Source: an uncultured Eubacteriales bacterium (lineage in GTDB: Bacteria > Bacillota > Clostridia > Oscillospirales > Oscillospiraceae). From it: a DNA stretch of 41,209 bases. The stretch covers positions 1-41,209 of the forward strand of contig ONPN01000040.1 in the NCBI GenBank assembly GCA_900319695.1, in the 5' to 3' direction. This document shows, one piece after another, positions 1-41,209 of this stretch. The notes beneath the pieces were generated by a model. That model saw only the letters and a program-made list of their open reading frames with translations. It was not told where the DNA came from and searched no databases. Position 1 is the first letter of the stretch; each line of letters starts with the position of its first letter. Made by a program: the position numbers and the translations under genes.

Positions 1-2
1 CC

Positions 3-158
3 GGTCATGATCCGCAAGCAGGTATAATGATACTTACGTTGATGGCACGTCACAGAGTCAAACGTCCCGCCATAAGCATGGAGGGAGGCACGAATAAACC
101 TATCCTACGGAGCGGCCCGCCCCGCCGCCGTCTGTTTTCGCCTTTGAATAAATCGTGA
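3..158 (+). CDS. Possible 3' end of an unknown element gene (partial)
   Basis: One forward frame is open from the left edge to a TGA at 156-158, about 51 codons. It is rich in arginine and proline (an RSGPPRRR stretch near the end). An internal ATG at 78 follows no convincing ribosome binding site. I do not recognise the family. A hairpin terminator follows directly, which fits the end of a transcription unit, but a frame this short could be open by chance. A second frame ends even earlier, at 25-27, and could equally be the end of the upstream gene. Confidence 0.2.
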   Translation, partial: GHDPQAGIMILTLMARHRVKRPAISMEGGTNKPILRSGPPRRRLFSPLNKS

Positions 159-166
159 TACCCCTG

Positions 167-195
167 ATCCGCACTACATGTGAGTGCGGATTTTG
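167..195 (+). terminator. Rho-independent terminator
   Basis: A 9-bp perfect stem (ATCCGCACT at 167-175 with AGTGCGGAT at 183-191) encloses a 7-base loop and is followed by TTTT. It separates whatever lies to the left from the DUF3789 gene. Confidence 0.7.
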
Positions 196-210
196 TCATA
201 TCAAGTCAAA

Positions 211-235
211 AATCCGTTTCACGGTGAAACGGATT
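211..235. repeat. 25-bp palindrome upstream of the DUF3789 gene
   Basis: This is a perfect odd-length palindrome centred on G223, with core GTTTCACGGTGAAAC. A second palindrome with the same core but a C centre lies at 349-373, so the pair brackets the small gene at 254-349. The core resembles the ParB site parS (GTTTCACGTGAAAC) with one extra central base. The 5' copy ends 18 bases before the start codon and could be an operator or an RNA hairpin. Confidence 0.8.
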
Positions 236-253
236 AGAAAAGAGGAAATTACA

Positions 254-349
254 ATGATTAAGTTTATGATCGGTATGTTTCTCGGAAGCACCATCAGCGT
301 GTTTTACATGTGCTTGCTCCAGGCCGGACATGATGACCGCGATGATTAA
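254..349 (+). CDS. DUF3789-type small membrane peptide
   Basis: A 31-residue peptide starts with MIKFMIGMFLG, has one hydrophobic segment at about residues 4-24 and ends in a charged tail (HDDRDD). Short peptides of this form, annotated DUF3789, occur in clostridial conjugative elements next to TnpW/TnpX genes; their function is unknown. The ATG is placed by a GAGGAA ribosome binding site at 242-247. The longer in-frame reading from 155 runs through a terminator and has no ribosome binding site. The gene is bracketed by two matching palindromes, and its stop codon falls at the edge of the second one. Family assignment is from memory of the pattern. Confidence 0.65.
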   Translation: MIKFMIGMFLGSTISVFYMCLLQAGHDDRDD

Positions 350-373
350 ATGCGTTTCACCGTGAAACGCATT
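349..373. repeat. 25-bp palindrome downstream of the DUF3789 gene
   Basis: A perfect odd-length palindrome centred on C361 with core GTTTCACCGTGAAAC, the partner of the palindrome at 211-235. The first base overlaps the DUF3789 stop codon. It has no long T-run, so it is a poor terminator; a protein-binding site or a processing or translation-control hairpin is more likely. Confidence 0.8.
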
Positions 374-435
374 TTCTTACCCAAAAGATAATCTGCATAC
401 TGTCGCTCATAAGCTGTGATACGGGAGGCGATGGA

Positions 436-588
436 ATGGACCAAGAGAGCAGTACAGAAAAAAGCCGGATCGTTCAGCTCAGCGACGGCTTGACAGTGGT
501 TCTCCACTATGCGCAGGACAGACCGAGCCTGCAAGACTTAATGATAAAAATAATGAGCAAATACTACATAAAAAGCGCGAAAATTTGA
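436..588 (+). CDS. tnpW: TnpW-like small transposon protein
   Basis: A 50-residue protein contains the stretch LTVVLHYAQDRPSLQDLM, which is characteristic of the TnpW family of Tn4451-like elements; its role is not established. The start is fixed by GGGAGG at 423-428, seven bases before the ATG at 436. An earlier ATG at 431 is out of frame and too close to the ribosome binding site. The stop codon (586-588) overlaps the -35 box of the recombinase promoter, so the two genes are adjacent but probably separately promoted. Confidence 0.75.
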   Translation: MDQESSTEKSRIVQLSDGLTVVLHYAQDRPSLQDLMIKIMSKYYIKSAKI

Positions 589-631
589 CACGTTTTTCGT
601 GTGTGGTATAATAATAGTATAGGGTTATACT
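585..631 (+). promoter_or_regulatory. tnpX promoter with overlapping inverted repeats
   Basis: TTGACA (585-590) and TATAAT (607-612) are separated by 16 bases, a near-perfect sigma-A promoter. One inverted repeat sits between the boxes (ACACG 588-592 with CGTGT 598-602). A second covers the start region (AGTATA 616-621 with TATACT 626-631). Both are placed where a repressor would block the polymerase, so recombinase expression is probably gated. The binding protein is not in the window. Confidence 0.8.
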
Positions 632-664
632 ATTTCTACCTTGTTTTCGGCGGAAAGGAAAAAT

Positions 665-2344
665 ATGACCTTTGTGCAGAACAACAAAAGAGAGATAGAT
701 GAATTTGAGAAAAAAGAATGGAGGGTTGGAGAATATAACCGTCTCAGCAAAGAAGACGGGGATAAGCCGGAAAGCGACAGCATACAGAATCAGCATGAGA
801 TCAACCAAAACCATCTTGAGTATCTTCGGCGGCAGGGAGAAAACATCACGTCTGTAACGGTATACTCTGACGATGGATACGGCGGCGGCACCTTCAACCG
901 CCCTCGCTATCAGGACATGATCCGGGACATAGAAGCAGGGATCATCAATTGCGTTATCTTCAAAGACAATTCCCGCCTTGGGCGAAACTACCCGGAGCTT
1001 GGGCGTCTGATGGAAGATTACTTCCCGCAAAAGGGTATTCGCGTGATCTCAGTCCTGAACAATCTGGACAGCGTAAGAGATCCACGCGGCTATTGCAGCG
1101 CCATTGTTTCCTTTTCCAATATCGTAAACGATGACTATATCCGTCAGCTATCTATCAAGATCAAGTCTACCCTTGCCATGAAGCAGGGACGCGGTGAATT
1201 TATCGGGAACTATGCGCCCTTTGGGTATCAGAAAGACCCCGAAAACCACCACAGGCTGATCATAGACCCGGAAGAGGCTGATATTGTGCGTTTGATCTTT
1301 GAAATGTTCGTAGGAGGCATGTCTGTTTCAGGCATAGCCAAGAAAATGAACGAGCTCCACATCATGACGCCCGGAGAGTATCAGGCCCAGAACGGAGCCA
1401 AAAGCTTTATCACATACGCAAAACACTATCGGAAAACAAAGACCTGGGCTGTGAACACCGTCAACACGATTCTGAGAAACGAAGTTTATATTGGAAACAT
1501 GGTACAGGGCAAGCATAAAAGCATCTCATATCGCTCAAAAAAGACCATAGAGACGAAGCAGGAAGAGTGGACAGTCGTTGAGGGGACCCATGAGGCGATC
1601 ATTTCGGATGAACTGTTTACGCTTGCGCATGAGCAATTCGCCCGGAATAAAAAGACCGCGCCCGTCAAAGGCCAGAACCATATGTTTGCCGGTTATATTT
1701 TCTGTGCCAACTGTGGGCATGCAATGACCCGTGTCAACAGCAACGGCTATTTGCGTTTTCGTTGTCCTACCCGCGTGAAGGCTCCCGATAAATGCCAATG
1801 TGTTTCCGTTAGCGAAAAAAGGATATACGCGATGATTCTGGAAACGCTGCAAAAACAGATACGCGAGCTGGTCGATGCAAAGGCCGTGATTGACCGCGTG
1901 AAGAGCCAGAAATGGGGAACAGGAACCAATGAATATGCTATTGCCATCCGGAAAGCAGAGCGTGAGAAGAAAAGGCTTACGGAAGCAAAGTTCAAGTTGT
2001 ACGATGATTACGCAAGCGGCCTGATTACACGCGAGGACTACGCGCGGTTCAGTGAGAAATACGATGCTGGGATCGCGGAGCAGGAAAACAGTATTCAAAA
2101 GAACCAGGAGGGCATGTCCAATCTGGAGGAAAGCCGCAAGCAGGACGATGAATTCGTGAAATTCTTTGAGGCTTATGGCAACATTCAACAGCTCGACCGT
2201 GAAATCATAGCGCAGTTGCTCGACCATATTGTGTATCACGACCCTGAACATATGGAAATCTATTTTCGTTTCTCCGACGTACAGGAAAAAATTTATGATC
2301 TTGCTGTCGCCGTGGCGGAACAGATCAGCCAAACAACGGTCTGA
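665..2344 (+). CDS. tnpX: TnpX-type large serine recombinase
   Basis: A 559-residue large serine recombinase that excises and integrates the element through a circular intermediate. Order of domains: resolvase catalytic domain (about 20-165) with nucleophile Ser28 in the YNRLS motif and the SRLGRNYPELG segment; recombinase domain (about 185-310); zinc-ribbon domain with CANCGHAM near residue 350 and a second cysteine cluster near 370; then a coiled-coil region to about 490. The ATG at 665 has an AAGGA site five bases upstream; an in-frame TTG at 641 is less likely. Length fits the family (TnpX/TndX are somewhat longer). All expected catalytic features are present, so the protein looks active. 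It lies last in the element, facing the right end. Confidence 0.93.
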   Translation: MTFVQNNKREIDEFEKKEWRVGEYNRLSKEDGDKPESDSIQNQHEINQNHLEYLRRQGENITSVTVYSDDGYGGGTFNRPRYQDMIRDIEAGIINCVIFKDNSRLGRNYPELGRLMEDYFPQKGIRVISVLNNLDSVRDPRGYCSAIVSFSNIVNDDYIRQLSIKIKSTLAMKQGRGEFIGNYAPFGYQKDPENHHRLIIDPEEADIVRLIFEMFVGGMSVSGIAKKMNELHIMTPGEYQAQNGAKSFITYAKHYRKTKTWAVNTVNTILRNEVYIGNMVQGKHKSISYRSKKTIETKQEEWTVVEGTHEAIISDELFTLAHEQFARNKKTAPVKGQNHMFAGYIFCANCGHAMTRVNSNGYLRFRCPTRVKAPDKCQCVSVSEKRIYAMILETLQKQIRELVDAKAVIDRVKSQKWGTGTNEYAIAIRKAEREKKRLTEAKFKLYDDYASGLITREDYARFSEKYDAGIAEQENSIQKNQEGMSNLEESRKQDDEFVKFFEAYGNIQQLDREIIAQLLDHIVYHDPEHMEIYFRFSDVQEKIYDLAVAVAEQISQTTV

Positions 2345-2495
2345 GTTTGCTTTTTTATCTCAATTCTAAAGAACTGTGTATTTTCATGAACCACTCATTA
2401 AACGATGAGAAACCATTGAAAAACGTCGAAAAACGGCAAAAAAATAAACATTATCGTAATTTTGCGCCAGAAAAAGTGTGTGTTATCAACCACCA
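2345..2495. other. Right terminal region of the element
   Basis: This AT-rich stretch lies between the recombinase stop codon and the disrupted host gene. Two direct copies of GAAAAACG at 2418-2425 and 2428-2435 are spaced ten bases apart, about one helical turn, a reasonable arrangement for recombinase binding near an element end. No gene was seen on the plus strand; the disrupted host gene's reading frame runs into it from the right and stops at 2451. Confidence 0.4.
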
Positions 2496-3191
2496 CCCAT
2501 AGGTCATGAGGATCACACGGTCGGCGTATTGGGCGTGGGCTTTGTAGTCGTGGGCGGCGTAGAGGATGCCCTGCTGGTCGGCGCTCTCCTTGGGGGCGAT
2601 GGCGGTGGAGACAGGGCAGCCGAGGGGATGGAGGCGTTCCGCCGCGCGGGCGACGAAGGCGCTGTAGGCGTCGCGGTCAAAGGGATAGACGTACTCAAAG
2701 TTGATGTTCAGCCCGTAATAGCTCTTTTCGTTGATGAGCGTGACGATGTTCTCCATCAGTCTCGTCTGGACAGCCTCATCGGTCAGCAGGACGTGGGCCA
2801 GCTCCGAGGAGAAGCCGCCCGAGTCGCCGATATTTGTCACCGTGAGCAGGGGCGCGGTCGCCTGGGCGTAGGCCGCCTCGATCAGCCGCCGGTCATCGAT
2901 GGGGCGCAGCTCCCCCTCCGCGGTGGCCTGATGAGAGAAGGGGCAGAGCGTGGTAAACCAGGGCAGGGATTCCGTCAGCACAGCCTCGCGCACGAAGGGA
3001 TAGACATAGGCGTTGACCTCGATCTGCTCGCGCACGTCTGCGCTGCCGCCGGGGATCACAAGGCTCTGACCGATCACGAGGCGCGAGGGATCCGCAATCT
3101 GATTGAGCCGCGCCAGTTCCTCAACCGTGGTGCCGAAGCGCCGCGCGAGGGCGTAGAGACTGTCCCCCGCTTTGACAACATAAATCTGCAT
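2451..3191 (-). pseudogene. YaaH/SleL-like LysM-GH18 gene truncated by the element
   Basis: The gene begins with one LysM peptidoglycan-binding repeat (about residues 1-46, YVVKAGDSLYALARRFG), followed by the first part of a glycoside hydrolase 18 domain as in the spore-cortex or spore-germination proteins YaaH and SleL. The recognisable sequence ends at DRVILMTY. Family members go on for another hundred or more residues, but here the frame enters the mobile element and stops after about 15 foreign residues. The catalytic-loop glutamate is present in NINFEYV, while the aspartate usually before it is Asn. Of three consecutive ATG codons, the third (3189-3191) has proper spacing from GGAAAGGAG, which lies in the palindrome immediately upstream. 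The 3' half should lie beyond the left end of the element. Confidence 0.8.
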
Positions 3192-3197
3192 CATCAT

Positions 3198-3245
3198 GCT
3201 CCTTTCCGAAAACAGACTGCTACCAGTCTATTCCGAAAAGGAGCC
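3198..3245. repeat. 48-bp palindromic repeat, copy 1
   Basis: An imperfect palindrome with outer arms GCTCCTTTCCGAAA and TTCCGAAAAGGAGCC. It abuts the start codons of the YaaH-like gene and supplies its AGGAG ribosome binding site, so the site can pair within a hairpin. A second copy, about 80% identical by eye, lies at 6489-6537. The two copies bound the regulator/kinase/GGDEF cassette. Confidence 0.8.
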
Positions 3246-3336
3246 GGATAGGATTGATTAGGGATGAATGTTTGTACCTGTTTCGGCGCGAAAAAGGGGA
3301 TATTCCATATTGTCATACCGCAATTTTCCATTTTTC

Positions 3337-3365
3337 TTGCTTTTGCCGCCGCGTTGACTTATTAT
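3337..3365 (+). promoter_or_regulatory. Candidate promoter of the two-component operon
   Basis: TTGCTT (3337-3342) and TATTAT (3360-3365) are spaced by 17 bases. The -10 box overlaps the upstream candidate ATG at 3364. That argues for translation starting at the GTG at 3391, which would leave a leader of about 20 bases. The -35 box is weak. Confidence 0.4.
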
Positions 3366-3390
3366 GAGCCCAAACAAGGGGGTGTGCGGC

Positions 3391-3990
3391 GTGACCGGAG
3401 TTTTCGCGGAAAATCTGCGGAGGTTGAGAGAGGAAAAAGGTCTTTCGCAGAAACAGCTCGGCGAGCAGATGTTCGTGGGCCAGTCCACCGTCGCCCGGTG
3501 GGAAAACGGCAGCCGTCTGCCGGACGCCGCGATGATGCTTCGCCTTGCCGGCTGTCTCGGTGTGGATGCCAACACACTGCTCCATCTTGCGGCACAGAGC
3601 GAGGAATCGCCCTATGTCATCCTGGTGGACGACAGCAGGGTCATCCTCTCCGACGGCCTGGCCGTTCTGGAGGAGGTCATGCCGAAAGCTACGATCATGG
3701 GCTTTATCCGGCCGCAGGAAGCGATCGATTGTGCAAAGAGTCATCCGATTGCGCTGGCTGTTCTGGATATTGAGCTGGGAACGGCCAGCGGGCTTGACCT
3801 GAGCCGGAGGCTGACGGAGATCAATCCCCAGACCAATGTCGTGTTTCTGACCGCCTACCCCGACTATGCCCTCGACGCATGGGAAACCGAGGCCAGCGGG
3901 TTCCTGGTCAAACCGTTGACCCCGGCGCGTGTGCGGGAGCAGCTTAAAAAGCTGCGCTATCCCTTCCCCACGGGAGGCGCGGACGAGTGA
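3391..3990 (+). CDS. HTH-receiver response regulator
   Basis: A 199-residue cytoplasmic regulator with an N-terminal XRE/Cro-type helix-turn-helix (about 5-60; LSQKQLGEQM, STVARWENG) and a C-terminal CheY-like receiver (about 74-190). The receiver has the acidic pair Asp80-Asp81, phosphoacceptor Asp126, Thr154 and Lys174, all intact. Kinases of the type encoded next door usually pair with receiver-LytTR proteins; here the DNA-binding part is N-terminal and of a different fold. I chose the GTG at 3391 because AAGGGGG at 3376-3382 is well spaced from it. An in-frame ATG at 3364 would add nine residues but has no ribosome binding site and overlaps a -10 box. It overlaps the kinase gene by four bases (GTGA), so the two are translationally coupled partners. 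Confidence 0.85.
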   Translation: MTGVFAENLRRLREEKGLSQKQLGEQMFVGQSTVARWENGSRLPDAAMMLRLAGCLGVDANTLLHLAAQSEESPYVILVDDSRVILSDGLAVLEEVMPKATIMGFIRPQEAIDCAKSHPIALAVLDIELGTASGLDLSRRLTEINPQTNVVFLTAYPDYALDAWETEASGFLVKPLTPARVREQLKKLRYPFPTGGADE

Positions 3991-5264
3991 CCAGCTGGAT
4001 TATATTTTTCTACTTCTTTTTGCTCGGTGCGGCAATGCTGCTGAGTGTGCTGGGCGTCTGGTTTACCATCATCATGCCGGGTGCCGATCGCTGGAACAGC
4101 TGCTTCTTTCGGAGTTTTTTTATCGTTCTGTTGTTGAGCAGCTTTATCGCCCTCGTGGAGCTGGTTCTGCGCTATATACCCGCAACGATGGCAGTCATTT
4201 ATTCTGTTCTGTTTGCGGAATCTCTGCTTCCCTCCCTGCCTATGCTGATGCTGTCGGTTTATCTGCTGCACTGCTGCGGGGAAAGCCTGCGCGAAAGCAG
4301 GCTGTTTCGCGCCGATCTGCTCCTGTGGGCTGCCTATGCGGTCTTGCTTTTATGCGCCGTTCTTTTTCCCGGCAGCTTTTCCACGATCACAGAGGATAAG
4401 CTGTTTTACCGCGGCCCTCTGTATCCGCTCATCCTGCTGCCGCTCATCGTCATGCTGCTGCTCAATCTGGCGGGCGCTGTCCATCACCGGAAACAGCTTA
4501 CCCATAAGACCTTTATCAGTTTCCTCGCAGCCATCCTGCCGATGACGGTTGCGCTGTTCGTACACCTGTTTGTCGACGTCTTCCCGCTCATTGACATCAG
4601 CACTGTTGTTTCCGGCATGTCCATGTACAGCCTCATCCTGTCCGATCAGATCGAGCAGGATCTGCGCCATCAGCGGGAAATCGCCAGTCAGCGCGCCAGC
4701 ATCATGGTGCTGCAGATGCGGCCGCACTTCATTTACAACACTCTGGTCAGCATCTACTGTCTCTGCGGCCAGGACCCGCAGAAAGCCCGCCAGGTCACCA
4801 TGGATTTTACCGACTATCTCCGCAGAAACTTCAACGCCGTCGCCAGCGAGAACACCATCCCCTTCTCCGCAGAGCTGGAGCATACCCGCGCCTATCTTGC
4901 CGTGGAACAGGCCCAGTATGAGGATATGCTCCTTGTGGAGTACGACACCCAGTTTACACAGTTCCGCCTGCCGCCGCTGACCCTGCAGCCCATTGCGGAG
5001 AATGCCGTCAAACACGGCATGAACCCCGATGCCGGGCCGCTTCATGTCACGATCCGGACCCGCCGTACGGGCTCCGCCTGCGTGATCGCTGTGGAGGACA
5101 ACGGCCCCGGATTTGAAACCGCGGGAGGCATCCAGCCCCATGCAGCCCTGGCGAACATCCGGCAGCGCCTGGAATGGATGTGCGAAGGGAAGCTGGAGAT
5201 CACGCCCCGGGACGGGGGCGGAACGGTGGTCACGGTGACGATTCCGGACAGAGCCGCAAAATAA
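3987..5264 (+). CDS. LytS-type membrane sensor histidine kinase
   Basis: A 425-residue protein. The first ~210 residues form about six or seven membrane segments with almost no extracellular domain. They are followed by a His_kinase region with phosphoacceptor His247 in QMRPHFIYNTL and a HATPase domain with N box ENAVKHGM and G1 box DNGPGF. This is the LytS/YehU class of kinase. The GTG start overlaps the stop of the upstream HTH-receiver gene, which is the obvious phosphotransfer partner. The stimulus cannot be read from the sequence; the membrane-embedded sensor suggests a lipid-soluble or envelope signal. Confidence 0.88.
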   Translation: MTSWIIFFYFFLLGAAMLLSVLGVWFTIIMPGADRWNSCFFRSFFIVLLLSSFIALVELVLRYIPATMAVIYSVLFAESLLPSLPMLMLSVYLLHCCGESLRESRLFRADLLLWAAYAVLLLCAVLFPGSFSTITEDKLFYRGPLYPLILLPLIVMLLLNLAGAVHHRKQLTHKTFISFLAAILPMTVALFVHLFVDVFPLIDISTVVSGMSMYSLILSDQIEQDLRHQREIASQRASIMVLQMRPHFIYNTLVSIYCLCGQDPQKARQVTMDFTDYLRRNFNAVASENTIPFSAELEHTRAYLAVEQAQYEDMLLVEYDTQFTQFRLPPLTLQPIAENAVKHGMNPDAGPLHVTIRTRRTGSACVIAVEDNGPGFETAGGIQPHAALANIRQRLEWMCEGKLEITPRDGGGTVVTVTIPDRAAK

Positions 5265-5339
5265 GCACGCCAGCCGTGCGGATATGGGATAAGGCCGTCA
5301 CGATATGATTGATTTAAGAGAAGGAGGATACGACAGCGC

Positions 5340-6416
5340 ATGGATTTATTGCAAAAGCTGAAAAGACTGTTTTTATATGCCGGGTTGGAGAAGGATGAGT
5401 TCGGCGCCCTGTCCTCCAGCATGCGGAAAGAGAACCAGGTTTTGCTGAACGTGTTCTCTCAGCTTGCGGGGATCATGTTTTTCCTGCTGTACATTGCCAG
5501 TATGCTCTCTCAGGGATTCGCCACCGTAAACAGCTCAACATACCTGATATGCGGATTCGTTATGGTGGCTATTTTGCTCTGCGAACATTTCCTCGCGCCG
5601 AGGTATCCCGCGCTCGTGACGTTCTTCGTCTATGTATTCGAGATTGTGCTGTATGTGTTCAGCATTCGCATTTCGATGCTTCACCTCGATAAGCCCGCCG
5701 TGTCGGCGATCGCATTTTTGCTGGTAAGTCCCTTGCTGTTCTATGACCGTCCTGTCAGGCTGTCCGTTCTGATCGGGGCAGATGTGGCGGTGTTCTGCGT
5801 GTTGGCGATGCGCACCAAGCAGCCGGACGTGGCGGACAGCGACGTCTGGAACATGGTGACGTTCGGCGTCGTGGCCATAGCCACTACGGTATTCATCATG
5901 AGCATCAAGATCCGTGCGCTGGCTCAGTCAAGGCAGATTGAGCATATCAGTCAAACCGATTTGCTGACGGGATTAAAAAACCGGAATCATTACGAGAAAC
6001 AGCTTCAGAGTTATCCGGAGCTGTGCAGTTCAAACCTGATTTGCGTTTACGCGGATGTGAACGGCCTGCATGAGGTCAACAACAAGTACGGGCATCCGGC
6101 CGGCGACAAAATGCTGTGCGAGGTTGCCGCGGCCATGCAGGCGTGTTTCGGTCCGGAACATACCTATCGCATCGGCGGCGATGAGTTTGCGGCTTTCCGG
6201 ATGAACGCTCAGCCGGAGAAGCTGGCCGCAGAAATTGAACAGATGGGACAAGCGCTGGCCGGCAAAGGGTATTATGTATCTTTCGGCACTGCGGTTTGTG
6301 AGAAAGGTGCGGGCGCTTTTGATATGCAAGAGCTTGTGAAAGAGGCTGAAAATGCCATGTATGCCGCAAAGCACAGCTTCTATTGTCAGCCGGGACACAA
6401 CCGGAGAAACAGATGA
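5340..6416 (+). CDS. Membrane GGDEF diguanylate cyclase
   Basis: A 358-residue protein with about five or six membrane segments (roughly 40-215) and a C-terminal GGDEF domain (about 220-350). The signature GGDEF is intact at residues 279-283 and is preceded by TDLLTGLKNRNHYE, so c-di-GMP synthesis is plausible. The half of the domain after the motif is on the short side. Its ribosome binding site AAGGAGG (5321-5327) is spaced a little long, at 12 bases. It follows the kinase by 75 bases in the same direction and is closed by a terminator, so the three genes probably form one sensory unit that couples an envelope signal to second-messenger output. Confidence 0.85.
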   Translation: MDLLQKLKRLFLYAGLEKDEFGALSSSMRKENQVLLNVFSQLAGIMFFLLYIASMLSQGFATVNSSTYLICGFVMVAILLCEHFLAPRYPALVTFFVYVFEIVLYVFSIRISMLHLDKPAVSAIAFLLVSPLLFYDRPVRLSVLIGADVAVFCVLAMRTKQPDVADSDVWNMVTFGVVAIATTVFIMSIKIRALAQSRQIEHISQTDLLTGLKNRNHYEKQLQSYPELCSSNLICVYADVNGLHEVNNKYGHPAGDKMLCEVAAAMQACFGPEHTYRIGGDEFAAFRMNAQPEKLAAEIEQMGQALAGKGYYVSFGTAVCEKGAGAFDMQELVKEAENAMYAAKHSFYCQPGHNRRNR

Positions 6417-6482
6417 TCCCCGCGCCGACTATCCGTTCGCGCCGATTTTGACGGTGAGCCGGCGCAAAGGCTGTCATAAATC

Positions 6483-6541
6483 AAAAAAGGCTCCTTTCCG
6501 AAAGCAGGCCGCAATCAGTCTGTTTCGGAAAGGAGCCTTTT
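6483..6541. terminator. Bidirectional terminator made of palindromic repeat copy 2
   Basis: GGCTCCTTTCCGAAA and its complement (6489-6537) form a long stem with AAAAAA before and TTTT after. It therefore terminates both the GGDEF gene and the convergent tetR-type gene. It is the second copy of the palindrome at 3198-3245. Confidence 0.85.
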
Positions 6542-6548
6542 ACTCTGT

Positions 6549-7184
6549 TTATGCCTTTGCCGTGTACATGCACAGGAGCATTCTTTTGAGCGTCAGCAGC
6601 TCCTGCTCCGGGTCGCCGCCGCCCTGATAGACAAGGCCTACCGCGTAGCGCGTCACCGCCGCAAGCATCAGGTGAAGCGACGTGGAGAACAGCTCCCGCT
6701 CAGGGACGTCCGTGCGCAGGGTGCCGTCGCGCCGCCCTCTCTCGTAGACCCCGTGGAAGCGCTCGGCCAGCGCGCCGATCACAGTCATGTATGGGCTCAT
6801 CTGCTCGGGCGCGATCTCCTCGCTCTGCACGTAGACGTTGAAAAACTGGTTGAAGCGCAGCACGTCCCGATGGTCGCGGTACAGCGTCAGAAAGGAGTCC
6901 AGGAAGTATTCGTAATCCTCCGCCGCGCTTTTCCCGCTGCCCTGCGTCCGAACGCTCCGGCGTATGGTCTGTTCCCAGGCCCAGGTGCTGACCGCCAGAA
7001 CCAGCGCGTTCTTCGTGCTGAAATGGCGGTAGAGCGTGGCGATGCCCACGCCGCAGGCGTCGGCGACCTCGTTCATGCTGAGCTTGTCGATGGTCTTCTC
7101 CGCGAAGATGTGAAAGGCGTCCTCGATCAGCTGCTGCCGCCGCGCAACCCGTGCCCGCGCGTCCGCCTCCGGATTTCTGCCCAT
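6549..7184 (-). CDS. TetR/AcrR family repressor
   Basis: A 211-residue protein. Residues ~15-62 form the TetR helix-turn-helix (FHIFAEKTIDKLSMNEVADACGVGIATLYRHF is interrupted by no gaps; key part GVGIATLYRHF). The remainder is an all-alpha ligand-binding region of unknown ligand. A GAGGGAG site lies just upstream of the ATG. The gene is divergent from pepF, and its own promoter carries a palindrome covering the -10 box, which indicates autoregulation. No transporter, the most common TetR target, is adjacent, so the regulated genes outside its own promoter are not evident. Confidence 0.88.
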   Translation of the reverse strand: MGRNPEADARARVARRQQLIEDAFHIFAEKTIDKLSMNEVADACGVGIATLYRHFSTKNALVLAVSTWAWEQTIRRSVRTQGSGKSAAEDYEYFLDSFLTLYRDHRDVLRFNQFFNVYVQSEEIAPEQMSPYMTVIGALAERFHGVYERGRRDGTLRTDVPERELFSTSLHLMLAAVTRYAVGLVYQGGGDPEQELLTLKRMLLCMYTAKA

Positions 7185-7223
7185 GGCCTCTCCCTCTCCT
7201 GATGATATTCAGGCTTGTTTTTA

Positions 7224-7261
7224 ATGATAGAGATTTTATCATCAGTTTGCGGAATTGTCAA
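7224..7261 (-). promoter_or_regulatory. tetR-type gene promoter and operator
   Basis: On the minus strand TTGACA (plus 7256-7261) and TAAAAT (plus 7233-7238) are spaced by 17 bases. A 19-bp palindrome (ATGATA 7224-7229, TATCAT 7237-7242, 7-base centre) overlaps the -10 box. This is the expected position for an autorepressor operator. Confidence 0.75.
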
Positions 7262-7318
7262 CAGGAAGCGGAAACAGCGGGTTTCTGTTAACAGTCTCTG
7301 AATATTGTTCGGCAAGGT

Positions 7319-7347
7319 TTGCGCTGTACGGCGGGTTGTGATATAAT
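7319..7347 (+). promoter_or_regulatory. pepF promoter
   Basis: TTGCGC (7319-7324), a 17-base spacer and a perfect TATAAT (7342-7347) lie 40 bases before the pepF start codon. The TetR-type operator is about 80 bases upstream, so control of pepF by the neighbouring repressor is possible but not indicated by overlap. Confidence 0.75.
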
Positions 7348-7386
7348 GCATTATTATTGTATCAAGATGTCAATATGGAGGTTCTT

Positions 7387-9192
7387 ATGGATCTGACCAA
7401 AATACCCGAACGGAATGAAATCCCCGTGGAATACACCTGGGACCTGCGCGATCTTTTTCCCGACGATGAAGCCTGGACTGCCGAGTTCCAGGCTCTGATG
7501 GCCGCCCCCGCGGAGATCGCCGCCTTTGCCGGTACGCTGGGCGAGAGACCGGGCCGTCTGCTCGACTGGCTGAAGCTCTCGGACGAGATAGGTGTGCGCC
7601 TCGAAAAGCTGATGGGCTATGCCAACTGCAAGGGCGACGAGGATCTGGGAAACGGGACGTATCAGGACATGCGCAGCAAGGCCATGGCCTGTTATGTCGG
7701 CGTTGCCGGGGCCGCCGCCTTCGCCACGCCCGAGCTGCTGGCGATCCCGGACGAGACGCTCGACCGCTTCTACGCCGAATGCCCGGCGCTTGAAACCTAC
7801 CGCCGCAGCATCACGCGCATACGCCGCATGAAGGAGCACATCCTCTCCCCCGCGGAGGAAAAGCTGCTCGCCGCGGCGGGTGAGATGGCGGGCGGGCCGG
7901 ACGCCATCGCCTCCGCGCTGCGCAACGCCGACATGCGCTTTGCCGACGCCATTGACAGCGAGGGCAAGCCCCATCCCCTCTCCGCCGGGACCTTCGGCCC
8001 GCTGATGGAGAGCCAGGACCGGGCGCTGCGCAAATGCGCGTTTGAAAACTGCTATGATAAGTACGGCGAGCTCAGACACACCGTCGCCGCGACGCTGGAC
8101 GCCCAGTTCAAGCAGCTGCGCTACTTCGCCGACGCGCGGCGCTACCCCTCGACTCTCGCCGCCGCCCTGGACGCCACCGAAGTGCCCGAGAGCGTGTACC
8201 TCAATCTCATCGAGGCCGTGCACCAGAACCTCGACGCCATGTACCGCTATGTGGCGCTCAGAAAGAAGCTGCTCGGCGTAGACGAGCTGCACATGTACGA
8301 CGTGTACACCCCCGTGGTGAAGGATGCGGCGGTCACGATCCCCTACGAAGAGGCCAAGGCGACGGTGCTCGAGGCCCTGTCCGTCATGGGCGAGGACTAT
8401 GTGAAACTGTTGAAAACCGGTTTTGACTCCCGCTGGATCGACGTGTACGAAAACCGCGGCAAACGCGGCGGGGCCTACTCCTCCGGCAGCGCGCGGCCTC
8501 ACCCGTACGTCCTGCTCAACCACAAGGACACCCTCGACTCCATGTTCACCATCGCCCATGAGATGGGCCACGCCCTGCACAGCTGGTATTCCTGCCACAA
8601 CCAGCCGGTGAACACCTCGGACTATGTGATCTTCGTGGCTGAGGTTGCCTCCACCTGCAACGAAATTCTGCTGATGCGCCATCTGCTCAAGCGCACTTCG
8701 GACGTGAAGGAGCGCGCCTACCTCATCAACCACTTCCTCGACCAGTTCAAGGGGACGATCTATCGCCAGACCATGTTTGCGGAATTTGAGCTGGAGATGG
8801 GCCGCATGGCCGAGGCGGGCGAGGCCCTGACGGCGGAGGTCCTGTGTGAGAAATACCTTGCCCTCAACAAACTGTATTTTGGCCCCGACATGGTGAGCGA
8901 CGAGGCCATCGCCCTCGAGTGGGCGCGCATCCCGCACTTCTTCTACAACTACTACGTCTATCAGTACGCGACCGGCTTTTCCGCCGCGGCGGCATTGGCT
9001 GAGCGCATTTTGACCCTCGGCGCCCCGGCGGTGGAGGACTACAAGCGCTTCCTCTCCGGCGGATGCAGCGCGGACCCGATCTCGCTTCTCAAGCTGGCTG
9101 GGGTCGACATGGGCACGCCCGAGCCTGTCAACGCCGCCCTCAAGCTCTTCGGCGAGCTGGTTGATGAGCTTGCGAATCTTAACATCTCTTAA
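7387..9192 (+). CDS. pepF: Oligoendopeptidase F (M3 family)
   Basis: A 601-residue cytoplasmic zinc peptidase that cuts short peptides, typically 7-17 residues long. The zinc motif HEMGH is at residues 391-395, and the third ligand region (EVASTCNEIL) follows about 25 residues later. The N-terminal oligopeptidase F domain and the C-terminal YVYQYATGFSAA segment are typical. The ATG at 7387 has GGAGG six bases upstream; an in-frame upstream ATG near 7357 lies in the leader. Length matches the family. It is monocistronic, with its own promoter before it and a new promoter straight after it. Confidence 0.95.
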   Translation: MDLTKIPERNEIPVEYTWDLRDLFPDDEAWTAEFQALMAAPAEIAAFAGTLGERPGRLLDWLKLSDEIGVRLEKLMGYANCKGDEDLGNGTYQDMRSKAMACYVGVAGAAAFATPELLAIPDETLDRFYAECPALETYRRSITRIRRMKEHILSPAEEKLLAAAGEMAGGPDAIASALRNADMRFADAIDSEGKPHPLSAGTFGPLMESQDRALRKCAFENCYDKYGELRHTVAATLDAQFKQLRYFADARRYPSTLAAALDATEVPESVYLNLIEAVHQNLDAMYRYVALRKKLLGVDELHMYDVYTPVVKDAAVTIPYEEAKATVLEALSVMGEDYVKLLKTGFDSRWIDVYENRGKRGGAYSSGSARPHPYVLLNHKDTLDSMFTIAHEMGHALHSWYSCHNQPVNTSDYVIFVAEVASTCNEILLMRHLLKRTSDVKERAYLINHFLDQFKGTIYRQTMFAEFELEMGRMAEAGEALTAEVLCEKYLALNKLYFGPDMVSDEAIALEWARIPHFFYNYYVYQYATGFSAAAALAERILTLGAPAVEDYKRFLSGGCSADPISLLKLAGVDMGTPEPVNAALKLFGELVDELANLNIS

Positions 9193-9198
9193 GAACGA

Positions 9199-9227
9199 TT
9201 GACAAAATGTAACGATTCAGCTAAACT
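9199..9227 (+). promoter_or_regulatory. Promoter of the MotA/MotB-like operon
   Basis: TTGACA (9199-9204), a 17-base spacer and TAAACT (9222-9227) lie immediately after the pepF stop codon. They leave a leader of about 110 bases before the motA-like start. The leader contains a G-run and C-rich segments (GCAGGGG with CCCCTGC around 9253 and 9307) that can pair. Confidence 0.7.
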
Positions 9228-9345
9228 TTCGTCGGATAAACATGCACAGTTTTGCAGGGGGGCGGCCGCTGTCCCTTGTCGTCTACCGGCTCGCCCGGTG
9301 GATCGACCCCTGCGGAGAAAAATAAAACTTTTGGAGGGAACTACT

Positions 9346-10254
9346 ATGGACAAATTAAGCGCCATGCCGCCTGTCGGCCTCGTCGTCATTGTCGCGATCC
9401 TGTCTCTGTTCGTGCTGGCGGTGCTCGTACTGTTCATCACCTACGGGCGCTACAGCCGCCTGGCCGCGCTGGTCGGCAATCTCAACCGCGACAACGGCTT
9501 CATGCGCTTCGTCGTCAACGAGTACGCCGACGCCTATCAGCGCCACGGCCGGGACATCAACACCCCCGCCATCATCGCCGACGGGGTCAGCTCCAAGCTC
9601 GGCGGCAGCCTGCTCTGCGAGCGCTTTCTGAATAACGCCGTGTCGCTCTTTGTAACCCTGGGCCTCTTCGGCACCTTCCTGGGCCTGAGCCTCTCGGTCA
9701 GCTCTCTGACGGAACTGCTCGGCTCCAACACCAACGAGTGGCTGAACGTCCTCGACAGCGTGGGCGGCGGCCTCATGTCCGCGCTCAGCGGCATGGGCGT
9801 GGCCTTCTACACCTCCCTGGTCGGCGTCGCCTGCTCCATCCTGTTGACCATTCTGCGCTCCATCTTCAGCGTGCAGCACGCCCGTGAAAAGCTGGAGACC
9901 CGGCTTGAGCTCTGGCTCGACCATGATGTAGCCCCCACCCTGCCCACCGAGGCTCCCAAGGACGACGCCGATCTCGTGCACCAGCTGGTGCTGGCTCTCG
10001 ACCGCAGTGCCGAAAACATGGACAAGACCCTGACCGACGCCACCAACGAGCTCAAGACCGTCATCAACGCCAGCCGCACCCCCATCGCCGCCATGAACCG
10101 CACGGTGGAGAGCTTCAACAGCGGCGTGCGCGACTTCTCCGAGTTCAACTACAACCTGCGCGGCACGGTGGAGCGCATGGACGTCACAGTCCGCGACCTC
10201 GTCTCCGGTCTGCGTGAGGTCTCCCGTACCCTTGAAAGGAGCGGTCGCTCATGA
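9346..10254 (+). CDS. MotA/TolQ/ExbB-type proton channel protein
   Basis: A 302-residue inner-membrane protein with an N-terminal membrane helix (about 10-33) and two more in the MotA/TolQ/ExbB core (about 100-122 and 142-168; GLFGTFLGLSLS, GMGVAFYTSLVG). These are followed by a ~120-residue helical tail with regular hydrophobic spacing. Such proteins form a pentameric stator that rotates or pushes around a MotB/ExbD-type dimer using the ion gradient. GGAGGG lies eight bases before the ATG. The stop overlaps the start of the MotB-like gene by four bases, fixing the pair as one complex. No flagellar, Tol/Ton or gliding genes are nearby. Zorya ZorA has a much longer tail than this one. Confidence 0.85.
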   Translation: MDKLSAMPPVGLVVIVAILSLFVLAVLVLFITYGRYSRLAALVGNLNRDNGFMRFVVNEYADAYQRHGRDINTPAIIADGVSSKLGGSLLCERFLNNAVSLFVTLGLFGTFLGLSLSVSSLTELLGSNTNEWLNVLDSVGGGLMSALSGMGVAFYTSLVGVACSILLTILRSIFSVQHAREKLETRLELWLDHDVAPTLPTEAPKDDADLVHQLVLALDRSAENMDKTLTDATNELKTVINASRTPIAAMNRTVESFNSGVRDFSEFNYNLRGTVERMDVTVRDLVSGLREVSRTLERSGRS

Positions 10255-11246
10255 GACGCGCCGGCAGCTATTCCCATCGGGAGGAGCCGAGCGGCGAGCA
10301 GGGGTTCTGGCCGTCCTACGCCGACATGATGAGCGCCATTGCGCTGATCCTCTTCTTCCTGATGCTGCTCAGCTACATACAAAACCTCATCACCGGCAAC
10401 GATCTGCGCAACACCGAGGATCTGCTGACCGCCACCAAGGCCCAGGTCCAGGCCGCGCTGGAGGAATACCGCAAGGCGCAGGCGCAGAACGCCATCGCCC
10501 AGGAGGAACTGAATGATCTGACCGCCGACCTCAACAGCAAGCAGGAGGAGCTGGAGGCCTTCGCCATCCAGATTTCCCAGCAGGAACAGGCGCTCAAGGA
10601 TCAGGAAAAGCAGATCAGCGATCAGAAGGCCTACCTCGCCGCGGCGGACAATGAGATCCTTGCCCTGCGCAGCCAGATGACCACGGTCGCCGCGCTGAGG
10701 CTGTCCATCGTCAAGCAGATTCAGGACAGGCTCATCGAGGTCATGGGCGATCCCTCCAAGATCTCCATCGCCGACAACGGCAACATCGTCCTCTCGGACG
10801 GCGTCTTCTTCGATCTCGGCTCATCCGATCTCAAGCCGGAGAGCTACACCGTGCTCAATGAGCTCATCGACGCCTTTGCTGTGTTCCTCAAAGACACAAA
10901 CACCACGCAGTATGTGGACTCCATTGTCATCTCCGGCCACACCGACTCCTTCGGCACCGAGGCGGAAAACCGCATCCTCTCCACCGACCGCGCAAACTCC
11001 GTTCTCAATTATCTGCTCTTCGGCAAGGGCGAAAAGCTTGCCCCCTACGCGCCGTTCTTCTGCGCCGCTGGCTATGGTGAGACGCGCCCCGTCGCCTCCA
11101 ACGAGACCGAAGACGGACGCGCCCAGAACCGCCGCATTGAGATTTCCATGATCCTGCGCGACGAGACGGTGCTTGATATTGTGGAGCAGTACCTCGCCAT
11201 CCCCGTCCCCGACAGCGTCGCCGCAGCGGAGGAAGCAGCGAACTGA
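10251..11246 (+). CDS. MotB-like protein with OmpA peptidoglycan-binding domain
   Basis: A 331-residue partner of the upstream channel protein. The short cytoplasmic N-terminus leads into the plug/membrane motif FWPSYADMM with the expected ion-binding Asp25 and a single membrane helix (about 28-48). Next comes a long Gln/Glu/Ala-rich coiled coil (about 55-150) and a C-terminal OmpA/MotB domain (about 175-310; SGHTDSFGTEAEN, LSTDRANSV, NRRIEI). That domain binds peptidoglycan in characterised homologues, so the motor should be anchored in the cell wall. The coiled coil is longer than in flagellar MotB. The four-base overlap (ATGA) with the upstream gene shows coupling. The operon ends here at a strong terminator, so no further partner is cotranscribed. 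Confidence 0.87.
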   Translation: MRRAGSYSHREEPSGEQGFWPSYADMMSAIALILFFLMLLSYIQNLITGNDLRNTEDLLTATKAQVQAALEEYRKAQAQNAIAQEELNDLTADLNSKQEELEAFAIQISQQEQALKDQEKQISDQKAYLAAADNEILALRSQMTTVAALRLSIVKQIQDRLIEVMGDPSKISIADNGNIVLSDGVFFDLGSSDLKPESYTVLNELIDAFAVFLKDTNTTQYVDSIVISGHTDSFGTEAENRILSTDRANSVLNYLLFGKGEKLAPYAPFFCAAGYGETRPVASNETEDGRAQNRRIEISMILRDETVLDIVEQYLAIPVPDSVAAAEEAAN

Positions 11247-11265
11247 GCACCTCCCAAAACATAAA

Positions 11266-11302
11266 ACAGGAACTGTGAGCCTTTCACAGTTCCTGTCTTT
11301 TT
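11266..11302. terminator. Terminator between MotB-like and LytM genes
   Basis: A 13-bp perfect stem (ACAGGAACTGTGA 11266-11278 with its complement 11284-11296) is followed by CTTTTT on the plus strand. It is immediately before the stop codon of the convergent LytM gene, and A-residues on the other side make weaker function in that direction possible. Confidence 0.88.
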
Positions 11303-11304
11303 AA

Positions 11305-12024
11305 TCAGTCCGGCAGATAGTTCAGCGGGTCGACACAGCACCCGTCCTGGTAGACCGCAAAGTGCAGATGCGCGGGCTGGCCGACCTCACAGAGGGCTGT
11401 CGTGCCGATGGCGCCGATCACATCCCCGACGCCGACCCAGTCGCCGACGTTGACAGCCGGGATCGCGGCGAGATTTGCGTACACGGCAATGCTGCCGTCC
11501 CCGTGGTCAACGCTGACCACCGTACCATAGAGTCCATCGTCCTCAACCGATCTGACCACGCCCGCCATGGCGGCGCGCACGGTCTCACCGAGAGGCGCGA
11601 GGATGTCAATGCCCTCATGGGTCCGCCAGTCGCGCAGGGTTACATCGTAGTGCAGATGGTCCACATCGTGCAGACGCTCAAGCTCGCCCTCGACGGGCCA
11701 GTTTGTCACCTCTTCGAGGCTCTGCTCGTTCCAGACGGGCACAGGCTCCTCGGCGATCTCCCCGATCACCGCCTCTGGCTCCTCCGTCGGGATCGCCATG
11801 ACCTCGATCTTCGGGGCCTGCACGTCCGGCGTGACAAGCACGGTCTCCACGCGCGGGGCGTTCAGCATCATGTCGTCCATCTTCAGCTCTTCCATAGTCT
11901 CATCTCCCGCGGTCATCATCCAGGCGGACAGCCCGATGACGGCGGCGCAGAGGAAAAGGACTATGTAGAAGCCCTTCCCCATCAGAAATCCTTCCAGCCC
12001 ATGGCCGGAGCTCTTGCTGTTCAT
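11305..12024 (-). CDS. Membrane-anchored M23/LytM protein, SpoIIQ-like
   Basis: A 239-residue protein with one N-terminal membrane helix (about 18-37), a proline- and glutamate-rich linker, and a C-terminal LytM (peptidase M23) domain of about 115 residues. Both zinc motifs of active LytM enzymes are intact: HEGID (HxxxD) and HLHF (HxH). Architecture and size resemble SpoIIQ of clostridia, which spans the forespore septum and remodels peptidoglycan during engulfment. The usual spoIID and spoIIID neighbours are absent, so the SpoIIQ label is tentative. CGGAGG lies seven bases before the ATG. It stands alone, facing the MotB-like gene and sharing its terminator. Confidence 0.8.
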   Translation of the reverse strand: MNSKSSGHGLEGFLMGKGFYIVLFLCAAVIGLSAWMMTAGDETMEELKMDDMMLNAPRVETVLVTPDVQAPKIEVMAIPTEEPEAVIGEIAEEPVPVWNEQSLEEVTNWPVEGELERLHDVDHLHYDVTLRDWRTHEGIDILAPLGETVRAAMAGVVRSVEDDGLYGTVVSVDHGDGSIAVYANLAAIPAVNVGDWVGVGDVIGAIGTTALCEVGQPAHLHFAVYQDGCCVDPLNYLPD

Positions 12025-12109
12025 TGTCTAACCTCCGTTGCTTTTTTGTTTACGCTCCTATTTTTGCCTGGCATCGGAGGAAATATACACATGAGCAGAA
12101 AAAACTTAG

Positions 12110-12297
12110 GGCAATATCGCATAATGCGGCAAGAGCAGATTCCGAGAAAAATCGGGTTCTGATGAAGGCAATTTTTCGCAGGAATACTTAAGTGAGCGTC
12201 CAAATCTTTGATTTGGCTACGCGAACTTATACATGTGAGCGAAGCGAATCGGATTGTGTATTTCAAGAAAGCCGCAGCCGTATTGTGCGGTGTTGCC
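12110..12297. mobile_element. 188-bp MITE-like element with 4-bp target duplication
   Basis: Imperfect 21-bp terminal inverted repeats (12110-12130 and 12277-12297; 17 of 21 positions match, outermost GGCAA/TTGCC) enclose a non-coding interior. The direct repeat TTAG flanks both ends (12106-12109 and 12298-12301), as expected for a target-site duplication. No transposase is encoded, so it would need one in trans. It fills most of the 333-base gap between the LytM gene and the enolase terminator; the rest of the gap is the LytM leader. Confidence 0.7.
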
Positions 12298-12302
12298 TTA
12301 GA

Positions 12303-12332
12303 CAGAAAAAGACAGGCCCCAAACGGAGCCTG
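12303..12332 (-). terminator. Enolase terminator
   Basis: On the minus strand CAGGCTCC pairs with GGGGCCTG across a 4-base loop (one mismatch), followed by TCTTTTTCTG. It lies 25 bases after the enolase stop codon. Confidence 0.75.
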
Positions 12333-12357
12333 CCTTTGTGCTGATTTGCGGTTTAGC

Positions 12358-13839
<1,482 letters not shown>

Positions 13840-13882
13840 CTAAGATTTACGATTTGTTTCAATTTGCACAATTTTGGCCGTG

Positions 13883-13918
13883 AAAAACCGGCACGGATAC
13901 GCGCTCCGTGCCGGTTTT
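13883..13918 (-). terminator. Terminator of the dehydratase/activator operon
   Basis: On the minus strand AAAACCGGCACGGA pairs with TCCGTGCCGGTTTT across a 7-base loop and ends in a T-run. It follows the activator stop codon by about 20 bases. Confidence 0.85.
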
Positions 13919-13936
13919 GCATAGCGTCCGGTTATC

Positions 13937-14731
13937 TTACTTCTTCGCCAGGCCCTTCTGACGGGCGTACTCGGCGGCGCCCAGAGCGCCCATGAGCTGC
14001 GGGTCGGTCTTGAGGTTGACGACCTTGAGCTTGAGGACGTGCTCGATGGCCTCTTTCAGGCCGTCGTTCTTCGCGCAGCCGCCGGTCAGGGTGATGCTGT
14101 CGGTGGCGCCGGCCTTCTTCGCCATGACGAAGCAGCGCTTGGCAACCGCCATCTCAATGCCTGCCGCGATCTCGTCGGTCGCCTTGCCCTCGCCGACCAG
14201 GGTGATGACCTCGGACTCGGCAAAGACGGTGCACTGGGCGGTGATGGGGATGACGTTCTTCGCGGTGAGGGAGAGCTTCGAGAACTCGGGCAGGCTCATC
14301 TCGAAGGAGCGGGCCATCGCCTCAAAGAAGCGGCCGGTGCCCGCGGCGCACTTGTCGTTCATGGCGAAGTTCTTGACCGTGCCGTCGGTGTCCACGCTGA
14401 TGCCCTTGACGTCCTGGCCGCCGATGTCGATGATGGCCTTGACGGAGGGATCGGTGACATGCACGCCCATGGCGTGGCAGGAGATCTCAGAGATGTTCTC
14501 GTCGGCAAAGGGAACCTTGTTGCGGCCGTAGCCGGTGCCGATGAGGTAGGAAAGCTCCTTGCTGTCCTTGAGACCGGCCTTCTCGCAGACCTCGGACATG
14601 GCCGCGATCGCAGACTGCTCGGAATTGATCTTGCTCTTGATGGTGGTGTCGGCAATCATTTTGCCGTTTTCGTCCAGAATGACCGCCTTGGTGTAGGTGG
14701 AACCAACGTCACAACCGCCAAAATATTTCAT
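13937..14731 (-). CDS. 2-hydroxyacyl-CoA dehydratase activator ATPase
   Basis: A 264-residue ASKHA-fold ATPase of the HgdC/FldI/BadFG family. It dimerises around one [4Fe-4S] cluster and injects a high-energy electron into the dehydratase with ATP hydrolysis. The phosphate-binding loop is GCDVGSTYTKA (7-17), the second is DIGGQD (102-107), and the bridging-cluster cysteines are Cys128 (NDKCAAGTGRF) and Cys167. The positions are close to those of the Acidaminococcus HgdC protein. It is the last gene of the dehydratase operon, separated from the small membrane gene by a repeat insertion; in characterised operons the activator usually comes first. A ribosome binding site (GGAGGT) lies just before the ATG. 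Confidence 0.92.
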   Translation of the reverse strand: MKYFGGCDVGSTYTKAVILDENGKMIADTTIKSKINSEQSAIAAMSEVCEKAGLKDSKELSYLIGTGYGRNKVPFADENISEISCHAMGVHVTDPSVKAIIDIGGQDVKGISVDTDGTVKNFAMNDKCAAGTGRFFEAMARSFEMSLPEFSKLSLTAKNVIPITAQCTVFAESEVITLVGEGKATDEIAAGIEMAVAKRCFVMAKKAGATDSITLTGGCAKNDGLKEAIEHVLKLKVVNLKTDPQLMGALGAAEYARQKGLAKK

Positions 14732-14758
14732 TTACAAATAACCTCCGTAATTCTTTAT

Positions 14759-14894
14759 AGGCTCCCCTGCAAGGGGAGCTGTCAGCCGTCAGGCTGACTG
14801 AGGGGCCGCCCGATCACGGAACCCCTCCGCCCTTCGGGCACCTCCCCTTTCAGGGGAGGCATATTAGTCGGGCTCCGCCCCTGAAGGGGAGGCA
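14759..14894. repeat. GC-rich multi-hairpin intergenic repeat
   Basis: A ~135-bp block consists of successive palindromes: GCTCCCCT/AGGGGAGC at 14761-14779, TCAGCC/GGCTGA near 14782-14797, CCTCCCCT/AGGGGAGG near 14841-14859, and a final CCCCT/AGGGG unit. Blocks of this form are scattered through Oscillospirales genomes as REP- or MITE-like repeats. Here it sits inside an operon, between the 70-aa gene and the activator, and could attenuate or stabilise the downstream message. Confidence 0.75.
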
Positions 14895-14899
14895 AATGC

Positions 14900-15112
14900 T
14901 CAGTACTTGTATTTCGGGAACTTGTCGACCTCATAGGGGGTCTTGAGAACGTCGCGGCGCTCCATGTTGTCATAGTGCTTCTTCAAAAAGGGCTCCACCA
15001 CGTTGAACATGAGCTTGCCGTCCAGGTCGAAGAAGAACACGACGAAGAGCGCGGCGTTGGCCAGGAAAAGCACGCCCAGCAGCTTCAGCAGCTTCTTGCA
15101 GAGTTTGTTCAT
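14900..15112 (-). CDS. 70-aa membrane peptide of the dehydratase operon
   Basis: A short protein with a lysine-rich start, one hydrophobic segment (about 11-29, LLGVLFLANAALFVVFFF) and a charged C-terminal part ending in KFPKYKY. GGAGG is well spaced before the ATG. It lies 18 bases after the dehydratase subunit and before the activator, so it is cotranscribed with them. I do not know a named family. A membrane tether or assembly factor for the dehydratase is a guess from position only. Confidence 0.7.
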   Translation of the reverse strand: MNKLCKKLLKLLGVLFLANAALFVVFFFDLDGKLMFNVVEPFLKKHYDNMERRDVLKTPYEVDKFPKYKY

Positions 15113-15130
15113 GATCTTGTTTTCCTCCTA

Positions 15131-16756
15131 TTACCAGGTCATGGAATCGTCAAAGTCGAGCAGGGACGGATCAAGCGGCTCCTCGTGCATGACAGTGGTC
15201 ATGTAGTCGTTGATCTGGCGGCGGATCTCCGCGCGGGACACGGTGCGGCAGTCGGGCAGCGCGTGCGGGATCCAGAAGGCCTTGATGTTTCTCTTGCGGA
15301 ACTCGTCCTCAAACAGGCCGTGTACGCCCTGCATGCCCTTGCACTGGAGCTGGTCGTACATGGCGACCATGTCGCAGTTGAAGCGCTCCATGTAATCCCA
15401 CAGCTCGAAGATGTGGTGCATGCCGCCGACGGCCATGCGGCGCATGGGCGCCCACATGTGGTAGGTGGCCATGTCCTCGAGCATATGCTCGTAAGAGTCG
15501 GTGCGGATCTCCATGTCGAACATCAGGGAGTCCATGTTGATGATGGTGTTCAGGCCCCAGCAGTTGTAAGCCCAGGTGCACCAGTTGGAGAAGTACAGAG
15601 GCGCGCAGGACCAGGCGATCACGCGGTGACGGGTCTTCGGGAAGGGATTGATCTTCTTCTCGACGCAGCGGTACATGATCTTCTTGACCTTCTCGCTGGC
15701 CTCCTCCCAGAAGTCGCCCTGGATGCCGTACTGGGTGGAGTAGATGCGGAAGAGGGCCTGGGCGACGCCGTTGATCGGATAATAGTCGGTCTTGGAGGCG
15801 ACTTCCCACTTCTCCCACTCGTCGCGCTGGAGCTTGTTCTGGCGCTCGAGGTACTTGACCATGCTCTCCCAGCTGAATTTCGTGCCGGTCTGTTCCTCGA
15901 CGAACTTCCAGCACTCCTCAATCTCGTTCATGCAGTACTTCTTGACCAGGGGATCGTCAAACTGCATGGGGATGGGCAGGGCGAAGAGGGGCTTGTCCGC
16001 AAACCAGTCCTGCAGGGTGTGGGTGGAGACGGAGGCGTCGCAGGCCTCGTTGCAGGTGATGACGAACGGGGAGGCGTCGGGCACGTCGTCCAGCACGAAG
16101 AGGCCGGATTCGGCCTGGCACATGGGGCAGGGGTCGCCCGGCAGGCCGAGGGACTGCACCGCGTCGATGTAGTTGAGCACGGTGTGGGAGTTGACGTGGC
16201 AGGTGACGAAGTAGGGGATCATCTCCATCGACACATACTGATAGCCCGCGTCCTTCCAGGGGTAGAACAGGGTGCCGCAGGTCGTCTCGTTTACATAGAT
16301 GGTGTGGCGGTAGGCGTCGTTTTCCTTGCCGCCGTGGAGACGGGTGTCGGCGTTGAAGAAGGTGCAGATCTGGTGGATGGAGGCGGAGACCATGGCGCGG
16401 TAATGCCAGGCGGAGGCGTAGAGCGCCTCGCCGCGCATGCCCTGCAGGCCGCGCTCAAACCAGTGGATGACGGGCAGATAGGTCTGGCCCATCCAGCGGT
16501 AGCGCCAGGTGCCCTTGACAAAGTCGATGGGGTTGTTGGAGAACTTGAGGATATCCGTGACCATGTGGAGGTAGTTGTACCCCCAGATCATGTACATGTA
16601 GTAGAAGGTGTCCTTGACGCCGCGCCACTCTCTGTGTTTGAGAAGGCCGGTCTTGTCCTCGTACAGCTCGCCCAGGCGGCGGCCGCCTTCCTCGGCGGTG
16701 TGGGGCTTGCCGTACCAGAAATCCTTGAGTGCTTTGCCCAGATTCTTTTTAGCCAT
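15131..16756 (-). CDS. 2-hydroxyacyl-CoA dehydratase-type subunit (large)
   Basis: A 541-residue protein of the HGD-D/benzoyl-CoA reductase B/C superfamily, which holds a [4Fe-4S] cluster and with its partner subunit removes water from a 2-hydroxyacyl-CoA or reduces an arene-CoA by a radical route. Cysteine-bearing segments include NETTCGTLFYPW, GDPCPMCQAE and AWSCAPLYFSNWCTW. It is longer than the usual 400-480 residues, mainly through an N-terminal extension of aromatic-rich sequence. The ATG at 16756 starts one base after the stop of the upstream subunit gene. The substrate cannot be told; no CoA-transferase or hydroxyacid dehydrogenase is adjacent. Confidence 0.83.
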   Translation of the reverse strand: MAKKNLGKALKDFWYGKPHTAEEGGRRLGELYEDKTGLLKHREWRGVKDTFYYMYMIWGYNYLHMVTDILKFSNNPIDFVKGTWRYRWMGQTYLPVIHWFERGLQGMRGEALYASAWHYRAMVSASIHQICTFFNADTRLHGGKENDAYRHTIYVNETTCGTLFYPWKDAGYQYVSMEMIPYFVTCHVNSHTVLNYIDAVQSLGLPGDPCPMCQAESGLFVLDDVPDASPFVITCNEACDASVSTHTLQDWFADKPLFALPIPMQFDDPLVKKYCMNEIEECWKFVEEQTGTKFSWESMVKYLERQNKLQRDEWEKWEVASKTDYYPINGVAQALFRIYSTQYGIQGDFWEEASEKVKKIMYRCVEKKINPFPKTRHRVIAWSCAPLYFSNWCTWAYNCWGLNTIINMDSLMFDMEIRTDSYEHMLEDMATYHMWAPMRRMAVGGMHHIFELWDYMERFNCDMVAMYDQLQCKGMQGVHGLFEDEFRKRNIKAFWIPHALPDCRTVSRAEIRRQINDYMTTVMHEEPLDPSLLDFDDSMTW

Positions 16757-16757
16757 C

Positions 16758-17969
16758 TTACTTGCCCTCCTGGATGTGCTTGATCTCAACGCTCTCCACG
16801 AAGGCCTGGAAGCGGGTGCGCAGCTGGCCGGACGCGGAGTTGATGTATTCCTTCTCGATGGAGCAGACGGGCAGACCAAAATCGCGCTTGAGGATGAAGG
16901 TGTCGATCACGCGCTCGTAGCTCCAGTACTCGCAGAACTTGTTGGAGGCGAGGATCACGCCGTCGGCCTTGTATTCCTTTGCAAGATCCGCCAGTCTCTG
17001 CTTGCGCGCGCGCATCTCGTCCTGGGGCATGAAGCGCGGGCAGTTGGAGGTCTTGAGGTAGTGCTCGGCAATGCATCTCAGCGGGCTCTTGCCCTCCTCG
17101 AGCACGATGGGCACGCGGGACTCCACCGCGCCGTAGCAGAAGCGGTCGCACACAACCAGCGCGCCGCAGCTCTCGATGAGCTTGGTAAAGTCGGGGTCGT
17201 CGTTCTCGGAGCCGGCCAGCACGACCTTGCAGCGGAAATTTTTCTTAAGGTCGGGCTCGCGGGTCTTCATCTCCTCGGCCGTCTCGCGCAGATAGGGCAG
17301 GATCAGGTGCTTGGGACATACGAGGGAGACGAGCTGGATCACATGGAACTCATAGCCCGTGATGGTGGGGTTGTCGAGCTTGCGGTAATCGCCGATCTCG
17401 TTGATGAGGCGGCAGACCTCGTTGTGCTCCTCGACGGTCTTGACGATGGCCTCGTCGGAGACGTCGACGCCGAAATGCTCATGCAGGGGTTCGAGCACAT
17501 GGGCGCGGAGCTGGGTCTCAAAGTGCTGATAGCTGTTCTCGGTGTTTTTGAAGGGAATGTCGGTGAACTCGCAGAAGAAATCGTCGTTGTCGATGATGCG
17601 CATATCCTCCACGGAGTCGAGGTGCTTCTGCTGCAGATGCTCCTGGAAGCGGCAGGTGGCGGTGCAGGTCTCCGTACCCATCTGGGCGTCGAGGAAGTTG
17701 TAGCCGCCCTCGAGCGCGCGCTCAAGCAGGGAGCGGGCATAGTGGCAGACGCGGCCGGAGAGGTAGTAGGTCGCGATGTCGGGGGATGTGCAGCGCGGCG
17801 CTCTCAATCTGACGGAGAAGCAGCCAGGCAGGTCGAGAAGCACTTCAGGCATGAAATAACAGGTGTAGCCGATCGCGCGCAGGCCCTCTTTTTTGCCCTG
17901 CTGTACCAGCTCGTTATTGGCTTCCTGAAGCAGATTCTCAAAGTAGATCAGATGCTTGAGATCTTTCAC
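16758..17969 (-). CDS. 2-hydroxyacyl-CoA dehydratase-type subunit (small)
   Basis: A 403-residue HGD-D family subunit, first gene of the operon. Recognisable family segments are IGYTCYFMPE, QMGTETCTATCR, VVCDRFCYGAVESR and ILASNKFCEYW; the cysteines in the last two are the usual cluster ligands. The start is the GTG at 17967-17969, preceded by TTGGAGGG; the frame extends 21 codons further upstream, but that part is the leader. It forms the heterodimer with the 541-residue subunit encoded one base downstream. Oxygen-sensitive chemistry of this kind implies a strict anaerobe, used for amino-acid or lactate fermentation. Confidence 0.87.
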   Translation of the reverse strand: MKDLKHLIYFENLLQEANNELVQQGKKEGLRAIGYTCYFMPEVLLDLPGCFSVRLRAPRCTSPDIATYYLSGRVCHYARSLLERALEGGYNFLDAQMGTETCTATCRFQEHLQQKHLDSVEDMRIIDNDDFFCEFTDIPFKNTENSYQHFETQLRAHVLEPLHEHFGVDVSDEAIVKTVEEHNEVCRLINEIGDYRKLDNPTITGYEFHVIQLVSLVCPKHLILPYLRETAEEMKTREPDLKKNFRCKVVLAGSENDDPDFTKLIESCGALVVCDRFCYGAVESRVPIVLEEGKSPLRCIAEHYLKTSNCPRFMPQDEMRARKQRLADLAKEYKADGVILASNKFCEYWSYERVIDTFILKRDFGLPVCSIEKEYINSASGQLRTRFQAFVESVEIKHIQEGK

Positions 17970-18052
17970 AAGATAACCCTCCAAATTTGATTTGCTTTTT
18001 CCGTTATATAGCTGGGTGCAAGCGGACGCCATGCGCCCATACTTATGCTTTT

Positions 18053-18081
18053 ATTTTAACAAAGCGCCTGTGGAATGTCAA
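18053..18081 (-). promoter_or_regulatory. Promoter of the dehydratase operon
   Basis: On the minus strand a perfect TTGACA (plus 18076-18081), a 17-base spacer and TAAAAT (plus 18053-18058) give a leader of about 75 bases. A second TTGACA lies about 16 bases further upstream. This is one of the strongest promoters in the window and implies high basal expression. Confidence 0.85.
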
Positions 18082-18235
18082 TTCGTTATTTGTCAAAACT
18101 GCGAGAATCGTGTTATATGAGGCGCGCCATTTTGTACATTATAGATAAGAATGTAAGGATATTTATTTGAATTGGGCCATACAATTTTCTGCCAAATTTA
18201 TGCAGGTATCAGTTCCTTGATTGACCCTGAAAAAA

Positions 18236-18316
18236 ATCATCCCGCGCGCCGGTGAAGGAGCTTTTGTTCCCCGGATATGCAGAGGAAAAGCTCCTTCGCT
18301 GGCGCTCAGGATGACA
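18236..18316. repeat. Palindromic intergenic repeat
   Basis: Perfect 12-bp arms GAAGGAGCTTTT (18254-18265) and AAAAGCTCCTTC (18287-18298), with further outer pairing of TCATCC and GGATGA. Sequences of the form CTCCTTCGCTGGCGCTCAGGATGAC are dispersed repeats in this bacterial group. It lies just downstream of the alaX-like stop codon and may also act as its terminator. The 17970-18325 gap holds this repeat and the dehydratase promoter; nothing else was seen. Confidence 0.7.
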
Positions 18317-18325
18317 GAACATATA

Positions 18326-19498
18326 TTACAGCTTCAGCACTCTCAGCGCGGACTCGATCACATTCCGGCTTGCCCTCGCGCTGCCCTGGATCATCTCGGG
18401 CGCGCCGCCGCCCCGGCCGTCGATGGCGGCGTTGATCGCCTTTGAGGCCGCGCGCAGATTCACATGGCGGCTGCCGATCACATAGCGCCAGCCCGCCCCG
18501 TCGCTTCCGCAGAAGACTGCCGCGAGGCCGCCCGCTTTCGGAGTCAGGAGATTGACCAGCTCCCGCTGCGCGATCTCGCCCAGCACGTCGCTGAACACAA
18601 GGAGATTGCCGTTCGTCTCCGCCTCCGCGTCGGCCATATAGCGGATGAGGGCGAGGGAGAGGGCGTCGCAGCGCTCCTTCATGCTCTGCTGCTCGCGCAG
18701 GACGCGGCACACAGCCTCGCCCACCTCTCCCCTTTTGGCGCTCAGGGCGCGGGAGATTTCGGTCACGCTGTCCTGCCGCGCGCGGTAGTCGTCCAGCGCG
18801 TCCATGCCGCACACGACGCTCACGCGCACGCCGCCCCGGTGCCGCTGGGCGTCGAGGATTTTGATGACGCCGACCTCGCCGGTGCGCGCCACATGCGGGG
18901 CGCAGCAGGCGCAGCGGTCCACACCGGGGATTTCCACGATGCGCACGTTCTCCGTCAGCTCCAGCTTGCTGCGGTACGCGAGGGTTTTGAGCTCCTCCGC
19001 GTTGGGGAACCAGATATGCAGCGGGAGGTTTGCGCGCACGACCTCATTGGCCCGGGTCTCAAGCTGGATCAGCTGCTCCCAGCTGAGCTCGCCCGAAAAG
19101 TCGATGATCATGCACTCGGCCCCCATGTGAAAGCCCACGTTGTCGTAGCCGTAGGCCGCGTGGGTCAGGCCGGAGAGGATATGTTCGCCCGAGTGGTTCT
19201 GCATTCTTCTCATGCGCTGCTCGGCGTCGACGCGGCCATTCACGCGCTCGCCCGCGCTCAGCGGCGCGTCGGTATAGTGGCGTATCTCCCCGCCCCGCTC
19301 GTGTACGTCCAGAACGCGGGCAGTTCCGAGCGTCCCGGTGTCGGCGAGCTGTCCGCCGCCCTCCGGGAAGAAGGCCGTCCGGTCGAGTACGACGCTGTAC
19401 CCCTTCTTCTCCTCGCGGCAGTCGAGCACGACGGCGTCAAATGTAAACAGGTGGCTGTCCTGATAATAGAGCTTTTCGGTCATATCATGGCTGATCAT
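18326..19498 (-). CDS. AlaX-type alanyl-tRNA editing protein with DHHA1 domain
   Basis: A 390-residue free-standing homologue of the editing and C-terminal parts of alanyl-tRNA synthetase. It hydrolyses mischarged Ser- or Gly-tRNA(Ala). The N-terminal barrel has FFPEGGGQ, and the zinc motifs are HSGEH (His102, His106) and CCAPH (Cys198, His202). The C-terminal DHHA1 part has DGRGGGAPEMIQG. This is the long (AlaX-L) form. Upstream GGAAGGAG supports the ATG at 19498; a second in-frame ATG five codons later is possible. It is the last gene of a five-gene minus-strand cluster, 18 bases after a small secreted or membrane protein. Confidence 0.92.
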   Translation of the reverse strand: MISHDMTEKLYYQDSHLFTFDAVVLDCREEKKGYSVVLDRTAFFPEGGGQLADTGTLGTARVLDVHERGGEIRHYTDAPLSAGERVNGRVDAEQRMRRMQNHSGEHILSGLTHAAYGYDNVGFHMGAECMIIDFSGELSWEQLIQLETRANEVVRANLPLHIWFPNAEELKTLAYRSKLELTENVRIVEIPGVDRCACCAPHVARTGEVGVIKILDAQRHRGGVRVSVVCGMDALDDYRARQDSVTEISRALSAKRGEVGEAVCRVLREQQSMKERCDALSLALIRYMADAEAETNGNLLVFSDVLGEIAQRELVNLLTPKAGGLAAVFCGSDGAGWRYVIGSRHVNLRAASKAINAAIDGRGGGAPEMIQGSARASRNVIESALRVLKL

Positions 19499-19516
19499 GG
19501 CGTTGTCTCCTTCCTT

Positions 19517-19990
19517 TTAGCGTTGCTCGGTCACGTCTATGACCAGGCGGTCGTCAAGCAGGCTGAGCTTCGCGTTTTTAAACGGTGGACCGAGATCGCT
19601 CCCGATCTCGCAGCCGTCGTCGGTCTCCTGGACACGGAAGCCCCTCAGATCCTCATAGGCCGTCCGGTAGACCTCCTCCGCGTCCTCCCAGATCGTCGCG
19701 CGAATCCACCAGACCCGGCCCCGGGAAAAATAAAAATCCATCGAAGCTCTCTTGCCGAAGAGCTCCACATCGTTATAGGTATAAATGCGCTGTCTGTCCG
19801 CGCGGCTTTGATAGCGCTCATCCGGCAGACCAAAGCGCAGCAGCACCATGGAGGTCGGCGCCCGGGTTTCGACCGTGTTGCCGACAAGCCCGCAGCAATC
19901 CTTCCCGGTATAGCGAAAGCTCAACGCCACTTGAAGCAGCAGGGCAACGGCGATCAGTGCGGGGACAAGGAGCTTCTTCTTTCGCAGCAT
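19517..19990 (-). CDS. Uncharacterised single-pass membrane protein
   Basis: A 157-residue protein with a basic N-terminus and one hydrophobic segment (about 8-24), then a soluble extracytoplasmic domain rich in charged and aromatic residues (YTYNDVELFGK, MDFYFSRGRVWWIRATIW). The pattern of short strands suggests a small beta domain. There is no lipobox. I recognise no family. It follows the four-helix membrane gene by 44 bases and precedes alaX by 18, so it is probably cotranscribed. Confidence 0.65.
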   Translation of the reverse strand: MLRKKKLLVPALIAVALLLQVALSFRYTGKDCCGLVGNTVETRAPTSMVLLRFGLPDERYQSRADRQRIYTYNDVELFGKRASMDFYFSRGRVWWIRATIWEDAEEVYRTAYEDLRGFRVQETDDGCEIGSDLGPPFKNAKLSLLDDRLVIDVTEQR

Positions 19991-20034
19991 TTTTCTTTCT
20001 CTCCTGTGTGGGCTTAATCTTAGTCAGCAATATT

Positions 20035-20415
20035 TTATTTACGTGATTCTTGCCTGTCGCGTTTGTGTATCGCGATTGCGCGGGCAATGATGTGGCCTGC
20101 GGAAAGAATGGCAATCAAAGCAGCCCCGGCCAGCGCCAGTAACGCCCCGACCACCAGGGTCATACCGTCGTCACTGACGTGGGTATAGTATAGCCGCGTG
20201 CCGATCATGCTCCCCGCATAGTATGCGAACGCCAGGTTAGCGCAGAGCAGGACTTCCGTGAGCAGTCCCGCCGACTGTTTGAAATACCAATAGAGCAGCA
20301 GCGGAGCAAGCGTAAAAAGCAGAAGCAAATCAAGCGGTCCTCCGAGGCGGAACAGCAGCACGTCAAGCAGGATCACACTGTACGCTGCCAGGAACATGAG
20401 CACTGTCTTTTTCAT
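20035..20415 (-). CDS. Small integral membrane protein (about four helices)
   Basis: A 126-residue, very hydrophobic protein with helices at about 4-20, 27-45, 50-72 and 85-112 and a basic C-terminal tail (HKRDRQESRK), which would lie in the cytoplasm. AAAGGA lies just upstream of the ATG. I recognise no family. It sits in the middle of the minus-strand cluster between two uncharacterised genes. Confidence 0.65.
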   Translation of the reverse strand: MKKTVLMFLAAYSVILLDVLLFRLGGPLDLLLLFTLAPLLLYWYFKQSAGLLTEVLLCANLAFAYYAGSMIGTRLYYTHVSDDGMTLVVGALLALAGAALIAILSAGHIIARAIAIHKRDRQESRK

Positions 20416-20447
20416 TTCTTATCCTTTTTTCGATTCTTCATTTTTCT

Positions 20448-20852
20448 CTAATAAGCAATTGACCGCCAGCGGAGGGACTTGGCGCAGATGCTTGTCCCAC
20501 GGTAGTCGTCGAAATTTTTCGGGCCAATGTCGCCGCAGTCACACCAGCAGATGAGTCTATCCCGAAGGAACAGGGCGGCATCCAAAATCTCGCTGGTGTA
20601 AGCCGGATCAGTCGGGTAAAGCCGCAGTTCCTGCAAGCCTGAAAACTCCAATTCCAGCGCGGGCAGCGCCTCGTCCTGCCGCTGGATCAGCGCACGCAGG
20701 CAGGCTATATCATCCACGGGATGCATGTTCAAATCTTCGTCCACATGTGCGCCGCTGACATAGGAAAGCTCTTTCAGCACGCTGTCGTGGAAGCCATTCA
20801 CCAGCCGCATAAAGGACGCAAGATCTTCCCCGGTTTTCAGTTCAGTCCACAT
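20448..20852 (-). CDS. Conserved hypothetical soluble protein
   Basis: A 134-residue protein starting MWTELKTGEDLASFM, with conserved-looking segments FHDSVLKELSYVSGAHVDEDL and CAKSLRWRS near the end. Proteins with this FHDS...YVSGA pattern are widespread, uncharacterised proteins in Firmicutes; I know of no assigned function. The start at 20852 has AAGGGA seven bases upstream; in-frame ATGs at 20876 and 20915 are possible but have weaker sites, and the latter overlaps the upstream gene. It is the second gene of the minus-strand cluster. Confidence 0.65.
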   Translation of the reverse strand: MWTELKTGEDLASFMRLVNGFHDSVLKELSYVSGAHVDEDLNMHPVDDIACLRALIQRQDEALPALELEFSGLQELRLYPTDPAYTSEILDAALFLRDRLICWCDCGDIGPKNFDDYRGTSICAKSLRWRSIAY

Positions 20853-20881
20853 GTTATTTCCCTTGCTTCTCTCCATATTTC

Positions 20882-21550
20882 TCACATCCGTACACTTTTC
20901 AAAAACTGTGCGCACTCCTTCGTGTTGGCTTTAAGTTTGTCCGTCGCGCGGTGGCGGTCCAATATGCCCTGAATGCGACTGACAAAGCCCGGTCTTGCCA
21001 TAGTCATGGCTTCGTCGTATGCTTTTTTCGCTTTCTTGCCGTCTCCATCATGGAGGGCAATCACGAGCTCCGCGACCGCAAGGCGAAAGGCGCAATTGAC
21101 AAAGGCGGCGTGGAAATCGTCGATTTTCCGAAAGCTGTCGTAATAGGCCCGCAGCTTGTCAGAATATTGAAAGCTGTCCATATGCAGCAGCGTCCACAGC
21201 AAATCACCGGAAAGAGTTTTGCGGTACGCAGTCTGCTCCTCTCCAAGCGCGTCATCCGCCATCAGATACGCATTATGAGCGGCCTGCCATTTCCCGCTGC
21301 GTTCATAGAGCTGCCCGATCATATAGTAGGACATATAGGTGGAATACCAGCTGTCGGGATATTGCTCCAGTCCCCACCGGATCAGGGAAACAGCTTCCTC
21401 TGTTCTGTGCGGGGGAAACGCAGCGGCAGCACTCCAGCAGTGCTGACGGCGGCCCCCATTACTGCACACCCGCCGCAAAAGCTTCTCATATTCCTTCAGA
21501 TCTTCTTCTGTAATACCGGTCTGAATAACAAACTCTTCGATTTTTGTCAT
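20882..21550 (-). CDS. Uncharacterised helical protein, possibly TPR-like
   Basis: A 222-residue, mostly helical protein. Segments such as YSTYMSYYMIGQLYERSGKWQAAHN read like a tetratricopeptide pair, and the rest could form a short solenoid. Functional residues are not apparent. It is the first gene of the minus-strand cluster and is divergent from the toxin-antitoxin operon. GAGGAACAGGA precedes the ATG. It could be a scaffold protein, but this is inference. Confidence 0.6.
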   Translation of the reverse strand: MTKIEEFVIQTGITEEDLKEYEKLLRRVCSNGGRRQHCWSAAAAFPPHRTEEAVSLIRWGLEQYPDSWYSTYMSYYMIGQLYERSGKWQAAHNAYLMADDALGEEQTAYRKTLSGDLLWTLLHMDSFQYSDKLRAYYDSFRKIDDFHAAFVNCAFRLAVAELVIALHDGDGKKAKKAYDEAMTMARPGFVSRIQGILDRHRATDKLKANTKECAQFLKSVRM

Positions 21551-21625
21551 GTCCTGTTCCTCACTGTCAGTCGGCGTAATACGCGAAACCAGCTCTCCGG
21601 CAAAGATTTACATATGGTCAATGCA

Positions 21626-21674
21626 GCACATTGTGCCACATTTGATTGACTTCAAGTCATCATCGGCGTATAAT
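21626..21674 (+). promoter_or_regulatory. Toxin-antitoxin promoter and operators
   Basis: TTGACT (21646-21651), a 17-base spacer and TATAAT (21669-21674) form a strong promoter. A 13-bp palindrome, TGACTTCAAGTCA (21647-21659), overlaps the -35 box, and an 11-bp palindrome, GCACATTGTGC (21626-21636), lies just upstream. This fits autoregulation by the antitoxin or the toxin-antitoxin complex. Confidence 0.78.
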
Positions 21675-21701
21675 AAGACACACAGGATCGGAGGGATTGA
21701 G

Positions 21702-22007
21702 ATGCCCAATATTTTAAACGCGCCGAAGACCGACACCTATCATTTTCGGATCAATCCGGAGGTTCGCCGCGATGTGGAAGCCCTGTATGCCCGCAACGGG
21801 TTGAGCTTTACGCAGGCGATCAATATCTTCATTCAACAGTCGCTGAACGCGGGCGGCTTCCCATTTCCTGTCACGGAGGAAAACGCCGAGTACGCCAGAG
21901 CCAAGGCACTGGAACGTCTGACGCGTGAGTTGGAGGCAGGGAAAAGCTCCGGTGAGCCGGTGGAGGAAGCGGAAGTCTACCGCCTACTTGGGGTAGAACC
22001 CGGATGA
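21702..22007 (+). CDS. RelB/DinJ-family antitoxin
   Basis: A 101-residue protein. The N-terminal half is a ribbon-helix-helix DNA-binding domain (FRINPEVRRDVEALY, LSFTQAINIFIQQSL). The C-terminal half is a charged, probably flexible toxin-binding segment. It should neutralise the RelE-type toxin encoded by the next gene and repress the shared promoter. A GGAGGGA site lies upstream of the ATG at 21702. The stop codon overlaps the toxin start by four bases. Confidence 0.9.
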   Translation: MPNILNAPKTDTYHFRINPEVRRDVEALYARNGLSFTQAINIFIQQSLNAGGFPFPVTEENAEYARAKALERLTRELEAGKSSGEPVEEAEVYRLLGVEPG

Positions 22008-22318
22008 GAATCGTATACCGTCCAGCGGCTATCTCCGACCTGCGCTCGACAAGCGACTATATTGCCTGTACGCTGCAGAATCCGAAGGCCGCCCAAAAGC
22101 TGCGGGAACAAATTTTGCGCGGCGTCTCGCGCCTGCGGGAAAATCCTTTCATGGGCGTATCTCTGCGCGGCAGGCTCGACGGATTTTACGGTGCCATGCG
22201 CGTTCTGATCGTCGGCAAGCAGCTTGTTTTTTATGAGGTACAGGACGAGACCGTTGAGATCATCCGTATCCTTGACGGAAGGACGGACTATCTCAGCCGT
22301 CTTTTTGAGGAAATCTGA
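22004..22318 (+). CDS. RelE/ParE-superfamily toxin
   Basis: A 104-residue protein with the RelE/ParE fold: MRIVYRPAAISDLRSTSDYI at the start, a helix pair, ENPFMGVSLRG, and C-terminal strands ending in VEIIRILDGRTDY. The pattern is closest to the ParE/RelE group annotated as plasmid-stabilisation toxins; whether it cleaves mRNA on the ribosome or inhibits gyrase cannot be told from sequence. It overlaps the antitoxin gene (ATGA) and is followed directly by a terminator, making a self-contained module. Confidence 0.9.
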   Translation: MRIVYRPAAISDLRSTSDYIACTLQNPKAAQKLREQILRGVSRLRENPFMGVSLRGRLDGFYGAMRVLIVGKQLVFYEVQDETVEIIRILDGRTDYLSRLFEEI

Positions 22319-22327
22319 TTTACAGCG

Positions 22328-22352
22328 GAGCCGGGCAACCGGCTCTGTTTTT
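22328..22352 (+). terminator. Terminator of the toxin-antitoxin operon
   Basis: GAGCCGG (22328-22334) pairs with CCGGCTC (22339-22345) across GCAA and is followed by TGTTTTTT. It lies between convergent genes and may also serve the gene on the other strand. Confidence 0.85.
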
Positions 22353-23689
22353 TACTTCACCCTCAGTCTTCTGAAACTGTAAATCTCCGCCGGGCAGGGG
22401 GCGGTTGGGTCGGTGAGGGCCCAGTCGATGACGCCCATGCCCATGGCGTCGTAGGTGATGAGCTCGTGGTCGTCCCGCAAACAGCCGACGAGCATGACCC
22501 AGTTGCCGGTCTCCACCAGCAGGCGCACGGGATCGTAGTCCATATCCTCCCAGACAGGCTGGAAGAGATAGAACTGCGCGCCGGTCTTCGCAAGCTCCTC
22601 GCACTGGGCCCGGCGCGGGACAAGGTCCGACTCGTTCCAGGCGTTGCCCGCGTCCAGGGACAGGACGGCGGAGACCTGGAGCGCGGACTTCATCGCGACA
22701 CGCGGGCACTGGAGCGCGGGATAGGCCCCGAGGCTTGAGCCCGCAACCACGAGCGTCTCCGGGAAAAGGCCGCAGTCCGCCGCCGCCGCGTCGAGAAGAC
22801 GCAGGGCGCGCTCACAGCTTGCGTCCATGTCCGGCACATGGTTGCGCCGCAGGAAGATCGCCAGGGTGTTCGGGGCGGGGTTTGCCATGTAGCCGAAGAG
22901 GAAATCGAGGTTGATCTCCTCGTCCCGCCCGCCGGGAAAATAGAGGAAGAAGCGCGTGTCCTTATTCGGCTTTTCCGGAAAGAGGATGTAGGCGTCGTCG
23001 CTTATGTAGACGTCCGCGTCCCTGAGCTTGTCCGAGCGTCGGGACGGGTCGTTGAGCTTTACGCGGCTCTTGTCCGCAAGCTGTGAAAGCGCCCGCTCCG
23101 CCCGTACCAGGAGCTTTGCCGAATCTTTATAGTCGGTGAGATTCTTCCACAGCTCGCAGGCCTCCGCGAGCCGGAAATCGCGGGCCAGCTCCTTCGCCTC
23201 GTCGTACAGGGCCGGGGTCAGGGCGGCGAGCTGTTCCGCGCAGCCGGGGTAATCGCCGAGGGTAAGATAGAGCTCCCGCGCGGCAAGGGTTTCGCCCTTT
23301 TCGGCAAGCGCATTGGCTCGTAAATAATCGCAGTCGCGCAGCAGAGCGTCGCTCTCCCCGTAAGGGCCGAGGGCGTTGAGGATCGCCTCCGCCGCCTCGA
23401 AATTGCCCGCGCGGACAAGGCCCTCGGCCTCATGGTAGAGCGACGCGCGGTAGCCCTCCACACAGGCTTGCGCGCCTTCTTCGTCCTCAAGCTCCAGATA
23501 GATCGCGTGCGCCGCCTTAAACTGTCCGGTCGCGAAAAGCCGATCCGCCTCCTGTGCGCGCTCATAGCGCTGGTACAGGCGCAGCCCAAGCACCGTGCCG
23601 AACATGATCAGCACGCCCGCCGCCATAATGATCCAGCCTCTCGCTCTCAGCTTTGTCACTTCCTCTCGTGATAATCCACAGTGAATCAT
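22352..23689 (-). CDS. Membrane-anchored TPR protein fused to an alpha/beta-hydrolase-like domain
   Basis: A 445-residue protein with a short cytoplasmic start, one membrane helix (about 19-38), and about five degenerate tetratricopeptide repeats of the form ADRLFATGQFKAAHAIYLEL (40-200). A C-terminal ~230-residue domain follows that reads as an alpha/beta hydrolase. It has FFLYFPGGRDEE near its start, nucleophile-elbow GSSLGAY, and a possible catalytic His in DDHELI. Such hydrolase domains are usually esterases, but the substrate is unknown. The start at 23689 directly abuts a long inverted repeat that supplies GAGGGG as a weak ribosome binding site; a GTG 10 codons later has GAGAGGAA but is too close to it. 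Confidence 0.68.
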   Translation of the reverse strand: MIHCGLSREEVTKLRARGWIIMAAGVLIMFGTVLGLRLYQRYERAQEADRLFATGQFKAAHAIYLELEDEEGAQACVEGYRASLYHEAEGLVRAGNFEAAEAILNALGPYGESDALLRDCDYLRANALAEKGETLAARELYLTLGDYPGCAEQLAALTPALYDEAKELARDFRLAEACELWKNLTDYKDSAKLLVRAERALSQLADKSRVKLNDPSRRSDKLRDADVYISDDAYILFPEKPNKDTRFFLYFPGGRDEEINLDFLFGYMANPAPNTLAIFLRRNHVPDMDASCERALRLLDAAAADCGLFPETLVVAGSSLGAYPALQCPRVAMKSALQVSAVLSLDAGNAWNESDLVPRRAQCEELAKTGAQFYLFQPVWEDMDYDPVRLLVETGNWVMLVGCLRDDHELITYDAMGMGVIDWALTDPTAPCPAEIYSFRRLRVK

Positions 23690-23763
23690 AGGGGTCGATC
23701 CCCTCATCGTCCCGCCGTACCCTTAAGACAGGGCGGCGGGCCGATGAGGGCATCGGCCCCTAC
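23689..23763. repeat. Long inverted repeat (about 34-bp arms)
   Basis: The left arm begins TAGGGGTCGATCCCCTCATC (23689 onward) and the right arm ends with its near complement GATGAGGGCATCGGCCCCTA (to 23762). The arms differ at only a few positions, with a short AAGAC-type loop. The unit resembles dispersed repeats of Clostridia with GGGGCCGATGCCC ends. It touches the start codon of the TPR/hydrolase gene, so the message begins with a strong hairpin. Confidence 0.75.
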
Positions 23764-23795
23764 GGTTTCTCTATTGTCCCGCCGGGGGGACAAAC

Positions 23796-24626
23796 TTACT
23801 CCGTAAAATGAATGTGGTTGTTGATGTGGTCGCTGCAGAAGCAGTGGTAGCCCGCGCAGCGGGAGCAGTAGCGAAACTCCAGCTCCGGGTGGTCGACGTC
23901 CGTCCGGCCGCAGACGGCGCACTTGTGGGTGTAGAGCTTCTGCTCCTGCTCGCGCCGGATGCGCGCCGACTCGCGCTTGAAGTTGATGGTGCCCTTGCTC
24001 TGCCTGCGCGGCAGCATGGCCCTGAGCTCCCCGCCGCAGAAGATCAGGAAGTTCAAAATTGCCACCACCGGCAGCAGGTTCTCCGGGAAGGGCGTCGTAA
24101 TCACGGAGATGAGGAAGAACACCGCGTTCACCAGGGCCAGATATTTCATCTTGACCGGGATGAAGAACATGAACAGCACCTGCATGTCCGGAAACAGCGC
24201 CGCGAAGGAGAAGAACATCGACAGGAAAATGTAGGTCGAGCTCAGGTTCACCGGGACTCCCGTGATAAAGAAGATCAGGAAGCCGTAGAGAATTGTGAGG
24301 ATCACGCCGGTGAAGAAATAGATTGTAAACTGTCCGGTGCCCCACTCGCGCTCGAGCGTCGTGCCGATCCAGTAATAGAAGTACATGGCAATAAAAGCCA
24401 GGATACCGGTGGTCGGCGGGATGAACACAAAGCTGATCAGACGCCAGACCTGCCCGCGCAGGATAAGCGCCGGGTTGAACATCAGATAAAACATCAGCGG
24501 TTTGTTGATCGCGCCCAGCAGCCAGAAGGCCGCGTTTGCGATCACGACGTAGCGCATCAGGCCGGGGATGCCAAAATTCGGGTGGCGGCAGCAGAACTCT
24601 TCGATCTTTTTTCTCGGGTCTTTCAT
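23796..24626 (-). CDS. Rhomboid-like membrane protein lacking catalytic residues, with zinc ribbon
   Basis: A 276-residue protein with six membrane helices in about residues 24-200 and a cytoplasmic C-terminal zinc-binding tail (CAVC...CSRC...C..H...H, about 240-270). The membrane part has the rhomboid landmarks GQVWRLISFVF and GTTLEREWG. The HxxxN motif after WR is replaced by PPTTGILAF, the serine motif GxSG reads NLSST, and no catalytic His is seen. It is therefore probably an inactive rhomboid (iRhom/Derlin-like role) rather than a protease. AGGAG precedes the ATG at 24626. Confidence 0.78.
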   Translation of the reverse strand: MKDPRKKIEEFCCRHPNFGIPGLMRYVVIANAAFWLLGAINKPLMFYLMFNPALILRGQVWRLISFVFIPPTTGILAFIAMYFYYWIGTTLEREWGTGQFTIYFFTGVILTILYGFLIFFITGVPVNLSSTYIFLSMFFSFAALFPDMQVLFMFFIPVKMKYLALVNAVFFLISVITTPFPENLLPVVAILNFLIFCGGELRAMLPRRQSKGTINFKRESARIRREQEQKLYTHKCAVCGRTDVDHPELEFRYCSRCAGYHCFCSDHINNHIHFTE

Positions 24627-24780
24627 GTGGTTTCTCCTGAAAAGCAATGATTGTCTTACACTATACCCCCTCGGCGGAGGGATGTCTATAAAATTTTGTA
24701 AATTTGCAAACTGGGTCTTTCAAAAAAGAAGGGTGTATGATACTATGTAAACTGAGTTATTGTGGAGTGAGGTCAAAACT

Positions 24781-25551
24781 GTGGAAAAAGAAAAAGAAAA
24801 CGGCCGCGAGGTCTATGAAAACGACGTGATCGAGGGGCGCAACGCCGTCATTGAGGCGCTGCGCGCGGGTCGCGCCATTGATAAAATCTTTATTGCCAAG
24901 GGCGACGTGGACAAAACGCTGGGCCACATCGCCTCCAAAGCACGGGAGCAGGGCGTCGTGGTGGTCGAGGCCGACCGCCGCAAGCTCGACTTCATGAGCC
25001 GCACCAAGGCCCACCAGGGCGTGGTGGCTCTGGCCGCCGTGCGCGAGTACTGCGAGATCAAGGACATTCTCGCCGTGGCGGAGGAGCGGGGCGAGGCCCC
25101 CTTTGTCGTCGTATGCGACGAGATCAGCGATCCGCACAACCTGGGTGCGATCATCCGCAGCGCCGAGTGCGTGGGCGCCCACGGGGTCGTGATCCCCAAG
25201 CGCCGCAGCGCGGGGCTGACCGCGATCGTGGGCAAGGCCTCGGCGGGCGCCGCCGAGTATATGGCCATCGCCCGCGTGGCGAACATCTCCGCCGCGCTCA
25301 AGGAGCTCAAGGCCGCGGGTCTCTGGGTCTACGGCACGGCGGCGGACGGCGAGTCCGGGCTCTGGACGACGGAGCTCACCGGGCCGATCGCCCTGGTCAT
25401 CGGCTCCGAGGGTGACGGGATGAGCCGCCTTGTGCGCGAGAGCTGCGACTTTGTGCTCAGCCTCCCCATGCGCGGCAGGCTCAACTCTCTCAACGCCTCT
25501 GCGGCGGCGGCCGTCACGATGTACGAAATTTTGCGCCAGAGAAGCCGCTGA
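24781..25551 (+). CDS. rlmB: 23S rRNA/tRNA 2'-O-methyltransferase, RlmB/TrmH type
   Basis: A 256-residue SpoU-family methyltransferase that, as RlmB, methylates the 2'-O of G2251 in 23S rRNA. The N-terminal substrate-binding domain (GRNAVIEALRAG, about 18-85) is followed by the knotted SPOUT domain with motif 1 NLGAIIRSAE, motif 2 VIGSEGDGMSRLV and motif 3 LPMRGRLNSLNASAAAA. The start is the GTG at 24781, with GTGAGG upstream; an in-frame TTG at 24760 is less likely. It is followed after 45 bases by a very large gene in the same direction, with which it may be cotranscribed. Confidence 0.92.
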   Translation: MEKEKENGREVYENDVIEGRNAVIEALRAGRAIDKIFIAKGDVDKTLGHIASKAREQGVVVVEADRRKLDFMSRTKAHQGVVALAAVREYCEIKDILAVAEERGEAPFVVVCDEISDPHNLGAIIRSAECVGAHGVVIPKRRSAGLTAIVGKASAGAAEYMAIARVANISAALKELKAAGLWVYGTAADGESGLWTTELTGPIALVIGSEGDGMSRLVRESCDFVLSLPMRGRLNSLNASAAAAVTMYEILRQRSR

Positions 25552-25596
25552 TTTTTCGGCGCGCTTTTCCTTTCGAGATTAAAGGCAGGTATGACT

Positions 25597-28500
25597 ATGG
25601 ATGACAACAGCTGGGAACTGGGCAAGACTTCCGTGCCGCCGCGTCGGCAGGAGGCCCGGCACCCCTTCTATTTTGATGATACCGATGCGGGCGTTCCGGA
25701 CGAGGAGCTCCCCGATCTCCCCACCAGATACGACGAATCCTCCTACGTTCCGGACGATCCGGCGCAGGACAGCGTTGATGAATCCGCGCAGGACGATTTT
25801 CTGAACACCGATGTAAACCTGGACGAGTACCTCTCCTATGACGAGTACGAACAGCAGGAGGAGGAAGCCGGGGCAGAGGCCGTTGAAAGGCACACTGAAC
25901 TCCCCGCGAAAAAGAAGGGCGGCTTTTTCTCCTTTCTCAAGGGCAAGAGCTCGCCTGAGCATAAGTCGGAGGACAGGGTTTCGGAGGCCGTGCCCATGGC
26001 CGGGCCGGACGATTACCCGGACAGCGACGGCGCGCAGGACACTGACGGGGATGACTACGAGGCGGAATACCCCTCCGACAGCGAGCGGGACGCCGGGCGG
26101 CTCTACACCGTCCACGGCGGCAATCGCGGCAAGACCGAGCAGGAGGCGCGCGAGCTGATTGCCGAGCTGCAGGCCAAGTCCGGCGTGGTCCCCAAGCGCG
26201 AACGCAAAACCGCCGCCGACTACCGGGTGGAGCTCAGCGATCTGCTTGGCATGGAGGACGGCGAGGACGCCGATGTGCGCGTTTACGAGCCGGCCCCCGA
26301 GGAAAACGTTGAGTATGACTTTGACCTGGACCAGGCCCTGGACTACGACGCCGACGTCAAGCAGTACCGCGGCAAAAACGAGACTCCGGTCTACAAGCCC
26401 GACGCGGCCGAGCCGGAGATCGACGAGCGCTTCAATCTCGGCGGGCAGAGTGAGGTCGGCGCGATCTCCTACGGCGGCAGCGCGGTCGATCTGAGCGCGG
26501 ACGAGGACTACGTCCAGGCCCCGCAGACCGAGTATAACCCCAGCCAGTGGACGCCGGATTATGACGATCCTCTGGCCGAGCGCTCCGATACGGAAGAGCC
26601 GCCGAGAAAGCAGCACCGCTCCTTCCTCAGCCGCATGCGCAAGAAAAAGGAAGAGGCGGCCGCCGAGGCAGCCGAAGCCAAAAAGACAGAGGAGCCCGCG
26701 GAAGACGAGGCGATCACCGACGAGAAGGCCGGTCCCGCCATCTACGCGGTCAACGCCGAGTACCGGGATGAGCCGGACTACCTCTCCGCCCCGGAGAGCG
26801 TCGACAACACCGACTATGACGATGACGACTTTGACGCCTACGAAGAGGATGACCGCAGCCGGAAGTACCGGGAGTCGGACATGTACGCCCCGCCCAGCTT
26901 CAAGGAGTATCTGCTGTCCATCCTGGCGTCTGTCTGGCTCAAGCTGCGCGGCACCGTGCGCGGCCGCACCGCCGAGACCATGAGCGACACGGAGGAGGAT
27001 CTCGGCCCCGAGCTCACGCCCGCCGAGGCCTCCAAGTATTACGGCTCCTTCCTGCGCTCGATGAAATACCGGCTCCGCATCAGCGCCGGGGTGCTGGCCC
27101 TGCTGCTTTACATATCCATGGAGATGCCCGTCCCCGGCATGATGAAATCCCTGCCCGTGGCCGCAGCCTTCTGCTTCGGCCTGCAGGCGGTGATCCTGCT
27201 GCTGGCGCTGGATGTGGCGGCAAACGGGGTCTCAAACGCCGTGCGCCTGCGCTTCGGCGCGGACAGTCTCGCTGTCGTCGCCTGCTTCTTTACCGGCATT
27301 GACGCGCTGATCGTGGCGACGTCGGATACAGCCGCGCTGCACATGCCGCTGTGCGCCCTGTCCTCCTTCTCGGTGGTGGGGCTGCTGCTCGCGTCCTATC
27401 TCTCCGCCCGCGGTCTGCGGAAGGCCACGCGCGTGCCCGCCATCGGCAAGCATTTCTTCGCCGTCACGGGCGAGAACACGCTGGAAAAGGACCAGATCAC
27501 CCTGCTCAAATCCCTGCGCTCGGTGCGCGGCTTTGTCCGCCGAACCGAGGAAGCCGGGCCGGACGAGACGCTCTATACCCGCCTCGCCCCCGTGCTCTTT
27601 GTGCTTTCATTGGTGCTGTCACTGGTGGTGATGGTCATTAAAAAAGCCTATCCCGAGTTCCTGTATCTCTTCTCGGCCCATCTTGCGATGGCCGTCCCCT
27701 TCGGGGCGATGCTGTCCTTCTCCCTGCCCTTCTTCCTCGGCTCGAGCCGCATCTTCAAGTTCGGCGCGGCCATCGCCGGCTGGTCCGGCCTCTGCGATGT
27801 GGGCACCAGCAAGAACCTCATCGTCACCGACCGCGACCTCTTCCCGGAGAGCGCCGTCACCATTGAGAGCGTGCGCATCTTTGCCGACGAGGACGCGCAG
27901 AAGGTCATCTCCTACGCGGGCTCGATGATGCAGGCCTCCGGCTGCTGCGCGGCGGGCTGCTTTGGGGAGCTCATGCGCGAGACCGACTCCCCCGCCCGCT
28001 CCATCGACGGCTTTGAGGTCATGCCCGGCGGCGGGATGAAGGGCGTCATTGAGGGGCACGTTGTCCTCTGCGGCAGCACGGATCTGATGCGCCTGATGAA
28101 CGTGCGCATCCCCTTCCGCCTGACCGACAAGACGACGGTGCTGCTCGCCATCGACGGCATCCTCTACGGCATTTTCTCCCTCAAGTACGAGGGCCAGCCG
28201 CAGATCCGCCGCGCGCTCGTGGACCTGGTGCGCACCTCCCACCCGCCGGTGTTCGCCATCCGCGACTTCAACATCAACCCCGAGATGCTGCACAACACCT
28301 TCGACCTCGCCACCGACGGCTACGACTTCCCGCCCTATGTGGAGCGCTTCCGTCTGTCCGAGCCGTCTGACAACGCCAAGGATGAGCGTATCGCCGCCAT
28401 TCTCTGCAACGAGGGTCTGCCCCCGCTGACGAGCGTTGCGGACATCGGGCGCAGCATGTACATGGCGACGAATCTCAACCTGATCCTCAACCTGCTTGCG

Positions 28501-28638
28501 TCGGTGCTCGGCGTGGCGCTGGTGTTCATCCGCTTCCTCGCCACCGGCGAGAATAATCTGGCAACGCTCTTCCTCTTCATGCTGGTCTGCGCGCTGCCGG
28601 TCTGCCTGGTGAGCTTCTTTGTGAGCGTAAAGCGGTAA
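25597..28638 (+). CDS. Large membrane protein: acidic disordered half plus degenerate P-type-ATPase-like half
   Basis: A 1013-residue protein. Residues 1-~435 are low-complexity and highly acidic, with basic islands (PAKKKGGFFSFLKGK, RSFLSRMRKKKEE). Residues ~495-610 and ~665-720 contain about six membrane helices and ~960-1010 two more. The segment between them reads as the cytoplasmic part of a P-type ATPase: a hinge IFKFGAAIAGWSGLCDVGT, then NLIVTDRDLF where the phosphorylation motif DKTGTLT belongs (Asp745 kept, KTGT lost). Then come a nucleotide-domain-like GGGMKGVIEGHVVLCG (~811) and VLLAIDGILYGIFSLKYE as in VAIDGxxxGxxxLxD. The GDGxND motif is absent, so transport is unlikely; a sensor or scaffold role is inferred. 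Start: ATG 25597 (spacing from AAAGGCAGG), or 25591. Confidence 0.7.
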   Translation: MDDNSWELGKTSVPPRRQEARHPFYFDDTDAGVPDEELPDLPTRYDESSYVPDDPAQDSVDESAQDDFLNTDVNLDEYLSYDEYEQQEEEAGAEAVERHTELPAKKKGGFFSFLKGKSSPEHKSEDRVSEAVPMAGPDDYPDSDGAQDTDGDDYEAEYPSDSERDAGRLYTVHGGNRGKTEQEARELIAELQAKSGVVPKRERKTAADYRVELSDLLGMEDGEDADVRVYEPAPEENVEYDFDLDQALDYDADVKQYRGKNETPVYKPDAAEPEIDERFNLGGQSEVGAISYGGSAVDLSADEDYVQAPQTEYNPSQWTPDYDDPLAERSDTEEPPRKQHRSFLSRMRKKKEEAAAEAAEAKKTEEPAEDEAITDEKAGPAIYAVNAEYRDEPDYLSAPESVDNTDYDDDDFDAYEEDDRSRKYRESDMYAPPSFKEYLLSILASVWLKLRGTVRGRTAETMSDTEEDLGPELTPAEASKYYGSFLRSMKYRLRISAGVLALLLYISMEMPVPGMMKSLPVAAAFCFGLQAVILLLALDVAANGVSNAVRLRFGADSLAVVACFFTGIDALIVATSDTAALHMPLCALSSFSVVGLLLASYLSARGLRKATRVPAIGKHFFAVTGENTLEKDQITLLKSLRSVRGFVRRTEEAGPDETLYTRLAPVLFVLSLVLSLVVMVIKKAYPEFLYLFSAHLAMAVPFGAMLSFSLPFFLGSSRIFKFGAAIAGWSGLCDVGTSKNLIVTDRDLFPESAVTIESVRIFADEDAQKVISYAGSMMQASGCCAAGCFGELMRETDSPARSIDGFEVMPGGGMKGVIEGHVVLCGSTDLMRLMNVRIPFRLTDKTTVLLAIDGILYGIFSLKYEGQPQIRRALVDLVRTSHPPVFAIRDFNINPEMLHNTFDLATDGYDFPPYVERFRLSEPSDNAKDERIAAILCNEGLPPLTSVADIGRSMYMATNLNLILNLLASVLGVALVFIRFLATGENNLATLFLFMLVCALPVCLVSFFVSVKR

Positions 28639-28664
28639 AACGAATTTGTTATCCAGAACAAAAC

Positions 28665-28719
28665 GAAGGATCTTTCCCCGGGCGCTCACTGCCCTTTGGG
28701 AAAGATCCTTCATCATTTT
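28665..28719 (+). terminator. Terminator after the P-type-ATPase-like gene
   Basis: A 14-bp perfect stem (GAAGGATCTTTCCC 28665-28678 with its complement 28698-28711) is followed by ATCATTTTTT. It lies 27 bases after the stop codon. Confidence 0.9.
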
Positions 28720-28742
28720 TTGACAGTTGTTTTTGTCATACT

Positions 28743-28855
28743 GGTCTCCCATAAAACGGCTTAAAGCCGTTTTATAGTGCCAAAGGCACGTCGGAGACCT
28801 ATGAGACGTGTTTTGTGCCCGTGGGCACAAAACTGCTGTTTTAACGAAAAACAGT
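28743..28855. repeat. Run of hairpins forming a branched structure
   Basis: GGTCTCC (28743-28749) pairs with GGAGACC (28793-28799) around two inner hairpins: ATAAAACGGC/GCCGTTTTAT (28751-28775) and GTGCC/GGCAC (28777-28789). Two further hairpins follow: TTTTGTGCCC/GGGCACAAAA (28811-28832) and CTGTTTT/AAAACAG (28836-28854). Nearly every base is paired. It fills the gap between two convergent genes and is either a dispersed repeat or a small structured RNA. No promoter was seen for it. Confidence 0.6.
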
Positions 28856-28856
28856 A

Positions 28857-31115
28857 TCAGTCCGTATATTGCCTGATCGCCGCGTTCAGTTCGTCGGGCG
28901 TCATGTAGCCGAAGCTCACGAGGCCGCGCAGGGGCTGGGAGAGCGCCATCGCCTCCACCATGGCGCTGCTGATGGCCTCTTTTCCGGCCTCGCCCTGGGA
29001 ATCGCCGCCGCCGAAAATGTCGCCCGCTTTCGAGATAATCTGCATGGCGAAGGGCTTTGTCCGCTCGTTTTCCAAGAGCTCGCCCACCGGGGTGTTGAGA
29101 CCGATACGGACGGGCAGGCGGCGCTTCGTCTCATAGCGCACGGGGGCAAAGAGCCGCAGATCGCGTGAGGACGCGCCGACTGCGATTTCATAGTCGCCGG
29201 GGGCGGCATACCAGTCCCCGAGCTCTTCCGAATACCAGGAGAAGGCCCGGTCGTCCAGGACCATGACGGCGGTTTTTGTCTCGCCCGGCCTGAGGCTGAG
29301 CTTTTCAAAGCCCTTGAGCTCCCACAGGGGGCGCTGAACCGCGCCGGTTTTGTCCGAGACGTAGAGCTGCACGGCTTCCTTCCCTTCACGTTCTCCGGTA
29401 TTCGTCACGTCCACGCTGACCGTGAGGCGGCCTCCGTCGGTCATTGTGTCCCGGTCGAGGCGGAGATTGGCGTAAGAAAAGCTCGTATAGCTCAGGCCGT
29501 GGCCGAAGGGGAAGCTGACGGCCATCTCCTTTTTGTCATAATAGCGGTAGCCGACGAAGACGCCCTCGCTGTATGTTACCTTGTCCTTGCCTCCGAAGCT
29601 GAGATAGGACGGGTTGTCCGACAGCTTGACCGGGTGGGTCTCGGCCAGCTTGCCGGAGGGGTTCACCGCGCCGAAGAGGATCGCGGCGACGGCCTCTCCC
29701 CCGGCCTGGCCGCCGAGATAGGCCTCCAGCACGCCCTTCGTCTGACCGAGCCACGGCATGGTCACGGGCGAGCCGTTGTGCAGCACGACGATGAGATTGG
29801 GATTGACCGCCGCAAGCTCCGCGATCAGGCGGTTCTGGCAGAGCGGCAGATCCATGTGCGCGCGGTCGTAGCCTTCAGACTCAAAGCTGTCTGGCAGGCC
29901 AGCGAAAACCACGACCTTGTCCGCGTCCCTCGCCTCCCGCAGAGCCTCTGCGGCGAGGGCTTCGTCGTATGCGTCCTCCTGGGCAGGAAAGCCCTTTGCG
30001 TAGCGCACGGAGGCGTATTCCCCCGCCGCCGTGAGGGCGTTGGAGACCTTGAAGCTGTTGATGTGGGAGCTGCCGCCGCCCTGATAGCGGGGCTTTTCGG
30101 CGTACTCGCCCACAAAGAGGATGTTCTCGTCCCGCCCCAGCGGCAGGAGGTTTTCGTTTTTGAGCAGGACCATGGACTCCTCCGCCGCGCGGCGGGCAAA
30201 GGCGTGGTCGGCCTCATAGGTGAAGCTCTGCGCTTCGCGGTTTTCCTCCCAGCGGAAGACGAGCGTCAGAATACGCTCCGCCGCGCGGTCGAGGACGGCC
30301 TCGTCCAGGCTGCCGTCCTTCACCGCCGCGACGATCTGCGCGTCGGTAAAGCCCCCGGAGGCGGGCATCTCAAGGTCGAGGCCCGCCGCCAGGCCCTTGA
30401 CGCGCTCATTCACCGCGCCCCAGTCGGACATGACAAGGCCCTCAAAGCCCCACTCGTCCCGCAGAACCTTGTTGAGAAGCCAGTCGTTTTCCGAGGCGTA
30501 GACCCCGTTGATGCGGTTATAGGAGCACATGAGGGTATAGGCCCCGGCCTGCTTTACCGCTTTTTCAAAGGCGGGCAGATAGATTTCCCGCAGGGTGCGC
30601 TCGTCCGCGTCGGAGGAACAGGTCATGCGTCGGTTTTCCTGGCTGTTGGCGGCAAAGTGCTTGACCGAGGTGCCGACATGATGGCTCTGCACGCCCTCCA
30701 CAAAGGCGGCGGCGAGTTCGCCCGCGAGGTAGGGGTCCTCCGAGAAATACTCGAAGTTCCGGCCGCAGAGGGGGCTGCGCTTGATGTTCACGGCGGGGCC
30801 GAGCACGACGGCCACATTCTCCGCCTGGGCCTCCCGGCCGACGGTGTCGCCGAGCTCTCTGAGCAGCTCCCGGTCGAAGGAGCAGGCGGAGAGCGCCGCC
30901 GGCGGGAAGCAGACCGCCTTGATGCTGTCGTTGACGCCGAGATGATCGGCCTTGTCATCCTGCTTGCGCAGGCCGTGGGGGCCGTCGCTGAGCATGACGC
31001 CGGGCACGCCCAGGCGCTCCACACTCTTGGTGTGCCAGAAGTCGAAGCCGGAGCAGAGCCCCGCCTTTTCCTCAAGGGTCATCCGGGAGAGGATTTCTTT
31101 GATATTGTGTTTCAC
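28857..31115 (-). CDS. Glycoside hydrolase family 3 (beta-glucosidase type)
   Basis: A 752-residue cytoplasmic enzyme (no signal peptide). The order is GH3 N-terminal barrel (LSDGPHGLRKQ, GTSVKHFAANSQENRR), nucleophile Asp231 in VMSDWGA, GH3 C-terminal domain, then a fibronectin-III-like domain (SFPFGHGLSYTSF, VDVTNTGEREGKEAVQLYV). It removes beta-linked sugars from the non-reducing end of oligosaccharides or glycosides; the exact substrate is open. The GTG start follows AAGGAGGAG and overlaps the lipoprotein stop by four bases. Third gene of a three-gene operon. Confidence 0.93.
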   Translation of the reverse strand: MKHNIKEILSRMTLEEKAGLCSGFDFWHTKSVERLGVPGVMLSDGPHGLRKQDDKADHLGVNDSIKAVCFPPAALSACSFDRELLRELGDTVGREAQAENVAVVLGPAVNIKRSPLCGRNFEYFSEDPYLAGELAAAFVEGVQSHHVGTSVKHFAANSQENRRMTCSSDADERTLREIYLPAFEKAVKQAGAYTLMCSYNRINGVYASENDWLLNKVLRDEWGFEGLVMSDWGAVNERVKGLAAGLDLEMPASGGFTDAQIVAAVKDGSLDEAVLDRAAERILTLVFRWEENREAQSFTYEADHAFARRAAEESMVLLKNENLLPLGRDENILFVGEYAEKPRYQGGGSSHINSFKVSNALTAAGEYASVRYAKGFPAQEDAYDEALAAEALREARDADKVVVFAGLPDSFESEGYDRAHMDLPLCQNRLIAELAAVNPNLIVVLHNGSPVTMPWLGQTKGVLEAYLGGQAGGEAVAAILFGAVNPSGKLAETHPVKLSDNPSYLSFGGKDKVTYSEGVFVGYRYYDKKEMAVSFPFGHGLSYTSFSYANLRLDRDTMTDGGRLTVSVDVTNTGEREGKEAVQLYVSDKTGAVQRPLWELKGFEKLSLRPGETKTAVMVLDDRAFSWYSEELGDWYAAPGDYEIAVGASSRDLRLFAPVRYETKRRLPVRIGLNTPVGELLENERTKPFAMQIISKAGDIFGGGDSQGEAGKEAISSAMVEAMALSQPLRGLVSFGYMTPDELNAAIRQYTD

Positions 31116-31738
31116 TTATTCTCCTCCTTTTCAAGGTCCACCTCGTAGGCCACGGGGATGAAGGTCGGCGTGGGGGCCGCTTCGAGGTCGGCCATCTTGA
31201 GCCAGACGCTGCCGCTGACCTCAACCACGTTGAAGCTGTCAAAATACATGATGTTGCTGCTCGAATAATTGCCGAAGGCCCAGGTGGTGGTGCGGTTGCC
31301 CTTGGGCCAGAAGTGCAGCTCCTCGTTTACGCGCACGCGCTCGTTGACGTCGGCGGTGCCGGTGAACGTGAGATCGTCGAAGTTGATCTGAAAGTCCCCG
31401 CTCATCACCACGCCCCAGGCGTCAAAGCGCAGGGCCATGGTGTCCTTGTGCGCGGGGTCGTTCGCTGCGGTGAACTGCGGCTTGAGCTGGAGGCCGTAGG
31501 CGATGGTGGAGGAGTCGATCTCGCTGGTCTCCTCGTCCCGCACGTCGGCCCGGTACTCCTTATAATCAAAATACGTATAGAGATTGTCCAGCGTCAGCTT
31601 CACCTCGAAGATTTGGTTCGGGGTGGGTGTGGGCGCAGGCGGCGGGGTCGGCTCGGCCTCCGCCTTTTTCTTTTTTCCGCAGCCGCAGAGCCCCGCGATC
31701 AGGCACAGGGCAAGCAGCAGGGCAAGCGCTTTTTTCAT
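31112..31738 (-). CDS. Uncharacterised lipoprotein
   Basis: A 208-residue protein with a signal peptide (KKALALLLALCLIAG) and a lipobox ending in a cysteine (LCGC), so it should be lipid-anchored outside the membrane. A lysine run and a proline/threonine linker (PTPPPAPTPTP) lead into a ~160-residue domain with alternating strands (LTLDNLYTYFDYKEYRAD, FQINFDDLTFTGTADV). No known family is recognised. The ATG at 31738 has AAGGAGGT upstream. Flanked in one operon by YyaL and the GH3 enzyme, with a four-base overlap to the latter. Confidence 0.75.
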   Translation of the reverse strand: MKKALALLLALCLIAGLCGCGKKKKAEAEPTPPPAPTPTPNQIFEVKLTLDNLYTYFDYKEYRADVRDEETSEIDSSTIAYGLQLKPQFTAANDPAHKDTMALRFDAWGVVMSGDFQINFDDLTFTGTADVNERVRVNEELHFWPKGNRTTTWAFGNYSSSNIMYFDSFNVVEVSGSVWLKMADLEAAPTPTFIPVAYEVDLEKEENK

Positions 31739-31752
31739 CCTATGTACCTCCT

Positions 31753-33729
31753 TCAAAAGCAGACCGGCAGAGAGCAGGTCCCGTTTTCACAGACATAGGC
31801 GCTCGGCCTGCCGTCCTTTGCCTCCATCGCCGCCGTGAAGGGCGCGGCCTCGGCCAGGAGCGCCGCCCTCGACGGGGTTTTCAGCAGCACGCTCAGATCC
31901 GGCTGCCAGGCGTCCACGACGGCCCGCGCCTGCTCCGGGATCTCCTCCGTCGGCAGGACGAGCGCGATCTCCCGCGCGCCCTTGCCCGTGAACAGCAGCG
32001 CCGACAGGCCTGCGCAGCATCCCGCCGGGGTTTCGCCCGCGGCGGACTTCACGAAAGCGAGCTGTTTTTCCGACAGCGCGCGCCAGCTCTCCTCCGCCGT
32101 CAGCCGGAAGAGCCGCTCAAAGAGCCGGGCCGCCGCGCTGTTGCCGCAGGGCAGGGCTCCGTCCTGAGTCTCCTTCGGGCGCAGCAGCAGCTTTTCCCCG
32201 TCCGACGGGGTATCGAAGTACCCGCCCTTCGGATCGGCAAAGCGCGCGGGCAGCTCGTTTGCCAGACCGAGCGCGTCCAGAATGTGCCGCGGGTCAAAGT
32301 CGGCGGCGTAGAGCTCCAGCAGGCCGAGCGCGACAAAGGCATGATCGCTCAGGGAGGCGTTGAAGCGCAGCTCCCCGTCACACAGACGGGCCATGAGCTT
32401 TCCGTCCCGGCGCATGTTTTGAAGCAAAAAGTTCGCCAGCTCCTGCGCCTCCAGCAGATAGCGCCGATCCTTGAAGGCATGTGCCGCGCGGGCCAGGGCC
32501 ACGAGCAGCAGACCGTTCCAGCCCGCGAGGATTTTGGTGTCGGTGAAGAGCGGCATACGCGCGGCGCGGTACTCCCGCAGCTTCTCGCGGTATTCCTCGT
32601 AGCCCTCGGGCACGAAGTTCCAGCGGTTATTGAGCAGCAGATTGGGGATGCTTTTCCCCTCAAAGTTGCCCTCCGCGGTGATGTCGTAGCACTCGCAGAA
32701 ATGCCGCCCCGCCTCCGCGCCGAGGACGTCCGCAACCTCCGCCGGTGTAAAGAGGTAGTAGGCCCCCTCCTGCCCTTCGCTGTCCGCGTCCTGGCCGCTG
32801 TAAAAACCGCCGTCCGGGGCCTTGAGCTCCCGCAGGCAGTAGTCGAGGGTCTTCTCCGCCGCGTCACGCCAGCGGGCCATGTGCCCGTCCTGCCAGGCCT
32901 GGGTGAGGCAGAGGGCCATCAGGGCATTGTCGTAGAGCGTCTTTTCAAAATGTGGCTTGAGCCATTCCCGGTCGGTCGAATAGCGGCAGAAGCCCCCGCC
33001 GAAGTGGTCGTAAATCCCGCCGCGCAGCATCTGGCGCAGGGTCTGCTCCACCGCCGCGCGGGGCTTTCCGTCCTCTGCCGCCCGGGCATACTCCATCAGG
33101 AAGATCAGGTTGTGCGGCGTGGGGAACTTGGGCGCTCTGCCGAAGCCGCCGTACTCCTCGTCATAGACGGCCATGAGCTGCTCGGCGGCCTTTTGCGGCA
33201 GATTCTCCTCCCCGCTCTCCGCGGGCTGTACCTCCCGGCGAAGCCAGTCGCGCATCGCCTCCGCCGTCTGCGTCAGCTCCTGCCGTCTCGTCCGCCAGCT
33301 CTCCGCGATATTCGTCAGCAGCAGTCTGAGACCCATCAGGCCGCCCCGGCTCTCTTTCGGAAAGTAGGTGCCGATGAAGAAGGGCTCCTGTTCGGGGGTG
33401 AGGATCGCGGTCAGGGGCCAGCCGCCGCTGCCGTTTACGGCAATGCAGGCGCGCATATAGACGCTGTCCACGTCGGGCCGCTCCTCGCGGTCGACCTTGA
33501 CGGGGACAAAGTGCTCGTTCAAAATGGCGGCGATCTCCGGGTCCTCAAAGGACTCGTGCGCCATGACATGGCACCAGTGGCAGGTGGCGTAGCCGATGGA
33601 GAGAAAGACGGGCTTGTCCTCCCGCTTTGCCTTTTCAAAGGCCTCCTTCCCCCAGGGGTACCAGTCCACGGGGTTCTCCGCGTGCTGACGCAGATAGGGG
33701 GATTTTTCATATTGCAGCCGATTGCTCAT
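31753..33729 (-). CDS. YyaL/DUF255 thioredoxin-domain protein
   Basis: A 658-residue member of the family that includes B. subtilis YyaL and human SPATA20. The N-terminal DUF255 thioredoxin-like domain (1-~165) has NPVDWYPWG and a CxxC motif, Cys50-His-Trp-Cys53. The rest is an (alpha/alpha)6-barrel like that of sugar-processing enzymes ([17 protein letters not shown]). The molecular function of the family is not settled; a redox or sugar-epimerase-like activity has been suggested from the fold. First gene of the operon with the lipoprotein and the GH3 enzyme, under a good promoter. Confidence 0.93.
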
Positions 33730-33759
33730 ATGGTTTTCCTCTCAGATATGGTTTTATTT

Positions 33760-33788
33760 AGTATACCCGTTTTACGGCTTTCTTTCAA
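33760..33788 (-). promoter_or_regulatory. Promoter of the yyaL-lipoprotein-GH3 operon
   Basis: On the minus strand TTGAAA (plus 33783-33788), a 17-base spacer and TATACT (plus 33760-33765) lie about 30 bases upstream of the start codon. Confidence 0.8.
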
Positions 33789-33798
33789 GGCGCTTTTG

Positions 33799-33807
33799 TG
33801 TTATAAT
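33799..33807 (+). promoter_or_regulatory. Extended -10 promoter of the TPR-DUF4037 operon
   Basis: TG-N-TATAAT is perfect at 33799-33807. The -35 region (TTTCTT) is weak and overlaps the -35 of the divergent yyaL promoter, so the two promoters may compete for polymerase. Confidence 0.65.
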
Positions 33808-33836
33808 AATTTATATATTGTTATCATGGAGTGTCG

Positions 33837-34655
33837 ATGATGGATCACAACGAGTTTTGCTGTGTTTTTGATACCAGTCAGTATACCGGGACCCCCGATA
33901 CGGCGCCGTGCCCGAACGTGCTGAGCGTGCCGCTTCTGATTCAGGAGGTGGATGAGCTCTGCGGTGCGGGGCATGAGCGGGAGGCCCGCGACCTGCTGGA
34001 AAGCTCCCTCGCGAAGGTGCGCGCACACAGTGACTGGCGCTCCGAGCTCACGGTTCTGAGCGAGCTTTTGGGCCAGTACCGCCGCACGGGCGAGGCGGAC
34101 AAGGGGCTTCGGACGGTCAGCGAGGCGCTGGAGCTTACGCGCGTCCATCACCTCGGCCGCACGGTCTCCGGGGCGACGGTGCTCTTAAACGCCGCGACGA
34201 CGCTCAAGGCCTTCGGGCACGCCAAAGAGTCTATTCCCATCTTCACCCACGTCGCACGGGTCTATGCCGACAATCTCGACCCGTCGGACTACCGCTTCGC
34301 GGGGCTCTACAACAACATGGCGCTGAGCTATGACGAGACGGGCGATGTGCCAAACGCCGAGCGCTGTTTTAAGCTCGCCCTTGCGATCCTCGAAAAGATC
34401 GACCGCCAGGAGAACGACTGCGCCGTGACCTGGTGCAACCTGGCCGAGCTCTACGGGCGGCGCGATCTTGAGGATGAGCGCATCGGCGAGTGCCTGGAAA
34501 AAGCCTGGGACTGCCTCAACGCGCCGGGACTTGCGCACGACGGGTACCACGCCTTCACCATCTCCAAGTGCGCGCCTTGCTTTGATTACTACGGCTTCTT
34601 CTTCTATGCGAAGGAGCTCCGGGAAAGGGCGGAGAAAATCTATGCGGGGACTTGA
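33837..34655 (+). CDS. Tetratricopeptide repeat protein
   Basis: A 272-residue soluble protein. After a ~30-residue cysteine-containing start it consists of about five TPR units (for example LYNNMALSYDETGDVPNAERCF and a second at WCNLAELYGRR). It lacks membrane or enzyme motifs, so it should act as a binding scaffold. GGAG lies five bases before the ATG at 33837. Its 3' end overlaps the DUF4037 gene by 14 bases, so the two proteins are probably made in a fixed ratio and interact. Confidence 0.78.
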   Translation: MMDHNEFCCVFDTSQYTGTPDTAPCPNVLSVPLLIQEVDELCGAGHEREARDLLESSLAKVRAHSDWRSELTVLSELLGQYRRTGEADKGLRTVSEALELTRVHHLGRTVSGATVLLNAATTLKAFGHAKESIPIFTHVARVYADNLDPSDYRFAGLYNNMALSYDETGDVPNAERCFKLALAILEKIDRQENDCAVTWCNLAELYGRRDLEDERIGECLEKAWDCLNAPGLAHDGYHAFTISKCAPCFDYYGFFFYAKELRERAEKIYAGT

Positions 34656-35565
34656 GGAATCACGCCGCCTTTATGAGCGCTACGGCGTGGACATGATCGA
34701 CCGGCATTTTTCAAAATGGGCCGGGCGCATCGCCGTCGGGCTGGTCGGCCACGGGTCGGAGTGCTTCGGCTTTGACGATGAGATCTCACGCGACCACGAC
34801 TTTCCCGAGGGCTTCTGCCTCTGGATCGACGACGAGACGGACCGCGCCATCGGGGTGCAGCTCTCCCGCGCGTACCGATCCCTGCCGTTTAAGAAGGCGG
34901 AGGAGCGCAGCGCCCTGAGCGAGACGAGCAGGGGCGTGCGGCGCATTTCGGATTTTTACAGCCGCTATACCGGCAGCCGCGGCGCGCCGGAGAGCGACCT
35001 GCAGTGGCTCTCCCTCCCCTCTCACGCTCTGGCCGAGGCCACAAACGGCGAGGTCTTCCGGGACGATCAGGGGCTCTTCACCTCCATCCGTGAGCAGCTT
35101 CTGACCGGGATGCCGGAGGATGTGCGGCTCAAAAAGCTCGCCGCCCGCATCGTCACCATGGCCCAGGCGGGGCAGTACAACTATCCCCGCTGCGTGCGCC
35201 ACGGGGAGTTCGGGGCCGCCATGCTCGCGATGGCGGAGTTTGTCAACGCCGCCTGCGGGGCTATCTACTTATTAAATCGCCGCCATATGCCCTACTACAA
35301 GTGGCAGCTGCGCGGGATGGAAAGCCTTGAAAAGCTCTCGGGGATGGCGGACGCGCTGGTCTTCCTGCTCACGGAGGACAACAACGAGCAGGGCCGCATC
35401 CTGAAATCCGCCATTATCGAGGACGTCTGCGCCAATGTGGTAAAGGAGCTCAAGGCCCAGCACCTCACCCACGGGAGCTGGGACTATCTCGAGCCCCACG
35501 CCTTTGAGATCGCCTCGCATATTGAGAGCTCGGAGCTGAGAGCGCTGCACATTATGGAGGGATAA
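34642..35565 (+). CDS. DUF4037 nucleotidyltransferase-like protein
   Basis: A 307-residue protein. Near the N-terminus GHGSECFGFDDEISRDHDF contains the nucleotidyltransferase pattern GS...DxD (here DHD), followed by DUF4037-type sequence (QYNYPRCVRHGEFGAA, MPYYKWQLRGM) in a helical C-terminal half. The family probably transfers a nucleotide to a small molecule or a protein, but no member has a firmly established substrate that I know. The ATG at 34642 follows GGAGAA and lies inside the end of the TPR gene. An HEPN/MNT-like toxin-antitoxin role was considered but the helical half is not clearly HEPN. Confidence 0.78.
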   Translation: MRGLEESRRLYERYGVDMIDRHFSKWAGRIAVGLVGHGSECFGFDDEISRDHDFPEGFCLWIDDETDRAIGVQLSRAYRSLPFKKAEERSALSETSRGVRRISDFYSRYTGSRGAPESDLQWLSLPSHALAEATNGEVFRDDQGLFTSIREQLLTGMPEDVRLKKLAARIVTMAQAGQYNYPRCVRHGEFGAAMLAMAEFVNAACGAIYLLNRRHMPYYKWQLRGMESLEKLSGMADALVFLLTEDNNEQGRILKSAIIEDVCANVVKELKAQHLTHGSWDYLEPHAFEIASHIESSELRALHIMEG

Positions 35566-35642
35566 AAGTCCTCGCTGCGGCCCGCGCGTCGGCATAATTT
35601 CCTTTTTTTGGTCGGAAAAAGCGCTGATTGTCGACACAGCTC

Positions 35643-35670
35643 TTGCAATATTCCCGATTTATGATAAGAT
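35643..35670 (+). promoter_or_regulatory. Promoter of the serine hydrolase operon
   Basis: TTGCAA (35643-35648), a 16-base spacer and TAAGAT (35665-35670). A small hairpin, GATAGT/ACTATC, overlaps the end of the -10 box and could be an operator. The rest of the gap from 35566 holds nothing recognisable. Confidence 0.55.
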
Positions 35671-35704
35671 AGTAGGGTATGACTATCAGTAATGGAGTGT
35701 CTGC

Positions 35705-37300
35705 ATGAAAGCATTTCGTTCAATATTGGCTCTGGCCGCGGCCCTGCTGCTGTGCCTGGGGCTGTGCGCGCCCGCTTTTGCCGCGGCCGAGGCGGAGGAT
35801 CCCTCCTGGGATGAGATCACGGCCAAGGTCATGGAGGAGTACAACATGACCGACAGCGGCGTGTACTGCGGCTATCTGAACCTTGTCACAGGTGAGGAGC
35901 ACTATATCAACGCCGACGAATACGCCATCGCGGCGAGCATGACCAAGCTTCCGCTGTGCATGTATTATACGGAGCTGCTTGCAAAGGGTGAATTTGACTG
36001 GAGCCCCTACGCGCCCTACTATACCTTTGAGGAGATCCGTGACAGAGTGCTCATTGATTCCAGCAACAGCGATTACGCGCTTTTGCTCGATCTTCTGGGC
36101 GGCTACGATCAGTTCCGGCTCCTCACCGCGCCCTACATGGGGGTTGAGCCCGGCTCGGAGCGCGTCGATATCACCATGTACAACAACTACACGCCGCGTG
36201 AGTTTATCAATTGCCTGAAGCTCCTGTACAACGAGCAGGAGCGCTTCCCCGGCATCATCGAGACCGCGCAGAAGGCGATGACCAATCAATTTTTTAAGCT
36301 CAACGAGCCGCGCTTCCGCATTGCGCACAAGCCCGGATGGATTTCGGAGGATTACATTCTCAACGACTGCGCCCTCTGCTTTACCACCCAGCCCATCGCC
36401 CTCGTCATGATGACGAAGAGCCCCAATAGTTCCGAGGAGTTTCTCAGCGCCTGGTGCACCGCCATGTGTGAGTATACCGAAAAACTCGCAAACAGGCCGG
36501 AGCCTACGCCTGAGCCTACGCCCGAGCCGACCCCGGCCCCCGTCGCTGCCGCGCCTGCCGCGCCGACGCCCGAACCCGTTCCCGACCGCGTGGCTCTGCC
36601 GCCGATCGTCCCCGCCGCGGCCATCGGCGCTTTTCTGGTGCTGGGTCTCATTCTGATCATCGTCCTCTGCGTGAAGTACCGTGCGCGTTTCATCGGGCTC
36701 TTCCTCGCCCTGATTCTGAGCGCGGGGGCCATGCTGCTGTCTGCGGCGGGCATGTACCACGGCACGATCTACGCCAAGCCCGACGGTGACCCCGCCGACA
36801 CAGTGCGCACCTTCTTCGACGCCGTGTGCGCGGGCGATTACACGACCGCCTACGCACAGCTTCGTGATTATTCGGACCTCGGTCTCGGTGCGGAGCCCGC
36901 AAGCCCCGCCGGTCAGAAGGTCTATCGGGCTCTGCACGACAGCTACTCCTATGCGCTTGAGGACGAGTGCCGTGTTGACAAGTTGGAGGCCGTGCAGGCG
37001 GTGACCGTGACCCGGCTGGATCTGGCCCGGCTGGAAGACGCCGTTGCGGCGGAGACCCAGCACCAGCTTGAGCGCATCGTCGCCGAGCGCCCGGTCGGCA
37101 AGGTCTATGACGAAAACCGCCAGGTGCTGCCGGATGTTGCGGACGAGGCCTATCTCGCCGCCCTGGACGCGGTACTGCAGAGCGCGCAGGACTACTATAC
37201 GGTCGACGAGCTGAACGTGCCGCTGAGCTATACGGACGGCCGCTGGCAGATCGTCGCGGATTCCCGGCTGCTGAGTGCGCTGGCCGGGGGGATTTCCTGA
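35705..37300 (+). CDS. Secreted class-A-beta-lactamase-like serine hydrolase with membrane helices and NTF2-like tail
   Basis: A 531-residue protein. A signal peptide (about 1-27, cleavage near AFA-AA) precedes a penicillin-binding/beta-lactamase-fold domain (about 35-260) with SxxK at Ser78-Lys81 (ASMTK), an SDN-like SSNSDY and HKPG in place of KTG. A proline-glutamate repeat (PEPTPEPTPEP) follows, then two membrane helices (about 300-320 and 325-345) and a ~150-residue extracytoplasmic domain of NTF2-like look. It could act on peptidoglycan peptides or be a non-enzymatic binder; a resistance beta-lactamase is unlikely. It is the first gene of an envelope operon, 15 bases before the next gene. 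Confidence 0.8.
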   Translation: MKAFRSILALAAALLLCLGLCAPAFAAAEAEDPSWDEITAKVMEEYNMTDSGVYCGYLNLVTGEEHYINADEYAIAASMTKLPLCMYYTELLAKGEFDWSPYAPYYTFEEIRDRVLIDSSNSDYALLLDLLGGYDQFRLLTAPYMGVEPGSERVDITMYNNYTPREFINCLKLLYNEQERFPGIIETAQKAMTNQFFKLNEPRFRIAHKPGWISEDYILNDCALCFTTQPIALVMMTKSPNSSEEFLSAWCTAMCEYTEKLANRPEPTPEPTPEPTPAPVAAAPAAPTPEPVPDRVALPPIVPAAAIGAFLVLGLILIIVLCVKYRARFIGLFLALILSAGAMLLSAAGMYHGTIYAKPDGDPADTVRTFFDAVCAGDYTTAYAQLRDYSDLGLGAEPASPAGQKVYRALHDSYSYALEDECRVDKLEAVQAVTVTRLDLARLEDAVAAETQHQLERIVAERPVGKVYDENRQVLPDVADEAYLAALDAVLQSAQDYYTVDELNVPLSYTDGRWQIVADSRLLSALAGGIS

Positions 37301-37315
37301 TAACGGAGACAGAGC

Positions 37316-38838
37316 ATGAGTAAAGAAACCTACGATTTAAGCGATCTTGACGCCATCCTCGCGGAGTTCCGCGGGGAGACGGCCGAGCCGCCCAAGCCGA
37401 AAACAGAGCGCCGCAGCGCGCCCGCAGAGAGCTTTGAGACCTACTCCGCCGAGGCCGAACCGAAGGAGGAGTCTGCCGCTGCACAGCCGCCGGTGGAGGC
37501 CACGGTCCGCTTTGAACCCGCCCGTCCGGCGGAGCATTCCCCGCTGCCGAGACCTCAGCCGCAGGAGCTTGTGCTTCCTGACGGGGAAGACGCCGAGCCC
37601 CCGACGGAAGAGTCAAAACCCCGGCGCGGTTTGAAGCTGCTGAAGCGGAAGAAAGCGGATCAGCCGTCAAAGGAAGCGGCGCCTGCCAAGTCTTCAAAGG
37701 CAGCAAAGCCCGCCAAGCCCCCGAAGGAGTATCGCAAGCGCCGCATCCCCGGCTTCTTCCGCGCACTCCTGAGCCTGATTTTCTTTGCGTTGTCGCTGGC
37801 TGTTCTGTGCCTTGCGGTGTTATACCTCCACCCCGCGTCCGGAACCGTCTCCTTCTCGAGCGCCGACACAAAGCTGCGCCTGTCGGACAAGCTGGACGTC
37901 TACGTCAACAACGCCGCCTCCGACGCCTTCGGCGATCTCGCCTATATCCGCAAGATCTACACCCTGCAGGAGAGCGCGACCGTCGCTCCCGCGCCGGACC
38001 CCAACGGCTTCGGCATGACCTATGATCCCGCCGACATCACGGCTCTGATTCAAAAGGCCTCGATCCTGCTGGACGGGCAGAAGATGACCTTTGACCCCTC
38101 CGCCGACTTTGTCCCGGACGAGCCGATCCGCTACTACCTCGACGATACGATTTTTGTTGTCGCCTGGAAGGAATATATTGAGCAGCGCTGCTGCACCTTT
38201 GCCGAGGTCAAGGTGGCCCACGGCTCGCAGCTGAGACGCAAGCTGGCCGAGGACAGCTACAGCTCCAGCGTGCAGCTCTATGCCTCCGACATGGCCAACG
38301 CCTCCAACGCGGTCGTCGCCATGAACGGCGACTTCTACGCCTTCCGCGATCTGGGCATCACGGCCTATCAGCGCAAGCTCTACCGCAACAACCCCGCCCA
38401 GGTCGACTCCTGCTTCTTCACCGCCTCGGGCGACATGCTCTTCTCCCGCGCGGGTGAGCTGATGGGCGAGGGCGAGGCCGAGCGCTTCATACAGGAAAAT
38501 GATGTGCTCTTTGGGAACTGCAGTACTGCTCCGCCTACCCCATCGGCGAGATCAACACCGAGTACTCCCGCTCCTGCATCGCCATGACCGATGAGCTGCA
38601 TTATCTGCTCATGACCATCAACCACACGCCCGACGCCCGCCCCCGCGCCACCATCAATGAGCTGGCGCGCATCATCTACTCCAAGAACGTCTGGAAGGCC
38701 TACACCCTCGACGGCGGCCAGACAGCCGAGATCATCATGATGGGCGGTCCCATCAACCACGTGGACTTCGGCGTGGAGCGTGCCGTGAGTGATATCATCT
38801 ACTTTGCAACCGCCATTCCCGAGGAGGTGCGTCGATGA
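37316..38838 (+). pseudogene. Membrane-anchored phosphodiester glycosidase (NAGPA domain), frameshifted
   Basis: The gene encodes an acidic/basic cytoplasmic start (about 1-140), one membrane helix (about 147-170), and an extracytoplasmic NAGPA (phosphodiester glycosidase) domain. The first half, with AMNGDFYAFRDLGI, is in the frame starting at 37316. The second half, QYCSAYPIGEINTEYSRSC to TLDGGQTAEIIMMGG and VERAVSD, is in another frame. The switch is at about 38510-38520, after ENDVLF. About ten residues normally present there (a GPVLV...G-type strand) are missing, so a short out-of-frame deletion is more likely than a single-base error. NAGPA domains remove a sugar from a phosphodiester, for example on wall polymers. 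The end overlaps the next gene by four bases, as in an intact operon. Confidence 0.78.
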
Positions 38839-39848
38839 ATCCCATAGCCGTATATTACGACAGCACCGTCTTTTACTGGAGCGCCATTATCATTACCGTC
38901 GGGCTGCTGGCGGCGCTGCTGATGAGCCTTTCCCTGCAGGTCACAAACCGCGGCCGCATCGTCTCGATGATGCTCTTCTTCCCGCTCGCGCTTCTGTTCT
39001 CGGTCCCGCTGTGCAGGATCCTGCACTGGTACTGCCATCAGGAGCAGTACGCAGGCTTTTTCACGGCGGTGACGGATTATACCGCCGGCAGCTACGTCCT
39101 GCCCGCCGCGATCCCCGGCGTGTGGCTTGCCGCCTGGATCGCCGCGAAGCTCGATGACGGCGACACCGCAAAGCTCCTGGACGCTGCCGCCCCCGGCATG
39201 GCCCTTGCGGTCGCGTTCATTCGGCTCAGCGCCCTGTTCTCGTCCGCCTGCCGCAGCAAGATCGCCGTGACTACCGGTGTTCTGCAGCACCTGCCCCTCG
39301 CCGCGGGGATCACCAATTCCGCCGGCGCCACCGAGTACCGCTTTGCCACCTTCTTCGCGCACTTTCTGCTGATGCTGCTGTTCTGCCTGATGCTGCTGAA
39401 ATTCTTCTTGAAGCGCCGCCGGATCCCCATGAAGGCGGGCCGCAGCGAGGGCAACACTGTCAACATGCTTCTCCTGCTATACTCCGCCTCCGAGCTGATC
39501 ATGGACTCCACCCGCTATGACTCAAGCTTTCTGCCCATCAACGGCTTTGTGAGCATCGTGCAGATCATCGCCGCCGTGTGCATCCTCCTGCTGCTCATCC
39601 ACTACAGCCGCCTCTCCATTCTTGCGAACGGAATGCATTTCTGGCACTGGCTGCTGTGGATCGTCTGGCTGATCTTCCTGCTCGGCGTCGGCGCGACCGA
39701 GTATCTGGTCCAGCGCTACGGCGACCGGTATCTGAGCTGCTACAGCGGCATGGCTGTGTGCTGCATCGTCATCGCCGCAGTCGTGTACCGTTTCTACCTG
39801 ACCGCCTGCCAAAAGCCCGAAGAAGCGGAAGAGGAAGTCGCGGAATAA
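38835..39848 (+). CDS. Lgt-like multi-pass membrane protein
   Basis: A 337-residue protein with about eight membrane helices and a short acidic cytoplasmic tail. The order of helices and the segment LLDAAAPGMALAVAFIRLSALF resemble prolipoprotein diacylglyceryl transferase (Lgt). The conserved GRxGNFxN loop of Lgt is not recognisable, so it may be a divergent or inactive relative, or act on another lipid-linked substrate. The start overlaps the phosphodiester glycosidase gene (ATGA), so these two and the serine hydrolase form one operon that ends at a strong terminator. Family assignment is tentative. Confidence 0.6.
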   Translation: MNPIAVYYDSTVFYWSAIIITVGLLAALLMSLSLQVTNRGRIVSMMLFFPLALLFSVPLCRILHWYCHQEQYAGFFTAVTDYTAGSYVLPAAIPGVWLAAWIAAKLDDGDTAKLLDAAAPGMALAVAFIRLSALFSSACRSKIAVTTGVLQHLPLAAGITNSAGATEYRFATFFAHFLLMLLFCLMLLKFFLKRRRIPMKAGRSEGNTVNMLLLLYSASELIMDSTRYDSSFLPINGFVSIVQIIAAVCILLLLIHYSRLSILANGMHFWHWLLWIVWLIFLLGVGATEYLVQRYGDRYLSCYSGMAVCCIVIAAVVYRFYLTACQKPEEAEEEVAE

Positions 39849-39868
39849 TCTCCATAACGCAAAAAAGA

Positions 39869-39909
39869 ACACAGCGGATTCGCTTTGATGCGAGTCCGCT
39901 GTGTTTTTT
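39869..39909. terminator. Terminator between the Lgt-like and surface-protein genes
   Basis: ACACAGCGGATTCGC (39869-39883) pairs with GCGAGTCCGCTGTGT (39890-39904), with one mismatch, and is followed by TTTTTT. AAAAAAG precedes it, so it can serve both convergent genes. Confidence 0.9.
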
Positions 39910-41074
39910 ATTGTCTGTATTTTGCTGCGATCAGGATGCCGAGTGCCAGGGCCAGGGCGCAGGCCGCAAGCATGATCCATGTATGCGTACTGACGGGCTG
40001 CGGGCCGATCGGGAGCGTTTCTTCGATGGCAAGCTCTGCCGCTTCCTCCGCCGCGTTCTGCATCGCGTCGGGCATGTCCTCACGGCGCATGTGACCGCCG
40101 CCCATGCCCTGGGGCATAGAGGAGGGATCGGGCGTCTGGCCGTTGAAACCGGGTACCGCGCCGTTTTCATCGGGGCGCATCCCCATATCCGGCGGAGCCG
40201 GCATATCGGAGAAGTCCGGCATCTCGCCGCCAAAGTCCGGCGGGGTCGGCATGGCGCTGCCCGTTTCATCGGGGACGCCCCAGCCGCCCATATGGGTGGG
40301 GCGCTCGGAGTCTGCAGCGCCCGCTGCGCTGTTGTCAGGATTCCACTGCTGTCGGCCTCTGCCGCCCATGCCGCCGAAACCGCCGAAGGCGCCTGCGCTG
40401 CCGGAGCTTATGGAAACAGAATCAAAGGTGATCTCTCCCTCCTCGTCCCCGACGACGACCGTGTAGGTCTCGCCGAGCTTGAAGGCCGGGGAGCTGAGAG
40501 ACACGGAGCTGAAGTCACAGGGCGCCGCATAGCTGAGGATCTCCCTGCCCGCGCCGTCCAGGACGCGCACTTCAGTGCCCGCCTCCGCGCTGTAGCCGAG
40601 GTTATAGAGCGCCACGCACTGGGTGGAGGCGTCGCTGAAGCGCTCCGCCATGGCAGAGCTGCCGCAGGCGATCAGCTCGCCGCCCGTGATCACACAGCTT
40701 CCGCCGTTTTCGCTGGCGTAGTCGATGGCGTTGTTGCCGCCGGAGGAGGTGAGGCTGACGCGGATGACGCCGCCCGAGATGACGATATCTGCGTTGGAGT
40801 CGATGCCGTCGGCATCGCGGGCCGTTGCATTAACGATTGTGAGGCTGCCGCCGGAGATATGGATCCAGGTTTCGGTGATCTGTGTCTGGACCGCTGTGTT
40901 GTCGGCCGTGTCGCCGAGGGCTCCGAACATGCCGGGTCCGAAGCCGCTGAAGCCGCCGTTGGCATTCAGGCCGTCGTCGGTGGGATAGAGTTCGATCTCG
41001 CCGCCGGAGATATCAATGGTCAGGGCCTCGATGCCCTCATAACACTCGCTGATGAGGATGCTGCCGTTGGCGAT
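39908..41074 (-). CDS. cthe_2159/DUF4353-type surface protein, C-terminal part
   Basis: About 389 residues of the C-terminal part. First come right-handed beta-helix rungs typical of the calcium-binding, polysaccharide-binding cthe_2159 family (ECYEGIEALTIDISGG, DADGIDSNADIVISGG, NAIDYASENGGSCVITGG). Then follow an Ig-like strand region, a long Met/Gly/Pro/Asp-rich low-complexity segment (MGGRGRQQW, MPAPPDMGMRPDENG) and one C-terminal membrane helix ending in KYRQ. It should be anchored in the membrane and reach through the wall as an adhesin. The 5' part is missing: the frame hits a stop (TAA) at about 41075, where the sequence changes to that of another gene, so the true N-terminus with signal peptide is not in the window. 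Confidence 0.8.
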   Translation of the reverse strand: MANGSILISECYEGIEALTIDISGGEIELYPTDDGLNANGGFSGFGPGMFGALGDTADNTAVQTQITETWIHISGGSLTIVNATARDADGIDSNADIVISGGVIRVSLTSSGGNNAIDYASENGGSCVITGGELIACGSSAMAERFSDASTQCVALYNLGYSAEAGTEVRVLDGAGREILSYAAPCDFSSVSLSSPAFKLGETYTVVVGDEEGEITFDSVSISSGSAGAFGGFGGMGGRGRQQWNPDNSAAGAADSERPTHMGGWGVPDETGSAMPTPPDFGGEMPDFSDMPAPPDMGMRPDENGAVPGFNGQTPDPSSMPQGMGGGHMRREDMPDAMQNAAEEAAELAIEETLPIGPQPVSTHTWIMLAACALALALGILIAAKYRQ

Positions 41075-41209
41075 TTATTTCACCCTGCAGGATTTGGATG
41101 AAAGTGAGAAAACCAGGCATATTTACTATCTGTCATCATTAACACACGCGCATGAAATCAGTCTTCTGGGATGCAGAATCTATTGCGATTTATATGAAAT
41201 GCTTTTTGG
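41046..41209 (+). CDS. ADP-ribosylglycohydrolase-like fragment (partial at both ends)
   Basis: The plus-strand frame reads SLMRMLPLAIYF, then DESEKTRHIYYLSSLTHAHE and ISLLGCRIYCDLYEMLF to the edge of the window. SLMR.LPLA and SLTHAHEIS are core motifs of the ADP-ribosylglycohydrolase (DraG-like) family, which removes ADP-ribose from proteins or small molecules. The frame has a stop directly before this (TAA 41040-41042), so only the middle of a gene is present. Base composition is lower in GC than in the neighbouring gene. The first ~30 bases are shared with the antisense surface-protein gene. Confidence 0.65.

Follow-up and report, generated by a model that had tools for sequence, protein, structure and literature searches.

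Few transporters are better studied than the P-type ATPases. Catalytic folds that have lost their activity can be conserved as regulators or scaffolds, as in the iRhoms and the bacterial pseudokinases. In animals, TMEM94/ERMA is described as a protein of P-type architecture with A-, P- and N-like domains, without TGES and with GDGxND replaced (PMC12134183, PMC13322241), although its catalytic status is disputed between these two reports. The apicomplexan guanylate cyclase PfGCbeta is presented as a signalling protein in which a degenerate P4-ATPase-like domain has been kept (PMC6592433), and the mycobacterial FUPA 24 proteins (CtpH/CtpI) are reported as P-type homologues whose N-terminal segment is very long (PMC3573892). 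No bacterial pseudo-P-type family was found in the literature searched.

We analysed a stretch of 41,209 nucleotides from an uncultured Eubacteriales bacterium (the window), in which an ORF of 1015 amino acids (25591..28638; this and all other features are on the forward strand) combines an acidic half of disordered composition with a second half that is homologous to P1B metal ATPases. The ORF is opened by two in-frame ATGs, at 25591 and 25597, the second of which was taken as the start in a preliminary description. As a Shine-Dalgarno-like AAAGGCAGG, read from the sequence at 25581..25589, lies upstream of both, the start at 25597 is as likely as that at 25591. Residues are numbered from the ATG at 25591, so that Asp745 of the preliminary description is D747 here.

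P1B-ATPase ancestry and loss of the pump motifs

Judged by profile comparison, the homology of the C-terminal half to P1B metal ATPases is certain, and it extends over M3-M4 and the P and N domains. The orthologue profile search suggested in the preliminary description returned P-type matches: the family profile matched the CopA crystal structure PDB 3rfu with E=6.9e-34, covering the P and N domains, and every one of the 22 distinct PDB sequences that the profile matched carries an annotation as a copper, zinc, cadmium or cation-transporting ATPase. The same profile recovered pumps with E down to 1e-38, and the membrane part aligned weakly with 3rfu (13.3 bits). Scanned singly, 35 of 59 members matched TIGR01525 (best 9.4e-15) and 31 of 59 matched CopA PRK10671 (best 7.3e-21), and the likeness to P1B pumps is therefore not due to chance. 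The C-terminal half from the window scored 26.1 bits against TIGR01525, below the curated cut-off of 346.25 bits, and in single-sequence searches the window protein alone had no Pfam match and a best PDB E-value of 0.19. In the scans made, no Pfam or NCBIfam model reached its cut-off for the family, in agreement with the earlier view that it is undescribed.

Eight membrane segments are predicted, as in P1B pumps, and the hydropathy of the family follows that of 20 pumps over the alignment (r = 0.855). Four segments (about residues 496-512, 524-544, 562-578 and 586-605; 27076..27405) align with MA, MB, M1 and M2, the next two (27586..27732) correspond to M3 and M4, with CPC changed to VPF (702-704), and the two C-terminal ones (28483..28614) to M5 and M6.

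The motif columns were read from an alignment of 101 relatives with 22 pumps. This alignment leaves out the L079 fragment, whose gene an in-frame stop divides, and two incomplete pump ORFs from L192; the set of relatives is without L020 and without loci of identical sequence, and two odd pumps (L002, L003) were left off the pump side of the hydropathy comparison and of some column counts (20 pumps). The proposal that DKTGTLT had become TDRDLFP and that GDGxND was missing was borne out. TDRDLFP (residues 746-752; 27826..27846) aligns without gaps to DKTGTLT and places T746 on the phospho-acceptor column, a register secured by the hydrophobic strand before it and by G754 after it. The family signature at this site is [T/D]DxDLFP; DKTGT and D[KR][TS]G each occur in 0/101 relatives. 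The acceptor column holds mostly T, D, S or R. Other positions of the signature are D747 (79/101, and thus not invariant, a point on which the preliminary description had wanted a check), D/E749 (95/101), F/Y751 (98/101) and P752 (86/101). Since Asp occupies the acceptor column in 18/101 relatives and an acid stands at 746 or 747 in 96/101, some residual chemistry may persist.

The GDGxND columns are empty in 101/101 relatives, and a regular expression for the motif found it in none (0/101); as the stretch of residues 892-960 has a median of 68 aa versus 100 in pumps, the motif has been deleted and not merely mutated. The motif-III Lys is likewise lost from this shortened end of the P domain (28267..28476). 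The loop corresponding to the actuator domain (residues 606-665; 27406..27585) is cut to about half, with a median of 65 aa versus 141 in pumps, and lacks TGES (0/101), whose serine is absent in 101/101; one relative, L038, matches TGE[ST] through Thr at some place in the C-terminal half. This halved loop was not among the features listed in the preliminary description. The nucleotide-domain-like part (27847..28266) keeps its glycines (G815 in 99/101, G828 in 101/101) and has lost SEHP (0/101) and the N-domain His (0/101), and Y866, present in 97/101 relatives, stands at a column with Asp in 20/20 pumps. At AIRDFNINP (28255..28281), the Asp of TGD is kept as D892 (97/101), with an added N894 (82/101). 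At the level of sequence, the motifs needed to be phosphorylated and dephosphorylated and to bind ATP in the ordinary way are thus lost. The earlier description of a dead P-type-ATPase-like half is strongly supported, both by the profile homology and by the loss of the pump motifs in 101/101 relatives.

Distribution and gene neighbourhood

Of 108 near-complete genomes from the host order, a large one, 105 carried the gene (E<=1e-45), with a single match in each apart from one exception split over two contigs. In the class sample, 14 of 15 genomes of the order scored at least 278 bits and none of the remaining 326 genomes above 131.8, and in the phylum sample 2 of 249 genomes matched, both from the family of the window; the gene was not seen outside the host order in these two samples. 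The A2 profile, built from 16 close relatives, had detected no more than 5 of 291 class genomes, overlooking several members of the order, which were recovered by the A3 profile of 59 rows. The family members form one clade, and dN/dS ranged from 0.03 to 0.15 (9 pairs). The protein is a single-copy core gene of the host order and not an isolated chimera. With a degenerate catalytic fold kept under purifying selection, it appears from its sequence to be a pseudoenzyme. A gene that is near-universal, lineage-exclusive and single-copy, and that no family model covers, makes a strong candidate for a core process not yet recognised.

Directly upstream, after a gap of 39 bp, lies a gene for a SpoU-family rRNA 2'-O-methyltransferase (24760..25551; PF00588 E=2.3e-40, PF08032 E=1e-19), which we take to be rlmB-like, Pfam supplying the family only. 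Examination of this neighbourhood, proposed in the preliminary description, placed the rlmB-like gene upstream in 94/94 testable loci, on the same strand in 93/94 by scan. Over the 101 rows, it was found in 93, seven had too little upstream sequence, and in L014, the one row missed by the scan, rlmB (2709-3440) lies inside an over-called ORF start. The gap to the gene has a median of 23 bp (counted without rows L022, L030 and L041, taken for duplicates although their twins were no longer in the set). Next to the gene, the rlmB-like products are 43-100% identical, whereas the best matches in the three genomes of the order without the gene (G063, G090, G104) are 26-30% identical; the two genes are therefore absent together, either because they were lost jointly or because of a gap in the assembly. 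Between the two genes of the window, a weak terminator-like site (25546-25561) points against a single operon, but it was given no weight because 6 such sites were found versus 3.5 (sd 1.8) in shuffles. The rlmB linkage may be mere operon heritage. An EF-G paralogue, whose cluster was identified by Pfam on one member, occupies the +1 (downstream) position in 20 of 53 loci and is not universal; in the window, the gene is followed by a family-3 glycosidase.

The acidic arm and its motifs

The arm (residues 1-472; 25591..27006) contains 26.7% D+E and 11.0% K+R, with a net charge of about -74; its disorder was read from composition. By the same means two basic islands were located, the basic-aromatic KKKGGFFSFLKGK (residues 107-119; 25909..25947) and RKQHRSFLSRMRKKK (residues 339-353; 26605..26649), which agrees with the acidic, low-complexity half with basic islands noted earlier. 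Basic-aromatic islands occur in 26/92 arms versus a shuffle mean of 7.8 and maximum of 17. In three pairs of relatives, the arm half had a dN/dS of 0.18-0.39. A juxtamembrane segment (residues 432-464; 26884..26982), conserved across the 16 closest sequences, may form an amphipathic helix.

In 57 of the 92 arms examined (rows L022, L030 and L041 left out), a 10-residue motif, [FY]S[LVI][DE]DILAE[FY], outdid every one of 60 shuffles, and in 51 of these 57 it lay within the first 70 residues. It is absent from the arm of the window protein and from those of its nearest relatives, and the arm itself, variable across relatives, is missing from L068, L085 and L206, all of one family of the host order; the arm can thus not be the universal function of the protein. 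Five lipoprotein signal peptidases (LspA), including the one encoded in the genome of the window, also carry the motif at their C-terminal tips. LspA is present in 68/69 genomes of the order, with best frames of <=200 aa in 47/68. As none of the 28 LspA loci recognised by a crude expression, out of 30 fetched, contained the motif, it is common to a subset only. We speculate, with considerable reserve, that this docking-like peptide allows one partner to gather the pseudo-pump and LspA, perhaps together with the ribosome-modifying enzymes of the same operon, into an order-specific membrane-biogenesis or translation centre. If so, the dead pump would be an order-defining membrane hub built on a single-copy core protein. 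Together with the rlmB link, the peptide shared with LspA makes the role of the family testable.

Possible functions and comparison with known systems

On balance, we favour the reading that the protein is a pseudo-pump, a vertically inherited P1B (CopA-like) descendant most likely used as a membrane-anchored scaffold or sensor whose arm docks partners. As the sequence shows, the eight-helix core, the P/N headpiece and the glycine turns were kept and the pump motifs lost. The headpiece, with a conserved surface of its own ([T/D]DxDLFP, Y866, RDFNITP), would hold or report a bound partner or ligand. The long acidic arm would extend into the cytoplasm, where its short amphipathic helix motif may catch partners and its basic-aromatic islands may touch membrane or nucleic acid. 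The constant co-location with the rlmB-like gene and the EF-G paralogue in some lineages suggest synthesis in step with ribosome production, and the protein could then serve growth or translation at the membrane. Of the roles named in the preliminary description, sensor and scaffold fit the signature, the purifying selection and the docking-like motif; nothing specific speaks for ion buffering, the arm being variable and missing in three members.

It is less probable that the core still moves something, as an ATP-independent channel, a carrier, a lipid scramblase or an unorthodox TMEM94/ERMA-like ATPase in which the acids at 746, 747 and 749 bind Mg2+. The kept membrane core with its M4 proline (P703 in 72/101) is consistent with transport, as is an acid at 746/747 together with one at 749 (91/101), and for ERMA, from which TGES and GDGxND are likewise missing, Mg2+ uptake is reported to depend on the Asp (PMC13322241). 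However, the metal site is lost (Cys702 in 8/101, Cys704 in 2/101, CPC in 0/101), as are TGES, GDGxND and the N-domain His, and a cryo-EM study disputes that TMEM94 is a P-type ATPase (PMC12134183). The loss of the M4 metal ligands also makes it improbable that the protein serves an active P1B pump in the same cell as a non-catalytic subunit, with the arm as metal sensor. Ancestry and topology are shared with the pumps, and the genome of the window has one pump with DKTGTIT and GDGIND intact (L001), but among the fetched loci the profile detected another pump-like ORF in the neighbourhood of the gene in L069 alone (two genes off, on the opposite strand) and perhaps in L202 (24 bits).

A reversion of the P domain to a HAD-type phosphatase, with D747-x-D749 as a shifted motif I and a small phosphate ester as substrate, seems very improbable. 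HAD motif I has the spacing DxD, which positions 747 and 749 reproduce (acids at both in 82/101), and T or S stands at the motif-II column 890 in 58/101; yet the gapless alignment sets T746 and not D747 on the nucleophile, one residue off the DxD, 11/101 relatives are acidic at 746 but not at 747, the motif-III Lys is found in 2/101 (versus 20/20 pumps), and the motif-IV acids (GDGxND) in 0/101. A decaying pseudogene or assembly artefact, as the disappearance of all pump motifs might suggest, is refuted by the low dN/dS, the single copy in nearly all genomes of the order and the new conserved motifs.

Read as a pseudo-pump, the family resembles the CopA/ZntA P1B-ATPases (TIGR01525, PRK10671; 3rfu) in its eight membrane segments, the Asp of TGD and the N-domain glycines. 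It differs from them in lacking DKTGT, GDGxND, TGES, SEHP and CPC, in its halved actuator loop, in scores far below the cut-offs and in the long acidic arm that replaces the metal-binding domains. TMEM94/ERMA, as described, is an animal protein with ten helices that keeps its Asp in DKQGI, whereas the family is bacterial, of P1B origin, with eight helices by hydropathy and GDGxND deleted; at the position of that Asp the window has T746, and the Asp found there in some relatives never stands with a following Lys as part of D[KR][TS]G. PfGCbeta, from its description, differs in being of P4 type, eukaryotic and fused to a cyclase, and FUPA 24 is reported to keep the functional motifs in its C-terminal part, including DKTGTL (PMC3573892). 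The iRhoms and bacterial pseudokinases follow the same principle with different folds. Pseudoenzymes are thus a known kind, of which a bacterial P1B-derived pseudo-pump would, on the best reading, be a new variant.

Gene layout and genomic neighbourhood

The open reading frame of the pseudo-pump extends from 25591 to 28638 on the forward strand (1015 amino acids) and is immediately preceded by the Shine-Dalgarno-like sequence AAAGGCAGG; the start used in the preliminary description, 25597, is its second in-frame ATG. Residues 1-472 form an arm of acidic, disordered composition (D+E 26.7%, K+R 11.0%, net charge -74) that includes two basic islands. Eight membrane-length hydrophobic segments are found in residues ~480-1012, the sixth and seventh being separated by a soluble part of ~240 residues, which contains a very short ninth hydrophobic peak (855-858) in both the family and the pumps.

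The rlmB-like gene of the window (24760..25551, forward strand) encodes a SpoU methyltransferase (PF00588, E=2.3e-40, plus PF08032). Such a gene lies immediately 5' of the family gene and in the same orientation in 93 of the 94 loci that could be tested (101 rows minus 7 with too little upstream sequence), and these neighbours are 43-100% identical to the window's copy; in the 94th locus, L014, it lies within the over-called start of the family ORF. The gap to the family gene has a median of 23 bp over 90 loci; two loci have long gaps of 206 and 804 bp, and the value is negative in 15, reflecting overlaps or over-called starts. The three genomes of the order without the family gene have rlmB-like matches of only 26-30%. 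An EF-G-like gene is next on the 3' side in 20 of 53 loci; in the window, a family-3 glycosidase on the opposite strand occupies this place instead. Upstream of rlmB, on the other strand, a Der1/rhomboid-like membrane protein is encoded at 23796-24647 (PF04511, E=8.5e-8), and a gene of the same cluster also lies two genes 5' of the family gene in loci L004 and L007. A 531-amino-acid ORF at 35705-37300 contains a beta-lactamase-like domain (PF13354, E=1.5e-11).

Relationship to P1B pumps and loss of the pump motifs

Searched alone, the window protein matched no Pfam family; its C-terminal half gave a single chance Pfam match (DUF6594, E=2.7) and, in NCBIfam, matched the heavy-metal P-type ATPase model TIGR01525 at E=3.3e-6, far under the cut-off. 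Among 59 family members scanned, 35 matched TIGR01525 (best 9.4e-15) and 31 the CopA profile (best 7.3e-21), and two had a weak match to PF00122 in Pfam (best 0.0043). A PDB search with A3, a profile of 59 family rows, returned 22 distinct sequences whose annotations all name copper, zinc, cadmium or cation-transporting ATPases, the best being CopA 3rfu (E=6.9e-34). A3 also recovered ordinary pumps across the class (E down to 1e-38, profile positions ~190-469), and every full pump ORF among those fetched contains DKTGT and GDGxND. Over the same alignment columns, the hydropathy of family and pumps correlates at 0.855. Judged by sequence comparison, homology to the pumps is certain once the relatives are included. 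In a tree of 63 family members with 22 pumps, a branch with an SH-aLRT of 100 sets the family apart; because this tree was built by a quick method, has several long branches and has pumps as its sole outgroup, it does not fix which pump subfamily the family came from.

Motif columns were read from an alignment of 101 family members and 22 pumps. DKTGT, GDGxND, SEHP, TGES and CPC are each absent from all 101 family C-terminal halves. The phospho-acceptor column contains T in 47, D in 18, S in 13 and R in 7 of 101 members, versus D in 21 of 22 pumps; the GDGxND columns are gapped in all 101 family rows, and Ser never occurs in its TGES column, where 97 of 101 rows have a gap. The median A-domain loop is 65 amino acids versus 141 in the pumps, and the motif-III Lys column has K in 2 of 101 members versus 20 of 20 pumps, L002 and L003 (see below) being left out. 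Somewhere in the C-terminal half, one member (L038) contains TGE[ST] with Thr and four contain HP[LI]; none of four pump motifs occurs in the 20 lowest-scoring members fetched. The Asp of TGD (97/101), G815 (99/101) and G828 (101/101) are retained. At the old DKTGTLT site, the family carries a new conserved signature, [T/D]DxDLFP (D/E749 in 95, F/Y751 in 98 and P752 in 86 of 101), and Y866 (97/101) and N894 (82/101) are further new conserved residues. Judged by its motifs, the family consists of dead pumps.

The window's genome encodes another degenerate P1B-like protein, L003 (contig C50, 17336-18982, reverse strand), which has DKSGIF, SED in place of TGD and no GDGxND. As its best other relatives in 59 genomes of the order are only 29% identical, it seems local, in contrast to the rlmB-linked family. 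The P1B-like pump L002 of the window's genome (contig C48, 23890-25986, reverse strand) keeps DKTGTIT, with GEGENS for GDGxND, ARA for CPC and a basic, low-complexity N-terminus.

Distribution, selection and the N-terminal arm

The family gene was found in 105 of 108 genomes of the order (E<=1e-45; all at least 97% complete except the window's own, 79%), with a single match per genome, apart from one case in which the gene is broken across two contigs. This order is probably Oscillospirales, since the close relatives that bear a name are MAGs labelled Ruminococcaceae, Oscillospiraceae or Clostridia. Among 341 genomes sampled from the class, 14 of the 15 belonging to the order scored at least 278 bits over nearly the full profile length, and none of the 326 others exceeded 131.8 bits among the matches listed, which are ranked by E value; in the phylum sample, it occurs in 2 of 249 genomes, both of the window's own family. 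dN/dS is 0.03-0.15 for the C-terminal half (9 pairs) and 0.18-0.39 for the arm (3 pairs), and the family gene is a working gene. At L079 (4164-6560, genome G022), an in-frame stop, one TGA being counted, splits it between arm and membrane part, which may be a real split, recoding or an error.

The arm exceeds 100 amino acids in 76 of the 82 members first collected, some of the other six being truncated by contig ends. Among 92 arms of at least 100 amino acids, 57 contain a 10-residue motif whose leave-one-out score exceeds that of every one of 60 shuffles of the arm concerned, and in 51 of them it lies within the first 70 residues. Its consensus is [FY]S[LVI][DE]DILAE[FY]; a fixed strict expression matches 22 of 76 arms and nothing in any of 200 shuffles. 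The motif is absent from the arms of the window protein and its nearest relatives. Basic-aromatic islands occur in 26 of 92 arms (shuffle mean 7.8, maximum 17). The longest arm seen (~870 amino acids, L070, 5889-10136) has four near-repeats of KKSFWSKWFS followed by acidic runs.

A nucleotide pattern encoding [DE][DE]I[LF]AE[FY] had 9 matches across 26 genomes belonging to the window's family, namely four C-terminal ends of long-tailed lipoprotein signal peptidases (LspA), two arms and three others. In 197 genomes of the order, it had 39 matches versus 4 for the reversed control. Of 28 loci translated from these, 13 carry the full motif, two lack an open frame and the rest are ordinary or chance; the 13 are 12 family N-termini (two, L127 and L132, cut by contig ends and assigned by likeness) and one further LspA. 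All five motif-bearing LspA match PF01252 at 1e-30 or better; such tails are missing from most LspA of the order, and 28 further LspA loci were checked and all lack the motif. The LspA of the window's genome (L111, contig C35, 1498-2547, reverse strand; PF01252, E=8.1e-33) has a long disordered tail that contains DPFAAWE and ends in EDFSLDDILAEFK; similar tails are found in the LspA of L106, L110, L112 and L139. Since the window's genome has the motif in LspA and not in the pseudo-pump, a strict pairing of the two proteins is disfavoured.

Possible function and comparison with known proteins

The motif loss, the new signature at the old active site, the strong purifying selection and the near-universal, exclusive presence fit a pseudoenzyme with a new job. 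Scaffold and sensor are common jobs of pseudoenzymes, and the recurrent short motif of the arm is consistent with docking. The chief alternative is residual transport, since the membrane core is retained and the comparable animal protein TMEM94/ERMA is itself disputed: one paper argues that TMEM94 does not perform P-type catalysis (PMC12134183), and another reports its Asp as necessary for Mg2+ uptake (PMC13322241).

Among the matches listed in the open-access literature, no bacterial pseudo-P-type ATPase family, no account of this gene and no LspA tails of this kind were found. Of a few words sought in a review (PMC10654040), 'inactive', 'dead' and 'FUPA' are absent and 'pseudo' occurs only within a species name. 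Some FUPA class may already include this family. FUPA 24 proteins, as described in PMC3573892, share with it a long N-terminal segment, but retain their functional motifs.
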